A stretch of 64,000 bases of DNA from Sphingobacteriaceae bacterium (GTDB taxonomy: Bacteria; Bacteroidota; Bacteroidia; B-17B0; Aurantibacillaceae), in NCBI GenBank assembly GCA_023251725.1, contig JAHEYG010000003.1, forward strand, positions 1 through 64,000, given 5' to 3'. The translations under genes were made by a program, and so were the position numbers. Of the stretch, positions 1 through 64,000 are shown one piece after another. Under the pieces are notes generated by a model, which did not search any database, was not told the origin of the DNA, and worked only from the letters and a program-made list of their open reading frames with translations. Numbering within the stretch: position 1 is the stretch's first letter; every line of letters begins with the position of its first letter.

Positions 1-408
1 GGATTAGACGAGTACATCGAAAAAATTAAAGGCGGTTGGACGGATGTTGATGTAATTATCACCATGCCTTCTGTTATGGGAAAAGTTGGAGCTTTAGGTC
101 GTGTGCTTGGTCCGAGAGGACTAATGCCAAACCCTAAAACCGGAACTGTAACCATGGATGTAGGTAAAGCCGTAACCGATTCAAAAGGCGGTAAAATTGA
201 TTTTAAAGTTGATAAAGCCGGTATTATTCATACCAGCGTTGGTAAAGTTTCTTTTGACGCTAATAAAATCGAAGAAAATGCCAATGAAGTTTTAAATACT
301 ATTTTAAAATTAAAACCGTCGAGTGCAAAAGGGACTTACATGAAATCTGTAGTAATGAGCAGTACCATGAGTGCCGGAATTCCAATCGACACCAAATTAT
401 TCATTTAA
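1..408 (+). CDS. rplA: 50S ribosomal protein L1, 5'-truncated by window edge
   Basis: Frame 1 open from base 1 ([51 protein letters not shown]); L1 signature [14 protein letters not shown]; precedes rplJ. Confidence 0.97.
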
Positions 409-426
409 ACTAACAACAATCTAATC

Positions 427-930
427 ATGAATAAAGAAGAAAAAACATTAGTCATAGACAAGTTGGTAGAGCGTTTAAACGCCAACAATAAAATCTATTT
501 GGCAGATTGTTCATCGTTAACGGTTAGTAAAGTAAATTCGTTTCGCAAAGCTTGTTTCGAAAAGAAAGTAAGCGTTACTGTAGTTAAAAACTCTTTGCTT
601 AAAAAAGCAATTGAGCGTGCAGCCGACAGTAAACTTATAGGTTTAATTCCTGCATTAAAAGGAGAAACTGCTTTAATGTTTACAGATACAGCAAGTGCCC
701 CTGCAAAAGTTATTAAAGAATTTCGCAGAAAAGGCGGCGATAAACCGGTATTAAAAGCAGCTTACCTTGAAGAAAATATTTACTTAGGCGATAATCAACT
801 CGATAATTTGGCTTCTATAAAGTCGAAAAACGAAATGATTGCCGATGTAATTGCATTGCTTCAGTCACCAATCCAGCGCGTAATGTCTGGTTTGGAAAAC
901 AAAAAGGGAGACGAAAAAGAAGCAGCTTAA
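427..930 (+). CDS. rplJ: 50S ribosomal protein L10
   Basis: L10-like sequence between L1 and L7/L12. Confidence 0.96.
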   Translation: MNKEEKTLVIDKLVERLNANNKIYLADCSSLTVSKVNSFRKACFEKKVSVTVVKNSLLKKAIERAADSKLIGLIPALKGETALMFTDTASAPAKVIKEFRRKGGDKPVLKAAYLEENIYLGDNQLDNLASIKSKNEMIADVIALLQSPIQRVMSGLENKKGDEKEAA

Positions 931-1018
931 AAACTTTAACAAAAACAATTTTATCCGCCGAAAGGCAGAACAATAAAAAAAGTAAAAACAATTATTAATT
1001 TTTAAAACCAAAAATAAA

Positions 1019-1393
1019 ATGGCAGACGTAAAATCAATAGCTGAAACACTGGTAAACTTAACAGTGAAAGAAGTACAAGAATTATCTAAAATATTAAAAG
1101 ACGAATATGGCATTGAGCCAGCTGCAGCAGCAGTAGTAGTTTCCGGTGGCGGTGCCGCAGGTGGCGAGGCAGCAGCAGCAAAAACCACTTTCGACGTAAT
1201 GTTGTTAGAAGCCGGTGGTGCAAAACTTGGCGTGGTTAAAGTTGTAAAAGATTTAACAGGACTTGGCTTAAAAGAAGCTAAAGACTTAGTAGACGGCGCT
1301 CCAAAAGCAATTAAAGAAGGAATTGCTAAGGAAGAAGCTGAATCTATGAAAAAGGCTTTAGAAGAAGCAGGTGCTAAAGTTGAAATTAAGTAA
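1019..1393 (+). CDS. rplL: 50S ribosomal protein L7/L12
   Basis: Ala/Gly-rich hinge and C-terminal [33 protein letters not shown]. Confidence 0.98.
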
Positions 1394-1408
1394 TTAATTT
1401 CTCAAAAT

Positions 1409-1450
1409 TGGGAAGCGGTCTGTTACAAGACCCTTTCCCATTTATTGTTT
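1409..1450 (+). terminator. Stem-loop in rplL-rpoB spacer (terminator or attenuator)
   Basis: TGGGAAGcGGTCT-gttaca-AGACCcTTTCCCA followed by TTTATTGTTT; about 12 bp stem with one internal mismatch. Confidence 0.6.
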
Positions 1451-1511
1451 CTAAAAAAAACAATAACACTTTAGTTTCAATAAATCTTTTTAACAACTAA
1501 AATAAAAAAAA

Positions 1512-4500
1512 TTGGCTGCAACCGTAAAAAACAAAGCGAGAATTAATTTCTCAACCAACAAGTTTCCTATCGAATATCCGGACTTTTTGGATATACAAGT
1601 AAAATCTTTTCAGGATTATTTCCAATTGGAAACAACACCTGAGAATCGAAAAAAAGAAGGTTTGTTTAAAGTGTTTTCCGAAAATTTTCCAATCTCGGAT
1701 GCGCGTAACAACTTCGTTTTAGAATTTAAAGATTATTATATCGATCCGCCTCGTTACAGCATTGATGAGTGTATCGAACGTGGACTTACATACAGTGTGC
1801 CCTTAAAAGCAAAATTGTATTTGTATTGTACCGATCCGGAGCATGAAGATTTTGAACCGATTATGCAGGATGTGTATTTGGGAACAATTCCTTATATGAC
1901 ACCAAAAGGTTCATTTGTTATTAATGGAGCTGAGCGTGTTATTGTTTCTCAGTTGCACCGTTCGCCGGGAGTGTTTTTCGGACAAAGCCGTCACGCTAAC
2001 GGAACTAAATTATACAGTGCGCGTGTAATTCCATTTAAAGGATCTTGGATTGAATTTGCAACAGACATTAATAACGTGATGTACGCTTACATCGACCGTA
2101 AGAAAAAATTACCGGTTACAACTTTGTTGCGTGCTATTGGATTTGAAAGTGATAAACAAATTTTAGAAATATTTGGTTTAGCCGATGAGGTTAAAGTAAG
2201 TAAAGCCGGATTAAAACGAGAAGTAGGCCGCAGATTAGCAGCCCGCGTTTTAAAAACCTGGTTAGAAGATTTCGTAGATGAGGATACCGGAGAAGTTGTT
2301 TCTATTGAGCGTAACGAAGTTATTATTGATCGTGAAACTCTTTTAGAAGATTCGCATATTGATTTAGTTTGTGATGCAGGTGTAAAGTCTATCATCTTAC
2401 ATAAAGAAGACGTGAACACTGCAGATTACGCTATTATCTATAACACTTTACAAAAAGATTCTACTAATTCCGAAAAAGAGGCGATAGAATATATTTACCG
2501 TTTATTGCGTAACGCCGAACCGCCAGATGAAGAAACTGCACGTGGTGTAATTGATAAATTATTTTTCTCTGATAAACGTTACGATTTAGGAGAAGTTGGT
2601 CGTTACCGTATTAATAAAAAATTAGGTATCGATATTCCAATGAATATTCGTGTTCTTACTAAAGAAGACATGATTCTTATCATTAAATATCTTATCGAAT
2701 TAATTAATTCGAAAACAGATGTGGATGATATCGATCACTTAAGTAATCGTCGCGTTCGTACTGTTGGAGAACAATTGTATTCTCAGTTTGGTGTTGGTTT
2801 AGCGCGTATGGCTCGTACTATTCGTGAGCGCATGAACGTTCGCGATAACGAAGTATTTACTCCCACCGATTTAATTAATGCAAAAACATTATCATCTGTA
2901 ATTAATTCATTTTTTGGAACTAATCAGTTATCTCAGTTTATGGATCAAACCAATCCATTGTCGGAGATTACTCATAAGCGTCGTTTATCGGCACTGGGGC
3001 CGGGAGGTTTATCGCGTGAGCGTGCCGGTTTTGAGGTGCGTGACGTGCATTATACTCACTACGGTCGTTTGTGTACTATTGAAACGCCGGAGGGACCAAA
3101 CATCGGATTAATTTCTTCATTGTGTGTTTATGCAAAAATCAACAAGCTTGGTTTTATTGAAACACCTTACCGTACTGTTACAAACGGAAAAGCAGAGGTA
3201 AATAAACCTGCTACTTATTTAACAGCCGAGGAAGAAGATCAAAAAAATATTGCCCAGGCAAACGAAGACATGGATGAGAAAGGAAACTTCCTCGGTAAAA
3301 AAATCGTGTCGCGTTTCGAAGGTGATTTTCCAATTTTAGAACCTGAGAAAGTACATTTGATGGACATTGCTCCAAATCAAATTGCTTCAATAGCAGCTTC
3401 GTTAATTCCGTTCTTAGAACACGATGATGCTAACCGTGCATTAATGGGATCAAACATGCAACGTCAAGCCGTTCCATTATTACGTCCTGAATCTCCTATT
3501 GTTGGAACAGGAATTGAAGCACGTGTTGCGCAAGATTCACGTGTGTTAATTAATTCGGAAGGTGATGGAATTGTTGAATACGTTGATGCCAGAGAAATTA
3601 CCATTCGTTACAATCGCTCTGAAGAAGAAAAATTAGTAAGCTTCGATGGTGATGTTAGAACTTATAAATTAACCAAATTCCAAAAAACAAATCAAAATAC
3701 TTGTATCAACTTAAAACCAATTGTAAAAAAGGGTGATAAGGTTTCTAAAGGACAAGTATTAAGTGAAGGTTACGCCACACAAGCAGGAGAATTAGCTTTG
3801 GGCCGTAATTTAAAAGTGGCGTTTATGCCATGGAAAGGTTATAATTTTGAGGATGCCATTGTAATTTCTGAAAGAATTGTTCGTGACGATATTTTTACGT
3901 CGATTCATATTGATGAATATACTTTAGAAGTTCGCGACACAAAACGTGGTTTAGAAGAATTAACTCCCGATATTCCAAATGTAAGTGAAGAAGCTACGAA
4001 AGATTTGGATGAAAAAGGAATCATTCGCATTGGTGCGGAAGTAAAAGAAGGTGATATTTTAATTGGAAAGATTACTCCTAAAGGAGAAACTGATCCGTCG
4101 CCCGAAGAAAAATTATTGCGCGCCATATTCGGAGATAAAGCAGGCGATGTTAAAGATGCATCGTTACGCGTTCCTCCGTCATTAAAAGGTGTTGTAGTTG
4201 ATAAAAAATTATTCTCACGCGCCATTAAAGATAAAAAAGCAAAAGCAGATGAAAAACCGTTGATTGATAAATTGGATTCTGATCATGAAAAAAATGTTCA
4301 CAATATCAAATTACAATTAATTGAAAAACTTTTTGTTTTATTAAACGGTCGTACATCTCAAGGCGTAACTAATATTTTGGGTGAAGAAATTATTCCTCGC
4401 GGAACAAAATTCACACAGAAATTGTTAGAGAGAGTTGATTTCTCAGAAGTAAATCCAAGTAATTGGACCACCGACAAAGACAAAAACGAACAAATCGAAC

Positions 4501-5324
4501 GCTTAACTCATAATTTTATGATTAAGTATAATGATTTGCTTGGCCAGTTTAAACGCGAAAAATTTCAGATTAGTGTAGGTGATGAATTACCAAACGGAAT
4601 TGTTCAGTTAGCAAAAGTTTACATCGCACAAAAACGTAAATTAAAAGTTGGTGATAAAATGGCCGGTCGCCACGGTAACAAAGGTATTGTTGCCCGTATC
4701 GTTAAAGAAGAAGATATGCCATTCTTAGAAGATGGAACTCCTGTTGACATTGTATTGAATCCGTTAGGTGTGCCTTCGCGTATGAACCTCGGTCAGATTT
4801 ACGAAACAGTTTTAGCTTGGGCCGGACAAAAATTAGGATTGAAATTTTCGACTCCTATTTTCGACGGTGCAACTATTGATCAGATTGATGAGTATACTCA
4901 AAAAGCTGAGTTGCCTCAGTTTGGTCGCACGTATTTATACGATGGCGGAACCGGTGAGCGTTTCGATCAACCTGCTACTGTAGGAATTATCTACATGCTA
5001 AAATTAGGACACATGGTAGATGATAAAATGCACGCCCGTTCTATAGGACCATATTCATTAATTACACAACAACCTCTCGGTGGTAAAGCACAGTTTGGTG
5101 GTCAGCGTTTTGGTGAGATGGAAGTGTGGGCGCTTGAAGCTTATGGAGCAGCAAATGTGTTACAGGAATTATTGACTGTTAAGTCGGATGATGTAATGGG
5201 CCGCGCTAAAGCTTACGAAGCAATTGTAAAAGGTGAAAATATTCCTACTCCCGGTATTCCTGAATCGTTCAATGTATTATTGCACGAGTTAAGAGGGCTG
5301 GCCTTAGATATTACAATGGAATAA
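1512..5324 (+). CDS. rpoB: DNA-directed RNA polymerase subunit beta (apparent TTG start)
   Basis: 1270-aa RpoB; motifs [23 protein letters not shown]. In-frame TAA at 1503 leaves TTG at 1512 as the only plausible upstream start. Confidence 0.98.
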
Positions 5325-5339
5325 ACGCCTCACCCCCGG

Positions 5340-5360
5340 CCCCTCTCCAAAGGAGAGGGG
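5340..5360. repeat. Perfect 9-bp palindromic hairpin (REP-like) between rpoB and rpoC
   Basis: CCCCTCTCC-AAA-GGAGAGGGG embedded in CCTCACCCCCGGCCCCTCTCCAAAGGAGAGGGGAGAAG. Confidence 0.75.
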
Positions 5361-5420
5361 AGAAGTTTAAAGTGAGAATTAGAACAAAAAAATTAACAAG
5401 AATTTAAACCAGAAAATAAA

Positions 5421-8400
5421 ATGGCTTTAAGAAAAGATAACAAACTCAAATCAAATTTTTCTAAAATCACAATTAGTCTTGCTTCGCCGGAGTCTATTCT
5501 TCAGCGTTCAAGCGGTGAGGTTTTAAAACCGGAAACTATTAATTACCGTACTTACAAACCTGAACGTGATGGTTTATTTTGTGAGCGTATTTTTGGTCCG
5601 GTTAAAGATTTCGAATGTCATTGCGGAAAATATAAACGCATTCGTTACAAAGGAATTATTTGCGACCGTTGTGGTGTTGAGGTAACTGAGAAAAAAGTTC
5701 GTCGTGAGAGAATGGGGCATATTAGTTTGGTTGTTCCGGTGGCACACATTTGGTATTTCCGATCGCTTCCAAATAAAATTGGATACATTTTAGGATTGCC
5801 AACTAAGAAATTAGACATGATTATTTACTACGAACGTTATGTAGTAATTAATGCCGGTATTGCTGCAGAAAATGGAACTTCTTATTTGGATTTTTTAACT
5901 GAAGAAGAGTATTTAAATATTCTCGATGGTTTACCAAAAGAAAACCATGGTTTGGATGAAAAAGATCCAAATAAATTTGTGGCTAAAATGGGAGCGGAAG
6001 CTCTTCAGGAATTATTGAGCCGTTTAAATTTAGATGAATTGTCCTACGAATTACGTCACAAAGCTTCTACTGAAACTTCCCAGCAACGTAAAAACGAAGC
6101 CCTAAAACGTTTACAGGTTATTGAAGCATTTCGTCACGCTAATACACATGTGGTGAATCGCCCTGAGTGGATGATTGTAAAAATTGTTCCGGTTATTCCA
6201 CCAGAGTTGAGACCGTTAGTTCCATTGGATGGAGGCCGTTTTGCAACTTCCGATTTAAATGATTTATACCGTCGTGTTATTATTCGTAATAACCGTTTAA
6301 AGCGTCTTATCGAAATTAAAGCTCCCGATGTAATTTTACGTAATGAGAAACGTATGTTGCAAGAGTCGGTTGACTCCTTGTTTGATAATTCACGTAAATC
6401 AAATGCAGTTAAAACCGAATCTAACCGCGCTTTAAAATCATTATCCGATTCATTAAAAGGTAAGCAAGGAAGATTCCGTCAGAATTTATTAGGTAAGCGT
6501 GTAGATTATTCGGCACGTTCGGTAATTGTTGTTGGACCTGAATTAAAATTACACGAGTGCGGTTTGCCGAAAGAAATGGCGGCCGAATTATTTAAGCCGT
6601 TTATCATTCGTAAAATGATTGAGCGTGGTATTGTTAAAACAGTTAAGTCGGCAAAGAAAATTGTGGATCGCAAAGAACCAATTGTTTGGGATATTTTAGA
6701 AAATGTTTTAAAAGGGCATCCCGTAATGTTAAACCGTGCTCCCACATTACACAGATTGGGTATTCAGGCTTTCCAACCAAAATTAATTGAAGGAAAAGCT
6801 ATTCAATTGCATCCCTTAGTTTGTTCGGCTTTTAATGCCGATTTCGACGGTGATCAAATGGCGGTGCACGTTCCGTTGGGACATGCTGCAATTTTGGAAG
6901 CCCAAATTTTAATGCTGGCATCTCATAATATTTTAAATCCATCTAACGGTGCGCCCGTTGCCGTTCCTTCACAGGACATGGTTTTAGGTTTATATTATTT
7001 AACTAAACCTAAAAAGAATATTAAAGGAGATGCAGTTAAAGGAGAAGGAAAAATTTTTTACAGTGCCGAAGAAGTAACCATTGCTTTTAATGAGAAAGTG
7101 GTCGACTTGCACGCTATGATAAAAGTAAGAATCACTAATCATTTAGAAGATGAAAAATTAGTAACGAAAGTTATTGAATCTACTGTTGGTCGCGTTATGT
7201 TTAATCAATTGGTGCCGCATGAAGTTGGTTTCATTAATGAATTACTAACTAAAAAATCACTTCGCGATATTATTGGAATGGTTTTGAAAAAAACCGGAAT
7301 GGCAAAAACTGCAAAGTTCCTCGATGATATTAAAGAACTTGGTTTCCGTACTGCATTTCGTGGTGGATTATCATTTAATTTGGGTGACATTCAAACACCT
7401 CCCGAAAAAATGACCATCATTAACGATGCGCACGGACAAGTTGAAGAGGTAATGAATAATTACAACTTAGGATTTATTACCAACAACGAGCGTTACAATC
7501 AAATTATTGATATCTGGACACACACTAACTCTAAGGTTACCAAAAAAGTTTTGGATAATTTAAGTAATGATAAACAAGGATTCAATTCTGTTTACATGAT
7601 GTTAGATTCCGGTGCCCGAGGTAGTAAAGAACAAATTAAACAGTTAAGTGGAATGCGCGGTTTAATGGCTAAGCCACAAAAAGCAGGTAACACAGGTGCT
7701 GAAATTATTGAGAACCCGGTGTTAAGTAATTTCCGCGAAGGTTTATCCATTTTAGAATATTTTATTTCTACTCACGGTGCACGTAAAGGATTAGCCGATA
7801 CAGCTCTTAAAACTGCTGATGCCGGTTATTTAACTCGTCGTTTAGTGGATGTTGCGCAAGACGTAATTATTAATATTACCGATTGCGGAACTTTACGCGG
7901 ATTAACAATGACAGCATTAAAAAATAATGATGATGTGGTTGAAACTTTATTCGATCGTATTTTAGGTCGTGTTGCTGTTAACGATGTTTATCATCCTACA
8001 ACCGGCGATTTAATTGTATCGAGCGGAGAATTAATTAACGAAGATATTGGTGCAGTAATTGAAAAATCTCCAATAGAAGCGATTGAAATTCGTTCGGTAT
8101 TAACTTGCGAATCTAAATCAGGTGTTTGCGGTAAATGTTATGGAAGAAACCTTGCTAACGGACGGTTAGTTCAATTAGGCGAAGCTACAGGAGTAATTGC
8201 AGCACAATCTATTGGTGAGCCGGGTACGCAGTTAACGTTACGTACATTCCACGTGGGTGGTACCGCTTCTAATACCGCAGCTTCTTCAAGCTTAATTGCA
8301 AAACACGAAGGAATTGTTGAGATAGATGAGTTACGTACTGTTGAGCGTTTAAACAACGAAGGGCAAAAAGTAAATATTGTAATTGGTCGTTCAACAGAAT

Positions 8401-9716
8401 TACGTATCATAGATTCCAATACCGGAATTACTTTAACTACAGGAAACGTTCCTTACGGTTCGCAGCTTTACATCAAGCCAAATTCTAAAGTTAAAAAAGG
8501 AGAAGTATTGTGTGATTGGGATCCGTACAACGCGGTAATCGTTTCTGAATTTGGTGGAACTGTTGAGTACGAACACATCAAAGAAAATGTTACTTTCCGT
8601 GAAGAGTCTGATGAACAAACAGGTTTCCGCGAAAAAGTAATTATCGAAAGTAAAGATAAAACGATGAGTCCGTTAATCCGAATTCTGGATAAAAAAGGCG
8701 AGTCGCTTAAAATGTATAACATTCCGGTAGCTGCTCACATTATTGTGAATGAAGGCGCGAAAATTGAACCGGGACAAATCTTGGTAAAAATTCCGCGCGT
8801 TACCGGAAAAACAGGAGATATTACCGGTGGTTTACCTCGTGTAACAGAGTTGTTCGAAGCACGTAACCCAAGTAATCCTGCCGTGGTTTCTGAAATTGAC
8901 GGTATTGTTACATTCGGAAAAATTAAACGTGGTAATCGCGAAGTGGTTGTTGAAGCTAAAACCGGTGAGCAACGTCGTTACTTAGTAGCTTTATCAAAAC
9001 ATATTTTGGTTCAGGAAAATGATTTCGTTCGTGCTGGCGATGCTTTATCGGATGGAGCGATTAGCCCGGGCGATATTTTAGCTATTAAAGGTCCAACTGC
9101 CGTTCAGGAATATTTAGTGAATGAAATTCAGGAGGTATATCGTTTACAAGGACAAAAATTAAATGATAAACATTTCGAAACTATTGTTCGTCAGATGATG
9201 CGTAAGGTGGAGATTGTTGATCCGGGCGATACTGTTTTCTTAGAGCAACAAATAATTAACAAGATCGATTTCATGGAAGAGAACGATAATGTTTATGGGA
9301 AGAAAGTAATTATGGATCCGGGTGATTCGGAAGAATTAAAGCGAGGACAAATTGTTACTGCTCGTAAATTACGTGATGAGAATTCAGTGTTGCGCCGTAA
9401 AGATTTAAAGATTGCTGAATCGCGTGAAGCAGTCCCGGCAACGGCGAATCCGATTCTTCAGGGTATTACAAGAGCTTCGTTACAAACTAACAGTTGGATT
9501 TCTGCGGCGTCGTTCCAGGAAACAACTAAAGTATTAAATGAAGCGGCTGTAAATGGTAAAACAGATACTTTACTCGGATTAAAAGAAAACGTAATTGTTG
9601 GACATTTAATTCCGGCAGGTACAGGTTTACGTCATTACGAAAAATTAGTGGTGGGAAGCAAAGAAGAGTACGAGCGTTTAATGGCCAGCAAAGAAGAAGT
9701 GGAGGAAGAAGTTTAA
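5421..9716 (+). CDS. rpoC: DNA-directed RNA polymerase subunit beta'
   Basis: 1431-aa Rpo[17 protein letters not shown] catalytic motif. Confidence 0.98.
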
Positions 9717-9743
9717 TGAGATTGACAATTTTTTTGATTGACG

Positions 9744-9796
9744 ATTTACAATTTAAATTTTACCAATTATAAATTGTAAATATCCAAATTGTAAAT
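9744..9796. repeat. Inverted/direct repeat trio ATTTACAATTT ... AAATTGTAAAT ... AAATTGTAAAT
   Basis: Copies at 9744-9754, 9771-9781 and 9786-9796; perfect 11-bp complementarity. Confidence 0.6.
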
Positions 9797-9800
9797 AAAA

Positions 9801-9836
9801 AAACCCGGTGACTTAAAAGTATCGGGTTTTTTATTT
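9801..9836 (+). terminator. Rho-independent terminator after rpoC
   Basis: AAACCCG-gtgacttaaaagtat-CGGGTTTTTTATT. Confidence 0.8.
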
Positions 9837-9859
9837 GAAAAATTAATTTTTAGAGAATC

Positions 9860-10180
9860 ATGACTGAAGCAGAAGAATATTTTCATTTGGTGGGGATGCA
9901 AATTAAAGGAGCCAATAAAGGAAAAATTTTCGGACATGAAAGTTACTCTGTCGGTAAAAAACCATTTTATTTTTTGGAAGAGCAGGAGGTGGTTTTTAAA
10001 TTGGGAGGTAAAATTAAAGAAGAAGCGTTGAAATTAAAAGGCGCCACCTTTTTTAATCCCATGAAAAAAGAAGGAAAGGGAATGGGCAATTGGATTCAAT
10101 TATCTTTTAAATATAAAGCGCACTGGGAATATTTTGCAAGGGAAGCGTATTTAAAATTAAAATCAGAATTGCGAAAATAA
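9860..10180 (+). CDS. Small conserved protein, possibly TfoX/YjbR-like fold
   Basis: 106-aa ORF with coherent coding composition; family assignment weak. Confidence 0.65.
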   Translation: MTEAEEYFHLVGMQIKGANKGKIFGHESYSVGKKPFYFLEEQEVVFKLGGKIKEEALKLKGATFFNPMKKEGKGMGNWIQLSFKYKAHWEYFAREAYLKLKSELRK

Positions 10181-10207
10181 GTATAAATAATTATTTTAAT
10201 TTTTATT

Positions 10208-10963
10208 TTATTTTTTCCCAATTATTTTAATGAAGTCATCTTTTTTTTCACGTGAAACTTTTATTATACTTCCATCGCTCATAACTACTTCGCCACCTTT
10301 TCCATTATTATATTTTGTTATATTATTAAGGTTAACCATGTGTGAACGATGAATCCGGTAAAAATTGTTTTCCAACAGAACCTGCTCAAACTCTTTCATA
10401 GTTTTGCTTACCAGTATTGAATTACCGTTTAATAAATAAAATCGGGTGTAATTAATTTCACTTTCGCATCTTATGATAAGCCCGGTATCAATTATTTCAA
10501 AACCTCCTTTAACCGGTAAAATAATTCTGTCGCTGAAAGCACGTTTTGTATTTGCTAAACTTGCCAAAAGAAACTCAATTCGTCCGTCGGGAGTTTTAAG
10601 TTTAATTCGTTTCTCCGATTCTTCTACTGCGCGTTTCATTTCTTCTATATTTACCGGTTTTAAAAGATAATCAATTGCCGAATAGCGAAAAGCTTTTATG
10701 GCAAATTCATCATGTGCAGTAACAAAAATAAGTTCAAAGTCTTTTTTTTGGAGTTTATTAAGCAACTCGAAACCATTCATTCGTGGCATTTGAATATCCA
10801 GAAAAACTATTTGTGGCGAATGTTCCTCAATTAGTTTTTTGGCCTCCGTACCATCGCTTGCCATTGCAATTACATTTAAATTCGGGCAGTGCTGGCTAAG
10901 CAGTTCTTTTAGAATTTCTCTTCCGCTTAATTCATCATCAACAATTATTGTTTTCATATTCAT
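10208..10963 (-). CDS. LytTR-family response regulator
   Basis: Receiver (KTIIVDDE... VFLDIQMP ... FVTAHDEFAIKAF ... YLLKPV) plus LytTR C-terminus (FYRIHRSHMVNLNNI). Confidence 0.93.
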   Translation of the reverse strand: MNMKTIIVDDELSGREILKELLSQHCPNLNVIAMASDGTEAKKLIEEHSPQIVFLDIQMPRMNGFELLNKLQKKDFELIFVTAHDEFAIKAFRYSAIDYLLKPVNIEEMKRAVEESEKRIKLKTPDGRIEFLLASLANTKRAFSDRIILPVKGGFEIIDTGLIIRCESEINYTRFYLLNGNSILVSKTMKEFEQVLLENNFYRIHRSHMVNLNNITKYNNGKGGEVVMSDGSIIKVSREKKDDFIKIIGKK

Positions 10964-13877
10964 TGTTTTTATAAAGACACAATATTATTTTTGTTCCCAA
11001 TGATTCATTTTTGTCATTATTAAGATCTTCAATCTTTAATTCGTATATTTTTTCGTTATGAGTATTCATATTCATTATCCGGTCGGCAGTTAATTTCATT
11101 GATAAAGATGATTTTGTTTTTCCGATATTTAATTTTTTTGATTCGATTCGGCCAATCCCATTGTCTTCAATAACACATTCTATTTTATCGGTATGATTGG
11201 TAAATTTTATATTTAATCTTTTTTCGCCATCTTTCGCCATTAATCCATGCCAAAGTGCATTTTCAACGTAGGGTTGTAAAATCATTGGAGGAAGCATTAC
11301 TGATTCAGTAATAATGGTTTCATCAACTTCAACTTTATATATAAATGAATCGCTGAAACGGCGTGCTTCAATTTCGAGATAAAGTTGAAGAGCTTCTATT
11401 TCTTCCTCCAAACTAATAAGTTTATGTTTCGAATTTTCCATTATCTTTCGAATAAGGCTAGAAAATTTTTCAAGTGCTGTGTAGGCTTCATCAGATCTTT
11501 TTTTAATTATTAGAAACTGAATCGAATTCATTGCATTAAAAATAAAATGCGGATTCATTTGCAGCCGCAAGGCCTGTTGTTCTAATTCAAGCATTCCTCT
11601 TTCGTAATGTAATATTTTTTCTCGCGTTGCAAAAGAAGTTGTCAAATTCCTTACCCGTCTGAAAATAATAATTGAAACTGTAGACGCTATTATAAAAACA
11701 ACAAGTACACTGAACCAAAGTGTTTGCCAGAATTGTGGTACAATCGAAAAAGTAAATACCTCGGGCTTTGTTTCCCAAGAACCATCAGAACTGAAAGCCA
11801 TCACTTCGAAACTTTGATTACCGGGCGGAATAGATCCGGTTTCAATTGTTGTTGCACTTGTAACGTTCCAAATTTCACTAATGGAAGGAAAACGGTATTT
11901 ATAAAGTAAGTTACCAATAAATTTATAGGAAGGACATAAAAATGAAATTTTAAGTGGAAATTCTGAAGAAGAATATTTTGAACCGGCAATTGAATAAGGT
12001 TTGTCGTTTATGTGTGTAATAAAAATTTTATGTTCAGGTAAAGGTGTAATTGTTTGTGGCTCGGTAAACATTGTAATTCCTAGTGAAGATGCTACCCAAA
12101 CGGTATCTTTAAAAACAAATACGTCGTTAAGATCGTTACAAGCAAGACCTTGATTGGAATAGTATTTTTTAATACTGAATATTCCCAATAAAGTATCGCT
12201 GAATGAAATTTTATTTAAGCCATTTCTGGTGGTTACCCAAATATTTTTTTTAGAGTCGATATAAATTCCTTTGCAGAGATCGTCTGATAAACCGGAGGAT
12301 TTATTTATTTCAAAATTTTTATTATTTATTTTTACAAATATACCATGGCCGTAGGTAGATATCACCAGCATATTATTGCCCGCGCTTTTCATAGAATAAA
12401 TATCTTTTTTAGAAAGAAAATTAAAGGCCGGATCACTATAGTATTTATTATTTTTAAACATTACTAAACCACTATTTGTTCCGGCAAGCAAAAGCGAATC
12501 AGCAGGAAGATAAATCAAATCATTAGCTTTTACATTGGCAAAAACAGCAAGATCGAGTTTCGGATAAGCAACAATGTCATTTATTTGTGAAAGGCCTTCA
12601 TTGAGATAAATAAGTTTATTAGAGGTTGAAACCACCGCCTTATTTCTGTTTATGAATTCAACTGAATTAATTAAGCCCTGTTCGGTTTTAAATTTTGAAG
12701 GATTACTAAATGAGAATTTCAAATATTTGGATTCTACGAATACCAAAAAGGTGTCGGAGTTAAAATATCGTTTTATGCCATAATTTAATCCCTCGCCTCC
12801 GGGATTTTCAGTATAAAGATCGAGGGTTTCAAATTTGTGATCGGTCATAATTGTAATTTTACTTTTTTTATGACCTGCTATAATATGGTTATTATCAATT
12901 CCATTAATTCGAGTTACATTTTCGGAAATAAGACCGCTCGCCACATTGTAATGTCGAATATTAAAATCAGGAATAAATAAAACACCGTTGTCTAATGTAG
13001 AAATCCAGAAGCCACCTTCATTATCTTCACACACACTGCTAACTGCTTTTCCCTTAAAATAAGTTTCTGTTTTTCCTTTATTATTTATTATGGTAAGTCC
13101 ATCTTGATTGCCAGTACAAACTTGCCCCTTTATTTCTCCTATAAAATTTATCCGCGATGAAGTAGCGGCATAAACTGAAAAACCCGAGTCGCTAGGGTTA
13201 ATCGAAAAACGATATAATTCCTTAGCAGTAGAAATAAACATTCCGGTTTTATTTCTATAAGCCCTCACAGTTGATTTATCTTCAATCCGATTAAATTCCG
13301 ACTCCAGGTTTAATTTTTTGTCTTTTAAACAAAAAATTCCATATTCAGTAATAAGGTGTATTTCTTTTTCGTAAATAAATGAATAATGAACTCGAGGTTC
13401 GGCTTTAAAATCGGAAAATGAGTTTAGCTGTCTGTCTAATTTTAATACATAACCGCTTAGAAACGATAACCAGATATTCTGTTTTTCATCTTCAACTATT
13501 GAACTTATTTGTTGTAAATTATCATTCACACGAAGTACAGATAAAGTTTGGCCAGAATAAATTGAATCATTTAAAATAAATGCCGGTTTTCCATTAGAAT
13601 TTTCAAGCCATATTCTACCGTAAGAATCTTCGAAAAGACGGTGAACAACATTATCGGGCAAGCCGTTTCCGCTATTAAATTTAGTAAAATTAACTCCATC
13701 GAATTTACATACACCGGCGTCAGTTGCAAACCACATAAAACCTTCTCTATCTTTTAATGTATGAAAAACACGATTCGATGAGAGACCATTCGTGCTGTTA
13801 TAATTGAGGTAGGTAGGATCTTGAGCTTTAACTGTGTAAAACGAAATAATAATAAGTAATATAGAAATTTTATGCAT
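10938..13877 (-). CDS. Two-component-propeller sensor histidine kinase, LytS/His_kinase type
   Basis: Signal peptide, beta-propeller repeats, Y_Y_Y-like region, TM, LQMNPHFIFNAMNSIQFLI; overlaps RR by 26 bp. Confidence 0.92.
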   Translation of the reverse strand: MHKISILLIIISFYTVKAQDPTYLNYNSTNGLSSNRVFHTLKDREGFMWFATDAGVCKFDGVNFTKFNSGNGLPDNVVHRLFEDSYGRIWLENSNGKPAFILNDSIYSGQTLSVLRVNDNLQQISSIVEDEKQNIWLSFLSGYVLKLDRQLNSFSDFKAEPRVHYSFIYEKEIHLITEYGIFCLKDKKLNLESEFNRIEDKSTVRAYRNKTGMFISTAKELYRFSINPSDSGFSVYAATSSRINFIGEIKGQVCTGNQDGLTIINNKGKTETYFKGKAVSSVCEDNEGGFWISTLDNGVLFIPDFNIRHYNVASGLISENVTRINGIDNNHIIAGHKKSKITIMTDHKFETLDLYTENPGGEGLNYGIKRYFNSDTFLVFVESKYLKFSFSNPSKFKTEQGLINSVEFINRNKAVVSTSNKLIYLNEGLSQINDIVAYPKLDLAVFANVKANDLIYLPADSLLLAGTNSGLVMFKNNKYYSDPAFNFLSKKDIYSMKSAGNNMLVISTYGHGIFVKINNKNFEINKSSGLSDDLCKGIYIDSKKNIWVTTRNGLNKISFSDTLLGIFSIKKYYSNQGLACNDLNDVFVFKDTVWVASSLGITMFTEPQTITPLPEHKIFITHINDKPYSIAGSKYSSSEFPLKISFLCPSYKFIGNLLYKYRFPSISEIWNVTSATTIETGSIPPGNQSFEVMAFSSDGSWETKPEVFTFSIVPQFWQTLWFSVLVVFIIASTVSIIIFRRVRNLTTSFATREKILHYERGMLELEQQALRLQMNPHFIFNAMNSIQFLIIKKRSDEAYTALEKFSSLIRKIMENSKHKLISLEEEIEALQLYLEIEARRFSDSFIYKVEVDETIITESVMLPPMILQPYVENALWHGLMAKDGEKRLNIKFTNHTDKIECVIEDNGIGRIESKKLNIGKTKSSLSMKLTADRIMNMNTHNEKIYELKIEDLNNDKNESLGTKIILCLYKNNEYENNNC

Positions 13878-14005
13878 TCACAATAAAGATACAAAAATGT
13901 AAACCCCTAGGTCCATTTAATTAAAAAATTACTGAATTCATTCGCTTATTTTAGTGCTCTTAATTTTATTTGAGAAAATCAATAACCCTTAGGTTAAAAA
14001 AAGAC

Positions 14006-14033
14006 CAGTTCATTAGCCAAATGGTACAGTTCA
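14006..14033. promoter_or_regulatory. LytTR-like direct repeat upstream of the HK-RR operon
   Basis: CAGTTCA-N14-CAGTTCA, start-to-start spacing 21 bp. Confidence 0.45.
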
Positions 14034-14115
14034 ATCATTTTCTACTTTATTCGAAAAAAGTAAAATTTAATAAATATGTTAAAATTTAATTGTTGCGAAT
14101 GGTATTTGAGTTTCA

Positions 14116-15291
14116 TTACCACCACCAATCGTGGCCGTTTAAAGGAAGTTTTTTGTAAAGCGCATTAATTAAAGTATCATTTTTAGTTCCTTGCAAAGTC
14201 AATAAACTATCATTATTTGATAACGCATACGTTCCAAAAAAAACCGTGCTGTCTAAAGGATTTTGTTCTTTATCGAATTTGCTGTACGTAGTTATTTTAA
14301 TTGAATCTTTATTATTGTAAAAGGTATAGTGCATGTTAAGCCATGAATCATTTTTATCTTTAAGTTTATTATTCCAGTATTCTCTTTTTTCGAAATATAA
14401 TTTTTTCCAGTAATTTTTTAAACTATCCTTGTTTTGCTTTACGTTATTGTAAGAAATAGAATTTAATTCATACACGCCAAAACATTTACTTTTTACTTTG
14501 CTTAATTCAGTTCCGGTGGTGGCGGCGATGTAAATTCCTTGTCCGAATTTTAAAATGATTAATCCGATAAAAATAAATTTTAAAAAACGGAAAATTAATT
14601 TTGAATTATTGCCTGAGAAAGGATTCGCAATTTTATTTTTGGTGGAAACAAACAAAGAAACAATTTCGTTTCGGTAATACAATAAAATTCCAATGTCAAA
14701 AAATAAAAACACAACCGAAAATGTAAAAGTATGTCCGCCTTCAATATTGTTAAACATGTTTACTAATAGCACACTGGCCAAAACCGGTAATAATAAAACA
14801 GCGCCTAAAAAAGTGGTTCTCCTAAACAATAGTAACATCCCCGGAATAAATTCAAACAAGCCATATAAAAAAGTTTGCGAATTACTTTTCCCAAAAAAAT
14901 ACCACAGCAAATGATGAGAAGAAACATCTTTAAGCGGCGTTTCAAGCGAAAGATAATTTATTTGAAATTGTTTCGTAATGAGTTTAGCGTAACCATAAAA
15001 TATCACCATCGAAAAAATTAATGAATACCTTAAAATACAAACACATAAATATTCTAATTGCTCAATTTTATTTTTCTTTAAAATAAAATACAGAACTACT
15101 AAAGATAAAATACCTGAACAAGCACTGTAAAAAATTATTCCGATAATGTTTGAAGCATGCGGGGTAAAGAGCGGCACATCTCCCATATAAGTGTGAAGAA
15201 CATAATCGCACATTACCGGAAAAACAGCGAGCACCGACCAAAAGCTGAGATAGAAGAGGTAAATTTTTTTGTTGAATGAAATTTTCTCCAC
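14116..15291 (-). CDS. Polytopic membrane protein with soluble C-terminal domain (GTG start)
   Basis: Several hydrophobic helices; start overlaps stop of upstream gene (TAGTG). Confidence 0.75.
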   Translation of the reverse strand: MEKISFNKKIYLFYLSFWSVLAVFPVMCDYVLHTYMGDVPLFTPHASNIIGIIFYSACSGILSLVVLYFILKKNKIEQLEYLCVCILRYSLIFSMVIFYGYAKLITKQFQINYLSLETPLKDVSSHHLLWYFFGKSNSQTFLYGLFEFIPGMLLLFRRTTFLGAVLLLPVLASVLLVNMFNNIEGGHTFTFSVVFLFFDIGILLYYRNEIVSLFVSTKNKIANPFSGNNSKLIFRFLKFIFIGLIILKFGQGIYIAATTGTELSKVKSKCFGVYELNSISYNNVKQNKDSLKNYWKKLYFEKREYWNNKLKDKNDSWLNMHYTFYNNKDSIKITTYSKFDKEQNPLDSTVFFGTYALSNNDSLLTLQGTKNDTLINALYKKLPLNGHDWWW

Positions 15292-18200
15292 TACTTCTCC
15301 TCCTCCGGCGTTTCCTCAAAGCGTTTCATCGTTCTAACAAAATTATCTTTCTTAGTAGGGTTGCAAATATTAAACAGGTAACTCGGACCTTTTTCAACGT
15401 TTTCCTGTTTACGATTTTTCGGTTTTAATTCTTTAATAATATTATTAAAAACCTGATTGCTCGAAATGGTGCTCATCAATCCTTTATAAAATTCAAAATA
15501 ATACCAGGTAGCTGGGTCTGCTTCAATGTAAATGGTAATCTTATCTCCGCCCGAACGCAGCTTATCAATTTTAATGTGGCCGTTAACGAACCTATTTATT
15601 TCAGTTTTTAAAATATTTCCCAATCCCAATTTTCCTTCGCTCACAAAAGATTTTAACTGACCATCATATTTAAAAGTTAAATCATTAAAGAAAAAAGATT
15701 TTTCCAATTCATCCGGAAATTTTTTAATCTTACCGAATAAATTTAAATCTGCCACCACTTTATCTGCTTTATCTTTCCCAACAATTTCGCATAAACCTTT
15801 AAAAAAATCGGGTCTCCCAAAATCAACCGCTTCCAAATTATTTAAATACAATTCAATGTCGCGGGCCATTTCTTTTAAGGCTCTGTTATCAAAAAAGAAA
15901 TCTACAGTCATTAATAATTTTATAAAAGCCGAATCTCCCACCGAATAATGTGTAGCATTACCAACAGTATTTAATTTAACCTGTCCCAAATCCATTCCCA
16001 AATCAAATTTTCCTTCGCCATACATTACACAATTAGTTGTATTCAAGCTCAAATAATTTCCGGGCATGTTTGGCTCCACTAATTTTTCTTTTGTTGAGAT
16101 TTGATATTCATTCGCTTCTCTGTCGAAAGTTAGAAAGCCATCCGCCGTAACTAATTTTTTATCGCTGCGTCCTGATCTCGGCGAAAGAAATCCCGAATAA
16201 ATAGCTGTAGTATCCGTCGAATACATAATGGCGTTCACCACTTGTAAGCCGTACATATCTTTGGCGTCGGCAGGAATAGGAATTAAAATATCCTTCGGAT
16301 TGATGTCGCCTATAAATTTTAAGTACGATTTTTTTATCCGATTACAATCGTGCACAATTCTGGTTCCGCCATCAAAATATAAAAATTCGTTCGAAGCTTC
16401 TAATCTAACTTTCCCCGCAAAACTAAAATAATCATTAAAATTAAATTTATCTTTTTCGCTAATCGTTCCTTCCGAAATAGTTTGTCCGGAAGTATCAGGC
16501 CGTATGGCTGCAAATTTTATCAAAAACTTTTTATCGTTTTCATCCACATACAAATAATCGCCGGTGCCAAAATAGTTTTTACGACTGAAAATATTTGCTT
16601 TTACATTTCTGATATTATGAAATTTTGTAACTGTACTTGCTAAAATGGAAGCGTGCTTAAATGTATCGAGCACCGCATTTTTAAAAATAGTCACCTTTCC
16701 GCTGTCGGGATACAAACGCGAATCGGCTACATTTATAAACGGAACGTTTAAACAATGTATAATATATTTTCTCAAATTATATTTAGCGGCGGGCGCAAAA
16801 AAGCTAAGCGAATCCTGTTTAGGATGAATACTTATAAATTGCGGACCATCCAAATCTAATGCGTTGTCGATATTGGCATCTAGTTTTTTCTGATCATCAC
16901 CCAATTCAATATCTTCACTATCCATAAACCATTTAAAGCGGTCCATATAAGCGATGTATTGGTTTTTATCAAACTTCACGTAAGATCCTTCGCCATTAGA
17001 AATAAATTCTCCCTGGCGTTTATCGAAATCAATTTTTGAATTTACGTTAACTGTAGAAAAAGTCATTCCTTCTTCTTCAAGAGCTTTTAAATGAAAGTCG
17101 GCTGTATCAGAAAAAAACTTTCGTTTTATGAAAAGAATTTTTCCGGAAGATAAATCTGCTTTTTCAAAATCTACTTTTCCATTTCCGGTTAATTGATGTT
17201 TGGTAAGATCGTATCTACCATTAAATTTTGCATTTTCTTTGTAGGTGGTGAATGGTCGTTTTAAATTTTTGGCCTGCAACAATTCTTTGTAAGGAAGGAA
17301 GCGCAAATACACCGTATCACCGTGCGCCATTGGAAATTCATCCGGATTTTCCTGTTCTTTAATGTCAAATACCTGGGCAATTCCATTGGCAGAATCGGGA
17401 AATAAGAGCAAATCATTAACTTTTGAGGCGCTCGCACTAAAATTAATATCACCGCCTCCGTGTAAACCTTTATTACTTAAACGAATTTCTTTATTAAATG
17501 TACCAACACCTCCATAAAGCGGAAATCCTTCGGGCGGAGTTTGCCGGATAAATCCCAATGAGTAATCTTTTTGCAAAGTTAATTTTTCGCGGAACTTTGG
17601 AAAAATTCCTGCCGACGCAAATTCACCGTCAAATACTAAACCTTCGTTTCTAAAATTATCCAAACTATCAATGGTAAAAGGATCGAGCTTAAAATAAAAT
17701 TTATCACGATTATAAACACCTTTAAAAATAGTGCGCTTATCATAAAAAGAATAACTCTCTTTAAAACTTTGAAACGAAGGAAAGGTAGGCGCTTTGCCCC
17801 AGCCCGAATGATTTTTAGGAGCGTCAATTCGCAATTCGCCATTGGCATTTTCAATAACAGATTGCACTTTTTTATACGGAATGTTTCCATTCACGTCGGG
17901 TTCATACGCTTCCACATAAATTTTAATGGAATCGATGGTTTTCATTTTAACTTTAAAAGATTCGTAATCGAAAACAAAATCTTTTCCATGAAATTCAAAT
18001 TTACCGGAGGCAATAGCGCCCGAAAATTCGATGTTACGGTTTTTCTTAAGCACCACTTCGCCATTGTGCGGAAACATAAATACTTTTTGCGTATCGCTCA
18101 ATAAAATTTGCCGCACTCCGTAAACCGTTATGTCGTAATTTAATAAATTTAACTGCGCATTGTCTTTTCCCGGAATTACCGAATGCACCGTCATAATATC

Positions 18201-19778
18201 ATAATCTTTTTGATGTTTGGGATAGGCCAGATAATCAAACAAGCGTTGCTTTACTGTAATGATATCGGTTTCGGGATCGTAATAAATTAAACCATAAATG
18301 GCCATCTTAAAAATAAGGGGACGCAAATCAACCGCCAGATATTTTATGTATTTCGCAAAATCTACAACTGTAAAACTCGGAAGTTTACCATTGTAATTGT
18401 AGTAGTCGTTCATTTTATTGACCGGACTAACGTTTTCCATTCCTCTAATCACATTGCCTCTGTCGGCCGAATAAAAATCGGCTGATTCAAAAAAAGCTTC
18501 TCCCTGAAAATTAGTTGGTAAAAAATTAAAAGCAATTTTTGGTTCATCAATTTTCCAAACCAATTGTTCGAAATACATATCGTATTTATGGAAACTATTC
18601 GAGAACGGCGTTTTTTGTAAGCCATCGTCGCCGCGCAAAAGCGTCACAGTTTTTTTATCTACCTGATAGGTAAAACTAATTCCGGGATGATAAATAGTGT
18701 CTTTGTCTAAAAAAAATTTTACTTGCCCCGGATTGGCCGCCACGCGCTCTTTACTCATAGCAAATGCGCGCGCCGAAATTTCTAAAAATTTTAAACCGTT
18801 ACGTCTGAAAATTATTTTAGCGGGATGTTGGGCATTACCGGAGCCGATAAATTTTGGTCCGCGCATTCCAAATCCACCATCATAATCGACATCCGGATAA
18901 ATATTTTTTACCAGCAAGCGTTTACTGTAAGAATCAAAGCGCGGATAAGTTGCATCTTTATTATTTTCTGTAATGATTCGATCCGATAGTCGGCCTAATT
19001 GCGGCTTATCAAAATATTGTTTACCGTAAAAAACGGCTGAGTCGCTCACGTAATTTCCGGTTTTGCAATCAATGGTGTATTTTTTTAATTCGGCATAAAC
19101 ATCATCGCCAAGGCCGGCACGTATCCATCCAACATGACCGGTTTTACCAATGAAACGGCCCCAGGTGGGATAAAAAATTCCTTTTGTTTCTTCAATGGCA
19201 ATGGAGTCGCCCCGCGGATTTGTTCCCACCAAAGTAAACTGTTCAAAAATTACTTTTGGGATGGAATCGAATTCGAACCTATAATTGTTTTCTAAACTTT
19301 TGTAATTATACGCGGGCGATTTATAAAATGTATTATTTACAAACATACTTTCGCTCATGTCGAGAAAATCAGAAATTCCGCGAATGGATTTACCGGCGAG
19401 AATTTTTTGCAGACAGTTATGCCAGTTTTCGAAATTTTCGGTGGATTGTCCCGATTTAATAAAATTATTAATCGAATTAATGAAACTTACGAAATAAGGA
19501 TACGGTTTCAATCGCTTCTTACACATTTGAACACCAGTTTCTATTATAACTTGTTTAAAGGTACCCGAGAGCGGTGGTAATTTCCATTGTTTGGTAAATT
19601 CTTCAACGTAGGCCTCTGCTTCTTTTTTATTGGCGGAGTTTTCGTAAAAAAAATCGTTTAATTCTTTAGGAAATTTTACTGTGTCGCCCGAAAACTGAGT
19701 AAATTTTTGCGCGAAGAAAGAGGTGGAATTAAGAAATATTAAAATAAACAAAAAAAGCCGAATAACTCTTTTAAACAT
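15291..19778 (-). CDS. Very large secreted beta-rich protein of unknown function
   Basis: About 1495 aa from MFKRVIRLFLFILIFLNSTSFFAQ signal peptide; no recognised catalytic motif. Confidence 0.88.
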   Translation of the reverse strand: MFKRVIRLFLFILIFLNSTSFFAQKFTQFSGDTVKFPKELNDFFYENSANKKEAEAYVEEFTKQWKLPPLSGTFKQVIIETGVQMCKKRLKPYPYFVSFINSINNFIKSGQSTENFENWHNCLQKILAGKSIRGISDFLDMSESMFVNNTFYKSPAYNYKSLENNYRFEFDSIPKVIFEQFTLVGTNPRGDSIAIEETKGIFYPTWGRFIGKTGHVGWIRAGLGDDVYAELKKYTIDCKTGNYVSDSAVFYGKQYFDKPQLGRLSDRIITENNKDATYPRFDSYSKRLLVKNIYPDVDYDGGFGMRGPKFIGSGNAQHPAKIIFRRNGLKFLEISARAFAMSKERVAANPGQVKFFLDKDTIYHPGISFTYQVDKKTVTLLRGDDGLQKTPFSNSFHKYDMYFEQLVWKIDEPKIAFNFLPTNFQGEAFFESADFYSADRGNVIRGMENVSPVNKMNDYYNYNGKLPSFTVVDFAKYIKYLAVDLRPLIFKMAIYGLIYYDPETDIITVKQRLFDYLAYPKHQKDYDIMTVHSVIPGKDNAQLNLLNYDITVYGVRQILLSDTQKVFMFPHNGEVVLKKNRNIEFSGAIASGKFEFHGKDFVFDYESFKVKMKTIDSIKIYVEAYEPDVNGNIPYKKVQSVIENANGELRIDAPKNHSGWGKAPTFPSFQSFKESYSFYDKRTIFKGVYNRDKFYFKLDPFTIDSLDNFRNEGLVFDGEFASAGIFPKFREKLTLQKDYSLGFIRQTPPEGFPLYGGVGTFNKEIRLSNKGLHGGGDINFSASASKVNDLLLFPDSANGIAQVFDIKEQENPDEFPMAHGDTVYLRFLPYKELLQAKNLKRPFTTYKENAKFNGRYDLTKHQLTGNGKVDFEKADLSSGKILFIKRKFFSDTADFHLKALEEEGMTFSTVNVNSKIDFDKRQGEFISNGEGSYVKFDKNQYIAYMDRFKWFMDSEDIELGDDQKKLDANIDNALDLDGPQFISIHPKQDSLSFFAPAAKYNLRKYIIHCLNVPFINVADSRLYPDSGKVTIFKNAVLDTFKHASILASTVTKFHNIRNVKANIFSRKNYFGTGDYLYVDENDKKFLIKFAAIRPDTSGQTISEGTISEKDKFNFNDYFSFAGKVRLEASNEFLYFDGGTRIVHDCNRIKKSYLKFIGDINPKDILIPIPADAKDMYGLQVVNAIMYSTDTTAIYSGFLSPRSGRSDKKLVTADGFLTFDREANEYQISTKEKLVEPNMPGNYLSLNTTNCVMYGEGKFDLGMDLGQVKLNTVGNATHYSVGDSAFIKLLMTVDFFFDNRALKEMARDIELYLNNLEAVDFGRPDFFKGLCEIVGKDKADKVVADLNLFGKIKKFPDELEKSFFFNDLTFKYDGQLKSFVSEGKLGLGNILKTEINRFVNGHIKIDKLRSGGDKITIYIEADPATWYYFEFYKGLMSTISSNQVFNNIIKELKPKNRKQENVEKGPSYLFNICNPTKKDNFVRTMKRFEETPEEEK

Positions 19779-19903
19779 AATGAGAAGAATTTTATCAAAT
19801 ATATAATTATACATTTGAATTTAGAGCAATGGCTTATAATTTTTGAAAAGATTTTTATTGGGAAACTTAGGACTAAAGAAATAGTTTTTGTTAATTTTAG
19901 CGG

Positions 19904-21940
19904 GTGCACTTTTTTAAAACTATACCATTTGTTCGGATTTTAATTCCTTTTTTGGTTGGCATTTACCTTGGTACAGGCTTTGGTTTAAACATAAATACTT
20001 TTATTGGCTTAGTTCTTACAGGAGTTTTATTGTTGTTATTGTTTTTTTTGGATAGCAAATCAAGCACAAAAATCAGGAAACAAACATTTGTTATTTTAGG
20101 AGATGTTTTTTTGATATTAAGCGCTTTGTATTGTTGTTATGTTTTTAATATTAAGAATTCAGATTTATTTTTTGGGAAATATGTAAATATCGAAAAGCAA
20201 ATAAGCATTGGCGAATTACTGGATTTACCTGTAGAAAAAGAAAAATTTTATAAAGCCAAATTAAAAATTAAATATTTCAAGGCGGGTGCCAAGTTTGAAG
20301 CTGTTAATGGTGAAATACACGCGTATTTTAAGAAACCAATTAATAAATCTATACTTAAAACCGGAAATATAATTGTTTTTAAAAGTAAATTTAATTCAGT
20401 TGATGAGCCTTTAAATCCGGGAGAGTTTAACTATCACGATTTTTTAGCCAATAAAAATATTTATTATCAGTGCTTTATTGATTCGGCCGAAAGTAAATTG
20501 TTGGGCAAAAACCAAAATTTTTCATTGGTAAATTTTGGCCTGCAAATTAAAGAAAAAATAATTCGTGCTTTTAAAAACAGCGATTTAAGCACCGAAGCTT
20601 CTAATTTATGCATTGCGCTTTTAACCGGTTATGATGATGATATAAACCCCGAAACCATTAACGCCTTTGCGCATTCGGGTACCCTTCATGTGCTTTCGGT
20701 TTCGGGTTTGCACACCGGAATTTTATATGCTGTTCTTGTTTTTATATTGGGAGTGTTTGACAAAAATAAAAAATTTAAATTTTTGCAATTACTGATTATT
20801 ATTTTTTCACTGTGGTTTTTCGCTCTTATTACCGGTTTTTCTCCACCTGTTTTGCGGGCGGTAATCATGTTAAATTTATTGGTAATAGGGCGCTTTTATT
20901 TTAATTATGGCTCGCAAAACGCCATTAATATTTTGGCGGTGTCGGCATTTTTAATTTTATTGTTTAATCCGTTTTTATTATTCGATGCCGGTTTTTTGCT
21001 GAGTTACACGGCTATTTTGGGAATTATTTACTTTGAACCTTATGTTAGTAATTGGATTAGCACTGAGAATTATTTCCTAAAAAAAATATGGCAGCTAACT
21101 AGTGTTTCTATTGCCGCGCAAATAAGTACTTTGCCAATTGTGTTATATATGTTTCATCAATTTCCTTTGTGGTTTGTATTTTCTAATTTGTTGGTGATTC
21201 CGCTATGTACAATAATAATGTTTATGGGATTTTTGGTGCTGATGAAATTAAGTTTTGTTGCACCGCTGATAAACATTATTACCAAATTTATTTATTTTTT
21301 AATTCACCTTACCGATAATCCTCAATGGGGATATATAGAATATATTGATTTTACAAAAAAGGATGCCTTAATTTTATGTTTTGCTATTTTGTTACTCACT
21401 TTATTTTTAAAACGCAAATCGTATACTTTCGGATTTGGATTTTTAGCGCTGCTCATTTTTTGGCAATTCGGTTCATTGTTAGAGGTTATAAATAAAAAAA
21501 CTACTGAAAGTATAAATATTTATCATCTCAATAAAAAATCGGCGTTCGACATAAAAGGCAAAACCAATCTTTTTTATGACTCAAATTGCAGTTATAATGA
21601 TTACAATTTCCATATTAAACCCAATCATACTTCCTATAATTATTCCCAAAAATATTTTTTTAACGTTGATTTTGTAAAAGCAAATAATTTGAGTTTTTTT
21701 CATTACAAAAATAAGTCTCACAATAATTTAATTTATTTTTTGAAACCCAATATTTTATTGATTTCAAATGAAACTATTTTAGACACATTAATTTTGAAGA
21801 ACAGTAATTTAAAAACCATTATAGCCGACGGTTCTAATTCTTACAAACAAATAAAAAATTTAAAACAAATGGCAAATAAATTTGGCGTATCTTTTTACTC
21901 TACAAAGGAAAAGGGATTTTTGTCAATAGAGTTAAATTAG
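19904..21940 (+). CDS. comEC: ComEC/Rec2-family DNA uptake membrane protein (GTG start)
   Basis: DEPLNPGEFNYHDFLANKNIYYQ and HVLSVSGLHTGILY, multi-TM competence domain. Confidence 0.93.
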   Translation: MHFFKTIPFVRILIPFLVGIYLGTGFGLNINTFIGLVLTGVLLLLLFFLDSKSSTKIRKQTFVILGDVFLILSALYCCYVFNIKNSDLFFGKYVNIEKQISIGELLDLPVEKEKFYKAKLKIKYFKAGAKFEAVNGEIHAYFKKPINKSILKTGNIIVFKSKFNSVDEPLNPGEFNYHDFLANKNIYYQCFIDSAESKLLGKNQNFSLVNFGLQIKEKIIRAFKNSDLSTEASNLCIALLTGYDDDINPETINAFAHSGTLHVLSVSGLHTGILYAVLVFILGVFDKNKKFKFLQLLIIIFSLWFFALITGFSPPVLRAVIMLNLLVIGRFYFNYGSQNAINILAVSAFLILLFNPFLLFDAGFLLSYTAILGIIYFEPYVSNWISTENYFLKKIWQLTSVSIAAQISTLPIVLYMFHQFPLWFVFSNLLVIPLCTIIMFMGFLVLMKLSFVAPLINIITKFIYFLIHLTDNPQWGYIEYIDFTKKDALILCFAILLLTLFLKRKSYTFGFGFLALLIFWQFGSLLEVINKKTTESINIYHLNKKSAFDIKGKTNLFYDSNCSYNDYNFHIKPNHTSYNYSQKYFFNVDFVKANNLSFFHYKNKSHNNLIYFLKPNILLISNETILDTLILKNSNLKTIIADGSNSYKQIKNLKQMANKFGVSFYSTKEKGFLSIELN

Positions 21941-21966
21941 ATTACCGATCACCGATTACCGATTAC
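21940..21966. repeat. Heptamer array (GATTACC)x4, second copy GATCACC
   Basis: GATTACC GATCACC GATTACC GATTAC; ends 10 bp before the ATG at 21977. Confidence 0.85.
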
Positions 21967-21976
21967 AAATAAAAAA

Positions 21977-22987
21977 ATGAAACTCAGAATAGGCGATAAA
22001 GTAAGATTTTTAAACGAAACCGGCGAAGGTATTATCACTCGGTTTAAAGATAAAGACATGGTGTTTGTTGAAGTATCCGACGGATTTGAAATTCCATATT
22101 TGATAAAACAACTGGTTCCTATTCACACCGAACTTATAATTAATACCGAAATAGATAATATCGATATTAATCCGGAAACGGCGGTAAACGACGCTATTTA
22201 TTTTGTGATTGAGCCCGATCACGAACTACAGCTTCTAGTAAATGAATACAATTTATATTTATTTAATTCTTCCTCCTACATTTTAATGTATTCTTATTCG
22301 GTAAAAGACGAATCTTATTTTCAAACACTCAAACATGGCGAAGTAGGAGCCTATCAAAAAGTATTATTGAAGCAAGTGAAGCTTAATTTTTTTAAAGAGT
22401 TTGCTTATCATAAAATAGAATGTTTACTTTTTAAAAATTCTCATTTTAAAACCCAATTGCCCATCGCAGAAGTTATTTTTGTGAATCATAAAAATTTAAA
22501 TGATACCTCGGGTGGCTCAGTATCCGGGTTAATTAAACACGAGGAGTTTAAAAATCCGGTGTACGCCTTTTTATTAAAAGATGAATTTTTTATTATGGAA
22601 AATATTCAGCAAGATTTAAGTGAAGAAGATGTTCGAAAATTACAAAGCATAAAAGAATTTAAATCTTCTTATAAAACATCCAAATCCCACAAACAACAAT
22701 TACAGAAACTCGATGCCGAAGTAGATTTGCATATCCATGAATTAACCGGTAACACCAACGGTATGAGTAATCACGAAATGCTCTCCATTCAACTAGAGCG
22801 TTTCGAAAAAGAATTAGATAACGCCATCGTAAACGGAATGAAAAAAATAATTTTTATTCACGGCGTGGGTAACGGTCGCTTAAAACACGAAATACAAAGT
22901 ATTTTAAAATCTACCAAAGGTGTAAGTTATCAGGATGCTTCCTATAAATTGTACGGATTTGGAGCTACACAGGTAAATATTCTTTAA
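21977..22987 (+). CDS. DUF2027/Smr-domain protein
   Basis: C-terminal EVDLHIHEL ... IIFIHGVGNGRLKHEI Smr domain. Confidence 0.9.
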   Translation: MKLRIGDKVRFLNETGEGIITRFKDKDMVFVEVSDGFEIPYLIKQLVPIHTELIINTEIDNIDINPETAVNDAIYFVIEPDHELQLLVNEYNLYLFNSSSYILMYSYSVKDESYFQTLKHGEVGAYQKVLLKQVKLNFFKEFAYHKIECLLFKNSHFKTQLPIAEVIFVNHKNLNDTSGGSVSGLIKHEEFKNPVYAFLLKDEFFIMENIQQDLSEEDVRKLQSIKEFKSSYKTSKSHKQQLQKLDAEVDLHIHELTGNTNGMSNHEMLSIQLERFEKELDNAIVNGMKKIIFIHGVGNGRLKHEIQSILKSTKGVSYQDASYKLYGFGATQVNIL

Positions 22988-23037
22988 ACTCCCTATCAAT
23001 TATTTCATTCTAAATCCCCCAAATTTTCGTAAATTTA

Positions 23038-23412
23038 CAATGCAGGTTGTTCTACCGCTGCGACGTTAAACTCGCAGAGGAAAGTCCGGGCAACGCAGGG
23101 AAACCCGCCATGTGAAAACGTGGGTGTAAAGTTGGAAACAACAATATAACAGAGAGTGCCACAGAAAACAAGGTAGCCATAGTGTTAAAACTGCGGTGAT
23201 AGTGAAAATGTGGGGTAAGAGCCCACAAGCATAATCAGCAATGGTTGTGTTGGGTAAACCTCGGGTGTTGAAAGGCCAAATAAGTACTGATTTTAGAGCG
23301 TCCCGCTCTATTCCTTCGGGAAATCAGGATGGGTAGGTCGCATAGATAAATGGTAGATAGGCCATTGCATTAGCAATGGAAGAAACAGAACCCGGCTTAC
23401 AAACCTGCTTTT
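23038..23412 (+). ncRNA. rnpB: RNase P RNA, bacterial class A
   Basis: Conserved AGAGGAAAGTCCGGGC near 5' end, GGGTAGGTCGCATAGATAAATG and CAGAACCCGGCTTACAAACCTGC at 3' end. Confidence 0.96.
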
Positions 23413-23418
23413 TTAATT

Positions 23419-23470
23419 TTAGAACGATTTTTCAAAAAAACGATTTGTTTAATTGAAAAATTTGTTCTAA
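23419..23470 (+). terminator. Hairpin after rnpB / in 5' leader of the PKD gene
   Basis: TTAGAAC-GA-TTTTTCAA ... TTGAAAAA-TTT-GTTCTAA, then AT-rich tract. Confidence 0.5.
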
Positions 23471-23490
23471 ATTTAATTTTTAAAAATTCA

Positions 23491-26400
23491 ATGGCTAAGA
23501 AATTTATTGTCCTTTTTCTATTTTTAGCTTCCCTGGGTAAGGCTCAGTGTCCGCAGGTTTTTAATTATTTAGGCGTTCCAAGTTCTAATCCGTATTGGAT
23601 AAGCTGTACCGGTGGAAGTTACACTCTAAACTTTTCGGCCCCTACCAGTTGGGGTACTTATACTATTAATTGGGGAGATGGTACAGCCAATTTTAATGCT
23701 GCTTCTTATACTGCAAGTACTAATATAGTTCATACCTATACTGCTACCATAGATACTTTTCCCTTAACCCTTATTATTCCTTCTTTATCTTGTACTTTAA
23801 CGGGTGTTGTAGTAATGGAATTGCCCGTTATAGCAGGAAATCAAATTGCTTTCGGTGGTACAAATACTGCTTGCGCGCCTGCTATACTTAATTTTAACAA
23901 TAACAGCACCAACGTTTCAAAAACTACCACTTTTACTTGGAATTTCGGCGATGGTTCTCCACCCGCTATTTTTTCTTATACTAATGGTGGGACAAATATT
24001 GCGCATACATACACGCCCGGTGCAGTCAATTGTCAAACGGTTGTAACCATGACCGCAAAAAACTATTGCAGTTTTGGAGTACCAACAAAAGACAGTATTC
24101 CTATTCAGATTTTTGATAAAGATGTGGCTAACTTTTCGCCGGCTTTATTTGTGAAATGCTGGCCCGATAATGTTTTTAATTATACCAACACTTCTTCGCA
24201 AACCTGCGCGGGCCAAGGCAATACTTTTCAACGACAGGAAATGTGGGATTTTGGAAATTACTGGGGAAAAGGAGTTGACTCGCTAACGGCATGGAGCCCT
24301 TGGCCACCCGCAACTCCTGTTGCTGTTTCATATACTGCCGTTGGTAATTATACGGTGATGCTTAAAGACAGTAGTTTTTGCGGAGTAGTAACAAAAGTTT
24401 TAACAGTTGCCATAATAAATGCTCCTGTTTCAGGCATTGGAGTACCTGCGGCACCGTTATGTCAAAATGCACCATTAACTTTTTCGAACAACAGTACCGC
24501 CGGCTTTTTTTATCAATGGAATTTTGGTGATGGTGGGGGTTTTGTGGCTACACCTTTCGGGCCGCAAATTCATACGTATACTTCAACAGGAACTTACACG
24601 GTTCAGGTAGTTACTGCTATTCCCGGTGGAGGAAATAGTTGTAAAGACACTGCGAAAGTGGTTATAAATATTTTGGTGGCACCGGTTGCTAATTATGCAT
24701 TTACCGGTGGTTCGGGATGCGGTTCATTAGCAGGAGTAACATTTACCGATTCTTCTATTGGAGCTACCGGCTGGAGCTGGAATTTTGGTAACGGAAATAC
24801 TTCCACTTTGTCCATTCCGCCGGCACAAAATTATACCACAGCAGGAACATACACGGTTTCATTAACTGCTATTGCAGTTAACGGTTGTGTTAATACAAAA
24901 AGCGCTACCATAAATGTATTTCAAAAACCGGGCGCAGCATTTTCTCCTACATTTATTTGCGCAGGAACAATTACAAGTTTTACCGACCAATCTACTTTTT
25001 CGCCTCTTGATCCGATTATTAGTTGGGATTGGACTTTTGGCGACGGTACTCCTAATTCTACCTTACAAAATCCAACTCATACTTATACGGCCATTGCAAC
25101 CTATACCGTGAAATTAATTGTAAAAACCGCTAACTGCATCGATTCCATTAATGTCGTAATAGCCGCCAATACCAATTCGGGATTTACTTTTACTATGACA
25201 CCTGCCAGTGGTTGCACACCGTTAGGGGTTAATTTTATATCACCGCCAGGTGTTGTTACTGCCAATTGGAATTTTGGTAACGGAAATACATCGGCCCTAA
25301 TAAATCCTTCAACCACTTATACTAACGGTACACTCGGAAATCAATCCTATACGGTTACATTAATTGCCACCAACGCAGCAGGTTGTGTGGATACTGCCCG
25401 ACAGATTGCAACCATATTTCCAAAACCTATTGCTAATTTCACTTTAAATCCTACTATTGGATGTTCGCCATTAATTTCGAGTTTTACCGATTTAAGTGTT
25501 CTTGGCGGTGGTGGCGGTTACAATTGGGATTTTGGTGATGGAACATTATCAACTCTTACAAATCCTATTCACACTTTTACCACTAATGCTTCTTTTGTAA
25601 ATACTACTTATTCGGTGTCGCTTGTTCTTTTCAGTGCTAATGGATGTAAAGATACCGCTTCTACATTTGTGACTCTACTTCCTCACCCAAAATCTTTTTT
25701 TAGCGTTGATACACCGGTTTGCTCACCAAGAATATTAACATTTACTAATTCAGCAGTTGGTGCTATCACTTATAATTGGGATTTTGGAAATGGAAATACT
25801 TCCAGTTCGGCTTCTCCTACGTTAACTCAATTATACATTAATAACACCGGCCTTAATCAAACATTTTTGGTGACTTTATTAACCACTAATGCAAGTGGTT
25901 GTTCCGATTTAAGAAGTGCCAACGTGGTTATTCACTCTCAACTAAATTTAAATTTAACGGCTAATAAAGACAGCGGCTGTACCGCCCTTAAAGTTACTTT
26001 CCCTGGTTTTGCTACGGTAAATAATTACGCATGGACTTTCGGCGATGGAGGAATATCTTCTTTCGGAAACGTAAGTCATACTTTTACTAACAGTACACTT
26101 TCTACTGTTATTTATACGGTTCAATTAATTGCAACCGATATTTATGGATGTTCGGATACAGCTTCTAAAATAATAAAAGTGTTTCCTAAACCAATTGCAT
26201 TTTTTACGGCGAGTCCGCCTACTGTGGAAGTATTAAATCAATCTATTACTTGTGTAAATACTTCTACGCTTAATAATACAAACTTATGGACCTTCGGCGA
26301 TGGCGGAACTTCGTCTGCGGCAAACCCGGCGCATACGTATACTTCTATAGGAATGTATCAAGTCACTTTGATAATTACCAGTACAAAAGGCTGTAAAGAT

Positions 26401-26748
26401 ACTTTTGCTTTAGGAAATAAAATTAATGCCATTGAAATTGGAAGTTTGCAAGTACCAAATGCTTTTACACCTAATCTTAATGGTTCAGGTGGTGGAGTAT
26501 TTAATCCGAATGATTTAAGTAATGATATTTTTCATCCCGTTATTAAGGGCGGAATTGACACTTATCAATTTACTGTTTATTCGCGATGGGGCGAAATTTT
26601 ATTTGATACTAAAGATGCCACTATGGGGTGGGATGGATATTATCAGGGCAAACTTTGTACTCAGGATATTTATGTTTGGAAAATTAGTTTGTTAACCCTG
26701 GATGGAGCAAAGTTTGATAAAACCGGAGACGTATTATTATTAAAGTAA
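23491..26748 (+). CDS. Multi-PKD-repeat secreted protein with gliding-motility/T9SS type B C-terminal domain
   Basis: Repeated W(D/N)FG(D/N)G motifs; C-term LQVPNAFTPN ... FTVYSRWGEILFDT ... GWDGYYQG ... YVWKI. Confidence 0.94.
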   Translation: MAKKFIVLFLFLASLGKAQCPQVFNYLGVPSSNPYWISCTGGSYTLNFSAPTSWGTYTINWGDGTANFNAASYTASTNIVHTYTATIDTFPLTLIIPSLSCTLTGVVVMELPVIAGNQIAFGGTNTACAPAILNFNNNSTNVSKTTTFTWNFGDGSPPAIFSYTNGGTNIAHTYTPGAVNCQTVVTMTAKNYCSFGVPTKDSIPIQIFDKDVANFSPALFVKCWPDNVFNYTNTSSQTCAGQGNTFQRQEMWDFGNYWGKGVDSLTAWSPWPPATPVAVSYTAVGNYTVMLKDSSFCGVVTKVLTVAIINAPVSGIGVPAAPLCQNAPLTFSNNSTAGFFYQWNFGDGGGFVATPFGPQIHTYTSTGTYTVQVVTAIPGGGNSCKDTAKVVINILVAPVANYAFTGGSGCGSLAGVTFTDSSIGATGWSWNFGNGNTSTLSIPPAQNYTTAGTYTVSLTAIAVNGCVNTKSATINVFQKPGAAFSPTFICAGTITSFTDQSTFSPLDPIISWDWTFGDGTPNSTLQNPTHTYTAIATYTVKLIVKTANCIDSINVVIAANTNSGFTFTMTPASGCTPLGVNFISPPGVVTANWNFGNGNTSALINPSTTYTNGTLGNQSYTVTLIATNAAGCVDTARQIATIFPKPIANFTLNPTIGCSPLISSFTDLSVLGGGGGYNWDFGDGTLSTLTNPIHTFTTNASFVNTTYSVSLVLFSANGCKDTASTFVTLLPHPKSFFSVDTPVCSPRILTFTNSAVGAITYNWDFGNGNTSSSASPTLTQLYINNTGLNQTFLVTLLTTNASGCSDLRSANVVIHSQLNLNLTANKDSGCTALKVTFPGFATVNNYAWTFGDGGISSFGNVSHTFTNSTLSTVIYTVQLIATDIYGCSDTASKIIKVFPKPIAFFTASPPTVEVLNQSITCVNTSTLNNTNLWTFGDGGTSSAANPAHTYTSIGMYQVTLIITSTKGCKDTFALGNKINAIEIGSLQVPNAFTPNLNGSGGGVFNPNDLSNDIFHPVIKGGIDTYQFTVYSRWGEILFDTKDATMGWDGYYQGKLCTQDIYVWKISLLTLDGAKFDKTGDVLLLK

Positions 26749-26759
26749 GATTAAGAAAA

Positions 26760-27764
26760 TTGAAAACTAAATTACATATCATATTTTTGTTTTTGCTGAC
26801 TAACGTTCTGCTTGCACAGGACCCGCATTTTTCACAATTTTATTCTAATCCGCAATTTTTAAATCCTGCCTCTGCAGGTTTAACCGAGGAGCATCGTTTG
26901 GTAGCGAATTACAGAACACAATGGCCGGGTATAAAAAGCGCTTATCAAACTTATATGCTGGCCTACGATAATAGTGTGGATAAAATTAACAGTGGTATTG
27001 GATTTTACGCTATGCAGGATGCGGCCGGAGTTTCGGGTGTAAGATTAAATCAGTTTCAGTTAAGTTACAATTACAAAATTAAAATTAATGAAGACCATCA
27101 GATACGTGCCGGTTTAAGTGGTTCGTACAATATGAAAAGTTTAGATCAGACAAAATTAATTTTTAACGACCAATTAATTACTGGTGCCGCAGTGTCGTTG
27201 GATGCAGCTGCTTATCAAAACATAACGTATTTCGATTTAAATGCGGGCGTTTTATACAATTCACGAAATGTTTGGTGTGGCGTAGTGGTTAAACATTTAA
27301 ATACTCCAAATGTGAGTATGATTGGTAAAGAAGATAAATTACCAATGTACATCGGCGTGCATGGAGGAGTTAAAAAATTTATTGGTGAAACAGGTCCGAA
27401 TGACACCGAAGTAAAAAAATATTTATCTTTTGCATTTAATTACCGTCACCAATTAAATTACGATCAGTTAGATTTAGGTGCGTATTTTTTTATTAAGCCG
27501 ATTACTTTCGGTGTTTGGTACCGCGGTATTCCGTTTAAATCTTATGCAGCAGGTTATCCGAACAGCGAAAGTGTTACCGCATTATTAGGATTTGAAATCC
27601 CAAAGAAAAATATTAGAATTGGATACAGTTTTGATTTTACGGTTTCTAATTTGCAATTAAACAGAACTGCCGGTGCACACGAAATATCTTTGATTTACGA
27701 ATTTGCTTCCATAAAAAGAAAAGAAGCAAGAGCCACCAATAAAATTGCTCTTCCTAAGTTTTAG
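26760..27764 (+). CDS. PorP/SprF-family type IX secretion outer-membrane protein (TTG start)
   Basis: QDPHFSQFYSNPQFLNPASAGLTEEHRLVANYRTQWPG signature. Confidence 0.95.
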   Translation: MKTKLHIIFLFLLTNVLLAQDPHFSQFYSNPQFLNPASAGLTEEHRLVANYRTQWPGIKSAYQTYMLAYDNSVDKINSGIGFYAMQDAAGVSGVRLNQFQLSYNYKIKINEDHQIRAGLSGSYNMKSLDQTKLIFNDQLITGAAVSLDAAAYQNITYFDLNAGVLYNSRNVWCGVVVKHLNTPNVSMIGKEDKLPMYIGVHGGVKKFIGETGPNDTEVKKYLSFAFNYRHQLNYDQLDLGAYFFIKPITFGVWYRGIPFKSYAAGYPNSESVTALLGFEIPKKNIRIGYSFDFTVSNLQLNRTAGAHEISLIYEFASIKRKEARATNKIALPKF

Positions 27765-27803
27765 TTTTTTTCTTTATTTAAAAGCTGTTCTCATTCTTAT
27801 TTT

Positions 27804-27833
27804 TTTGGTCGAATAATTTTTAGTTTGGTCGAA
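27804..27833. promoter_or_regulatory. Direct repeat TTTGGTCGAA x2, 20-bp period
   Basis: TTTGGTCGAA at 27804-27813 and 27824-27833. Confidence 0.35.
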
Positions 27834-27881
27834 ATTACCACAAAGCCCTTGACATTAGATTTCGAAATGCCTAATTTGGAT

Positions 27882-27944
27882 AAATCATTTAACTGAGTTT
27901 TATTTTCTTTTTTATAGGTTCTCGTTTTTTCTGTTAAATGATTT
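27882..27944. repeat. Perfect 12-bp inverted repeat around a 39-bp spacer
   Basis: AAATCATTTAAC (27882-27893) and GTTAAATGATTT (27933-27944). Confidence 0.7.
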
Positions 27945-28034
27945 TTGTACTGCCCTTAATTAATTTTTTGTTGCCCAGTTTGTCGAGGCATTAAATTTAA
28001 AAACAATCAATATGAAAAAAATACAACTGTAATT

Positions 28035-29624
28035 ATGTTTGCTTTATTAAGCAGTTTTGTATTTAGTCAACCTGCTGGTAAATGGTCTACGGGCGGAAAC
28101 GCCATTGTAGCCGGAGATTTTATTGGCACAACCAATAATTTCCCCTTTGATTTCAGAGTAAATAATGTTCAGCAAATGAGTTTAAGCGTTAACGGCGTTT
28201 TAACTCTTAATGCATTAAGCGGAACAAGCAACCGGATTTTATTTACCGATACCAATGGAAATATTACAGCCTTAGCCGCCGGAACTACCGGGCAGTTTTT
28301 GAAAAGCAACGGTACTTGGGGCAATTTACCATTAAGCGCAACCAGTTGGGGTGTGCTGGGTAACGATATATTTAACACAAATACAGGCAACACCGGAATT
28401 GGCACAAACACCCCTTCCTTTAAACTCGATGTAAACGGTTCGGTACGTATAAAAAACGATTTATTGGTTGAAGGCCAAATATTAATTAGCGAGAAAGTAC
28501 AATCGGGCGTAGTTAGTACCGATACCATACGCATGGCACCCGGAGCGGGCGGCCAAATTATAGGCGATATAAGAGCCATGAATAAGTTTTCTGTAGATGG
28601 AAATTCATTATTTTCCGGAAAATTAACCGCTACACAAGGTGTAATGTTTGATAATGCCGGTACAAAAGGTATTTCATTAATACCTGGTGTAGGTGCAAAT
28701 CCTGATGTTTGGAGTTTTGGTAGGGGACCCGGGGCCGGCGCACTTTTCTTAAATAATCCTTGTTTTTCACCTGTTGCTCCTACTGCACTAACCAGTTGGC
28801 AATTTCCGGGCATATTACAAATATATTCTGCCGATCCTTCTGGTAATTATATACCTACTACTTCTGTTTTGACATTAGGCTCTTGGGGTACCGGAAGTTC
28901 AATTGATGTAGCCGGTGGTGGCGTTGGTAGCAGTTTACTAATGAATTATTTTTGTGGAAAAGACATCGGACTTTGTACTGGTGGAGGCGGTAAAGTAGCC
29001 GTTGGAAATAATTTAGAAGTAGGTTTTGCAAATACAGATTTAAATATTACAGCAAATATTAATGCTGTTGGTGGTACTAAAGTTGCTATTGGTGCTTTTA
29101 GTAACCACATTAGCGGTGGTGGCTATTATACAAAAATTGTTGTTAATAGAGACGATACAAAAGCCATTGGTATAATTAACGGCGCTACAGGCGTTGAAGG
29201 GTTTAAAGTGATGGGTGATGGAAAAACTATTATAGGAAAACCATTATTAAACACGAGTATTCATTTTAGCGACGCTTTATTAACAGTTAACGGTAAAGTA
29301 GTAGGTAAGTCATTATATGTTACACTTCAAAGCTGGGCTGATTACGTTTTCAAAAAGGACTACAAATTATCGGCATGGGAAGAAACCGAAAATTATTTTA
29401 TAAAAAACGAACATTTAAAAGGAGTGCCAACAACAAAAGAGGTAATGGCAAATGGCGTTAATGTAGGAGAAACACAGGTAATTTTTCTTACAAAATTAGA
29501 AGAAGCGTATTTATACCTTGGAGAAGCAAAAAAGGAAATAAAAGAATTAAGAGACGAGATAAAGGAGTTAAAAAGAGAAAAGGAAGGTTTTGAAAGCCGA
29601 CTTTTAAAATTGGAGAATAAATGA
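28035..29624 (+). CDS. Secreted tail-fibre-like protein with C-terminal coiled coil; true start probably 28012 with a frameshift in A7
   Basis: GNTGIGTNTPSFKLDVNGSVRIKNDLLVEG motif and EAKKEIKELRDEIKELKREKEGFESRLLKLENK coiled coil. Confidence 0.85.
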   Translation: MFALLSSFVFSQPAGKWSTGGNAIVAGDFIGTTNNFPFDFRVNNVQQMSLSVNGVLTLNALSGTSNRILFTDTNGNITALAAGTTGQFLKSNGTWGNLPLSATSWGVLGNDIFNTNTGNTGIGTNTPSFKLDVNGSVRIKNDLLVEGQILISEKVQSGVVSTDTIRMAPGAGGQIIGDIRAMNKFSVDGNSLFSGKLTATQGVMFDNAGTKGISLIPGVGANPDVWSFGRGPGAGALFLNNPCFSPVAPTALTSWQFPGILQIYSADPSGNYIPTTSVLTLGSWGTGSSIDVAGGGVGSSLLMNYFCGKDIGLCTGGGGKVAVGNNLEVGFANTDLNITANINAVGGTKVAIGAFSNHISGGGYYTKIVVNRDDTKAIGIINGATGVEGFKVMGDGKTIIGKPLLNTSIHFSDALLTVNGKVVGKSLYVTLQSWADYVFKKDYKLSAWEETENYFIKNEHLKGVPTTKEVMANGVNVGETQVIFLTKLEEAYLYLGEAKKEIKELRDEIKELKREKEGFESRLLKLENK

Positions 29625-29626
29625 TT

Positions 29627-30427
29627 ATGAAAAAAATCATATTGTATATGATATTTTTTAATTGCGCAAGTACTTTTGCCCAACAGGATAGTCTTGGTAA
29701 AGTTTCAACCAACGCAAATCGAAAATGGCATTACACAGCCGATTTATCTTTTACTAATATGCTCCCTATAAAAGAGTATTATCCAATTGGATATTATTCA
29801 GTTTCTAGTGTCGGCAGCAAAAACGATGGTTTTGCTGATTTTAAATTATATCCAAAGTATTCTTATGCTTTAAATTTTACCATAGGAATACAAAGAAATT
29901 TTTGTAAAAAAAAGAAATCATTTTTTAGTTTAATTCTATCAGGCAAATACTCATTTATTAATCATAAAGCTACAATGGTTGGTGAGTATTTGAAGGGAGA
30001 CGAAGCCCCTTTCTATTTTAACGGCGTTGCAAATGAACAAAGATTGATACAAATGGTAAGTTTAGAAACAGGAGTTTCATATAGTAGAATAACTTCTAAA
30101 CAAAGTACTATTTCATTCGTTCTTAAAGTTGCAAATGGGGTAGGGTTTTATACTCAAAAAATTTCTTATCGCGAACCCTTCCCGTTAACAAACTGTCAAA
30201 ATTGTCCAACAAGTTTTTATTCTAATTATATAGATAATAGTTTATTTTTTTTAATAAGCGGTACAGGCGGAATTAATTATTTGTTCAAATATAAAAATAT
30301 CCTGTATGGTCCCAATTTTGAATATTCTATTCCTATAGGTTTTCATAGAGGGTTCCCGGAAATAGCCGGCGTTAGCGCTTTGCAATTTTACCATAATATT
30401 TTATTAGGTATAACACTTAAATATTAA
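29627..30427 (+). CDS. Putative outer-membrane beta-barrel protein
   Basis: MKKIILYMIFFNCASTFAQ signal peptide, amphipathic strand pattern; follows preceding gene directly. Confidence 0.75.
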   Translation: MKKIILYMIFFNCASTFAQQDSLGKVSTNANRKWHYTADLSFTNMLPIKEYYPIGYYSVSSVGSKNDGFADFKLYPKYSYALNFTIGIQRNFCKKKKSFFSLILSGKYSFINHKATMVGEYLKGDEAPFYFNGVANEQRLIQMVSLETGVSYSRITSKQSTISFVLKVANGVGFYTQKISYREPFPLTNCQNCPTSFYSNYIDNSLFFLISGTGGINYLFKYKNILYGPNFEYSIPIGFHRGFPEIAGVSALQFYHNILLGITLKY

Positions 30428-30430
30428 AAC

Positions 30431-32782
30431 ATGAAGATAATAAAATATAAATGGTTAATGGTGCTTACCATTTGGTGCAATATTTCTTTCAGTCAAATTA
30501 ACATAGATACTTCTTTGGTAGCAAGTTTTGATTCGGTACAGTATTATTATGTTTTTAAACCGAATAATTTATCCGTCAATGATTTATTGAATTTCCATTC
30601 TTCAAACTTTAGATTGGGAAATAACAGTGGTTTAGCAAAATGGAATGAATCAACGGATATTTCAGGTAAAAAAGTAATTCGCTATCTGCAAACATTCAAT
30701 AATGTCCCTGTTGAAGATTCCAGAATTAATTTACAATTAAATCTAAGTTTGAATCCAACAACAGCTAACGGTAGGGTATTTAACAACATTAATCTTAACA
30801 CTTCTCCTTCAGTTGCACAAAACACAGCTATTCAAACCGCAATAAGTTATATTAACGCCACAAAATATTATTGGCAGGATTCTATTTTAGAGGCGGAAAT
30901 AAAAATAGAAAAAAATGATCCCACAGCTACTTATTACCCTAAGCCATTGCTTACAATTCTTCCAATTTACAATAATAATGCCATTCAAAGTTTTATGCTA
31001 TGTTACAAAGTGCAGGTTAGTTCTTTTGAACCACATAATGTTGTTGATATATATATTGATGCTAATACCGGAGTGTTTGTGTCTAAAAGACAAATTTCAG
31101 TTACTTGTGCAAATAATCACAAAAACAAAAACGATGCTAATAATAACAAGCCTTCTAATAACAGAAATAATGCATTAGCGGCTTGTTCTGATGCCGCTTG
31201 CCAACAAGGTACTGCAGGTCTTCATGCTTATGGCTCACAATACATATATACAGATAGGTTTACAGATTTTTTCTGTATGTGGCGCACGAAGGATAATTGC
31301 ACTGATAATGGTAAATTCACTTCTTTGTATACACGCAAATATGATTACCCAGGTCCACAAATAGCTGATATTAGTCATAATTCAAATTTATGGGGCACGT
31401 TAATTAGTGAAGAACAACAAGATGCTGTTACTGCGCATTTTTCGTTAAGAAGAACCCATGATTATTTTAAAGATCGCTACGGAAGACATAGTTGGGATGG
31501 TAATTACTCTCAATTAAGTATGTATATCAATTGGGACAATCCGGATGACCCCGGCACAACAAATTCCGCATTCACAGGTAATTCCATTTTAATTTCCAAG
31601 AAATTCGGCTATCAGCATCCTTTGGTTTTTTTAGATGTTATTGGTCACGAGTTTACACATGGGATAACACATACAACTGCTTATCTAAATTATTATGGTG
31701 AATCAGGGGCGCTTAATGAAGGTTTTTCGGATATTTTTGGAACAATGGTAGAGTTTTATGGTGTTTATGGCACAGGTGTAACAGCAAACTATGAAATGTT
31801 CGAATTAGCCAAATCTCCCGTTACCGGAGGGGGCACAAGAAATATGGCTAATCCGAAACAATTCGGCCAGCCTGATACATATAATGGAACTAATTGGGCT
31901 TCACTCACTGGTAATGATTATGGTGGTGTTCATACAAATAGCGGCGTTTTAAATTATTGGTTTTATTTATTAGCCGAAGGAAGCAATGGAAGTAAGGTTA
32001 ATGATCCCCCATTCAATAATACATATTGTGTTAATGGTATTGGTCAGAGCAAAGCTTCGGATATAGCTTGGAAAACTCTTACAACGAAACTTCTTTCGAC
32101 TTCAAATTATTCAAATTGTAGATTTTTAAGTATTCAAGCTGCAACTGAATTATTCGGAGCAAACTCAAACGAAGTTGCCCAAACTACAGCAGCTTGGTTC
32201 GCAGTTGGCGTAGGTCCAAATAATAATGGCACTATTGATGTTAAAAACCATACGGCAGTTGGTGCAGAAAATTATAATTATAATAACCGTGTTGAAGTCC
32301 AAAATTTTATTTGCAATAGTGGTTCAAATGTAAATGTAACATCTAATACCGAAATTGCTATTCTTCCTGATTTCAGTGCGGTAAGCGGTTCCGATTTTCA
32401 AGCGTATATAGCTCCTGCCTGCGCAGGTGGAGCAAGAATGTCAAATCCAAATGCAGGTTCTCCAAAAAACATTGGTAATTCAAATTTGGCAGAAATAAAT
32501 TCTATTAATAAAGATGCTAAACAACTTAATAATTCGAAGCGGTACGAATTTTCGGTTATGCCAAATCCAAACAATGGCAATTTTAAATTAACTTTAAATG
32601 ATAACGAAGAATTTCCAAACAGCATTTCGGTTGAGGATTTACTTGGTAAAACTATTTTAAGCGTTAATAATATTACCTCTTACAATTTCGATTTAAGCCT
32701 CGGTAATATTTCCAACGGAATGTTTATTGTTAAAGTAAATTATCCCGACAGAACTTTAACGAAAAGAATCATAAAAAACTAG
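30431..32782 (+). CDS. M4 (thermolysin-family) metallopeptidase with T9SS type A sorting domain
   Basis: VIGHEFTHGITHTTAYLNYYGESGALNEGFSDIFG; C-term MPNPNNGNFKL ... NGMFIVKVNYPDRTLTKRIIKN. Confidence 0.95.
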   Translation: MKIIKYKWLMVLTIWCNISFSQINIDTSLVASFDSVQYYYVFKPNNLSVNDLLNFHSSNFRLGNNSGLAKWNESTDISGKKVIRYLQTFNNVPVEDSRINLQLNLSLNPTTANGRVFNNINLNTSPSVAQNTAIQTAISYINATKYYWQDSILEAEIKIEKNDPTATYYPKPLLTILPIYNNNAIQSFMLCYKVQVSSFEPHNVVDIYIDANTGVFVSKRQISVTCANNHKNKNDANNNKPSNNRNNALAACSDAACQQGTAGLHAYGSQYIYTDRFTDFFCMWRTKDNCTDNGKFTSLYTRKYDYPGPQIADISHNSNLWGTLISEEQQDAVTAHFSLRRTHDYFKDRYGRHSWDGNYSQLSMYINWDNPDDPGTTNSAFTGNSILISKKFGYQHPLVFLDVIGHEFTHGITHTTAYLNYYGESGALNEGFSDIFGTMVEFYGVYGTGVTANYEMFELAKSPVTGGGTRNMANPKQFGQPDTYNGTNWASLTGNDYGGVHTNSGVLNYWFYLLAEGSNGSKVNDPPFNNTYCVNGIGQSKASDIAWKTLTTKLLSTSNYSNCRFLSIQAATELFGANSNEVAQTTAAWFAVGVGPNNNGTIDVKNHTAVGAENYNYNNRVEVQNFICNSGSNVNVTSNTEIAILPDFSAVSGSDFQAYIAPACAGGARMSNPNAGSPKNIGNSNLAEINSINKDAKQLNNSKRYEFSVMPNPNNGNFKLTLNDNEEFPNSISVEDLLGKTILSVNNITSYNFDLSLGNISNGMFIVKVNYPDRTLTKRIIKN

Positions 32783-32878
32783 CCATTAATTTTTTGGGTA
32801 TTCAAAAATCAATACAGCTCCAAATTTTTTTTATTAGAAGAGTTTACACAGAAAAGTAGCCAAAATAAATTTGAGATT

Positions 32879-33241
32879 TTATTTGAGTGGCTTAGCTGTC
32901 ATTTTTAATAATTTTCTGGAAACAGGGTCAACGCCAATTCCTGTATTTTCTAATGCAACAACTCCAAGAATAGAATCTATACCTTCCGGACCAAAAATAA
33001 CCTGACAAACAGTTTCTGATCCCATGAATGCAATTCTTGCAAAACCGTATTTATACTCTACAGATTGTCCGTTTGCCAATTCATACACCTCTTTACCCTC
33101 TACTTCAATACCTGCTTTTATTAACTCGCTTTCAGGAGCCATACAATCAATAGCACCGGTATCTACTAAAAATAAATTCTCGTAGCCTTGTTTCGACTTT
33201 GTAAGGTTGCTTATTGTTACTGTAACTTTTGTGAGGCCCAT
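32879..33241 (-). CDS. Retropepsin-like (clan AA) aspartic protease
   Basis: 120 aa; FLVDTGAIDCMAPE catalytic motif, later ILGVVALE. Confidence 0.85.
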   Translation of the reverse strand: MGLTKVTVTISNLTKSKQGYENLFLVDTGAIDCMAPESELIKAGIEVEGKEVYELANGQSVEYKYGFARIAFMGSETVCQVIFGPEGIDSILGVVALENTGIGVDPVSRKLLKMTAKPLK

Positions 33242-33329
33242 TTTATATTATGTATTTCAAAATACAAATATACGAAAAAAAATTATTTCCTTACATTTTT
33301 ATGTCAATACTATAAAACAAATCTCATCT

Positions 33330-33369
33330 TCAAATCAACTCATAGTCAAATCAGCTCATCGTCAAATTA
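33330..33369. repeat. Degenerate 16-bp tandem repeat
   Basis: TCAAATCAACTCATAG / TCAAATCAGCTCATCG / TCAAATTA. Confidence 0.6.
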
Positions 33370-33375
33370 ATTTTC

Positions 33376-34653
33376 TTACCTTATAAAATAATCCATTATC
33401 GCCTCATAATACGAGCGGGCCACCATGTAAACACGCTCCGGTACTTTTATGCCATACGCTTCGTAATTGCATTCGTTTAGTTTGGTGCATTCAATAACGT
33501 TATCCTGAAACAAACTTTCGCCATACACCAGTGGCGAATTAATATAACGCGTTAAAATTAAATTGCGGCAAAAAACCCCTTCGTGCTCGGTACCGAGTCC
33601 TTTGCTTATTAAATAATCGGCATCGTTTAATTTTGCTTTGTTTACTTTTAAATTTTTAGAAAAAGCGGTTACCGTTAGATGACTGATGTCTTCCGACTCA
33701 TTTATTTGTTTACAAAATAACAATCGTAAAAAATGCAATTTGTTATTTATTTTTTTTAAATCGGTATCCACAAAAGCGCCGCCGATAAAACACATGGTAT
33801 TATTGCGCTCACTCGCGTTTTGCCAGGGCGAATTTTTTTCATCCACATTGTAATGTATAATCACCGTTAAATGCGGATTAAAAGCATTAATTTTATTAGA
33901 GCGCGCCACCAATTCGTAATCTCTAAAAAAAGCCCAAAACAATTTTTCTTTAGTTAATTTTTTTAATTTTTTATATTTTTCATCCGTTAATTCATTAATT
34001 TTTTTGAGGCTGTCTAAAATTTTTGTCCGTTTGTATTTGTACCAGTAATTGTAAGTCATACTAAATGCTGTATAATTTTGGGCAGGTCTGCTCAATATCA
34101 CTCTGGCGCCACGTTCTTCTATCATGGCTTTTAAAATTTTGGCGGTTAAAAAAGTCAAATTTCCTTCTACCAATTCAATTGAGTCGAGGATGTTAGTGCC
34201 GGGTTTAATAAAGTGTAAATATTTCCCTTCTACTTTCGCGTTTTCGAGAGTCGACGAAAAATGCCCGGGATCAATGGCAATTCTTATTCCCTGTAAAGGC
34301 CTTTTTCCATTATTTTGCGGCAACTGTGTATCATCGTCAATCGCCATTAATAAACTGTCTGCTTCTCTTCTTGTAAATTTGCGTGTACCTTTTTGTTTAA
34401 ATATTTTTAGTTGATCATCTACATTTGAGTTTTCGAAAAACGATGATAAGAGCGGTAATTCATTGGCGTAAGCAGCAAATTCTTTTTCGCCTTTTTCATT
34501 CAACAAAAAAATAATATCTTTCTCAAAAATTACTGAGTTGTTTAACGAACCTTTCAAATTAAGATAATTATCGAAACGATCTTTGCAATCGGCAATAGTT
34601 TGGCCGAAATGACAAATGGGAATAAAAAAAAATATAAAAATGGTTATTCTCAA
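33376..34653 (-). CDS. Probable N-acetylmuramoyl-L-alanine amidase-like hydrolase
   Basis: GIRIAIDPGHFSS ... LTAKILKAMIEERGARVILSR ... HLTVIIHYN: amidase_3-like pattern. Confidence 0.75.
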   Translation of the reverse strand: MRITIFIFFFIPICHFGQTIADCKDRFDNYLNLKGSLNNSVIFEKDIIFLLNEKGEKEFAAYANELPLLSSFFENSNVDDQLKIFKQKGTRKFTRREADSLLMAIDDDTQLPQNNGKRPLQGIRIAIDPGHFSSTLENAKVEGKYLHFIKPGTNILDSIELVEGNLTFLTAKILKAMIEERGARVILSRPAQNYTAFSMTYNYWYKYKRTKILDSLKKINELTDEKYKKLKKLTKEKLFWAFFRDYELVARSNKINAFNPHLTVIIHYNVDEKNSPWQNASERNNTMCFIGGAFVDTDLKKINNKLHFLRLLFCKQINESEDISHLTVTAFSKNLKVNKAKLNDADYLISKGLGTEHEGVFCRNLILTRYINSPLVYGESLFQDNVIECTKLNECNYEAYGIKVPERVYMVARSYYEAIMDYFIR

Positions 34654-34714
34654 TTAACAAATATATATTTATACTGAAACACAAAATGGTTATCTTCGGT
34701 TTATTATTAAACGC

Positions 34715-35128
34715 GTGATGTTAGAATCGTTTCAGATAGAATTGTTAAAAAAAGAAATCAGCTTTAAAACCTCGCGTTCGGGCGGTAAGGGCGGACAAAA
34801 CGTAAACAAAGTTGAAACAAAAGTAGAACTGTTGTTTGATATTAATGATTCTGCCGCTTTGAATGAATCTCAAAAAGAATTAATCATAAAAAAAAACGCA
34901 GGAAAAATTAATGAGGAGGGTATTTTTAAATTGACGGATGAAAAAAGTCGTTCTCAGCTCGAAAATAAAGAAAATGTAGTAAAACGATTTATTAATTTAC
35001 TGAATAACTCATTGGTAAAACCAAAACCCCGAAAAAAAACAAAACTTTCTAAAAATGCTAAATTAAAAAGAAAAGAAAGTAAGAAGCGAAAGAGTGAAGT
35101 GAAGAAGTTGAGGAGGAAATTGTTTTAA
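34715..35128 (+). CDS. arfB: Alternative ribosome-rescue hydrolase ArfB (GGQ class I RF-like)
   Basis: SFKTSRSGGKGGQNVNKVETKVEL and basic C-terminal tail. Confidence 0.93.
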   Translation: MMLESFQIELLKKEISFKTSRSGGKGGQNVNKVETKVELLFDINDSAALNESQKELIIKKNAGKINEEGIFKLTDEKSRSQLENKENVVKRFINLLNNSLVKPKPRKKTKLSKNAKLKRKESKKRKSEVKKLRRKLF

Positions 35129-35186
35129 GGGACTTAGGAGACTAAAGGGACTGAAGATTGGGGGGACGGTTAGATAAAGTAAAACA

Positions 35187-35279
35187 TTTAACATATAACA
35201 AGAAATGAAAAACATTAAAGGACAAGAAAAGGAAAAAATAAAATACTTTAACATTTCTTGTTTGGTGTTTTATGTTAAA
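35187..35279. repeat. Imperfect inverted repeat upstream of glycosyltransferase-like gene
   Basis: TTTAACATATAACAAGAAATG versus CATTTCTTGTTTGGTGTTTTATGTTAAA. Confidence 0.5.
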
Positions 35280-35299
35280 CATTTTTTAATTTCTTAAAA

Positions 35300-35348
35300 C
35301 CCGAAACCCGAAACCCGAAACCCGAAACCCGAAACCCGAAACCCGAAA
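35300..35348. repeat. Heptamer array (CCCGAAA)x7
   Basis: Seven perfect head-to-tail copies; ends 6 bp before the ATG at 35355. Confidence 0.97.
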
Positions 35349-35354
35349 CCCCCA

Positions 35355-36467
35355 ATGAAAACCTTCATCAACGGAAAATATTTTTGGCTCAGCACATTAT
35401 TCACTCATGCAACGATACTGACTCTCCTTTACATCAAATTCGGATTTAATTTTACCAACGAAGCAGGTAAATATATTAACATTGCTCAGGAATTAAGTTT
35501 TCAAAATGTTTCTTCAGCTATGCAAGACCGATGGTTCTACAGTACTTTTATTTTTTTTTTAGCAGCTTGTTTTAAATTGGGCGTTTCGTTGCCGGTGGTA
35601 ATTTTTATTCAATATTTATTTTGTCTTGCAGGCTATTATTGTTTTTATAAATTAATACAATCACAAAATTTATTTTCTGAAACTTATGCGAGAATTACGA
35701 TGTTTCTTACCTTAAATTGCCCCATTATATTATTCTGGCAACTCAGTTTATTTTCTGAAAGTTTTTTTATCAGTCTGAGTTTAATTTGTATTTACCTTGT
35801 ATTTACCTATCAAAATAACAAGCAAATTGCCATTGCAATACTGTTTTGTGTTTTGTTATTGTTTTGCCGGCCAATGGGTATTCTTTGCATAATTGGCTTA
35901 CACTATGTTTGGTTAAACAATAAAAATTTTAATCGCGCGGCTTTAATTTCCATTGGAGGATATTTAGTTTTTTTTATAATTATCGTATTTTTTCTTCCTC
36001 TTCATTACGAAGACGCTGCTGTACCAATTGTGCAGGGTTCTGTTATTTGGGGATTTCCGGCGTATCCCGAAATTTTTCTTCCCAATGGCCGATACACTTT
36101 GGCCGAAATTTATTCGGTATTGGTTCAACAAAAAGGGCATGGAATTATTTTAGAATTATTTTTTAAAAAATGTATTTCATTCTTTACGCTTACACGTTGG
36201 TATTATTCCTCTCCTCACAATATTATAAATGCATTGTATTATCTGTTTATAGGTGGGAGTGTTTGTGCGTTGTTTAGTAGTTTCAGAAGAAAAAGCGAAA
36301 ACCGCATAATGATAAATTTTATCACCATGATAATAATTTCAAATACAGTTCTGGTTGGATTATTTTGTAACGAATGGAGCGAAAGATATATTGTGCCTCT
36401 ATTTCCTTTTTTTATTTTATTATCGGTATTCTCAGCGCAAAAAATAAGGGAACGATTTCGACTTTAA
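35355..36467 (+). CDS. Polytopic membrane protein, probable GT39/PMT-like glycosyltransferase
   Basis: Multiple TM segments, mannosyltransferase-like architecture. Confidence 0.7.
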   Translation: MKTFINGKYFWLSTLFTHATILTLLYIKFGFNFTNEAGKYINIAQELSFQNVSSAMQDRWFYSTFIFFLAACFKLGVSLPVVIFIQYLFCLAGYYCFYKLIQSQNLFSETYARITMFLTLNCPIILFWQLSLFSESFFISLSLICIYLVFTYQNNKQIAIAILFCVLLLFCRPMGILCIIGLHYVWLNNKNFNRAALISIGGYLVFFIIIVFFLPLHYEDAAVPIVQGSVIWGFPAYPEIFLPNGRYTLAEIYSVLVQQKGHGIILELFFKKCISFFTLTRWYYSSPHNIINALYYLFIGGSVCALFSSFRRKSENRIMINFITMIIISNTVLVGLFCNEWSERYIVPLFPFFILLSVFSAQKIRERFRL

Positions 36468-36595
36468 TCCCTGTTAAAACCTGACGAACAAGCCCAAAAT
36501 TCCTTACAGACCAAAAGCGCTACTTTTTCAACAATAATTTGATAAAAAACCCGTTAAATAAGTAGTTTTTTGTCAATATTTTCACTAAATTTAAA

Positions 36596-37681
36596 ATGTC
36601 TATGCGTAAGATAATTCTCATCATCTGTCTTTTTGTTATACAGTATAACACTGCACAGGTGGCAAAATACAGTAATGAGTTTTTAAATGTTGGCGTAAGT
36701 GCGCGTGCGCTGGCAATGGCCAATGCCAATATAGCTTCTGTAAATGATGTGTCGGCAGGATATTGGAATCCGGCCGGACTTTTATTCCAGCAAAGTAATT
36801 TGCAATTGGGTTTAATGCATGCCGAATATTTTGCCGGCATTGCCAAGTACGATTACATCGCAGCTGCTAAAAGAATTGATAGTAACAGTGTGGCATGTTT
36901 ATCATTTATCCGTTTTGGTGTTGATAATATTCCGAACACGTTAGATTTGGTGGATGCTAATGGCAATGTAGATTATTCGAGAATAAAATCTTTTAATGCA
37001 GTTGATGCGGCCGTTTTATTGTCGTATGCTCGCAATATTATAAAAATAAAAGGATTAAAAATTGGCGGAAGTTTTAAAGTAATTCGTCGCACCCTCGGCG
37101 ATTTTGGCGGTTCCTGGGGTTTTGGTATGGATATTGGTGGGATGTATGATTATAAAAAATGGCGTTTTGCTGCTATGGGAAGAGATATTACCGGAACTTT
37201 TAATGCATGGACCTACGATCTAACGCCTGAAGCAAAAAATACTTTTGCCACAACCGGAAATGAAATTCCGAATAATTCGGTGGAAGTAACTGTGCCAAAA
37301 TTAATTTTAGGTGTAACGCGAAAATTTTATTTTTGGAAAGAGCGATTTTCGGTTTTGGCCGAATTTAATTGTGTAAATACATTCGATGGGATGCGTAACA
37401 CTGTAATTAGATCAAAAGTGTGGAGTTGTGAGCCGATGTTGGGAATGGAGTTGGGATATAAAGGTTTTGTTTATTTCAGAGCCGGAATTGGGAACATACA
37501 GAAGCAACTCAATGCAAAAGGCGATGGGTTTGAAACTACCTATCAGCCCAACATGGGAGTTGGTATAAAATATAAAGTGTTTGCTTTGGATTATGCATTA
37601 ACCGATATTGGCGACCGTTCCATTGCGCTTTACTCTCATATTTTCTCACTCAAAATAGATATCAATAAAAAATTTAAATGA
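36596..37681 (+). CDS. PorV/PorQ-family outer-membrane protein
   Basis: EFLNVGVSARALAMANANIASVNDVSAGYWNPAGL signature; ATGA overlap with C25 gene. Confidence 0.9.
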   Translation: MSMRKIILIICLFVIQYNTAQVAKYSNEFLNVGVSARALAMANANIASVNDVSAGYWNPAGLLFQQSNLQLGLMHAEYFAGIAKYDYIAAAKRIDSNSVACLSFIRFGVDNIPNTLDLVDANGNVDYSRIKSFNAVDAAVLLSYARNIIKIKGLKIGGSFKVIRRTLGDFGGSWGFGMDIGGMYDYKKWRFAAMGRDITGTFNAWTYDLTPEAKNTFATTGNEIPNNSVEVTVPKLILGVTRKFYFWKERFSVLAEFNCVNTFDGMRNTVIRSKVWSCEPMLGMELGYKGFVYFRAGIGNIQKQLNAKGDGFETTYQPNMGVGIKYKVFALDYALTDIGDRSIALYSHIFSLKIDINKKFK

Positions 37682-40600
37682 AAAAGCTAATCCATACTTT
37701 AATTTTGTGTGTATTGTGTAGTTTACTCCACGCGCAGATTTACAGTAACGAATGGATTAATTTTTCTAACAAATATTATAAATTTCCCATTTATCAAAAA
37801 GGATTTTACCGTATCGATTCGTTAGCGCTGGCGCAAAGCGGAATTTCTTTAGCCGCCATAAATCCCGAAAATTTTCAATTGTTCATTAGTGGAAAAGAAC
37901 AAATTATTTATGTAAAAGGCGAGGCCGATAATGTTTTTAATAAAACCGATTTTATTGAATTTTATGCTGAGCAAAACGACGGACGATTTGATTCAACATT
38001 GTATTATAATATTACTTACCAGCCAAACCCATACGTTTCTTTATTGACTGATACCATTTACGGATTTTTAACCTGGAATAATTTAACCAATAACAAACGT
38101 TACTTAATTGAAACAGATACCGCATCGGCGATGATGACGCCTGCAAAATATTTTTATACCGACAGAATAAATGCTTCAAACGAAAATTATAATTTTGTAG
38201 AAGAGTATGCCAATGGTGCCAGCGATCCGCGATATACGCAATGCGAGGGATACGGAAATACTATTTATAACGGAGGTATTTATGATGTACCATTTGGTAA
38301 TTTAAATCCATACAATGCCGCTTCGTTGCCGGTGTATTTAACATATGCTTTTTCGGGAGCGGCTGTCGACAACAGTTATTCGATGGATCATGAAATAAAA
38401 TGTTATTATACAAACACGGTTGCTGCGCAGGTAACTTTATCTAATAATCTTTTTAAAGGATACAAGCCTTATAAATATTCTTTCACATTATCATCAGCCG
38501 ATTTAGATGTTTCTTCCAAATTTTCTGTCGCCTCCATTACCAATCCAATTTTTGCAGGCGCGAGTGGCGTTTTAACCGTTCTACATTATCTCTATTTAAA
38601 ATATCCGCAAATACCCGATTTAGGAAATGCCTCATTGGCAAAATTATTTGTGGACGATGATAACACCAATGATATTTCTTCCAAAACGTATTTAAAACTT
38701 AATGCGGTAAATACCGGAACTACCGGAAATATTATTTTTTATGATGTTACCAATAACAAACGCATCGATTCAAAAACAAACGGAAGTTTCACAAAAATAT
38801 TAATTCCTAATTCGGGAGGCGAAAAAATTTGTTATTTGGGTGCAGAATCCAATGTTATTCTCATCAAAAAATTAATTCCGGTAAATCAAAACGGAAATTT
38901 TGTGAACTACACTTCCATTGGCGGCGATTCGGCTTTTGTAATTATTACACATAATAGTTTAATAACTTCTGCCAACTCCTATAAAGCTTACCGACAATCA
39001 GCCGCTGGCGGCGCGCACAATGTTATTTTGGCGGATATAGATGATTTGTACGATCAATTTGCTTTTGGAATAAAAAAACATCCTTTATCCATACGTAATT
39101 TTTGCAGATACTTAATTGCTAATTTACCAAGCCGGCCAAAATATGTTTTTTTGATTGGCAAATCAATTAATAATATTGATTTACGCGGGGGCAATCCTAC
39201 AGGATGGACCAGATGTTTAGTGCCCACTATGGGTAATCCTCCTTCCGATAATTTATTAACGAGCGCATTAACCAATAATAATACAACCACTCCCGAAATT
39301 CCTGTTGGACGTTTATCGGCCTTAACTACTACCGAAGTAGCATCGTATTTAAGTAAGGTAACTCAATTTGAATCGCCCTCTCCGCCGGCAAACGATCCCT
39401 TAGATTGGAAAAAACGAGTTTTGCAATTTGGTGGAGGAACTGATGCCGGTTTATTAACTTATATTTCACAACGCCTGGATGCCTATGGTGCAATGAATAA
39501 AGATACTTTGTTTGGTGCAAAAGTTTTTAAATTTATGAAAACCACCACTGCGCCTATTCAAATCACCATTAGCGATTCGGTAAAACAATTAATTAATTAT
39601 GGCGCGAGTCTCATTACTTTTTTTGGTCATGGCGATTTAGTTGGTTTCGATCAGGCTATCGACGATCCTACTGCTTATAACAACGCGGGTAAATATCCTT
39701 TTATGCTTGCGCTATCGTGTTATTCAGGTAATTTTCATTATAACGGAATTCAAAGTAGCAGCGAAAAGTTTGTTTTAATTAATGATAAAGGCACCATCGG
39801 CTCCATTGCATCGTGCTCTTGGGGTTTTGTTTCTGAATTAGATTCTTACGCTACCGAATTTAATCGCGCGCTTTCATTAACCAAATACAATAAAGGAATT
39901 GGTGATGTAATTAAAGAAGCCTGTTATCAATCTTCCGCTTTTAGCGGAGACATTATAATGCAATTAACCGCGCAGTATATGTCTTTTCAGGGTGATCCCT
40001 CTGTGATAGTTTCTCCGGGAAGATTGCCAGATTATTTTATTAATAACAGCAGTGTAAGTTTCAGCGTTAATCCAAACCCAAATTATGTCGATTCAATAGG
40101 AATTGTTATTGATATTTCTAATTTGGGAAAAGCCATTTCTGATACCTTTGTTGTTAGGGTGGAAAGAAATTTTCCCAATAATGATCAGTTGGTTTATAAT
40201 AAAATAATAAAAGCCCCTTTGTACAAAGACAAGCTGATGTTTTACATGCCCATAGATTATACAAGAGGTATTGGTTTAAATAAATTTAATGTAATGGTGG
40301 ATGCAAATAGTGCAATTGCCGAGTTAAACGAAAATAATAACAGCACCATTGGAACCGTTGATTATATTATTCAGGGTGGTGATATTGTTCCGGTGTATCC
40401 CTACAAATATGATATTATTCCTAAAACGCCGACTGTCACTTTAAAAGCTTCGACATCGGACCCGTTTACAAAAACAAGAAATTACAGATTGCAATTAGAT
40501 ACTTGTGATGCGTTTACTGATCCTATTCAAACCGCATTTATAAATAGCGCCGGTGGGGTAGTGGAGTGGACCGTTAACCTCCCTTTTGCCGACAGCACCG

Positions 40601-42732
40601 TTTATTATTGGCGGGTAACTAAAGATTCAGTTGGACCTAAAGATGGTTTTGTTTGGCGCGAAAGTTCGTTTCAGGTGATTGGAAATAAACATGGATGGGG
40701 GCAATCGCATTTTTTTCAATTCAAAAGCGATGCCTATCAATTTGTGAAGTATAAAAAATCGTTAAGGCGTTTTGAATTTGAAAATGATTATGCCGATATA
40801 AAAATTCGCGATGGTTTTTGGCCGCCTATGTCATATCTCGATATTAATTTATATTATAATTATTCTATCATTGGAGGTAACGGTGCGTTTTGCGCATGGA
40901 ATGGATGGAATATAGCAGTGTTCGATTCGATTTCTACTTTGCCTTGGGCGTCCAATACAACTAATACTTTTGCTCCTAGTCAGGGTGTAATGGGCAATTG
41001 TGTTTGCCATTTAAATCCTCAAATTCTTCACACCTTCGATTTTGGCGCCACCAATTGGTGCAGTTTAGCCGGATGGCAAAATGACATGAGGAATTTTTTA
41101 AACAGTGTGCCCGATAATAATTATATTTTAGCGTACTCCCAAAATAATCATGGTTCATCTACTTATAATAATGCTTTGTATACTGAATTTGAAAAATTCG
41201 GAAGCGCCAATATCAGAAGTGTAAAAGATACTACTTCCATAATTATATTCGGTCAAAAAGGAAAAGCAATCGGAACGGCACAAGAAGTTATTGGAACAAA
41301 TTCTTTAAGCATCATTACCCTTCACGATTCAATTCAAACGAGGTGGAACAATGGTTTTATTGCTTCAGAAATAATTGGGCCCTCTTATAAATGGAATAGT
41401 TTGCATTGGAAAATAGGAACACTGGATGTTTTACCGGGCGATACAACTATTTTAAAAGTGGTGGGAATAAAAACTAACGGTGTGCGGGATACGCTTGCCG
41501 TATTTACAAAAGACAGTTTAAATATTTTGGCCTTGTATAATTATGTGGATGCCACTATTTATCCCACATTGCAACTAGTGGCGTTCATGAAAGATTATAA
41601 ATATAAAACTTCGCCTCAATTAAAACGCTGGCAGGTGTTGTATGATGAAGCGCCTGAATGCGCCATTAATCCGAAAAAAGGATTTAAAGTAGTAAATGAT
41701 ACTTTGCAGGAAGGCGATAAGGTAACTTTTTATTTGCCGATAGAAAATGTGGGAACGGTGCCGTTTATTGATAGTTTGGTTTTTACTTATTGGATAGAAG
41801 ATGCAAATCGTATTCTACATAACTTACCGCAAAAATTAAAATCAAAACCATTTATCCCCGGCGCCGTAATTTTAGATACCGTTAAAATAAGTTCTTATCA
41901 ATACCCCGGCAATAACGCTTTATGGATAGATATTAACCCGCCACAAAATATAAAATACCAAAAAGAGCAATATCATTTTAATAATGTGGCGCGTTATCCG
42001 TTTTCGGTAAGCCGCGATCAAACAAATCCTTTATTGGATGTGACTTTCGACGGGGTACGCATTATGAACGGAGATGTGGTGTCGGCCAAACCGATGATAT
42101 TGATTTCTTTGAAAGATGAAAATAAATTTCTTGCTTTAAATGATACATCTGTATTTAACGTTTATTTAAAAAAACCAAACGATATCATTGAACAGAAAAT
42201 TTTCTTTGCTAACGGTTTGCAGTTTACCCCCGCACAATTACCTAACAACAGTGCAAAAATAAATTTCAATCCCAATTTATTGGCCGATGGTAAATACACC
42301 TTGATTGTACAGGCCAAAGACCGCAGCAATAATCAATCGGGTGCTATTGATTACCGCATTGTATTTGAAATAGTAAATAAACCAAGTATCACACAAGTTA
42401 TTAATTATCCCAATCCATTCAGCACTTCAACTCGTTTTGTTTTTATGTTAACCGGAACCGAGGTACCCGAAATGTTTAATATTCAAATTATGACGATTAC
42501 CGGGAAATTAGTAAAAACAATTATGAAAGAAGAATTAGGTCCGATGCATATTGGGCGTAATATTACGCAATATGCCTGGGATGGTAAAGACGATTTTGGC
42601 GACAGGTTAGGTAACGGAGTTTATTTATATAAAGTGCAAACAAAATTAAACGGACAAGACATAGAACGCCAAAGCAGCGGTGCCGACCAGTATTTCACTA
42701 AGGAAATCGGAAAAATGGTGATTATGCATTAA
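37678..42732 (+). CDS. C25 (gingipain/PorU-like) family cysteine peptidase with FlgD-Ig-like C-terminus
   Basis: LITFFGHGDL and MLALSCYSGNF His/Cys regions; C-term TQYAWDGKDDFGDRLGNGVYLYKV. Confidence 0.9.
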   Translation: MKKLIHTLILCVLCSLLHAQIYSNEWINFSNKYYKFPIYQKGFYRIDSLALAQSGISLAAINPENFQLFISGKEQIIYVKGEADNVFNKTDFIEFYAEQNDGRFDSTLYYNITYQPNPYVSLLTDTIYGFLTWNNLTNNKRYLIETDTASAMMTPAKYFYTDRINASNENYNFVEEYANGASDPRYTQCEGYGNTIYNGGIYDVPFGNLNPYNAASLPVYLTYAFSGAAVDNSYSMDHEIKCYYTNTVAAQVTLSNNLFKGYKPYKYSFTLSSADLDVSSKFSVASITNPIFAGASGVLTVLHYLYLKYPQIPDLGNASLAKLFVDDDNTNDISSKTYLKLNAVNTGTTGNIIFYDVTNNKRIDSKTNGSFTKILIPNSGGEKICYLGAESNVILIKKLIPVNQNGNFVNYTSIGGDSAFVIITHNSLITSANSYKAYRQSAAGGAHNVILADIDDLYDQFAFGIKKHPLSIRNFCRYLIANLPSRPKYVFLIGKSINNIDLRGGNPTGWTRCLVPTMGNPPSDNLLTSALTNNNTTTPEIPVGRLSALTTTEVASYLSKVTQFESPSPPANDPLDWKKRVLQFGGGTDAGLLTYISQRLDAYGAMNKDTLFGAKVFKFMKTTTAPIQITISDSVKQLINYGASLITFFGHGDLVGFDQAIDDPTAYNNAGKYPFMLALSCYSGNFHYNGIQSSSEKFVLINDKGTIGSIASCSWGFVSELDSYATEFNRALSLTKYNKGIGDVIKEACYQSSAFSGDIIMQLTAQYMSFQGDPSVIVSPGRLPDYFINNSSVSFSVNPNPNYVDSIGIVIDISNLGKAISDTFVVRVERNFPNNDQLVYNKIIKAPLYKDKLMFYMPIDYTRGIGLNKFNVMVDANSAIAELNENNNSTIGTVDYIIQGGDIVPVYPYKYDIIPKTPTVTLKASTSDPFTKTRNYRLQLDTCDAFTDPIQTAFINSAGGVVEWTVNLPFADSTVYYWRVTKDSVGPKDGFVWRESSFQVIGNKHGWGQSHFFQFKSDAYQFVKYKKSLRRFEFENDYADIKIRDGFWPPMSYLDINLYYNYSIIGGNGAFCAWNGWNIAVFDSISTLPWASNTTNTFAPSQGVMGNCVCHLNPQILHTFDFGATNWCSLAGWQNDMRNFLNSVPDNNYILAYSQNNHGSSTYNNALYTEFEKFGSANIRSVKDTTSIIIFGQKGKAIGTAQEVIGTNSLSIITLHDSIQTRWNNGFIASEIIGPSYKWNSLHWKIGTLDVLPGDTTILKVVGIKTNGVRDTLAVFTKDSLNILALYNYVDATIYPTLQLVAFMKDYKYKTSPQLKRWQVLYDEAPECAINPKKGFKVVNDTLQEGDKVTFYLPIENVGTVPFIDSLVFTYWIEDANRILHNLPQKLKSKPFIPGAVILDTVKISSYQYPGNNALWIDINPPQNIKYQKEQYHFNNVARYPFSVSRDQTNPLLDVTFDGVRIMNGDVVSAKPMILISLKDENKFLALNDTSVFNVYLKKPNDIIEQKIFFANGLQFTPAQLPNNSAKINFNPNLLADGKYTLIVQAKDRSNNQSGAIDYRIVFEIVNKPSITQVINYPNPFSTSTRFVFMLTGTEVPEMFNIQIMTITGKLVKTIMKEELGPMHIGRNITQYAWDGKDDFGDRLGNGVYLYKVQTKLNGQDIERQSSGADQYFTKEIGKMVIMH

Positions 42733-43831
42733 CCGATGTATGATTTTTCTTGTTACTTTTATCTCGCAAATCCATTAATGGTTTCTCGAAATACCTGTAA
42801 ACAAGGGCGGATAAAATAATTACTAAAATCCAATACATAAAATAAATAATTATTGTATTGTTATTGTTTTCAGTTGAGAACTGCGACAATAAAACTTGCA
42901 TTAATGGTACGTGAATTAAATACATGGAGTAGGAAATTTTGCTGATAAATTGAAAAGGTTTTAAGGGAATGGTTTCGTTTTTTAAACTGTTTAGTTTTGG
43001 TAAAAGAAGTAAAATTGAAAAACCAATTAACGTATAATAAAATGTTTTAAAAAAAATGATATTATTTTGGAAGGTTAATCCGGCCAAAAAAACAATTATT
43101 AATATTCCCAAAATAAAAGAAACGTTTTTTATTTTACCCCAAAATAAGGGATAAAACCATTTTAGGTAAGCCCCCAATAATCCGAAACCAATTGTATCCA
43201 ATCGGGTTAATACCAATTTACGGTAATATAAATCCCAAGTAACTGCATGAACAGGCATTCTGTAAAAGATTCGATAAAGCAAAGGAAAAGCAATAAAAAT
43301 AAATATGGTCAATAAAACTATCGGCCTTATATTTTTAAACTTTTTTCGAATCGCGAAAAGCAAAACTAATAACAACGGAAAAATAAAATAAAACCATTCT
43401 TCAATTGATAAACTCCACGATTCCCAAAATAAAAAATCGTAGGGTTTATAAAAATTTTGAAAAAAACAAAAGTAAGTAACCAAATATTTATTAAGCTCAC
43501 CTTTTACCAAACCAAAATAAATGAGCACAATATTTAATAATAGAAATAAAAAGTAATTGGGTAATGTTCTGAACCATCTTCTTTTGATAAAGTGAAGAAA
43601 ATTTGAAAAAGAAAAATTTTTATTTTCGGAAATGGTTTTAATTAAAATGGTACCAATCAAAAAACCACTCAATACAAAAAATAAATCTACACCATCGGGT
43701 AGGGGCAGAGTCGGAAAATTTTCGAAATAAGAAGAAACTAAAAAACTGCTATGACCAAGAACTACAATTATAATGGCCGACGTTCTTAATACATCGAGTC
43801 CGAATATTCTTTTTAAATTTAGCTCATTCAT
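42722..43831 (-). CDS. Acyltransferase 3 (OafA/YrhL-like) family protein
   Basis: FGLDVLRTSAIIIVVLGHSSF, VDLFFVLSGFLIG, ESWSLSIEEWFYFIFP. Confidence 0.94.
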   Translation of the reverse strand: MNELNLKRIFGLDVLRTSAIIIVVLGHSSFLVSSYFENFPTLPLPDGVDLFFVLSGFLIGTILIKTISENKNFSFSNFLHFIKRRWFRTLPNYFLFLLLNIVLIYFGLVKGELNKYLVTYFCFFQNFYKPYDFLFWESWSLSIEEWFYFIFPLLLVLLFAIRKKFKNIRPIVLLTIFIFIAFPLLYRIFYRMPVHAVTWDLYYRKLVLTRLDTIGFGLLGAYLKWFYPLFWGKIKNVSFILGILIIVFLAGLTFQNNIIFFKTFYYTLIGFSILLLLPKLNSLKNETIPLKPFQFISKISYSMYLIHVPLMQVLLSQFSTENNNNTIIIYFMYWILVIILSALVYRYFEKPLMDLRDKSNKKNHTSVNA

Positions 43832-43850
43832 TACTTCTTAAGATAATAAA

Positions 43851-43880
43851 AAAACCTCCAATGAATCGGAGGTTTTTTTT
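43851..43880. terminator. Hairpin terminator
   Basis: AAAACCTCC-aatgaatc-GGAGGTTTTTTTT between minus-strand genes. Confidence 0.7.
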
Positions 43881-43900
43881 AATTACAATTTTTTTAAAAT

Positions 43901-45535
43901 TTATTCTTTTACAAATTTCTTCACAGAAATATTATTTCCAGATCCGCACTCAATAAAATAAATGCCGGCGGGTAAATCGTTAACGTTAAGTTTAATTTCA
44001 CTTTCAAACAAATCACTCTTATAAACTAATTTTCCTAAAGTATTGTAAATTTTAACCGAACTATTTTTAATTTCACTTCTAACAGTGAGTACGCTACCCA
44101 CAGGATTAGGGTAAATACTGAATACCGAATTAAGAACTAAAAACGGGGTAAGGCCTAAACATGTTGATACCGATTGCGTAATAATAGAAGAATTCATGCA
44201 GCCGTTTGCATCGGTGCCGCTCAACGTATAATTAGTAGTAGTGGTAGGACTAACAACAATACTTATAACCGCTCCTCCCGGATTCCATGTATAAGTACTC
44301 GCGCCGCCTGCTGTTATTGTTGCTGTTTGCCCTGTACATAATAAACTGGATGTACTAAGTCCGCTTAATATTGGCAAAGGATTTACTGTTACAGTAATTG
44401 GAGTTCTTGTAGCACTTGTGGTACAGGTAAATGTTTCAGCGAAGAAGGTATATGTTCCGGCGGGTAGAGTGGCGGTAATAAAATTAAATCCAGTTCCTAA
44501 TATTGCGCCTCCCGAAGGATTTGCAAACCAGTTAACTGTTCCGGTAGCAAACGCTGTAAGTGTTGTCGTATTACCTGCGCAAATAGTTTGATTTACAACG
44601 TTGGTAGAATTGGTTGGCGCAGGAGGTGTAGCACAAGTGCCTCCATATTTTAAAATGGTTCCTACATTTCCAACTGCCCATCCATCAATAGGCGTAACAA
44701 AATGTACTGAGTTAAGATTTTGAGCGGTACCCGAATTCATAGTCAGCCATGACGCACCGCTATTAATTGTTTTTAAAATCATTCCGCCGGTTCCTACCAC
44801 ATAACCTGTATCCTTATCAATAAAAAACACACCATTAATTGTATTTAAAACTCCGGTGGGAACATTGGTCCAGGTGGCCCCTGCATTATTTGTTTTTATA
44901 ACTTTTCCGCCATTACCAACTGCAAATCCAATGAGTGAAGTAGGAAAATGAATTCCGTTTAATGTGAGTGGAGTTCCGGATGGAACTGTTGTCCATGTAT
45001 TTCCGGCATCTAACGTTCTCGCAATGGTACCACCAACTCCAACGGCGCAACCTGTATCTTTATTGGCAAACCAAACTGCGTTTAATGCGTTAGCAGTTGT
45101 TGAAGTTCGTAATTGCCAAGTGGCACCGGTATCGCAAGTGGCTTCAATTTTTCCGGCGGTTCCTACTGCAATAGCGCAGGCCTGATTCATAAAATGTAAA
45201 GAAAGAATACTGTCAGGTTTTCCCGACTGTAAGGTAACACCACTTGGATTTAAAGTTTTAACAAACCAAGAGGCATTTTGGCAAAGCGAATACCATTTGG
45301 TTGTAGTTTTTGTATGGATTTCATACATGTTTACGCCTCCTAAAGTTACATTCTGACTCCAGCTGCCACCGGCATTAATACTGCGCAACACACCTGTAAA
45401 ACCGGCGGCCGCTACTGCGCTGGGGCTAATTGCAAACACCGAGAAAAGATTATTTACACTCGGACAAGGTTGAGTTATCCATTGAGCATTTAAATTGTTT
45501 ATTAATAAAACAAAAGGAAGTAAAAATTTTTTCAT
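43901..45535 (-). CDS. Secreted YCF48/BNR-like repeat protein with T9SS type A sorting domain
   Basis: Repeated VWFANKDTGCAVGVGGTIARTLDAGNTWT motifs; C-term FSIYPNPVGSVLTV ... LPAGIYFIEC. Confidence 0.92.
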   Translation of the reverse strand: MKKFLLPFVLLINNLNAQWITQPCPSVNNLFSVFAISPSAVAAAGFTGVLRSINAGGSWSQNVTLGGVNMYEIHTKTTTKWYSLCQNASWFVKTLNPSGVTLQSGKPDSILSLHFMNQACAIAVGTAGKIEATCDTGATWQLRTSTTANALNAVWFANKDTGCAVGVGGTIARTLDAGNTWTTVPSGTPLTLNGIHFPTSLIGFAVGNGGKVIKTNNAGATWTNVPTGVLNTINGVFFIDKDTGYVVGTGGMILKTINSGASWLTMNSGTAQNLNSVHFVTPIDGWAVGNVGTILKYGGTCATPPAPTNSTNVVNQTICAGNTTTLTAFATGTVNWFANPSGGAILGTGFNFITATLPAGTYTFFAETFTCTTSATRTPITVTVNPLPILSGLSTSSLLCTGQTATITAGGASTYTWNPGGAVISIVVSPTTTTNYTLSGTDANGCMNSSIITQSVSTCLGLTPFLVLNSVFSIYPNPVGSVLTVRSEIKNSSVKIYNTLGKLVYKSDLFESEIKLNVNDLPAGIYFIECGSGNNISVKKFVKE

Positions 45536-45679
45536 GATAAAGAGTTTTTATTTTGAATAGCTAAAGTATATAATTAAAGTTAGAAAGTCAAATTCTTATT
45601 GATATTAATTGAAATTTAGTGGCGAAGCCTTCCCGGCAGGGTATTCGAGTAACGTTAAGGGCTCTAATCCAGAAGTTTC

Positions 45680-45900
45680 TTAGCTTTTGCTAATATATTT
45701 TTCGGAGGTAATAAGGGCAGTTTGTATGCGTTTTGCATAATGTATCGAGTCCAAAATTTCTTTTTGTTTCTCTTATACAATTTCTTTTTGTTTTTTAGAA
45801 TTCACGCAAGGCTATTAAGTGCTTGCACTTTGTTAGCATCATCCTGAGCAGTTTTAGGAATTGAAAGCAACAAATAAATTTTATTTTTCTGATTCAAGGA
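45680..45900 (-). pseudogene. Decayed TPR/sensor-type gene remnant, homologous in its C-terminus to the upstream gene
   Basis: Frame 1: SLNQKNKIYLLLSIPKTAQDDANKVQALNSLA* ; frame 2: KKQKEIV*EKQKEILDSIHYAKRIQTALITSEKYISKS*. Intact neighbour ends KKEIIDSIHYAKRIQNSLLPTEKYINKS. Confidence 0.75.
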
Positions 45901-45957
45901 ATCAAAAGGGCAAAAACAAATAATAGAAAGTTAGAACCAAATATTTTACAATTGAAT

Positions 45958-47646
45958 TCAATTTTTATTATTCAATTTATTTAAACTTTTATTGATATAC
46001 TTTTCGGTTGGTAAAAGCGAGTTTTGAATGCGTTTTGCGTAATGAATACTATCTATAATTTCTTTTTTTTGTGCTTCAATTTCGTCGCGACTTTTTTCAA
46101 TTTCCTCGTAGGCAGACTGCAATTTTAAATTACTTTTTTGTTTTAGACGATATCGGTTAAATATTAAGAAAGCAAGAGCTACTAGAAAGGCAATGCCTCC
46201 CATCAACATTTTCCGTTGTAAAGAATTTACTTTAATTTCTTTTTCCTGAGTTTCTTTTTGCTGGTTCAATAAATTAATTTCGCTGCTTTGTTTCTCGCTT
46301 TGGTAAAGAGCGTCCATTTCGGCCACCTTATCGGCATTTTCTTTTATTAAAAAACTATCTTTTAAGGCGGCATATTTTTCAAAATATTCGCTCGATAATT
46401 TAAAATTATTTTCTTTTTTGTATAAAAACGCCAAATTTTTTAGAGCTGTCAATTCGCCGGAGGTTAATCTTAATTTCGATGCTAATTCAAGGGCTTCATG
46501 AAATGAAGAAATCGATTTTTTTATTTCTCCGGTTTCTTTGTAAATAATTCCAAAGTTATTAAGCGCTTCACAAATTCCAGTGTAATCATTTACTTTTCTC
46601 TTTAACCGTAAACCTTCAGTTACATTTTCGATGGCCTTATCAAATTCTTTTTTTTCAATATGCAAACTCCCAATACTTAACAAAATGGAAGCGTACAAAT
46701 CAATATTTTTTTGGTTCACATAAATTTCACGGGCGGCATTTAAATAAGTGAGTGCCTTATTGTATTTTTTTTGTTCAATTAACATACTCCCGATGTTATA
46801 CTTCACAATTCCCAAATAAAGTTGGTCGCCAAGTTCTGATAACAATTTTTCTCCTTCATAAAAACATTCAAGTGATTTTTCTGTATTATGCATATCATAA
46901 TAAATTGTGCCAATATTTACAATGCAGCCGGCATAATCGTACCATCTTTTTTTACGGCCATAAAATTTTTGCGCCAATTGAGTGCTGGCAATCGCTGCCG
47001 GAAAGTTGCCAACAGCTTTGTAAGAAGTAGCAATTTCGTTATTGGCACTTGCTAATTTATTGGAATCGTTAAGCTGTGTATATAGCTCAATCGATTCCAA
47101 ATAAAATTTAATCGCTTCTCTATCATCATCTAAATTTCCATTTACTTTTCCAACAAAATATAAACACAATGCTAATTCAGATTTATCATTATTCAGCCTC
47201 GCCAGATTGACTGATTGTTTAAAAAATAATTCGGCTAGTTTAAAATGATTATCCATTACATACATTAAGGCTCTGCCTCTGATGCAATGAATCTGTCCCG
47301 GTAAATAATTGGCAATTTTGTAATAATTAAAACCCTCTTTATATGCTCCAATGGCATTATTAATTTCGCGCTTGGCCTCGTAATGAAGTCCCAAAATATT
47401 ATAATAATAACCTAAATAATTATTACAATTAAATTGTTTGGCTAATTCAAATCCTTCTTTAAGATATTTGTTATTTAAGCCCTCAGGGGTTCTTATTGTT
47501 TCGGTAGCTAAAAGTAATAAAGGCCATATTCGGGCGGTGTCTTTTTTGCTTTGCAGAATTTTAATTAAACTGTCCTGCGTGCCCGCATTTAAAATTGCTT
47601 TCAAAAAAAACAAACTTAAATATATTATTAAGAGTATTTTTTTCAC
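45958..47646 (-). CDS. TPR-repeat signalling-type membrane protein ending after the HYAKRIQ linker
   Basis: Multiple TPRs, TM segment, C-term IDSIHYAKRIQNSLLPTEKYINKSLNKLNNKN. Confidence 0.88.
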   Translation of the reverse strand: MKKILLIIYLSLFFLKAILNAGTQDSLIKILQSKKDTARIWPLLLLATETIRTPEGLNNKYLKEGFELAKQFNCNNYLGYYYNILGLHYEAKREINNAIGAYKEGFNYYKIANYLPGQIHCIRGRALMYVMDNHFKLAELFFKQSVNLARLNNDKSELALCLYFVGKVNGNLDDDREAIKFYLESIELYTQLNDSNKLASANNEIATSYKAVGNFPAAIASTQLAQKFYGRKKRWYDYAGCIVNIGTIYYDMHNTEKSLECFYEGEKLLSELGDQLYLGIVKYNIGSMLIEQKKYNKALTYLNAAREIYVNQKNIDLYASILLSIGSLHIEKKEFDKAIENVTEGLRLKRKVNDYTGICEALNNFGIIYKETGEIKKSISSFHEALELASKLRLTSGELTALKNLAFLYKKENNFKLSSEYFEKYAALKDSFLIKENADKVAEMDALYQSEKQSSEINLLNQQKETQEKEIKVNSLQRKMLMGGIAFLVALAFLIFNRYRLKQKSNLKLQSAYEEIEKSRDEIEAQKKEIIDSIHYAKRIQNSLLPTEKYINKSLNKLNNKN

Positions 47647-47670
47647 AGCAAAATATTTGGTGAATTAAGT

Positions 47671-48018
47671 TTAATTTACTTTCACAATATAAGAAAGTAT
47701 TTTGGTAACATCATTGTATTTGTACAATGCAAAATGCAATGTGTCTTGTCCTTTTTGAAGAGCCTTAAAATTATAATACACTCCTTTTTCGTTACCGTGA
47801 AAAACCGAATTTATATATTCAATGCAATTTTTATTGTGCTTATCATCTAATTTCCACATTAATTGTTCGCTGTGATTTTCGGGAAGTATAATCATGAAAT
47901 TTTCTCCGTTTTTTACAATATTAATTTCGGGAGAAGTTTTTTTAATTTCAGTATAAGAACAATTTTGGAAGAGGAATAGAATTAGTATTGAGAATTGAAA
48001 TATGAGTACAGATCGCAT
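47671..48018 (-). CDS. Small putative lipoprotein
   Basis: MRSVLIFQFSILILFLFQNCS lipobox-like N-terminus; start trimmed from supplied ORF. Confidence 0.6.
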   Translation of the reverse strand: MRSVLIFQFSILILFLFQNCSYTEIKKTSPEINIVKNGENFMIILPENHSEQLMWKLDDKHNKNCIEYINSVFHGNEKGVYYNFKALQKGQDTLHFALYKYNDVTKILSYIVKVN

Positions 48019-48108
48019 CGTAAGAACCCAAAAAAAATCTGATAATTTTCCGCAGGAGCGAATCGGGAGGAGGTGCCTTTTTTTTAATTTAAAAAACATT
48101 TCTCAAAT

Positions 48109-49665
48109 TTATTTCGCGTAAGCTGTTGATCTGGTTTCGCGTATAACGGTCACCTTAACCTGACCGGGATAAGTCATTTCGGTTTGAATTTTTTGCGAAA
48201 TGGCAAATGCTAATTCTTCAGCTTTTGCATCGGTTACTTTTTCACTGGTAACAATAACACGCAATTCTCTTCCTGCCTGAATGGCGTAAGTTTTTTCAAC
48301 GCCTTCATAAGCTAATGCCAACGCTTCTAAATCTTTTAAACGCTTCATGTATTGTTCGGCCACTTCGCGGCGTGCACCGGGGCGAGCTCCGCTAATTGCA
48401 TCACACACTTGTATAATTGGTGCGTATAAAGTATTCATTTCTACTTCGTCGTGATGCGCACCGATGGCGTTACAAACTTCGGGTTTCTCTTTATATTTTT
48501 CGGCGAGCTTCATTCCTAAAATAGCGTGTGGCAATTCAGGTTCATCGTCGGGCACTTTTCCAATATCGTGTAGTAAGCCGGCGCGTTTTGCAACTTTAGG
48601 ATTTAATCCCATTTCACTCGCCATGATAGCGCAGAGATTGGCAACCTCGCGCGAGTGCTGTAATAAATTTTGTCCGTACGAAGAGCGGTATTTCATTCTT
48701 CCAACCATACGAGTAAGTTCAGGGTGTAAACCATGTACGCCTAAATCAATACATGTACGTTTTCCTATTTCAATAATTTCTTCCTCAATCATTTTTTTGG
48801 TTTTCTCAACCACTTCTTCAATTCGCGCCGGGTGAATTCTGCCATCGCCTACTAATTGGTGTAAAGCCAATCGGGCAATTTCGCGACGGATAGAATCAAA
48901 ACACGATAAGGTAATTGCATCAGGCGTATCATCCACAATAATTTCAACTCCGGTGGCGGCTTCTAAAGCGCGAATGTTTCTTCCTTCCCTTCCTATAATT
49001 CTGCCTTTCATTTCATCGCCTTCAATATGAAAAACTGTTACCGAATTTTCAATGGCAGTTTCTGTTGCAACGCGTTGTATGGATTGTATAACAATTCTTT
49101 TCGCTTCTTTATTGGCAGTGAGTTTTGCTTCATCCATTATATCTTTAATGTACGACATGGCCTGTGTTTTAGCTTCGGCTTTTACACTTTCTACTAATTG
49201 GGCTTTGGCATCATCGGCTTTCATACCCGAAACTTTTTCGAGCATTTCTAGTTGACGGCGATGCAATTTATCGGCTTCTTCATTACGTTGTTTGTAAATA
49301 TCCACTTGTAAAGAAGCTTGTTGTTTTTGAACCTCCACTTCTTTTTCTTTGCGGGTAAATTCTTCTATTTTTTTTGAGAGATCGGTATCCTTTTGCTTAA
49401 TGCGGTTTTCGGTTTGTGCAATGTGTTGATTTTTTTCGTGAACCGATTTATCGTGTTCCGACCGAAGCTGAAGAAATTTTTCTTTAGCCTGAAGTATTTT
49501 TTCCTGCTTCAAAGCTTCCGATTTTACTTCAGCCTCTTTAATGATGTTTTCTTTTTCTTTTTGAGCTCCTTTATTAATTCTTGAATTGGCAATTATAAAA
49601 CCAATAATCAATCCTAAAATAAGGGCTCCCGATATAAAACTTATTTCTAATACACTCAAATTCAT
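48109..49665 (-). CDS. rny: Ribonuclease Y
   Basis: N-terminal TM, long coiled coil, KH ([29 protein letters not shown]), HD (LLHDIGK). Start at MNLSVLE. Confidence 0.97.
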
Positions 49666-49685
49666 GATTTCAAATATTAAATAAA

Positions 49686-49745
49686 ACAAAAACGCACAAA
49701 TTTTAATACGGTATTATCCGTTATAAAAATTTGTGCGTGAAAAAA
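49686..49745 (-). terminator. Strong hairpin in the zapA-rny spacer
   Basis: Outer stem CGCACAAATTTT (49693-49704) / AAAATTTGTGCG (49726-49737), inner CGG/CCG; followed on minus strand by TTTTTGTTTTAT. Confidence 0.7.
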
Positions 49746-49766
49746 AAATGTGCAGATAAACTGCTC

Positions 49767-50078
49767 TTACTCTTCTAAATTTTTAATGTCTTGATAATGC
49801 TGATTCAACATCATCTCCACATCAATAAATAGTATTTTCAAATGGCTTAACTCTTTTTCGGTGTTCTCAGCTTTTTGATAAAACTGGGCAACTAAATGTA
49901 ACATCACCATTGCCAGAACATCCTTTTTATCTTTAACTGCGTAGCTCTTTTCGAACTCTACAATTTTAGTATTAATTAAGTCAACAACCCTTCTTACGTT
50001 TTCCTCGTCTTCGGTTCTTACTTTCAGCGGATACATTCCGCCTGCAATTTCTACTTTTATGCTAACCTCATTCATCAA
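49767..50078 (-). CDS. zapA: Cell division protein ZapA
   Basis: MNEVSIKVEIAGGMYPLKV ... EENVRRVVDLINTKI; adjacent to rny. Confidence 0.88.
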   Translation of the reverse strand: MMNEVSIKVEIAGGMYPLKVRTEDEENVRRVVDLINTKIVEFEKSYAVKDKKDVLAMVMLHLVAQFYQKAENTEKELSHLKILFIDVEMMLNQHYQDIKNLEE

Positions 50079-50097
50079 AAACAGGAAGGGTGTTTAA

Positions 50098-52212
50098 TTA
50101 AGCACTCAACAAAGCAATACACTTATCAATTTCACGCACTAGTTCAGTAATCTGTTTCTTCATTACGGTTTTTTCATCAGTTACACCGTCTGAAGATTTA
50201 GCTAATATAATGTTCTTCCTGTGATTATTCAAACCTGTTACGTCAATACTCTGACTATCAATATTTTGAGATATATTACTAACCACTTCATTCATCTTTA
50301 ACAGCTGATTTGCCATTTCTTCTTTATCGTTAAGAAGTGATAAGCGATCGTTATTTAGTTCATCAATTTGTTTCACTAAATTTTCAATATGCGCAGTTTG
50401 TTCAACTGATTCTTGTTGGTTTGTTACAGAAGCGATTTGCTCTTCGGTGGAAGAAATTTTTGCATTAAGACTTTCAACTTCAGTTTTCAATTGTGCTACT
50501 TCATTTGTTAATGCCGCATTATTAGCTGAAAGAGTAGTTAATTCGAAATTCTTTTCGTTCAATGTTTCTTTTAATTCTTTAGCGCGACCCTTCACGCTCA
50601 TACCTGCCAGTTCTAATTCAGATTTTAAAAGTTTTAATTCTTCTTCCTGAGCTTCTACTTTATCCTGAGCAATATTAATTTCGTTAATTAAATTAGTATT
50701 TTCGGCTAACAGTTTTTGATTTTCAACTTCTTTAGCTTGTAATTCTTGCTGACTAAGAACTTCCAATTCAGATTTAAAAGTTTCGAAAGTGCTTTCTTTT
50801 TCAGAAACTTCACCTAATGATTTTTCAATCTCACTATTTAAACGCTCAATTTCCGATTTTGAATAACCTAACTCTGCATTCTTTGAAGAAACAGAAGAAC
50901 TAAGTTCTGCAATAGAATTAGCTTTAGTGGCAAGATCAGTCTCGAGTTCAGAAATAGTTTCACTTAATTTACTTAACTCGTTATTTAAATTTTGCACCTG
51001 CTCACCTTGCGATTGTTGCTGAGCATTTTTGTAATTTTCGAATTCGCTTGTAAGATTCGAGTGAGCTTCGCCTTGGGAAGTTAATTCACCAATTTTAAGT
51101 TCGAGCTCTCTTGTTAAGTCTTCAATTTTGGTAGTGTGCTCATCTAAATTACTAACAAGTTCTCTTATTTTTTCTTTGAAGTTTTCGTTTTCAATGGCAA
51201 ATTTATTTAAGTCCTCAGTTAATTTGGTGTTTTGTTCGTTAGAATGTATTAAGGTATTTGATAAACGCTCTTCGTATTCGGCTTTTAAGTTTTCTAAATC
51301 CGTTCCGGCCATTGCCATTAGCGAATTTATTTGTGATTCGTGCTCGGTAATTAAACTTTGCTCTTTAGAAGAAAAAGAAGAAGTAAGTTCTTCAATTTTC
51401 TCACTAATCAAACGTTCGAATTCAAGTTTTTGCGAATCAACAGTATTTTGTAAAGAATTAATTTGATTGGCAAAAATTGTTGTATTGTCGATTTGTTTTT
51501 TAGTATAAGCATCTTCCAAACGGGCTAATTTTCCTTCGTACTCGTTAGTTAATGTTTCTATTTGTAATGAAGAAGCTTCTGCATTATCACGTAACTGAGT
51601 TTCATAATTTGATTTAAGCTGTGTAATCTCAGAAGTAAAACTTTCATTTAATGAAGCCAATTCCGACTCGTTTTTAGTAGTTAAGTCAGCTTCTTTCTCT
51701 GCCATAGCTTGAGCTAAAGCATTTATTTTTTGCTCATACTCATCACGCACACCAATTTCGCGATAGTGTGTGTTAGAACGTAATTCTTCAATATGTTTTG
51801 TCAGTTCGGTTTTAACGGCATTAATTTCTTCTTCAGATGCATTTTTTACACCACGAATTTTTTCTTCGTATTCGCCCGAAATACCGTCTAAACGACTTTG
51901 TAAATTTTCAATTTCATTTAAATGAGAGGTAATCTCATCTTGTTTCGCCTGCAATTGTTCTTTTATGCTCGAACGTAATTCTTTAAACGAAATTAATTCT
52001 GATTTGTAATTCAGATTATCGCGCTCCATCACTACCATTTTTGTATTTAAAACATCAATGGTAACTTGTAAACGTTTGCAGTCTTCGTCGCGCTCAATTA
52101 ATTGATTACGGTAATCGCTTAAAGAGCGTTTTAAGTTAATGTACTCTTTTCGAAGAGTTACATCACTGTCTAAAACTTGCTGTAATTCGGTTTTTAAATT
52201 TTCTGCGTTCAT
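50098..52212 (-). CDS. Long coiled-coil protein upstream of zapA
   Basis: About 704 aa, heptad-rich; start MNAENLKTELQQ preferred over ORF start at 52380. Confidence 0.88.
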   Translation of the reverse strand: MNAENLKTELQQVLDSDVTLRKEYINLKRSLSDYRNQLIERDEDCKRLQVTIDVLNTKMVVMERDNLNYKSELISFKELRSSIKEQLQAKQDEITSHLNEIENLQSRLDGISGEYEEKIRGVKNASEEEINAVKTELTKHIEELRSNTHYREIGVRDEYEQKINALAQAMAEKEADLTTKNESELASLNESFTSEITQLKSNYETQLRDNAEASSLQIETLTNEYEGKLARLEDAYTKKQIDNTTIFANQINSLQNTVDSQKLEFERLISEKIEELTSSFSSKEQSLITEHESQINSLMAMAGTDLENLKAEYEERLSNTLIHSNEQNTKLTEDLNKFAIENENFKEKIRELVSNLDEHTTKIEDLTRELELKIGELTSQGEAHSNLTSEFENYKNAQQQSQGEQVQNLNNELSKLSETISELETDLATKANSIAELSSSVSSKNAELGYSKSEIERLNSEIEKSLGEVSEKESTFETFKSELEVLSQQELQAKEVENQKLLAENTNLINEINIAQDKVEAQEEELKLLKSELELAGMSVKGRAKELKETLNEKNFELTTLSANNAALTNEVAQLKTEVESLNAKISSTEEQIASVTNQQESVEQTAHIENLVKQIDELNNDRLSLLNDKEEMANQLLKMNEVVSNISQNIDSQSIDVTGLNNHRKNIILAKSSDGVTDEKTVMKKQITELVREIDKCIALLSA

Positions 52213-52369
52213 TGGTATTATTTTAGTTTGCGAAATAGTAAATTTACTTTGGGCTAAAAATAGACAATACCTTAGCGCTAAATTTTGCTGAAGCACATTA
52301 TGATTCAACACTGCTTTGTTAATTAAACCTGAGGTAATTAAGAATTGAGTGTTAATAACCATCGCAAAA

Positions 52370-52422
52370 CCCCTTTCCATAAAGGAGAGGGTGTCGCGCT
52401 GAATGGCGTTACGGGTGAGGTC
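52370..52422. repeat. REP-like palindromic element, second member of the rpoB-rpoC spacer family
   Basis: Reverse complement GACCTCACCCGTAACGCCATTCAGCGCGACACCCTCTCCTTTATGGAAAGGGG; shares CCTCACCC and CCTCTCC...GGGG with 5328-5360. Confidence 0.55.
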
Positions 52423-52492
52423 AATCTGAGCAATGATGATTTTATTTCAGCCAATAATTTTGTTACTTTGCTATTCATTAAGATTTAAAACC

Positions 52493-53701
52493 ATGCTACC
52501 ATTTTCGCCGCCACGTATTGATGATAAAATTTGTGATGAGGTTGTTGCCGCCTTAAAATCAGGTTGGATAACCACCGGACCGCGCACCAAAGATTTCGAA
52601 AAACGAATTACAAAATATTGCGGAAACAAGTCTACTTTGTGTTTAAATTCCGCTACAGCGGGATTGGAAATTATGCTGCGTTGGTTTGGGGTGGGAGAAG
52701 GCGATGAAGTTATTGTGCCTGCGTACACCTATTGCGCTACAGCGAATGTAGTGATTCATTGCGGCGCTACACCGGTTTTTGTGGATACGAATGAAACTGA
52801 TTTTAATATTAATATCCAATCGTTAGAAAAAGCGATCACTAATAAAACAAAAGTAATTATGCCCGTTGATTTTGCGGGAATGCCCTGCGATTTTGATGAG
52901 ATAAATAAATTGGTTCAAACACATAAAAACTTATTTAATGCAGGAAATGATATTCAGAAACAATTAGGAAGAATATTAATTCTGGCCGATGCGGCGCATT
53001 CGTTCGGCGCTACTTATAAAACAAAAAAAACCGGAACGCTTTGTGATGTTTCTGTTTTTTCGTTTCACGCTGTAAAAAATTTAGTAACCGCCGAAGGCGG
53101 AGCCATTTGCCTTAACTTACCCGAACCTTTTAATAATGATGAAATTTATAAATACCTCTGCATAAAAACACTGCACGGACAAAATAAAGATGCCTTAGCA
53201 AAAACGCAAAAAGGAAACTGGAAATACGATGTAATTGAAGCCGGATACAAATGTAACATGACAGATATTTCAGCGGCCATCGGATTAATTGAAATTGAAC
53301 GGTACGATAATGATACTTTAGTAAAACGTAAGCACATTGTTGATTTGTATAATAAAGGATTATCGGCTGACAAAAGATTTCATTTGCCTTTATTGAAAGA
53401 CGAAACGCGTACTTCGTGCTATCATTTATATCCTTTGCGAATAAATAATATTAGCGAAGCGCAGCGAGATGCTATTATTCAGGAAATATTTAATCAGGAG
53501 GTTTCGGTTAATGTGCATTTTATTCCTGTGCCCGCCATGAGTTTTTATAAAAAATTAGGTTACGATATTAAAAACTATCCCACCGCTTATAATAATTACG
53601 CTAACGAAATTAGTTTGCCTTTATATTATAATTTAACCGACGAACAGGTTAATACCGTTATTGTAGCCACCATTAATGCTGTAAATAAAGTTTTGTGCTA
53701 A
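52493..53701 (+). CDS. DegT/DnrJ/EryC1/StrS-family PLP aminotransferase
   Basis: MLPFSPPRIDDK ... ALKSGWITTGPRTKDFE ... DAAHSFGATYKTKKTGTLCDVSVFSFHAVKNL. Confidence 0.95.
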   Translation: MLPFSPPRIDDKICDEVVAALKSGWITTGPRTKDFEKRITKYCGNKSTLCLNSATAGLEIMLRWFGVGEGDEVIVPAYTYCATANVVIHCGATPVFVDTNETDFNINIQSLEKAITNKTKVIMPVDFAGMPCDFDEINKLVQTHKNLFNAGNDIQKQLGRILILADAAHSFGATYKTKKTGTLCDVSVFSFHAVKNLVTAEGGAICLNLPEPFNNDEIYKYLCIKTLHGQNKDALAKTQKGNWKYDVIEAGYKCNMTDISAAIGLIEIERYDNDTLVKRKHIVDLYNKGLSADKRFHLPLLKDETRTSCYHLYPLRINNISEAQRDAIIQEIFNQEVSVNVHFIPVPAMSFYKKLGYDIKNYPTAYNNYANEISLPLYYNLTDEQVNTVIVATINAVNKVLC

Positions 53702-54288
53702 AACGTTTATTTGATATTGTTTGTTCTTTAATAGGATTGATGATATTATGTCCGTTTTTGGTTTTATTTGCACTGCTCATCATTTTCACTTCGGGCTTTC
53801 CTGTATTTTATTTGCAAACGCGGGTGGGAAAAAATAGCAAAGATTTTATTTTATTTAAATTTCGCAGCATGCGAACGAATGCCGACAAGCAGGGTTTGCT
53901 GACCGTTGGCCGGGATGAGCGCATAACTGGGATGGGATATTTTTTGAGGAAATATAAATTAGATGAACTGCCTCAATTGTTTAATGTTTTGTTTGGCAAT
54001 ATGAGTTTGGTAGGACCTCGCCCCGAAGTAAGAAAGTACATTGATTTGTATAATGAAGAACAAAAAAAAGTTTTATTGGTAAAACCCGGCATTACCGATT
54101 ACGCCTCTTTAGATTACATTAACGAAAACGAATTGCTTTCAAAATCTCAAAACCCCGAAGAAACTTATATTAAAGAGATAATGCCTGCAAAGTTGGAGTT
54201 GAATATGAAGTATATTAAAGAGGCAGGCTTTGGTACGGATTTGAAAATTATTTTTAGGACGATTGGGAGAATTTTTAGTAGGCAGTAG
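53695..54288 (+). CDS. Undecaprenyl-phosphate sugar transferase (bacterial sugar transferase family)
   Basis: LKRLFDIVCSLIGL ... FRSMRTNADKQG ... LRKYKLDELPQLFNVLFGNMSLVGPRPEV. Confidence 0.95.
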   Translation: MLKRLFDIVCSLIGLMILCPFLVLFALLIIFTSGFPVFYLQTRVGKNSKDFILFKFRSMRTNADKQGLLTVGRDERITGMGYFLRKYKLDELPQLFNVLFGNMSLVGPRPEVRKYIDLYNEEQKKVLLVKPGITDYASLDYINENELLSKSQNPEETYIKEIMPAKLELNMKYIKEAGFGTDLKIIFRTIGRIFSRQ

Positions 54289-54318
54289 GCAGTGGCAGTT
54301 GGCAGTAGCAGTGGCAGT
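54277..54318. repeat. AGTAGGC/AGTGGC tandem array overlapping 3' end of sugar transferase
   Basis: AGTAGGC AGTAGGC AGTGGC AGTTGGC AGTAGC AGTGGC AGT. Confidence 0.8.
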
Positions 54319-54392
54319 CAATTATTAGGACGCCGAGCCCGTCGAGGCGGGATTAGAAAGATTATTTTTATTCAATAACCCTTAACCTTTTT

Positions 54393-55145
54393 CTACAACT
54401 TCCTAATAACATGATTAAATCCATTCGACATGCGCAAACATTCTACCTTATAATACAGTGTAGATTTTGCAGATGCTTTTTCGGAAGATAATTTTTCCCG
54501 GAAACGGTATTTTAAATAATATAATTTAGATTTTATTTTAATGTGCAATCGTATTTTAAAAGCAATAAATCCGCGAAGCCATTCTATAGAAAATGGCGCC
54601 ATTAAAACCGCCAAATGATAATCAATACCAAATCTTCTGCCGCCGCTAATCACTTCCAGTTTCATTCCGTTTTTTGCAGCGTAATTTTCTATTCCTTTAA
54701 ACGACAAATGCGAATAAGAAATTTCATGAAAACATTCCATAAAAGCAATATATCCCACAAACACGCCGCCTTTTTTTAATATTCTTCCGATTTCTTTAAA
54801 AGCCAGTTCAACGTTAGGCACATGCTCCACTACCGAAGTCATAATAACCACATCAAAACTTTCATCTTCAAAAGGCAAGTCTTCTGCGCTGGCTATAACG
54901 GTCTGCGCACCTCCCTCAAATGGCTCAACACCCACCCAAATACCGCCGGCTTTTTCTACCGTGTTTTTGGTGCGGCCAAATCCGCAACCAATGTCCACCA
55001 CTTTTTTCCCACCCTTAGAAAGTTCGGCCAAATTATAAACCAATTCGTTTATTTTTATTTCGCAGTTGGGTGCCTGATCTTCTAAGGTTAACGATAATCT
55101 TACACCTTTAGCTAATGGTTGTCCGCTATTAATTACTTCCTTCAT
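54393..55145 (-). CDS. SAM-dependent methyltransferase (type 11)
   Basis: VVDIGCGFGRTKNTVEKAGGIWVGVEPF ... ASAEDLPFEDESFDVVIMTSVVEHV. Confidence 0.92.
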   Translation of the reverse strand: MKEVINSGQPLAKGVRLSLTLEDQAPNCEIKINELVYNLAELSKGGKKVVDIGCGFGRTKNTVEKAGGIWVGVEPFEGGAQTVIASAEDLPFEDESFDVVIMTSVVEHVPNVELAFKEIGRILKKGGVFVGYIAFMECFHEISYSHLSFKGIENYAAKNGMKLEVISGGRRFGIDYHLAVLMAPFSIEWLRGFIAFKIRLHIKIKSKLYYLKYRFREKLSSEKASAKSTLYYKVECLRMSNGFNHVIRKL

Positions 55146-55155
55146 CCAATAAAAA

Positions 55156-56046
55156 TTAAAGAAATTTTTCGAGACGTTTCAGTTCTTCTACCTTATCAAC
55201 ATAACCCAGTTTTTCGAACGAATAAACCAGGTTATTAAGTATGCGTTTTATCATTTCTAAATTACTGCAAGGCAAGTAATATTTATTTTCGGGTTCAATG
55301 TTGAGTTGTTTTAAAAATGAGTCAATATCTTTCTGACTAAAAATTAAACCCTTACTAAACGGATTCACATAAAATAAAATATTATCCGATAAAGTTTTGT
55401 GTGTAGTGTCGTACAAATTCGCATAATCATTTACATAAGCTAAAACAAAATGCTGAGGTAAATTTACGCCGTAAATAGGAATGTTTAGCTCTTTGCACAC
55501 CAAGGCATAAACAACACTCAACATAACAGGATTTCCTTTTTTACTTTCGAGAACTACGTTTATAAAAGAATTTTGCGGCGCGTGATAATTGGTAATGTTG
55601 CCGCTAAATTGATGAACTTCAAATAAAATGTGATTAATTATTTTTACTTTTTCAAGTGCCGTTAAATCATCGTGAATTTCTAACCAAACATCCTGCTTAA
55701 TTTGTGCAATTTGCTTTTTGAGTTTATTCTCATCTAAGTCGGGATACTGAAAACGCGCAATTAAACAAACGCCTTTAAATAAATCTTCCTGTTCGTGCTC
55801 GGCCCAGTGTTTAAGCGCCTTTTGAAGGGCCTCGAAATGTATGTCGTGAATAATAATTTCAATGCGTTTTTGCATGATAATATCAAAACTATTTTCCCAA
55901 GCTGTTTCGAGGTGCGGAATGGCTTGCGGACCAAGCATAATAAAACGGTCTTTTACCTGCGAATAAATGGTTTCGTCGGGGTCGTCGAGCAAAGTAATCA
56001 AGGCGATTACTTCTTTTAAGTTCATTTCGTTTTTTCCCGGCTTCAT
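55156..56046 (-). CDS. SirB1/transglutaminase-like family protein
   Basis: ESKKGNPVMLSVVYALVCKELNIPIYGVNLPQHFVLAY. Confidence 0.85.
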   Translation of the reverse strand: MKPGKNEMNLKEVIALITLLDDPDETIYSQVKDRFIMLGPQAIPHLETAWENSFDIIMQKRIEIIIHDIHFEALQKALKHWAEHEQEDLFKGVCLIARFQYPDLDENKLKKQIAQIKQDVWLEIHDDLTALEKVKIINHILFEVHQFSGNITNYHAPQNSFINVVLESKKGNPVMLSVVYALVCKELNIPIYGVNLPQHFVLAYVNDYANLYDTTHKTLSDNILFYVNPFSKGLIFSQKDIDSFLKQLNIEPENKYYLPCSNLEMIKRILNNLVYSFEKLGYVDKVEELKRLEKFL

Positions 56047-56111
56047 GTGCAAAAGCAAAAATAAACGAAGCGTCGCACTGTTTTAGAAAGAAGCGTTTAT
56101 ATTTTCAACAA

Positions 56112-56981
56112 TCAGATTGTTAATCGCTCTAAACTTTTTTCTATTAATAAGTCTACACTTTTACCGTAATCTTTGGTAAATTCTTTCCTAACTCGGTTAG
56201 CGATGATTACGCAAGCGGTTAGGCAATTGTGCCCGAGATGTTTGCCCAGGCCGTACAGCGCTGAGGTTTCCATTTCGAAATTGGCAATTAGCAAACCGTT
56301 ATGAGAGAAATTTGTTAATAACTCGTTTAAATTTTTGATGGAGGCGTTCAAACGAAGTTGACGGCCTTGCGGACCATAAAATCCGGGCGCGGTGGCGGTG
56401 ATGCCAACATGATTACCTGTTTTAAATTTTTCTAAAAGAATTTCTGAACCTTTTACACAATAGGGGTAAGGTAAATTTTTTAGCCACGATGTGTGTTTAA
56501 TAAATGCTTCGCTTATTTCGTTTTCGTTTATTGAATTTAAATTTTCGTAAAAATTTAAAAGTCCGTCGAAGCCCAAACCGTGCGAGCTTACAACAATGTC
56601 GTTAACAGCAATATTTTGTTGCAAAGCGCCACTGGTTCCTAAACGAATAATATTTAGTGTGCGAAGTTTTGAGTTGAGTTCGCGTGTTTCCGGATTAATA
56701 TTTACGGCGGCATCGAGTTCGTTTAAAACAATATCAATATTATCGGTACCAATTCCGGTGGAGAGGACCGTTATACGTTTGTTATTAAAAATTCCGGTGT
56801 GAGTAATAAATTCGCGGTGTTGTGTTTTAAAATCTATTTTAGAAAAATGTTTAGAAATTTCTGAAACACGATTCTGATCTCCAACAACAATTACATCATC
56901 TGCAATATCTTCATTTTTTAAATTGATGTGATAAACGCGGTTTTCTTTTGTAAGAATTAATTCGGTTTCGGGGAATTTCAT
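56112..56981 (-). CDS. Nucleoside phosphorylase (uridine phosphorylase-like)
   Basis: VIVVGDQNRVSEISKHF ... STGIGTDNIDIVLNEL ... IRLGTSGALQ ... FEMETSALYGLG. Confidence 0.9.
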   Translation of the reverse strand: MKFPETELILTKENRVYHINLKNEDIADDVIVVGDQNRVSEISKHFSKIDFKTQHREFITHTGIFNNKRITVLSTGIGTDNIDIVLNELDAAVNINPETRELNSKLRTLNIIRLGTSGALQQNIAVNDIVVSSHGLGFDGLLNFYENLNSINENEISEAFIKHTSWLKNLPYPYCVKGSEILLEKFKTGNHVGITATAPGFYGPQGRQLRLNASIKNLNELLTNFSHNGLLIANFEMETSALYGLGKHLGHNCLTACVIIANRVRKEFTKDYGKSVDLLIEKSLERLTI

Positions 56982-56992
56982 TGGGGGGGAAG

Positions 56993-57159
56993 GGTTATAA
57001 GGTTATAGGGGTATAGGGTTATAAGGTTATAGGGTTATAAGGTTATAAGGTTATAAGGTTATAGGGTTATAAGGTTATAAGGTTATAGGGTTATAGGGTT
57101 ATAAGGTTATAAGGTTATAGGGTTATCGGTTATAAGGTTATGGGGTTATAATGTTATTG
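56993..57159. repeat. Octamer array (GGTTATAA/GGTTATAG), about 20 copies
   Basis: Head-to-tail 8-mers with A/G alternation at the last base; begins 12 bp upstream of the minus-strand ATG at 56981. Confidence 0.97.
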
Positions 57160-57232
57160 CGTTAATTGTTATGAGTAAAGCTAAGAGATATTTTCCGAAA
57201 AAAATAATTGTAACAAATCTGGTTTTTAGTTT

Positions 57233-59959
57233 TTATGGTCGGTTTGTGTATGTAACAGTGCAATTTGGTAATTCTTTTTTTAATTTTTGTAGAAGTATTT
57301 CGGGCACTAAATCTATTACCAGAGTTTTTAATTTTTTTAATTTGAATAAGGGAGTAAAATCGCTGATGCTGTTTTTATCAATCCATAAGGCTTCCAAATT
57401 ATAAAGCTGTTCAATGCCCTTAATTTCTTTTATCTTATTATCGCTCAAATCAAGAGTTGTAAGATTTTTTGAATTTAAAAATGGGGTGATGGATGAAATA
57501 TTATTGGCAGAAGCCCGGAGTTCTTTCATATTTTTAAGATTCGCCAGTAATTTTATTCCGGTACGCACGCCGCAGCCCGAAATATTTAAACTTTGCAACT
57601 TAGTTAAATTTTCTACTCCTTCAATGTTATTAATTCGATTATTATCGAGATAAAGTGTTTTTAATTCGGATAAAGAAAATAGGTTGGAAACGGTTGTAAT
57701 TGTATTTGAGGAAAGATAAAGTTCTTTAAGATTTTTCCATTTTTCGATACCGTAAGTAGCCACTAAACGATTATATCCCAGTTGAAGCACTTCCAAATTC
57801 GGAAAAATAAGTTCTTCATTTTTAGTTTCAATAGCGGGAATAATGTAAGTAAGATAAGTTAAACCATTATCCGACAAATTCAGATCCTTTAAATTTTTGC
57901 ATCCTCCAAAAAATTTAGCGAAGTTGTTTGAAATAAAATCACTTAATAAATTTTGATGCAAATCCAAAATAGTCAAACGTGACAAAGCGGGAAATGAATC
58001 AATTTTTCCTTTAAAAGTGGCGCCAATAGATAAATTATCGAGACTCTCACATTTTGTGAGTTCCGAAAAATCGGTAATGGTATTGCCGGATAAATTTAAG
58101 TAGCTTAATTTTTTTAAGGCAGGAAAAGTGTTCAAGTTATTTATTTTTATGTTCGAAATATCAAGCGTTTGAATGTTGGGAACGTTTTTTAACCCGCTTA
58201 AATCAAAAATTGGATTGTTGCTGAGATAAAATTCGTTCAGTGCATTTAGCATTGGAAGTTTCTCAAGCGAATCAATTGCATTCGAATTAAGGGATAGTGT
58301 TTTTAAGTTGGGAAAATAAGAAATGCCATCTAACTTATTCAAATAATTGTTATCAAGATAAAGTATTTCTAAATTACTAATCACCTTAAGCGGTTCGAGC
58401 AAATTTGATTTAGAATTGGAGGCCGTTTGAATGTAATTATTTCTAAGGTCAATTTTTTTGATTAACTTTTTTTCATTAAGCGCAATGATTTCATTTATCA
58501 CTCTGTTTTTTTCGCTACAATACGATGGCCAGCCGGGATTTTGCATTTCTTTTAAAAAATTATAAAGTTTGCCATCCAGCCCGAGATTAAAACTCGAGAA
58601 AAAAGTTCCTTTAAGCGAATAGTAATAATCACGAGCTTCAAGATCGTCGTAACTTTTTATGGAATCGTGAAGCAGCAATAATTGCGGCAGATTTTTAAAA
58701 CTTAAGTCTACCAGATAATATTTTTCCAATTTTTTATTTTCTTTCAGCGCTTTATTGATATTGAAATCGGTAATTATCATATCCCAGTTAAACATAGCAC
58801 TTATTACTAAAATTAGGTAATAGCACCATGGATTTACTCTGAACAAAAACATATTACTTTTTAATTTCGAAACTTTAATAAAAGTGGTAATTAATCCAAT
58901 TAGGGTTAATCCCAAATAAACATACACACCAATTTTTTTGTAACTGATTCCGGCATCTTCTATATACATATTGTTACGGTAGGCATTTGAAAAAATCATA
59001 AAAATATTTTGAAGTATCCATAGGTAGGCAAGGGCTTTAAGAAATTTATTTTTGGGATAATAATTTAATCTGCCTCTGAAATAAAATAAAATAATAAGAA
59101 TGGCGCAGATGAGTGAAGTTATTAAAACTCCTATACCGTCATGAACAAATTGTCGGTGCTGAATTCCTTCGGGCAATTTTCCGTCGAACCAAAGATAATT
59201 TAGGTCAAGAACATTTAAGATAAGAAGCATTAAATTTAATATCCCGAATAATACAATACCCGAAACAAATTCGATATTTAATTTAAGAATGCGGTTCAGG
59301 AATTTTTTTTCGGGTTCAGCATCTTCGATGAGATTTCCTGAAATACCAGAATCAAATTTTGAAACGGCACCTAAGCGATGATAATAAAAAATGGGATACA
59401 TTAGTAAAAAACCACCGAGCGTAAAAAATACCCAGCTCCACGAAATAAAATCGAGATTAATATCTTTCGTAAAATCTTTAAAGAGCGGACTCGACGACTG
59501 GTACATAAAAAAGAAAAGTACAATCACTAAAAAAATAATTACTGAAACAATTATTCCCACAAAGGTGCGGGATGATTTTTGCTGTGATTTTTTACTGCGC
59601 TGAACCCAATCGAAAAATAAACTTACGGGTGTCATTCCAATGGAGACCGCAGTCATAATCATAGAAGTAAAAACAGAAGTGGCCGGTGCAAAACTGAGTA
59701 CAGATAAAAGTGAAAGGGAAATTATGTTTCCAATAATGGCGAGTGGGCTGGAATAATACATAATACAAGCTGAAGTAATAATTGAACCGAGGGCAACTAC
59801 CATCCAATCTTTATTTTTAATACGTTCGTGATTTATTATTGCAAAAGCACCAACGAGAAGTAAATTAAAAATTAAAAAATTTATTCCAGCGTTTTGCTCG
59901 TAAAATAAAAAGCTGTAGGTAAAAACCGAAATCAGCAGTATCCAGTCGTTCTTTTTCAT
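57233..59959 (-). CDS. Polytopic membrane protein with long C-terminal leucine-rich-repeat domain
   Basis: N-terminal half multi-TM; C-terminal half SDS22/internalin-like LRRs (NLEILYLDNNYLNKLDGISYFPNLKTLSLNSN...). Confidence 0.92.
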   Translation of the reverse strand: MKKNDWILLISVFTYSFLFYEQNAGINFLIFNLLLVGAFAIINHERIKNKDWMVVALGSIITSACIMYYSSPLAIIGNIISLSLLSVLSFAPATSVFTSMIMTAVSIGMTPVSLFFDWVQRSKKSQQKSSRTFVGIIVSVIIFLVIVLFFFMYQSSSPLFKDFTKDINLDFISWSWVFFTLGGFLLMYPIFYYHRLGAVSKFDSGISGNLIEDAEPEKKFLNRILKLNIEFVSGIVLFGILNLMLLILNVLDLNYLWFDGKLPEGIQHRQFVHDGIGVLITSLICAILIILFYFRGRLNYYPKNKFLKALAYLWILQNIFMIFSNAYRNNMYIEDAGISYKKIGVYVYLGLTLIGLITTFIKVSKLKSNMFLFRVNPWCYYLILVISAMFNWDMIITDFNINKALKENKKLEKYYLVDLSFKNLPQLLLLHDSIKSYDDLEARDYYYSLKGTFFSSFNLGLDGKLYNFLKEMQNPGWPSYCSEKNRVINEIIALNEKKLIKKIDLRNNYIQTASNSKSNLLEPLKVISNLEILYLDNNYLNKLDGISYFPNLKTLSLNSNAIDSLEKLPMLNALNEFYLSNNPIFDLSGLKNVPNIQTLDISNIKINNLNTFPALKKLSYLNLSGNTITDFSELTKCESLDNLSIGATFKGKIDSFPALSRLTILDLHQNLLSDFISNNFAKFFGGCKNLKDLNLSDNGLTYLTYIIPAIETKNEELIFPNLEVLQLGYNRLVATYGIEKWKNLKELYLSSNTITTVSNLFSLSELKTLYLDNNRINNIEGVENLTKLQSLNISGCGVRTGIKLLANLKNMKELRASANNISSITPFLNSKNLTTLDLSDNKIKEIKGIEQLYNLEALWIDKNSISDFTPLFKLKKLKTLVIDLVPEILLQKLKKELPNCTVTYTNRP

Positions 59960-59964
59960 AAGTG

Positions 59965-60020
59965 AATTGTTAAATGGTTGAATGGTTAAATGGTTTTATG
60001 GTTAAATGGTTGAATGGTTT
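59965..60020. repeat. Octamer array (AATGGTTN)x7
   Basis: AATTGTTA AATGGTTG AATGGTTA AATGGTTT TATGGTTA AATGGTTG AATGGTTT; begins 6 bp upstream of the LRR gene ATG. Confidence 0.92.
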
Positions 60021-60764
60021 TTTTTTAGTAATTATTGAAAGATTATTTTTAATAAATAAAATAGCTCCCAATGAACTTAATGTGTAGCCGGTTAAAAATA
60101 GGTACCAATTAAATTTTTGGGGAATGTAAAATTGTAACTCATGCAATAAGCCTTTCGGCGAAGGAAAAAAGCTTGCAGAATTATTTTGCGATTTTATTAC
60201 TTCAAAATAATCATACATAAACGAAATAATAATAATTACTGAGCCGCTAATCAAAAGAAACCATTGGCTGCTCGAAATAGTTATTCGCCCGTGCCGGTAC
60301 GGACGGGTTGTTTGGGAAGAATTATGGAAATGTAAAATGAAACTTCCAAACACAATCATTCCCAGTGAAACTAAACATGGCGCCAGAACGGGCCCGGTCC
60401 ATGGAACCGGGATTAAAAATAAAATATCCCAGGTAAATAAACTTTGTGGCCATCCTAAAAATAAAAAAAGAAAAATGTAATAAAACAAATCCCAAATGGC
60501 GAAAACGATTAAAAAATAACCGAAACGGGTGAGTTTTGATTTTCCGGATAGATATGCTATACCAATTAACATAATAATAGTTGCTAATTCTCGGCACAAT
60601 TCAACCATTGCAATATTTTTCGGAATTATTTGTAATGGGAATTGAAAGCCGCCCGGATAATATAATTCGCGTAAATAAATGACCACGGCACTTTCTAAAA
60701 ATCCCATGGCAATAGCGAAAATGCAAAGCCCTGAAATATTTTTATTATTTGCATTAAATTTCAT
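59970..60764 (-). CDS. Polytopic membrane protein of unknown function
   Basis: About 7 hydrophobic segments; C-terminus KPFNHLTIKPFNHSTI is encoded by the octamer array. Confidence 0.8.
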   Translation of the reverse strand: MKFNANNKNISGLCIFAIAMGFLESAVVIYLRELYYPGGFQFPLQIIPKNIAMVELCRELATIIMLIGIAYLSGKSKLTRFGYFLIVFAIWDLFYYIFLFLFLGWPQSLFTWDILFLIPVPWTGPVLAPCLVSLGMIVFGSFILHFHNSSQTTRPYRHGRITISSSQWFLLISGSVIIIISFMYDYFEVIKSQNNSASFFPSPKGLLHELQFYIPQKFNWYLFLTGYTLSSLGAILFIKNNLSIITKKKPFNHLTIKPFNHSTI

Positions 60765-60809
60765 ACAATTAAATTCAATTAGTATTTCAAAGTATCAGAC
60801 TAAAAAAAT

Positions 60810-61034
60810 CTATTTATTCTTAGTAATATTTTTCGCAAGCCATTCGTAAATAAAAAATGTACACACAGCAAATGGAAATAAATTATACAAAGTATCGCTC
60901 ACCGAATGCGAATTGTGGTCAATTACTTTAGCTACCCAAAGTGTGTGTGCTAATAAAATTAAGGTAATTATTATTGCTACGAAACTGGTTGGTAAATAAA
61001 ACCAAAGCCATTTTTTAAAGTGTTGTGTTTTCAT
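60810..61034 (-). CDS. Small two-TM membrane protein
   Basis: 74 aa with two hydrophobic helices, in a run of minus-strand genes. Confidence 0.65.
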   Translation of the reverse strand: MKTQHFKKWLWFYLPTSFVAIIITLILLAHTLWVAKVIDHNSHSVSDTLYNLFPFAVCTFFIYEWLAKNITKNK

Positions 61035-61058
61035 GATGTTTGTTTTTAGGGTTTATAT

Positions 61059-61355
61059 TTATCTGTTCTTAATTAATTTCTCAAGTGTATCTAAATGTTC
61101 ATTGAAAGCTTTCGTTCCAATTTTTGTGGTAGAGTAGGAGGTAAGCGGCTTCTTACCTACGAACTCTTTTTTCACATGCACATAACCTTCTTTCTCCAAT
61201 GCCGAAATGTGGCTGGCCAGATTTCCATCAGTTAAATCCAATAATTCTTTTAAGGTATTAAAGTCAACACTGTCGTTAACCATGAGCGCGCTCATAATTC
61301 CCAGCCTGACTCTGTTATCAAAAACCTTATTTAAATTATGTATTTTAAAGTTCAA
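61059..61355 (-). CDS. Winged-helix transcriptional regulator (ArsR/MarR-like)
   Basis: NRVRLGIMSALMVNDSVDFNTLKELLDLTDGNLASHISALEKEGYVHVKKEFVGKKPLTSYSTT. Confidence 0.9.
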   Translation of the reverse strand: MNFKIHNLNKVFDNRVRLGIMSALMVNDSVDFNTLKELLDLTDGNLASHISALEKEGYVHVKKEFVGKKPLTSYSTTKIGTKAFNEHLDTLEKLIKNR

Positions 61356-61430
61356 TTTATTTTCAAAAAATTTATTTTAATTAATTTGACTGCTTCCTGC
61401 CACTGCCGACTCCATTCTTTTTTTAATTTA

Positions 61431-62075
61431 TCACTCAACATTTCTCTCATACTTAAACCACATTACTGTTCCATAAATAACATGAAACAATCCAAATCCA
61501 ATGGCCCAATAAAAAAGTCCGTTACCTAAATCAAAGGCCGAAACAATTCCCAATAAAATTTGTGCAATTCCTAAATACTTAACATCGTCGTAAGTTAATT
61601 TGCTTGCCGAAAATAAAGCTACGCCGTAAAAACACAACATAGTTGGGGCTATAAAAGCTAAATGCATGTTTAATAGAAGCGCTAAACTTAAAATTCCACC
61701 TGTAGTTAATGGAACGGCCATTTGCCAGAATAAACGCCAGGCAGTATAATCTAATAATTTTAAATTATTTTTTTTGGCTTTGCGCGACGAAAAATAATAA
61801 GCCGTTAATAAGGATAATCCTAAAATTAAAATGGCATCTAAAATAAAAAATCCAAATACTTCTAAAGTAAAAGGTTCGGCGCTTTCGTAAATAGCGCTTC
61901 GAAGTCCGGTTAATCTGTTTCGGATATACCAAACGGCGATGGCGTATCCCGACAAGGCATAAATTCCGGCAAATATTCCGGATAAACCGCTGAGCGATAA
62001 AAAGCGCGAACTTTTACGCATCATTGTGCGAATTTCATTGAGCGCTTCGAGGTGTTTTGTGTCTTCTGGCTGCAT
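61431..62075 (-). CDS. Integral membrane protein co-located with wHTH regulator
   Basis: Multiple TM segments after a short cytosolic N-terminus. Confidence 0.75.
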   Translation of the reverse strand: MQPEDTKHLEALNEIRTMMRKSSRFLSLSGLSGIFAGIYALSGYAIAVWYIRNRLTGLRSAIYESAEPFTLEVFGFFILDAILILGLSLLTAYYFSSRKAKKNNLKLLDYTAWRLFWQMAVPLTTGGILSLALLLNMHLAFIAPTMLCFYGVALFSASKLTYDDVKYLGIAQILLGIVSAFDLGNGLFYWAIGFGLFHVIYGTVMWFKYERNVE

Positions 62076-62247
62076 TTTAATCTGGTTTTAAAAGTACTTT
62101 GAAGTACAAAGTTAAAGCCTTTTCCGATACTTCCAAATTATTTTAGCATTTTTTAATAAACAAGTTTAAAGCGTATATTTGGTAGAGATAGCAAAAACTG
62201 AATTTTATTGGAACAAATCCCATAAACGGCCGTTTAACCTGAGCAAA

Positions 62248-63822
62248 ATGAAACAGCTTTTTTTAATTATCACTTTATTTTTTTGCGGCATCGTTAATGC
62301 CCAACAAGATAAAGATACCAAATTGCAAGCGGCCGAAATCGAAAAGAAATTTCAAGCCGAAAATTATGAAGAGGCCCTCGAAGATTATTTGCAACTTTTA
62401 GTCAGCGATCCTAAAAACGAATTATTTAATTATAACGTTGGCGTTTGTTATTTAAACACAAACATTAATAAAGCAAAAGCTGTTCCTTACCTCGAAATTG
62501 TTACCCGAAAAGAAAAGCATAATTACAATGCCGATTTTTTATTGGGAAGAGCTTATCAATATGCCAATCGTTTTGATGATGCAATCGCTTCTTTCGCAAA
62601 CTTTAAGATCATAGGAAAAGGAAGCGAAAAAAATATTAAAGACATTGAAACCGAAATTCAACATTGTATAAATGCAAAAGAAATTATTAAATTTCCGGTA
62701 GATGTTACTTTTCAATCGCTTGGTAAAAATGTTATCAATTCGGAGTTCGCCGATTATTATCCTTTTATTCCCGAAAACGAAGGTTACATAGTTTTTAATT
62801 CGAAACGGCCAGCCGATAAAGTAGCCATTAAACAAGAAAACGGACAATACTTAAATTGCATTTACATTTCAAAAGTAATTAACGGTCAGTTTACACCGGC
62901 AGAAGTTTTAGGGGAGCCTATTTGCAAAGGCAACACCGGCGATGAAGTAATTGGTATGAACGCCAAAGGCGATATTTTATTAATTTGTAAGCCTGATTAT
63001 AAAGGTGCCAAAAAAATTTACATTACAAAAATGAATCCAAGCGGTGCATTTTCTAAACCCGAATTATTGCCTACAGCCATCAATGGCGAAGGAGATGAAA
63101 TTGCGGCTTGTATAAGCAACGATGGTAATTCAATTTATTTTGCAAGCGATCGAAGCGGCGGTTTTGGCGGAACAGATATTTACGTTTGTAGAAAAGTTTT
63201 GGCAAGTGGTAAATGGGTAGAACCAAAAAATATGGGTCCGAATATTAATACGGCATTAGACGAAGATTTTCCAAACATTTCGCCCGACGGAAAAACACTT
63301 TTTTTTAGTTCTAAAGGTCATTCGAGTATGGGAGGATACGATATTTTTAAAGCGACTTGGGACGAATCGATTTTAAGTTTTGTGAATGCAAAAAATTTGG
63401 GATATCCGGTTAACACGTCGTACGACGATATGAATTTCAGAATTTCAAAATCGGGTCGGTATGGTTATATTGCTTCGGCAAGAGGAGGAGGAGCCGGCGA
63501 TTTTGATATTTACCGTATTACTTTTAATGAAGTTGAATTAGATTATACAGTGGTAATTGGTGATATAAGAGCTAAAGACAGTATTCAGGAAATTATTTAC
63601 AGAGAAGTTTTTATTACCGTTAATGACAATATTACCGGCGAATTAGTAGGAAATTATATTTGTAATCCGGCCAACGGAAGAAGTGTAATGATTTTGCCTC
63701 CGGGTAAATATGTGATAAATGTGGAAGCACCCGGTTTTAAAAATTACATTAAACCCATCGAAATTTATGATAAAGTTTCTTACCAGTCAGAAAAAAGCTT
63801 TCTCATAGAATTAAAAAAATAA
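62248..63822 (+). CDS. Secreted TPR plus WD40-like/PD40 beta-propeller protein
   Basis: Signal peptide MKQLFLIITLFFCGIVNAQQ; IYFASDRSGGFGGTDIYVCR, LFFSSKGHSSMGGYDIFKA; C-terminal carboxypeptidase-regulatory-like segment. Confidence 0.88.
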   Translation: MKQLFLIITLFFCGIVNAQQDKDTKLQAAEIEKKFQAENYEEALEDYLQLLVSDPKNELFNYNVGVCYLNTNINKAKAVPYLEIVTRKEKHNYNADFLLGRAYQYANRFDDAIASFANFKIIGKGSEKNIKDIETEIQHCINAKEIIKFPVDVTFQSLGKNVINSEFADYYPFIPENEGYIVFNSKRPADKVAIKQENGQYLNCIYISKVINGQFTPAEVLGEPICKGNTGDEVIGMNAKGDILLICKPDYKGAKKIYITKMNPSGAFSKPELLPTAINGEGDEIAACISNDGNSIYFASDRSGGFGGTDIYVCRKVLASGKWVEPKNMGPNINTALDEDFPNISPDGKTLFFSSKGHSSMGGYDIFKATWDESILSFVNAKNLGYPVNTSYDDMNFRISKSGRYGYIASARGGGAGDFDIYRITFNEVELDYTVVIGDIRAKDSIQEIIYREVFITVNDNITGELVGNYICNPANGRSVMILPPGKYVINVEAPGFKNYIKPIEIYDKVSYQSEKSFLIELKK

Positions 63823-63881
63823 AGACAATGTTTTTTTTATTAGATTTGTTATAAATAAATTTACTTTCACATATAATTATT

Positions 63882-63902
63882 AATTCTCAATTCTCAATTC
63901 TC
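63882..63902. repeat. Heptamer array (AATTCTC)x3
   Basis: Three perfect copies ending 18 bp before ATG at 63921. Confidence 0.8.
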
Positions 63903-63920
63903 AATTTTTAATTTTTTAAA

Positions 63921-64000
63921 CATGATAAACAATCTCTCGCAAAATAATTCAGTGTTAAGTCAATTCTTATCTGAAATCCGTTGCATTAATACTCAAACCG
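63921..64000 (+). CDS. upp: Probable uracil phosphoribosyltransferase, 3'-truncated
   Basis: MINNLSQNNSVLSQFLSEIRCINTQT resembles the N-terminus of Bacteroidota UPRT; only 26 codons visible. Confidence 0.6.

Follow-up and report, generated by a model that had tools for sequence, protein, structure and literature searches.

A one-base frame break before the signal peptide of a surface protein gene, and slippery repeats at the same place in its homologues

A surface protein gene whose start codon and signal peptide lie in different frames may be reversibly switched off, simply broken, wrongly assembled or expressed all the same. Which of these applies was the question raised by a gene ending at position 29,624 of the window, i.e., the whole stretch of 64,000 nucleotides analysed here (coordinate ranges of this gene and of the next one are on the forward strand).

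Start region and product of the window gene

The ATG at 28012-28014 is followed by exactly seven A (28015-28021), and direct reading of the sequence from this codon gives ATG AAA AAA ATA CAA CTG TAA, a six-codon ORF (MKKIQL, 28012..28032) closed by the stop at 28030-28032. The original prediction, that this ATG and its A7 tract are out of frame and lead to a stop after six codons, was thus confirmed. It also claimed that the ORF opening at ATG 28035, almost adjacent to this stop, begins inside a hydrophobic core and lacks a basic n-region, and the translation agreed with this. The signal-peptide core and cleavage region (MFALLSSFVFSQ, 28035..28070) share their frame with the mature protein, as displayed by translation and by homologue comparison, and one added base turns the reading from 28012 into MKKNTTVIMFALLSSFVFSQPAGKW. 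Position 28012 is very probably the natural start of the gene, homologues having MKK-type n-regions at the matching place, and a signal peptide split by a one-base frame difference was supported. The frame relation between 28012 and 28035 is not a chance join, because the mature protein has homologues among secreted proteins, many of which carry a complete signal peptide. A profile (A1) of the conserved mature N-terminal region (28065..28442) found these homologues in 75 of 87 genomes from this bacterial family. The changed base may lie outside the A7 tract and cannot be placed in it with certainty, because any single-base change within 28015-28034 could act alike. Start-site context scoring gave similar results for 28012 and 28035, and did not separate the two candidate starts.

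Downstream of the break, translation and homologues displayed an intact ORF of 529 aa (28035..29624), coding for a secreted and probably fibrous surface protein. AlphaFold modelled the mature protein poorly (pLDDT 64, pTM 0.30); within this model of low overall confidence, a long C-terminal helix (29463..29618, pLDDT 73-89) is a probable coiled coil. A PDB sequence search with the protein returned weak hits only, and no C-terminal T9SS sorting domain (Por_Secre_tail or TIGR04131) was found in it. T9SS sorting-type domains were found in the neighbours at 23491 (below cut-off) and 30431, and a PorP/SprF gene precedes the window gene. The next gene (29621..30427) encodes a secreted protein of 268 aa matching no family and is itself followed by the gene of an M4 peptidase that carries a T9SS sorting domain; since the start of this 268-aa gene and the stop codon of the 28035 ORF overlap (29621-29624), an OFF state could spread to it. 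No relatives were found in viral contigs, and weak PHROG matches (a tail-fibre match among them, for L033) were not read as a sign of phage origin.

Repeats before the signal peptides of homologues and of a paralogue

Poly-C tracts of C7 to C16 were found between the start codon and the signal-peptide core in many homologues. Tracts of at least nine C were rare (0 to 15 per genome in these genomes). In five genomes, picked because such members were present, 19 of the 35 listed tracts of this length preceded a signal peptide (16 homologues and 3 other secreted proteins), against about 0.4 expected under a generous assumption. The binomial value for this comparison presupposes independent tracts, a condition that related paralogues do not satisfy. 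One homologue (L067) carried nine copies of CAACGTA in place of poly-C, and nearly all homologues devoid of a repeat had a basic n-region. Many homologues, as well as a paralogue in the genome of the window itself, harbored a hypermutable repeat downstream of the start codon and ahead of the signal peptide, and comprised both in-frame and out-of-frame members with ORFs otherwise intact. Among 22 scored members, which are different paralogues and not alleles of one locus, 7 were in frame and 15 out of frame, close to the one third in frame expected from random slippage; the automatic ON/OFF scoring uses a nearby ATG, and an alternative ATG puts one member (L166) in frame, so that the count is 7 or 8.

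Other C tracts were observed in these genomes. Two other secreted proteins of G029 with similar surroundings carried C9 before the signal-peptide core (L176 at 971 and L178 at 977). A contig of G035 begins (L024, position 1) and a contig of G032 ends (L172) at C12, as though assembly had broken off at the tract. In contig 79 of G005, C11 (L191, 1022-1032) directly follows a lipoprotein-like signal (SLSFAACNKT), and the long frame beyond the tract looks out of register with this signal.

The paralogue of the window gene, on contig 50 of the same genome (52% identity), harbored (AAATCGC)8 (G000:C50, about 12443-12498) inside the coding sequence, between ATG and signal peptide, and is off: six or nine copies put the gene in frame and eight out of frame, and no stop codon occurred inside the array at any array length tried. 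With this array and the frame break in the window, gene and paralogue are therefore both off in the assembly. The protein has been kept, as displayed by a dN of 0.43 vs a dS of 1.39 between the two.

Further repeats were observed elsewhere in this genome. The sole C run of at least nine is a C12 on contig 43 (G000:C43:13912-13923; L038, 1501-1512), which interrupts an Acyl_transf_3 gene; the two resulting fragments align with neighbouring portions of the Pfam model, and the gene is likely a repeat-gated acyltransferase. In the window, a perfect (AAACCCG) array of 7.9 copies (35297-35351) stands directly before the ATG (35355) of a membrane protein having no Pfam match, and an intergenic octamer array, GGTTATAA, is repeated 20.8 times at 56993-57157.

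The tree placed the window gene as sister to its orthologue in a genome of the same genus (G005; support 98/88), among members mostly devoid of repeats. This orthologue starts with ATG-A7 in frame, but a frameshift in the middle of the gene, away from any repeat, disrupts it. The same-genus family genes inspected showed no repeat at the signal peptide. Because of this grouping, the case for a switch is strong at the level of the protein family but weak at the window tract, and the window copy would be either a low-rate switch of the kind known for inlA or a recent null.

Explanations of the frame break

In the genome of the window, 174 exact matches to ATG-A7-B were counted. Base rates rest on the window plus 30 loci, in which 17 other ATG-A7 gene starts could be classified; all were in frame, 28012 being the only out-of-frame gene start, and it is therefore the OFF state that is exceptional and not the tract. 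As a gene start the A7 is ordinary, and it is no specialised repeat. The idea of the A7 as a dedicated phase-variation tract was consequently not accepted, the closest relatives also lacking a long repeat there, but the broader proposal of an ON/OFF switch stayed credible owing to the real slippery repeats found at the same position in homologues and in the paralogue.

Our leading interpretation, held tentatively, is that the window gene is a real OFF allele of a surface-protein family gated by slippage, which would flip back on regaining one base near its start. With the start codon at 28012 and the signal peptide in different frames, translation would end after six codons and leave the protein off. 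Family members in related genera would be gated by slippage at the repeats between start codon and signal peptide, and the window gene would revert through a one-base change near its start, at a rate that would be modest, as for short A tracts. We consider possible, with somewhat more reserve, an Opa-like system in uncultured Bacteroidota, i.e., a family of several genes for secreted proteins of fibre-like type, many being repeat-gated (poly-C, AAATCGC, CAACGTA), in which the window gene would be switched via its A tract. Ordinary loss of function, with a base lost or gained near the start of a gene that begins to decay and no switch at all, is on the unlikely side when taken by itself, and a simple null of recent origin comes close in likelihood to a switchable OFF allele. 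The mid-gene frameshift of the G005 orthologue, the loss of start codons in other family members (L066 of G108, and L011 on contig 50 of G028) and the otherwise stable frame of A7 starts speak for such a loss, while the intact 529-aa remainder argues against decay and an indel this early is the easiest kind to reverse.

Two further explanations are both improbable. An error of assembly or consensus, or a strain mixture from which the consensus took one length, fits a draft genome (132 contigs, about 75% complete) in which a single base alters the reading. The original prediction had listed sequencing error as a candidate, which is disfavoured, as the window holds 97 A/T runs of at least seven within ORFs that are intact. 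No other broken gene was found in the window, and the small ORFs checked there were whole genes, except one at the contig start. A scan of genome contigs, which gave two MAG loci, found no second strain. Production of the protein despite the break, through transcriptional slippage or ribosomal frameshifting on the A7 or through a start at ATG 28035, was judged just as improbable. The near adjacency of stop and next ATG and the similar contexts of the two starts make it conceivable, and insertions made during transcription of A/T runs are documented, becoming more frequent in longer runs (PMC5574713). Putative slippage of this type on the window A7 is possible, probably at low level, but seven bases would be short for efficient slippage, and a start at 28035 would give a signal peptide free of basic residues, unlike nearly all repeat-free homologues.

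Relation to known switching systems

Gating of this kind is already known, from signal-sequence repeats in opa (PMC13183285) and short A tracts in inlA (PMC2831843). A reversible OFF allele has a precedent in inlA of Listeria monocytogenes (PMC2831843), also a surface protein gene with a short A tract near its start, in which a one-base change leaves a peptide of few residues and is reversible at a measured rate (about 5.5e-7 for A6 to A7 and 3.9e-8 for A7 to A6). Such a rate would be slow beside that expected of long C tracts. In inlA, however, A6 is off and A7 on, the tract is polymorphic among isolates and reversion was measured, whereas a single sequence is known here. Like opa of Neisseria gonorrhoeae (PMC13183285), the family is a multi-gene surface family in which the reading frame depends on repeats around the signal sequence and many copies are out of frame. 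Every opa gene has pentanucleotide repeats, while here relatives and the paralogue carry poly-C or heptamers and the window gene has no long repeat; no sequence relation to opa is claimed.

DNA inversion is the main known route of phase variation in Bacteroidota (PMC11868660). The invertase-mediated system of Bacteroides reviewed there also switches surface structures in the same phylum, by inversion and not by the repeat slippage proposed here. Heptamer direct repeats of Beggiatoaceae, Cyanobacteria and some Bacteroidetes (PMC4679880) likewise form arrays near start codons, but their unit is TAACTGA, they lie mostly outside the coding frame and they were proposed as regulator sites, whereas the array of the contig 50 paralogue is part of the coding sequence. 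A literature search that covered mostly papers free of subscription found no description, for Bacteroidota, of slippery repeats ahead of signal peptides.

The A7 site by itself is of little weight. If the interpretation as a slippage-gated surface family is true, it would be the counterpart of Opa among environmental bacteria and a warning that gene callers misplace the starts of such genes, while repeat lengths in metagenomes could be used to track switching in nature.
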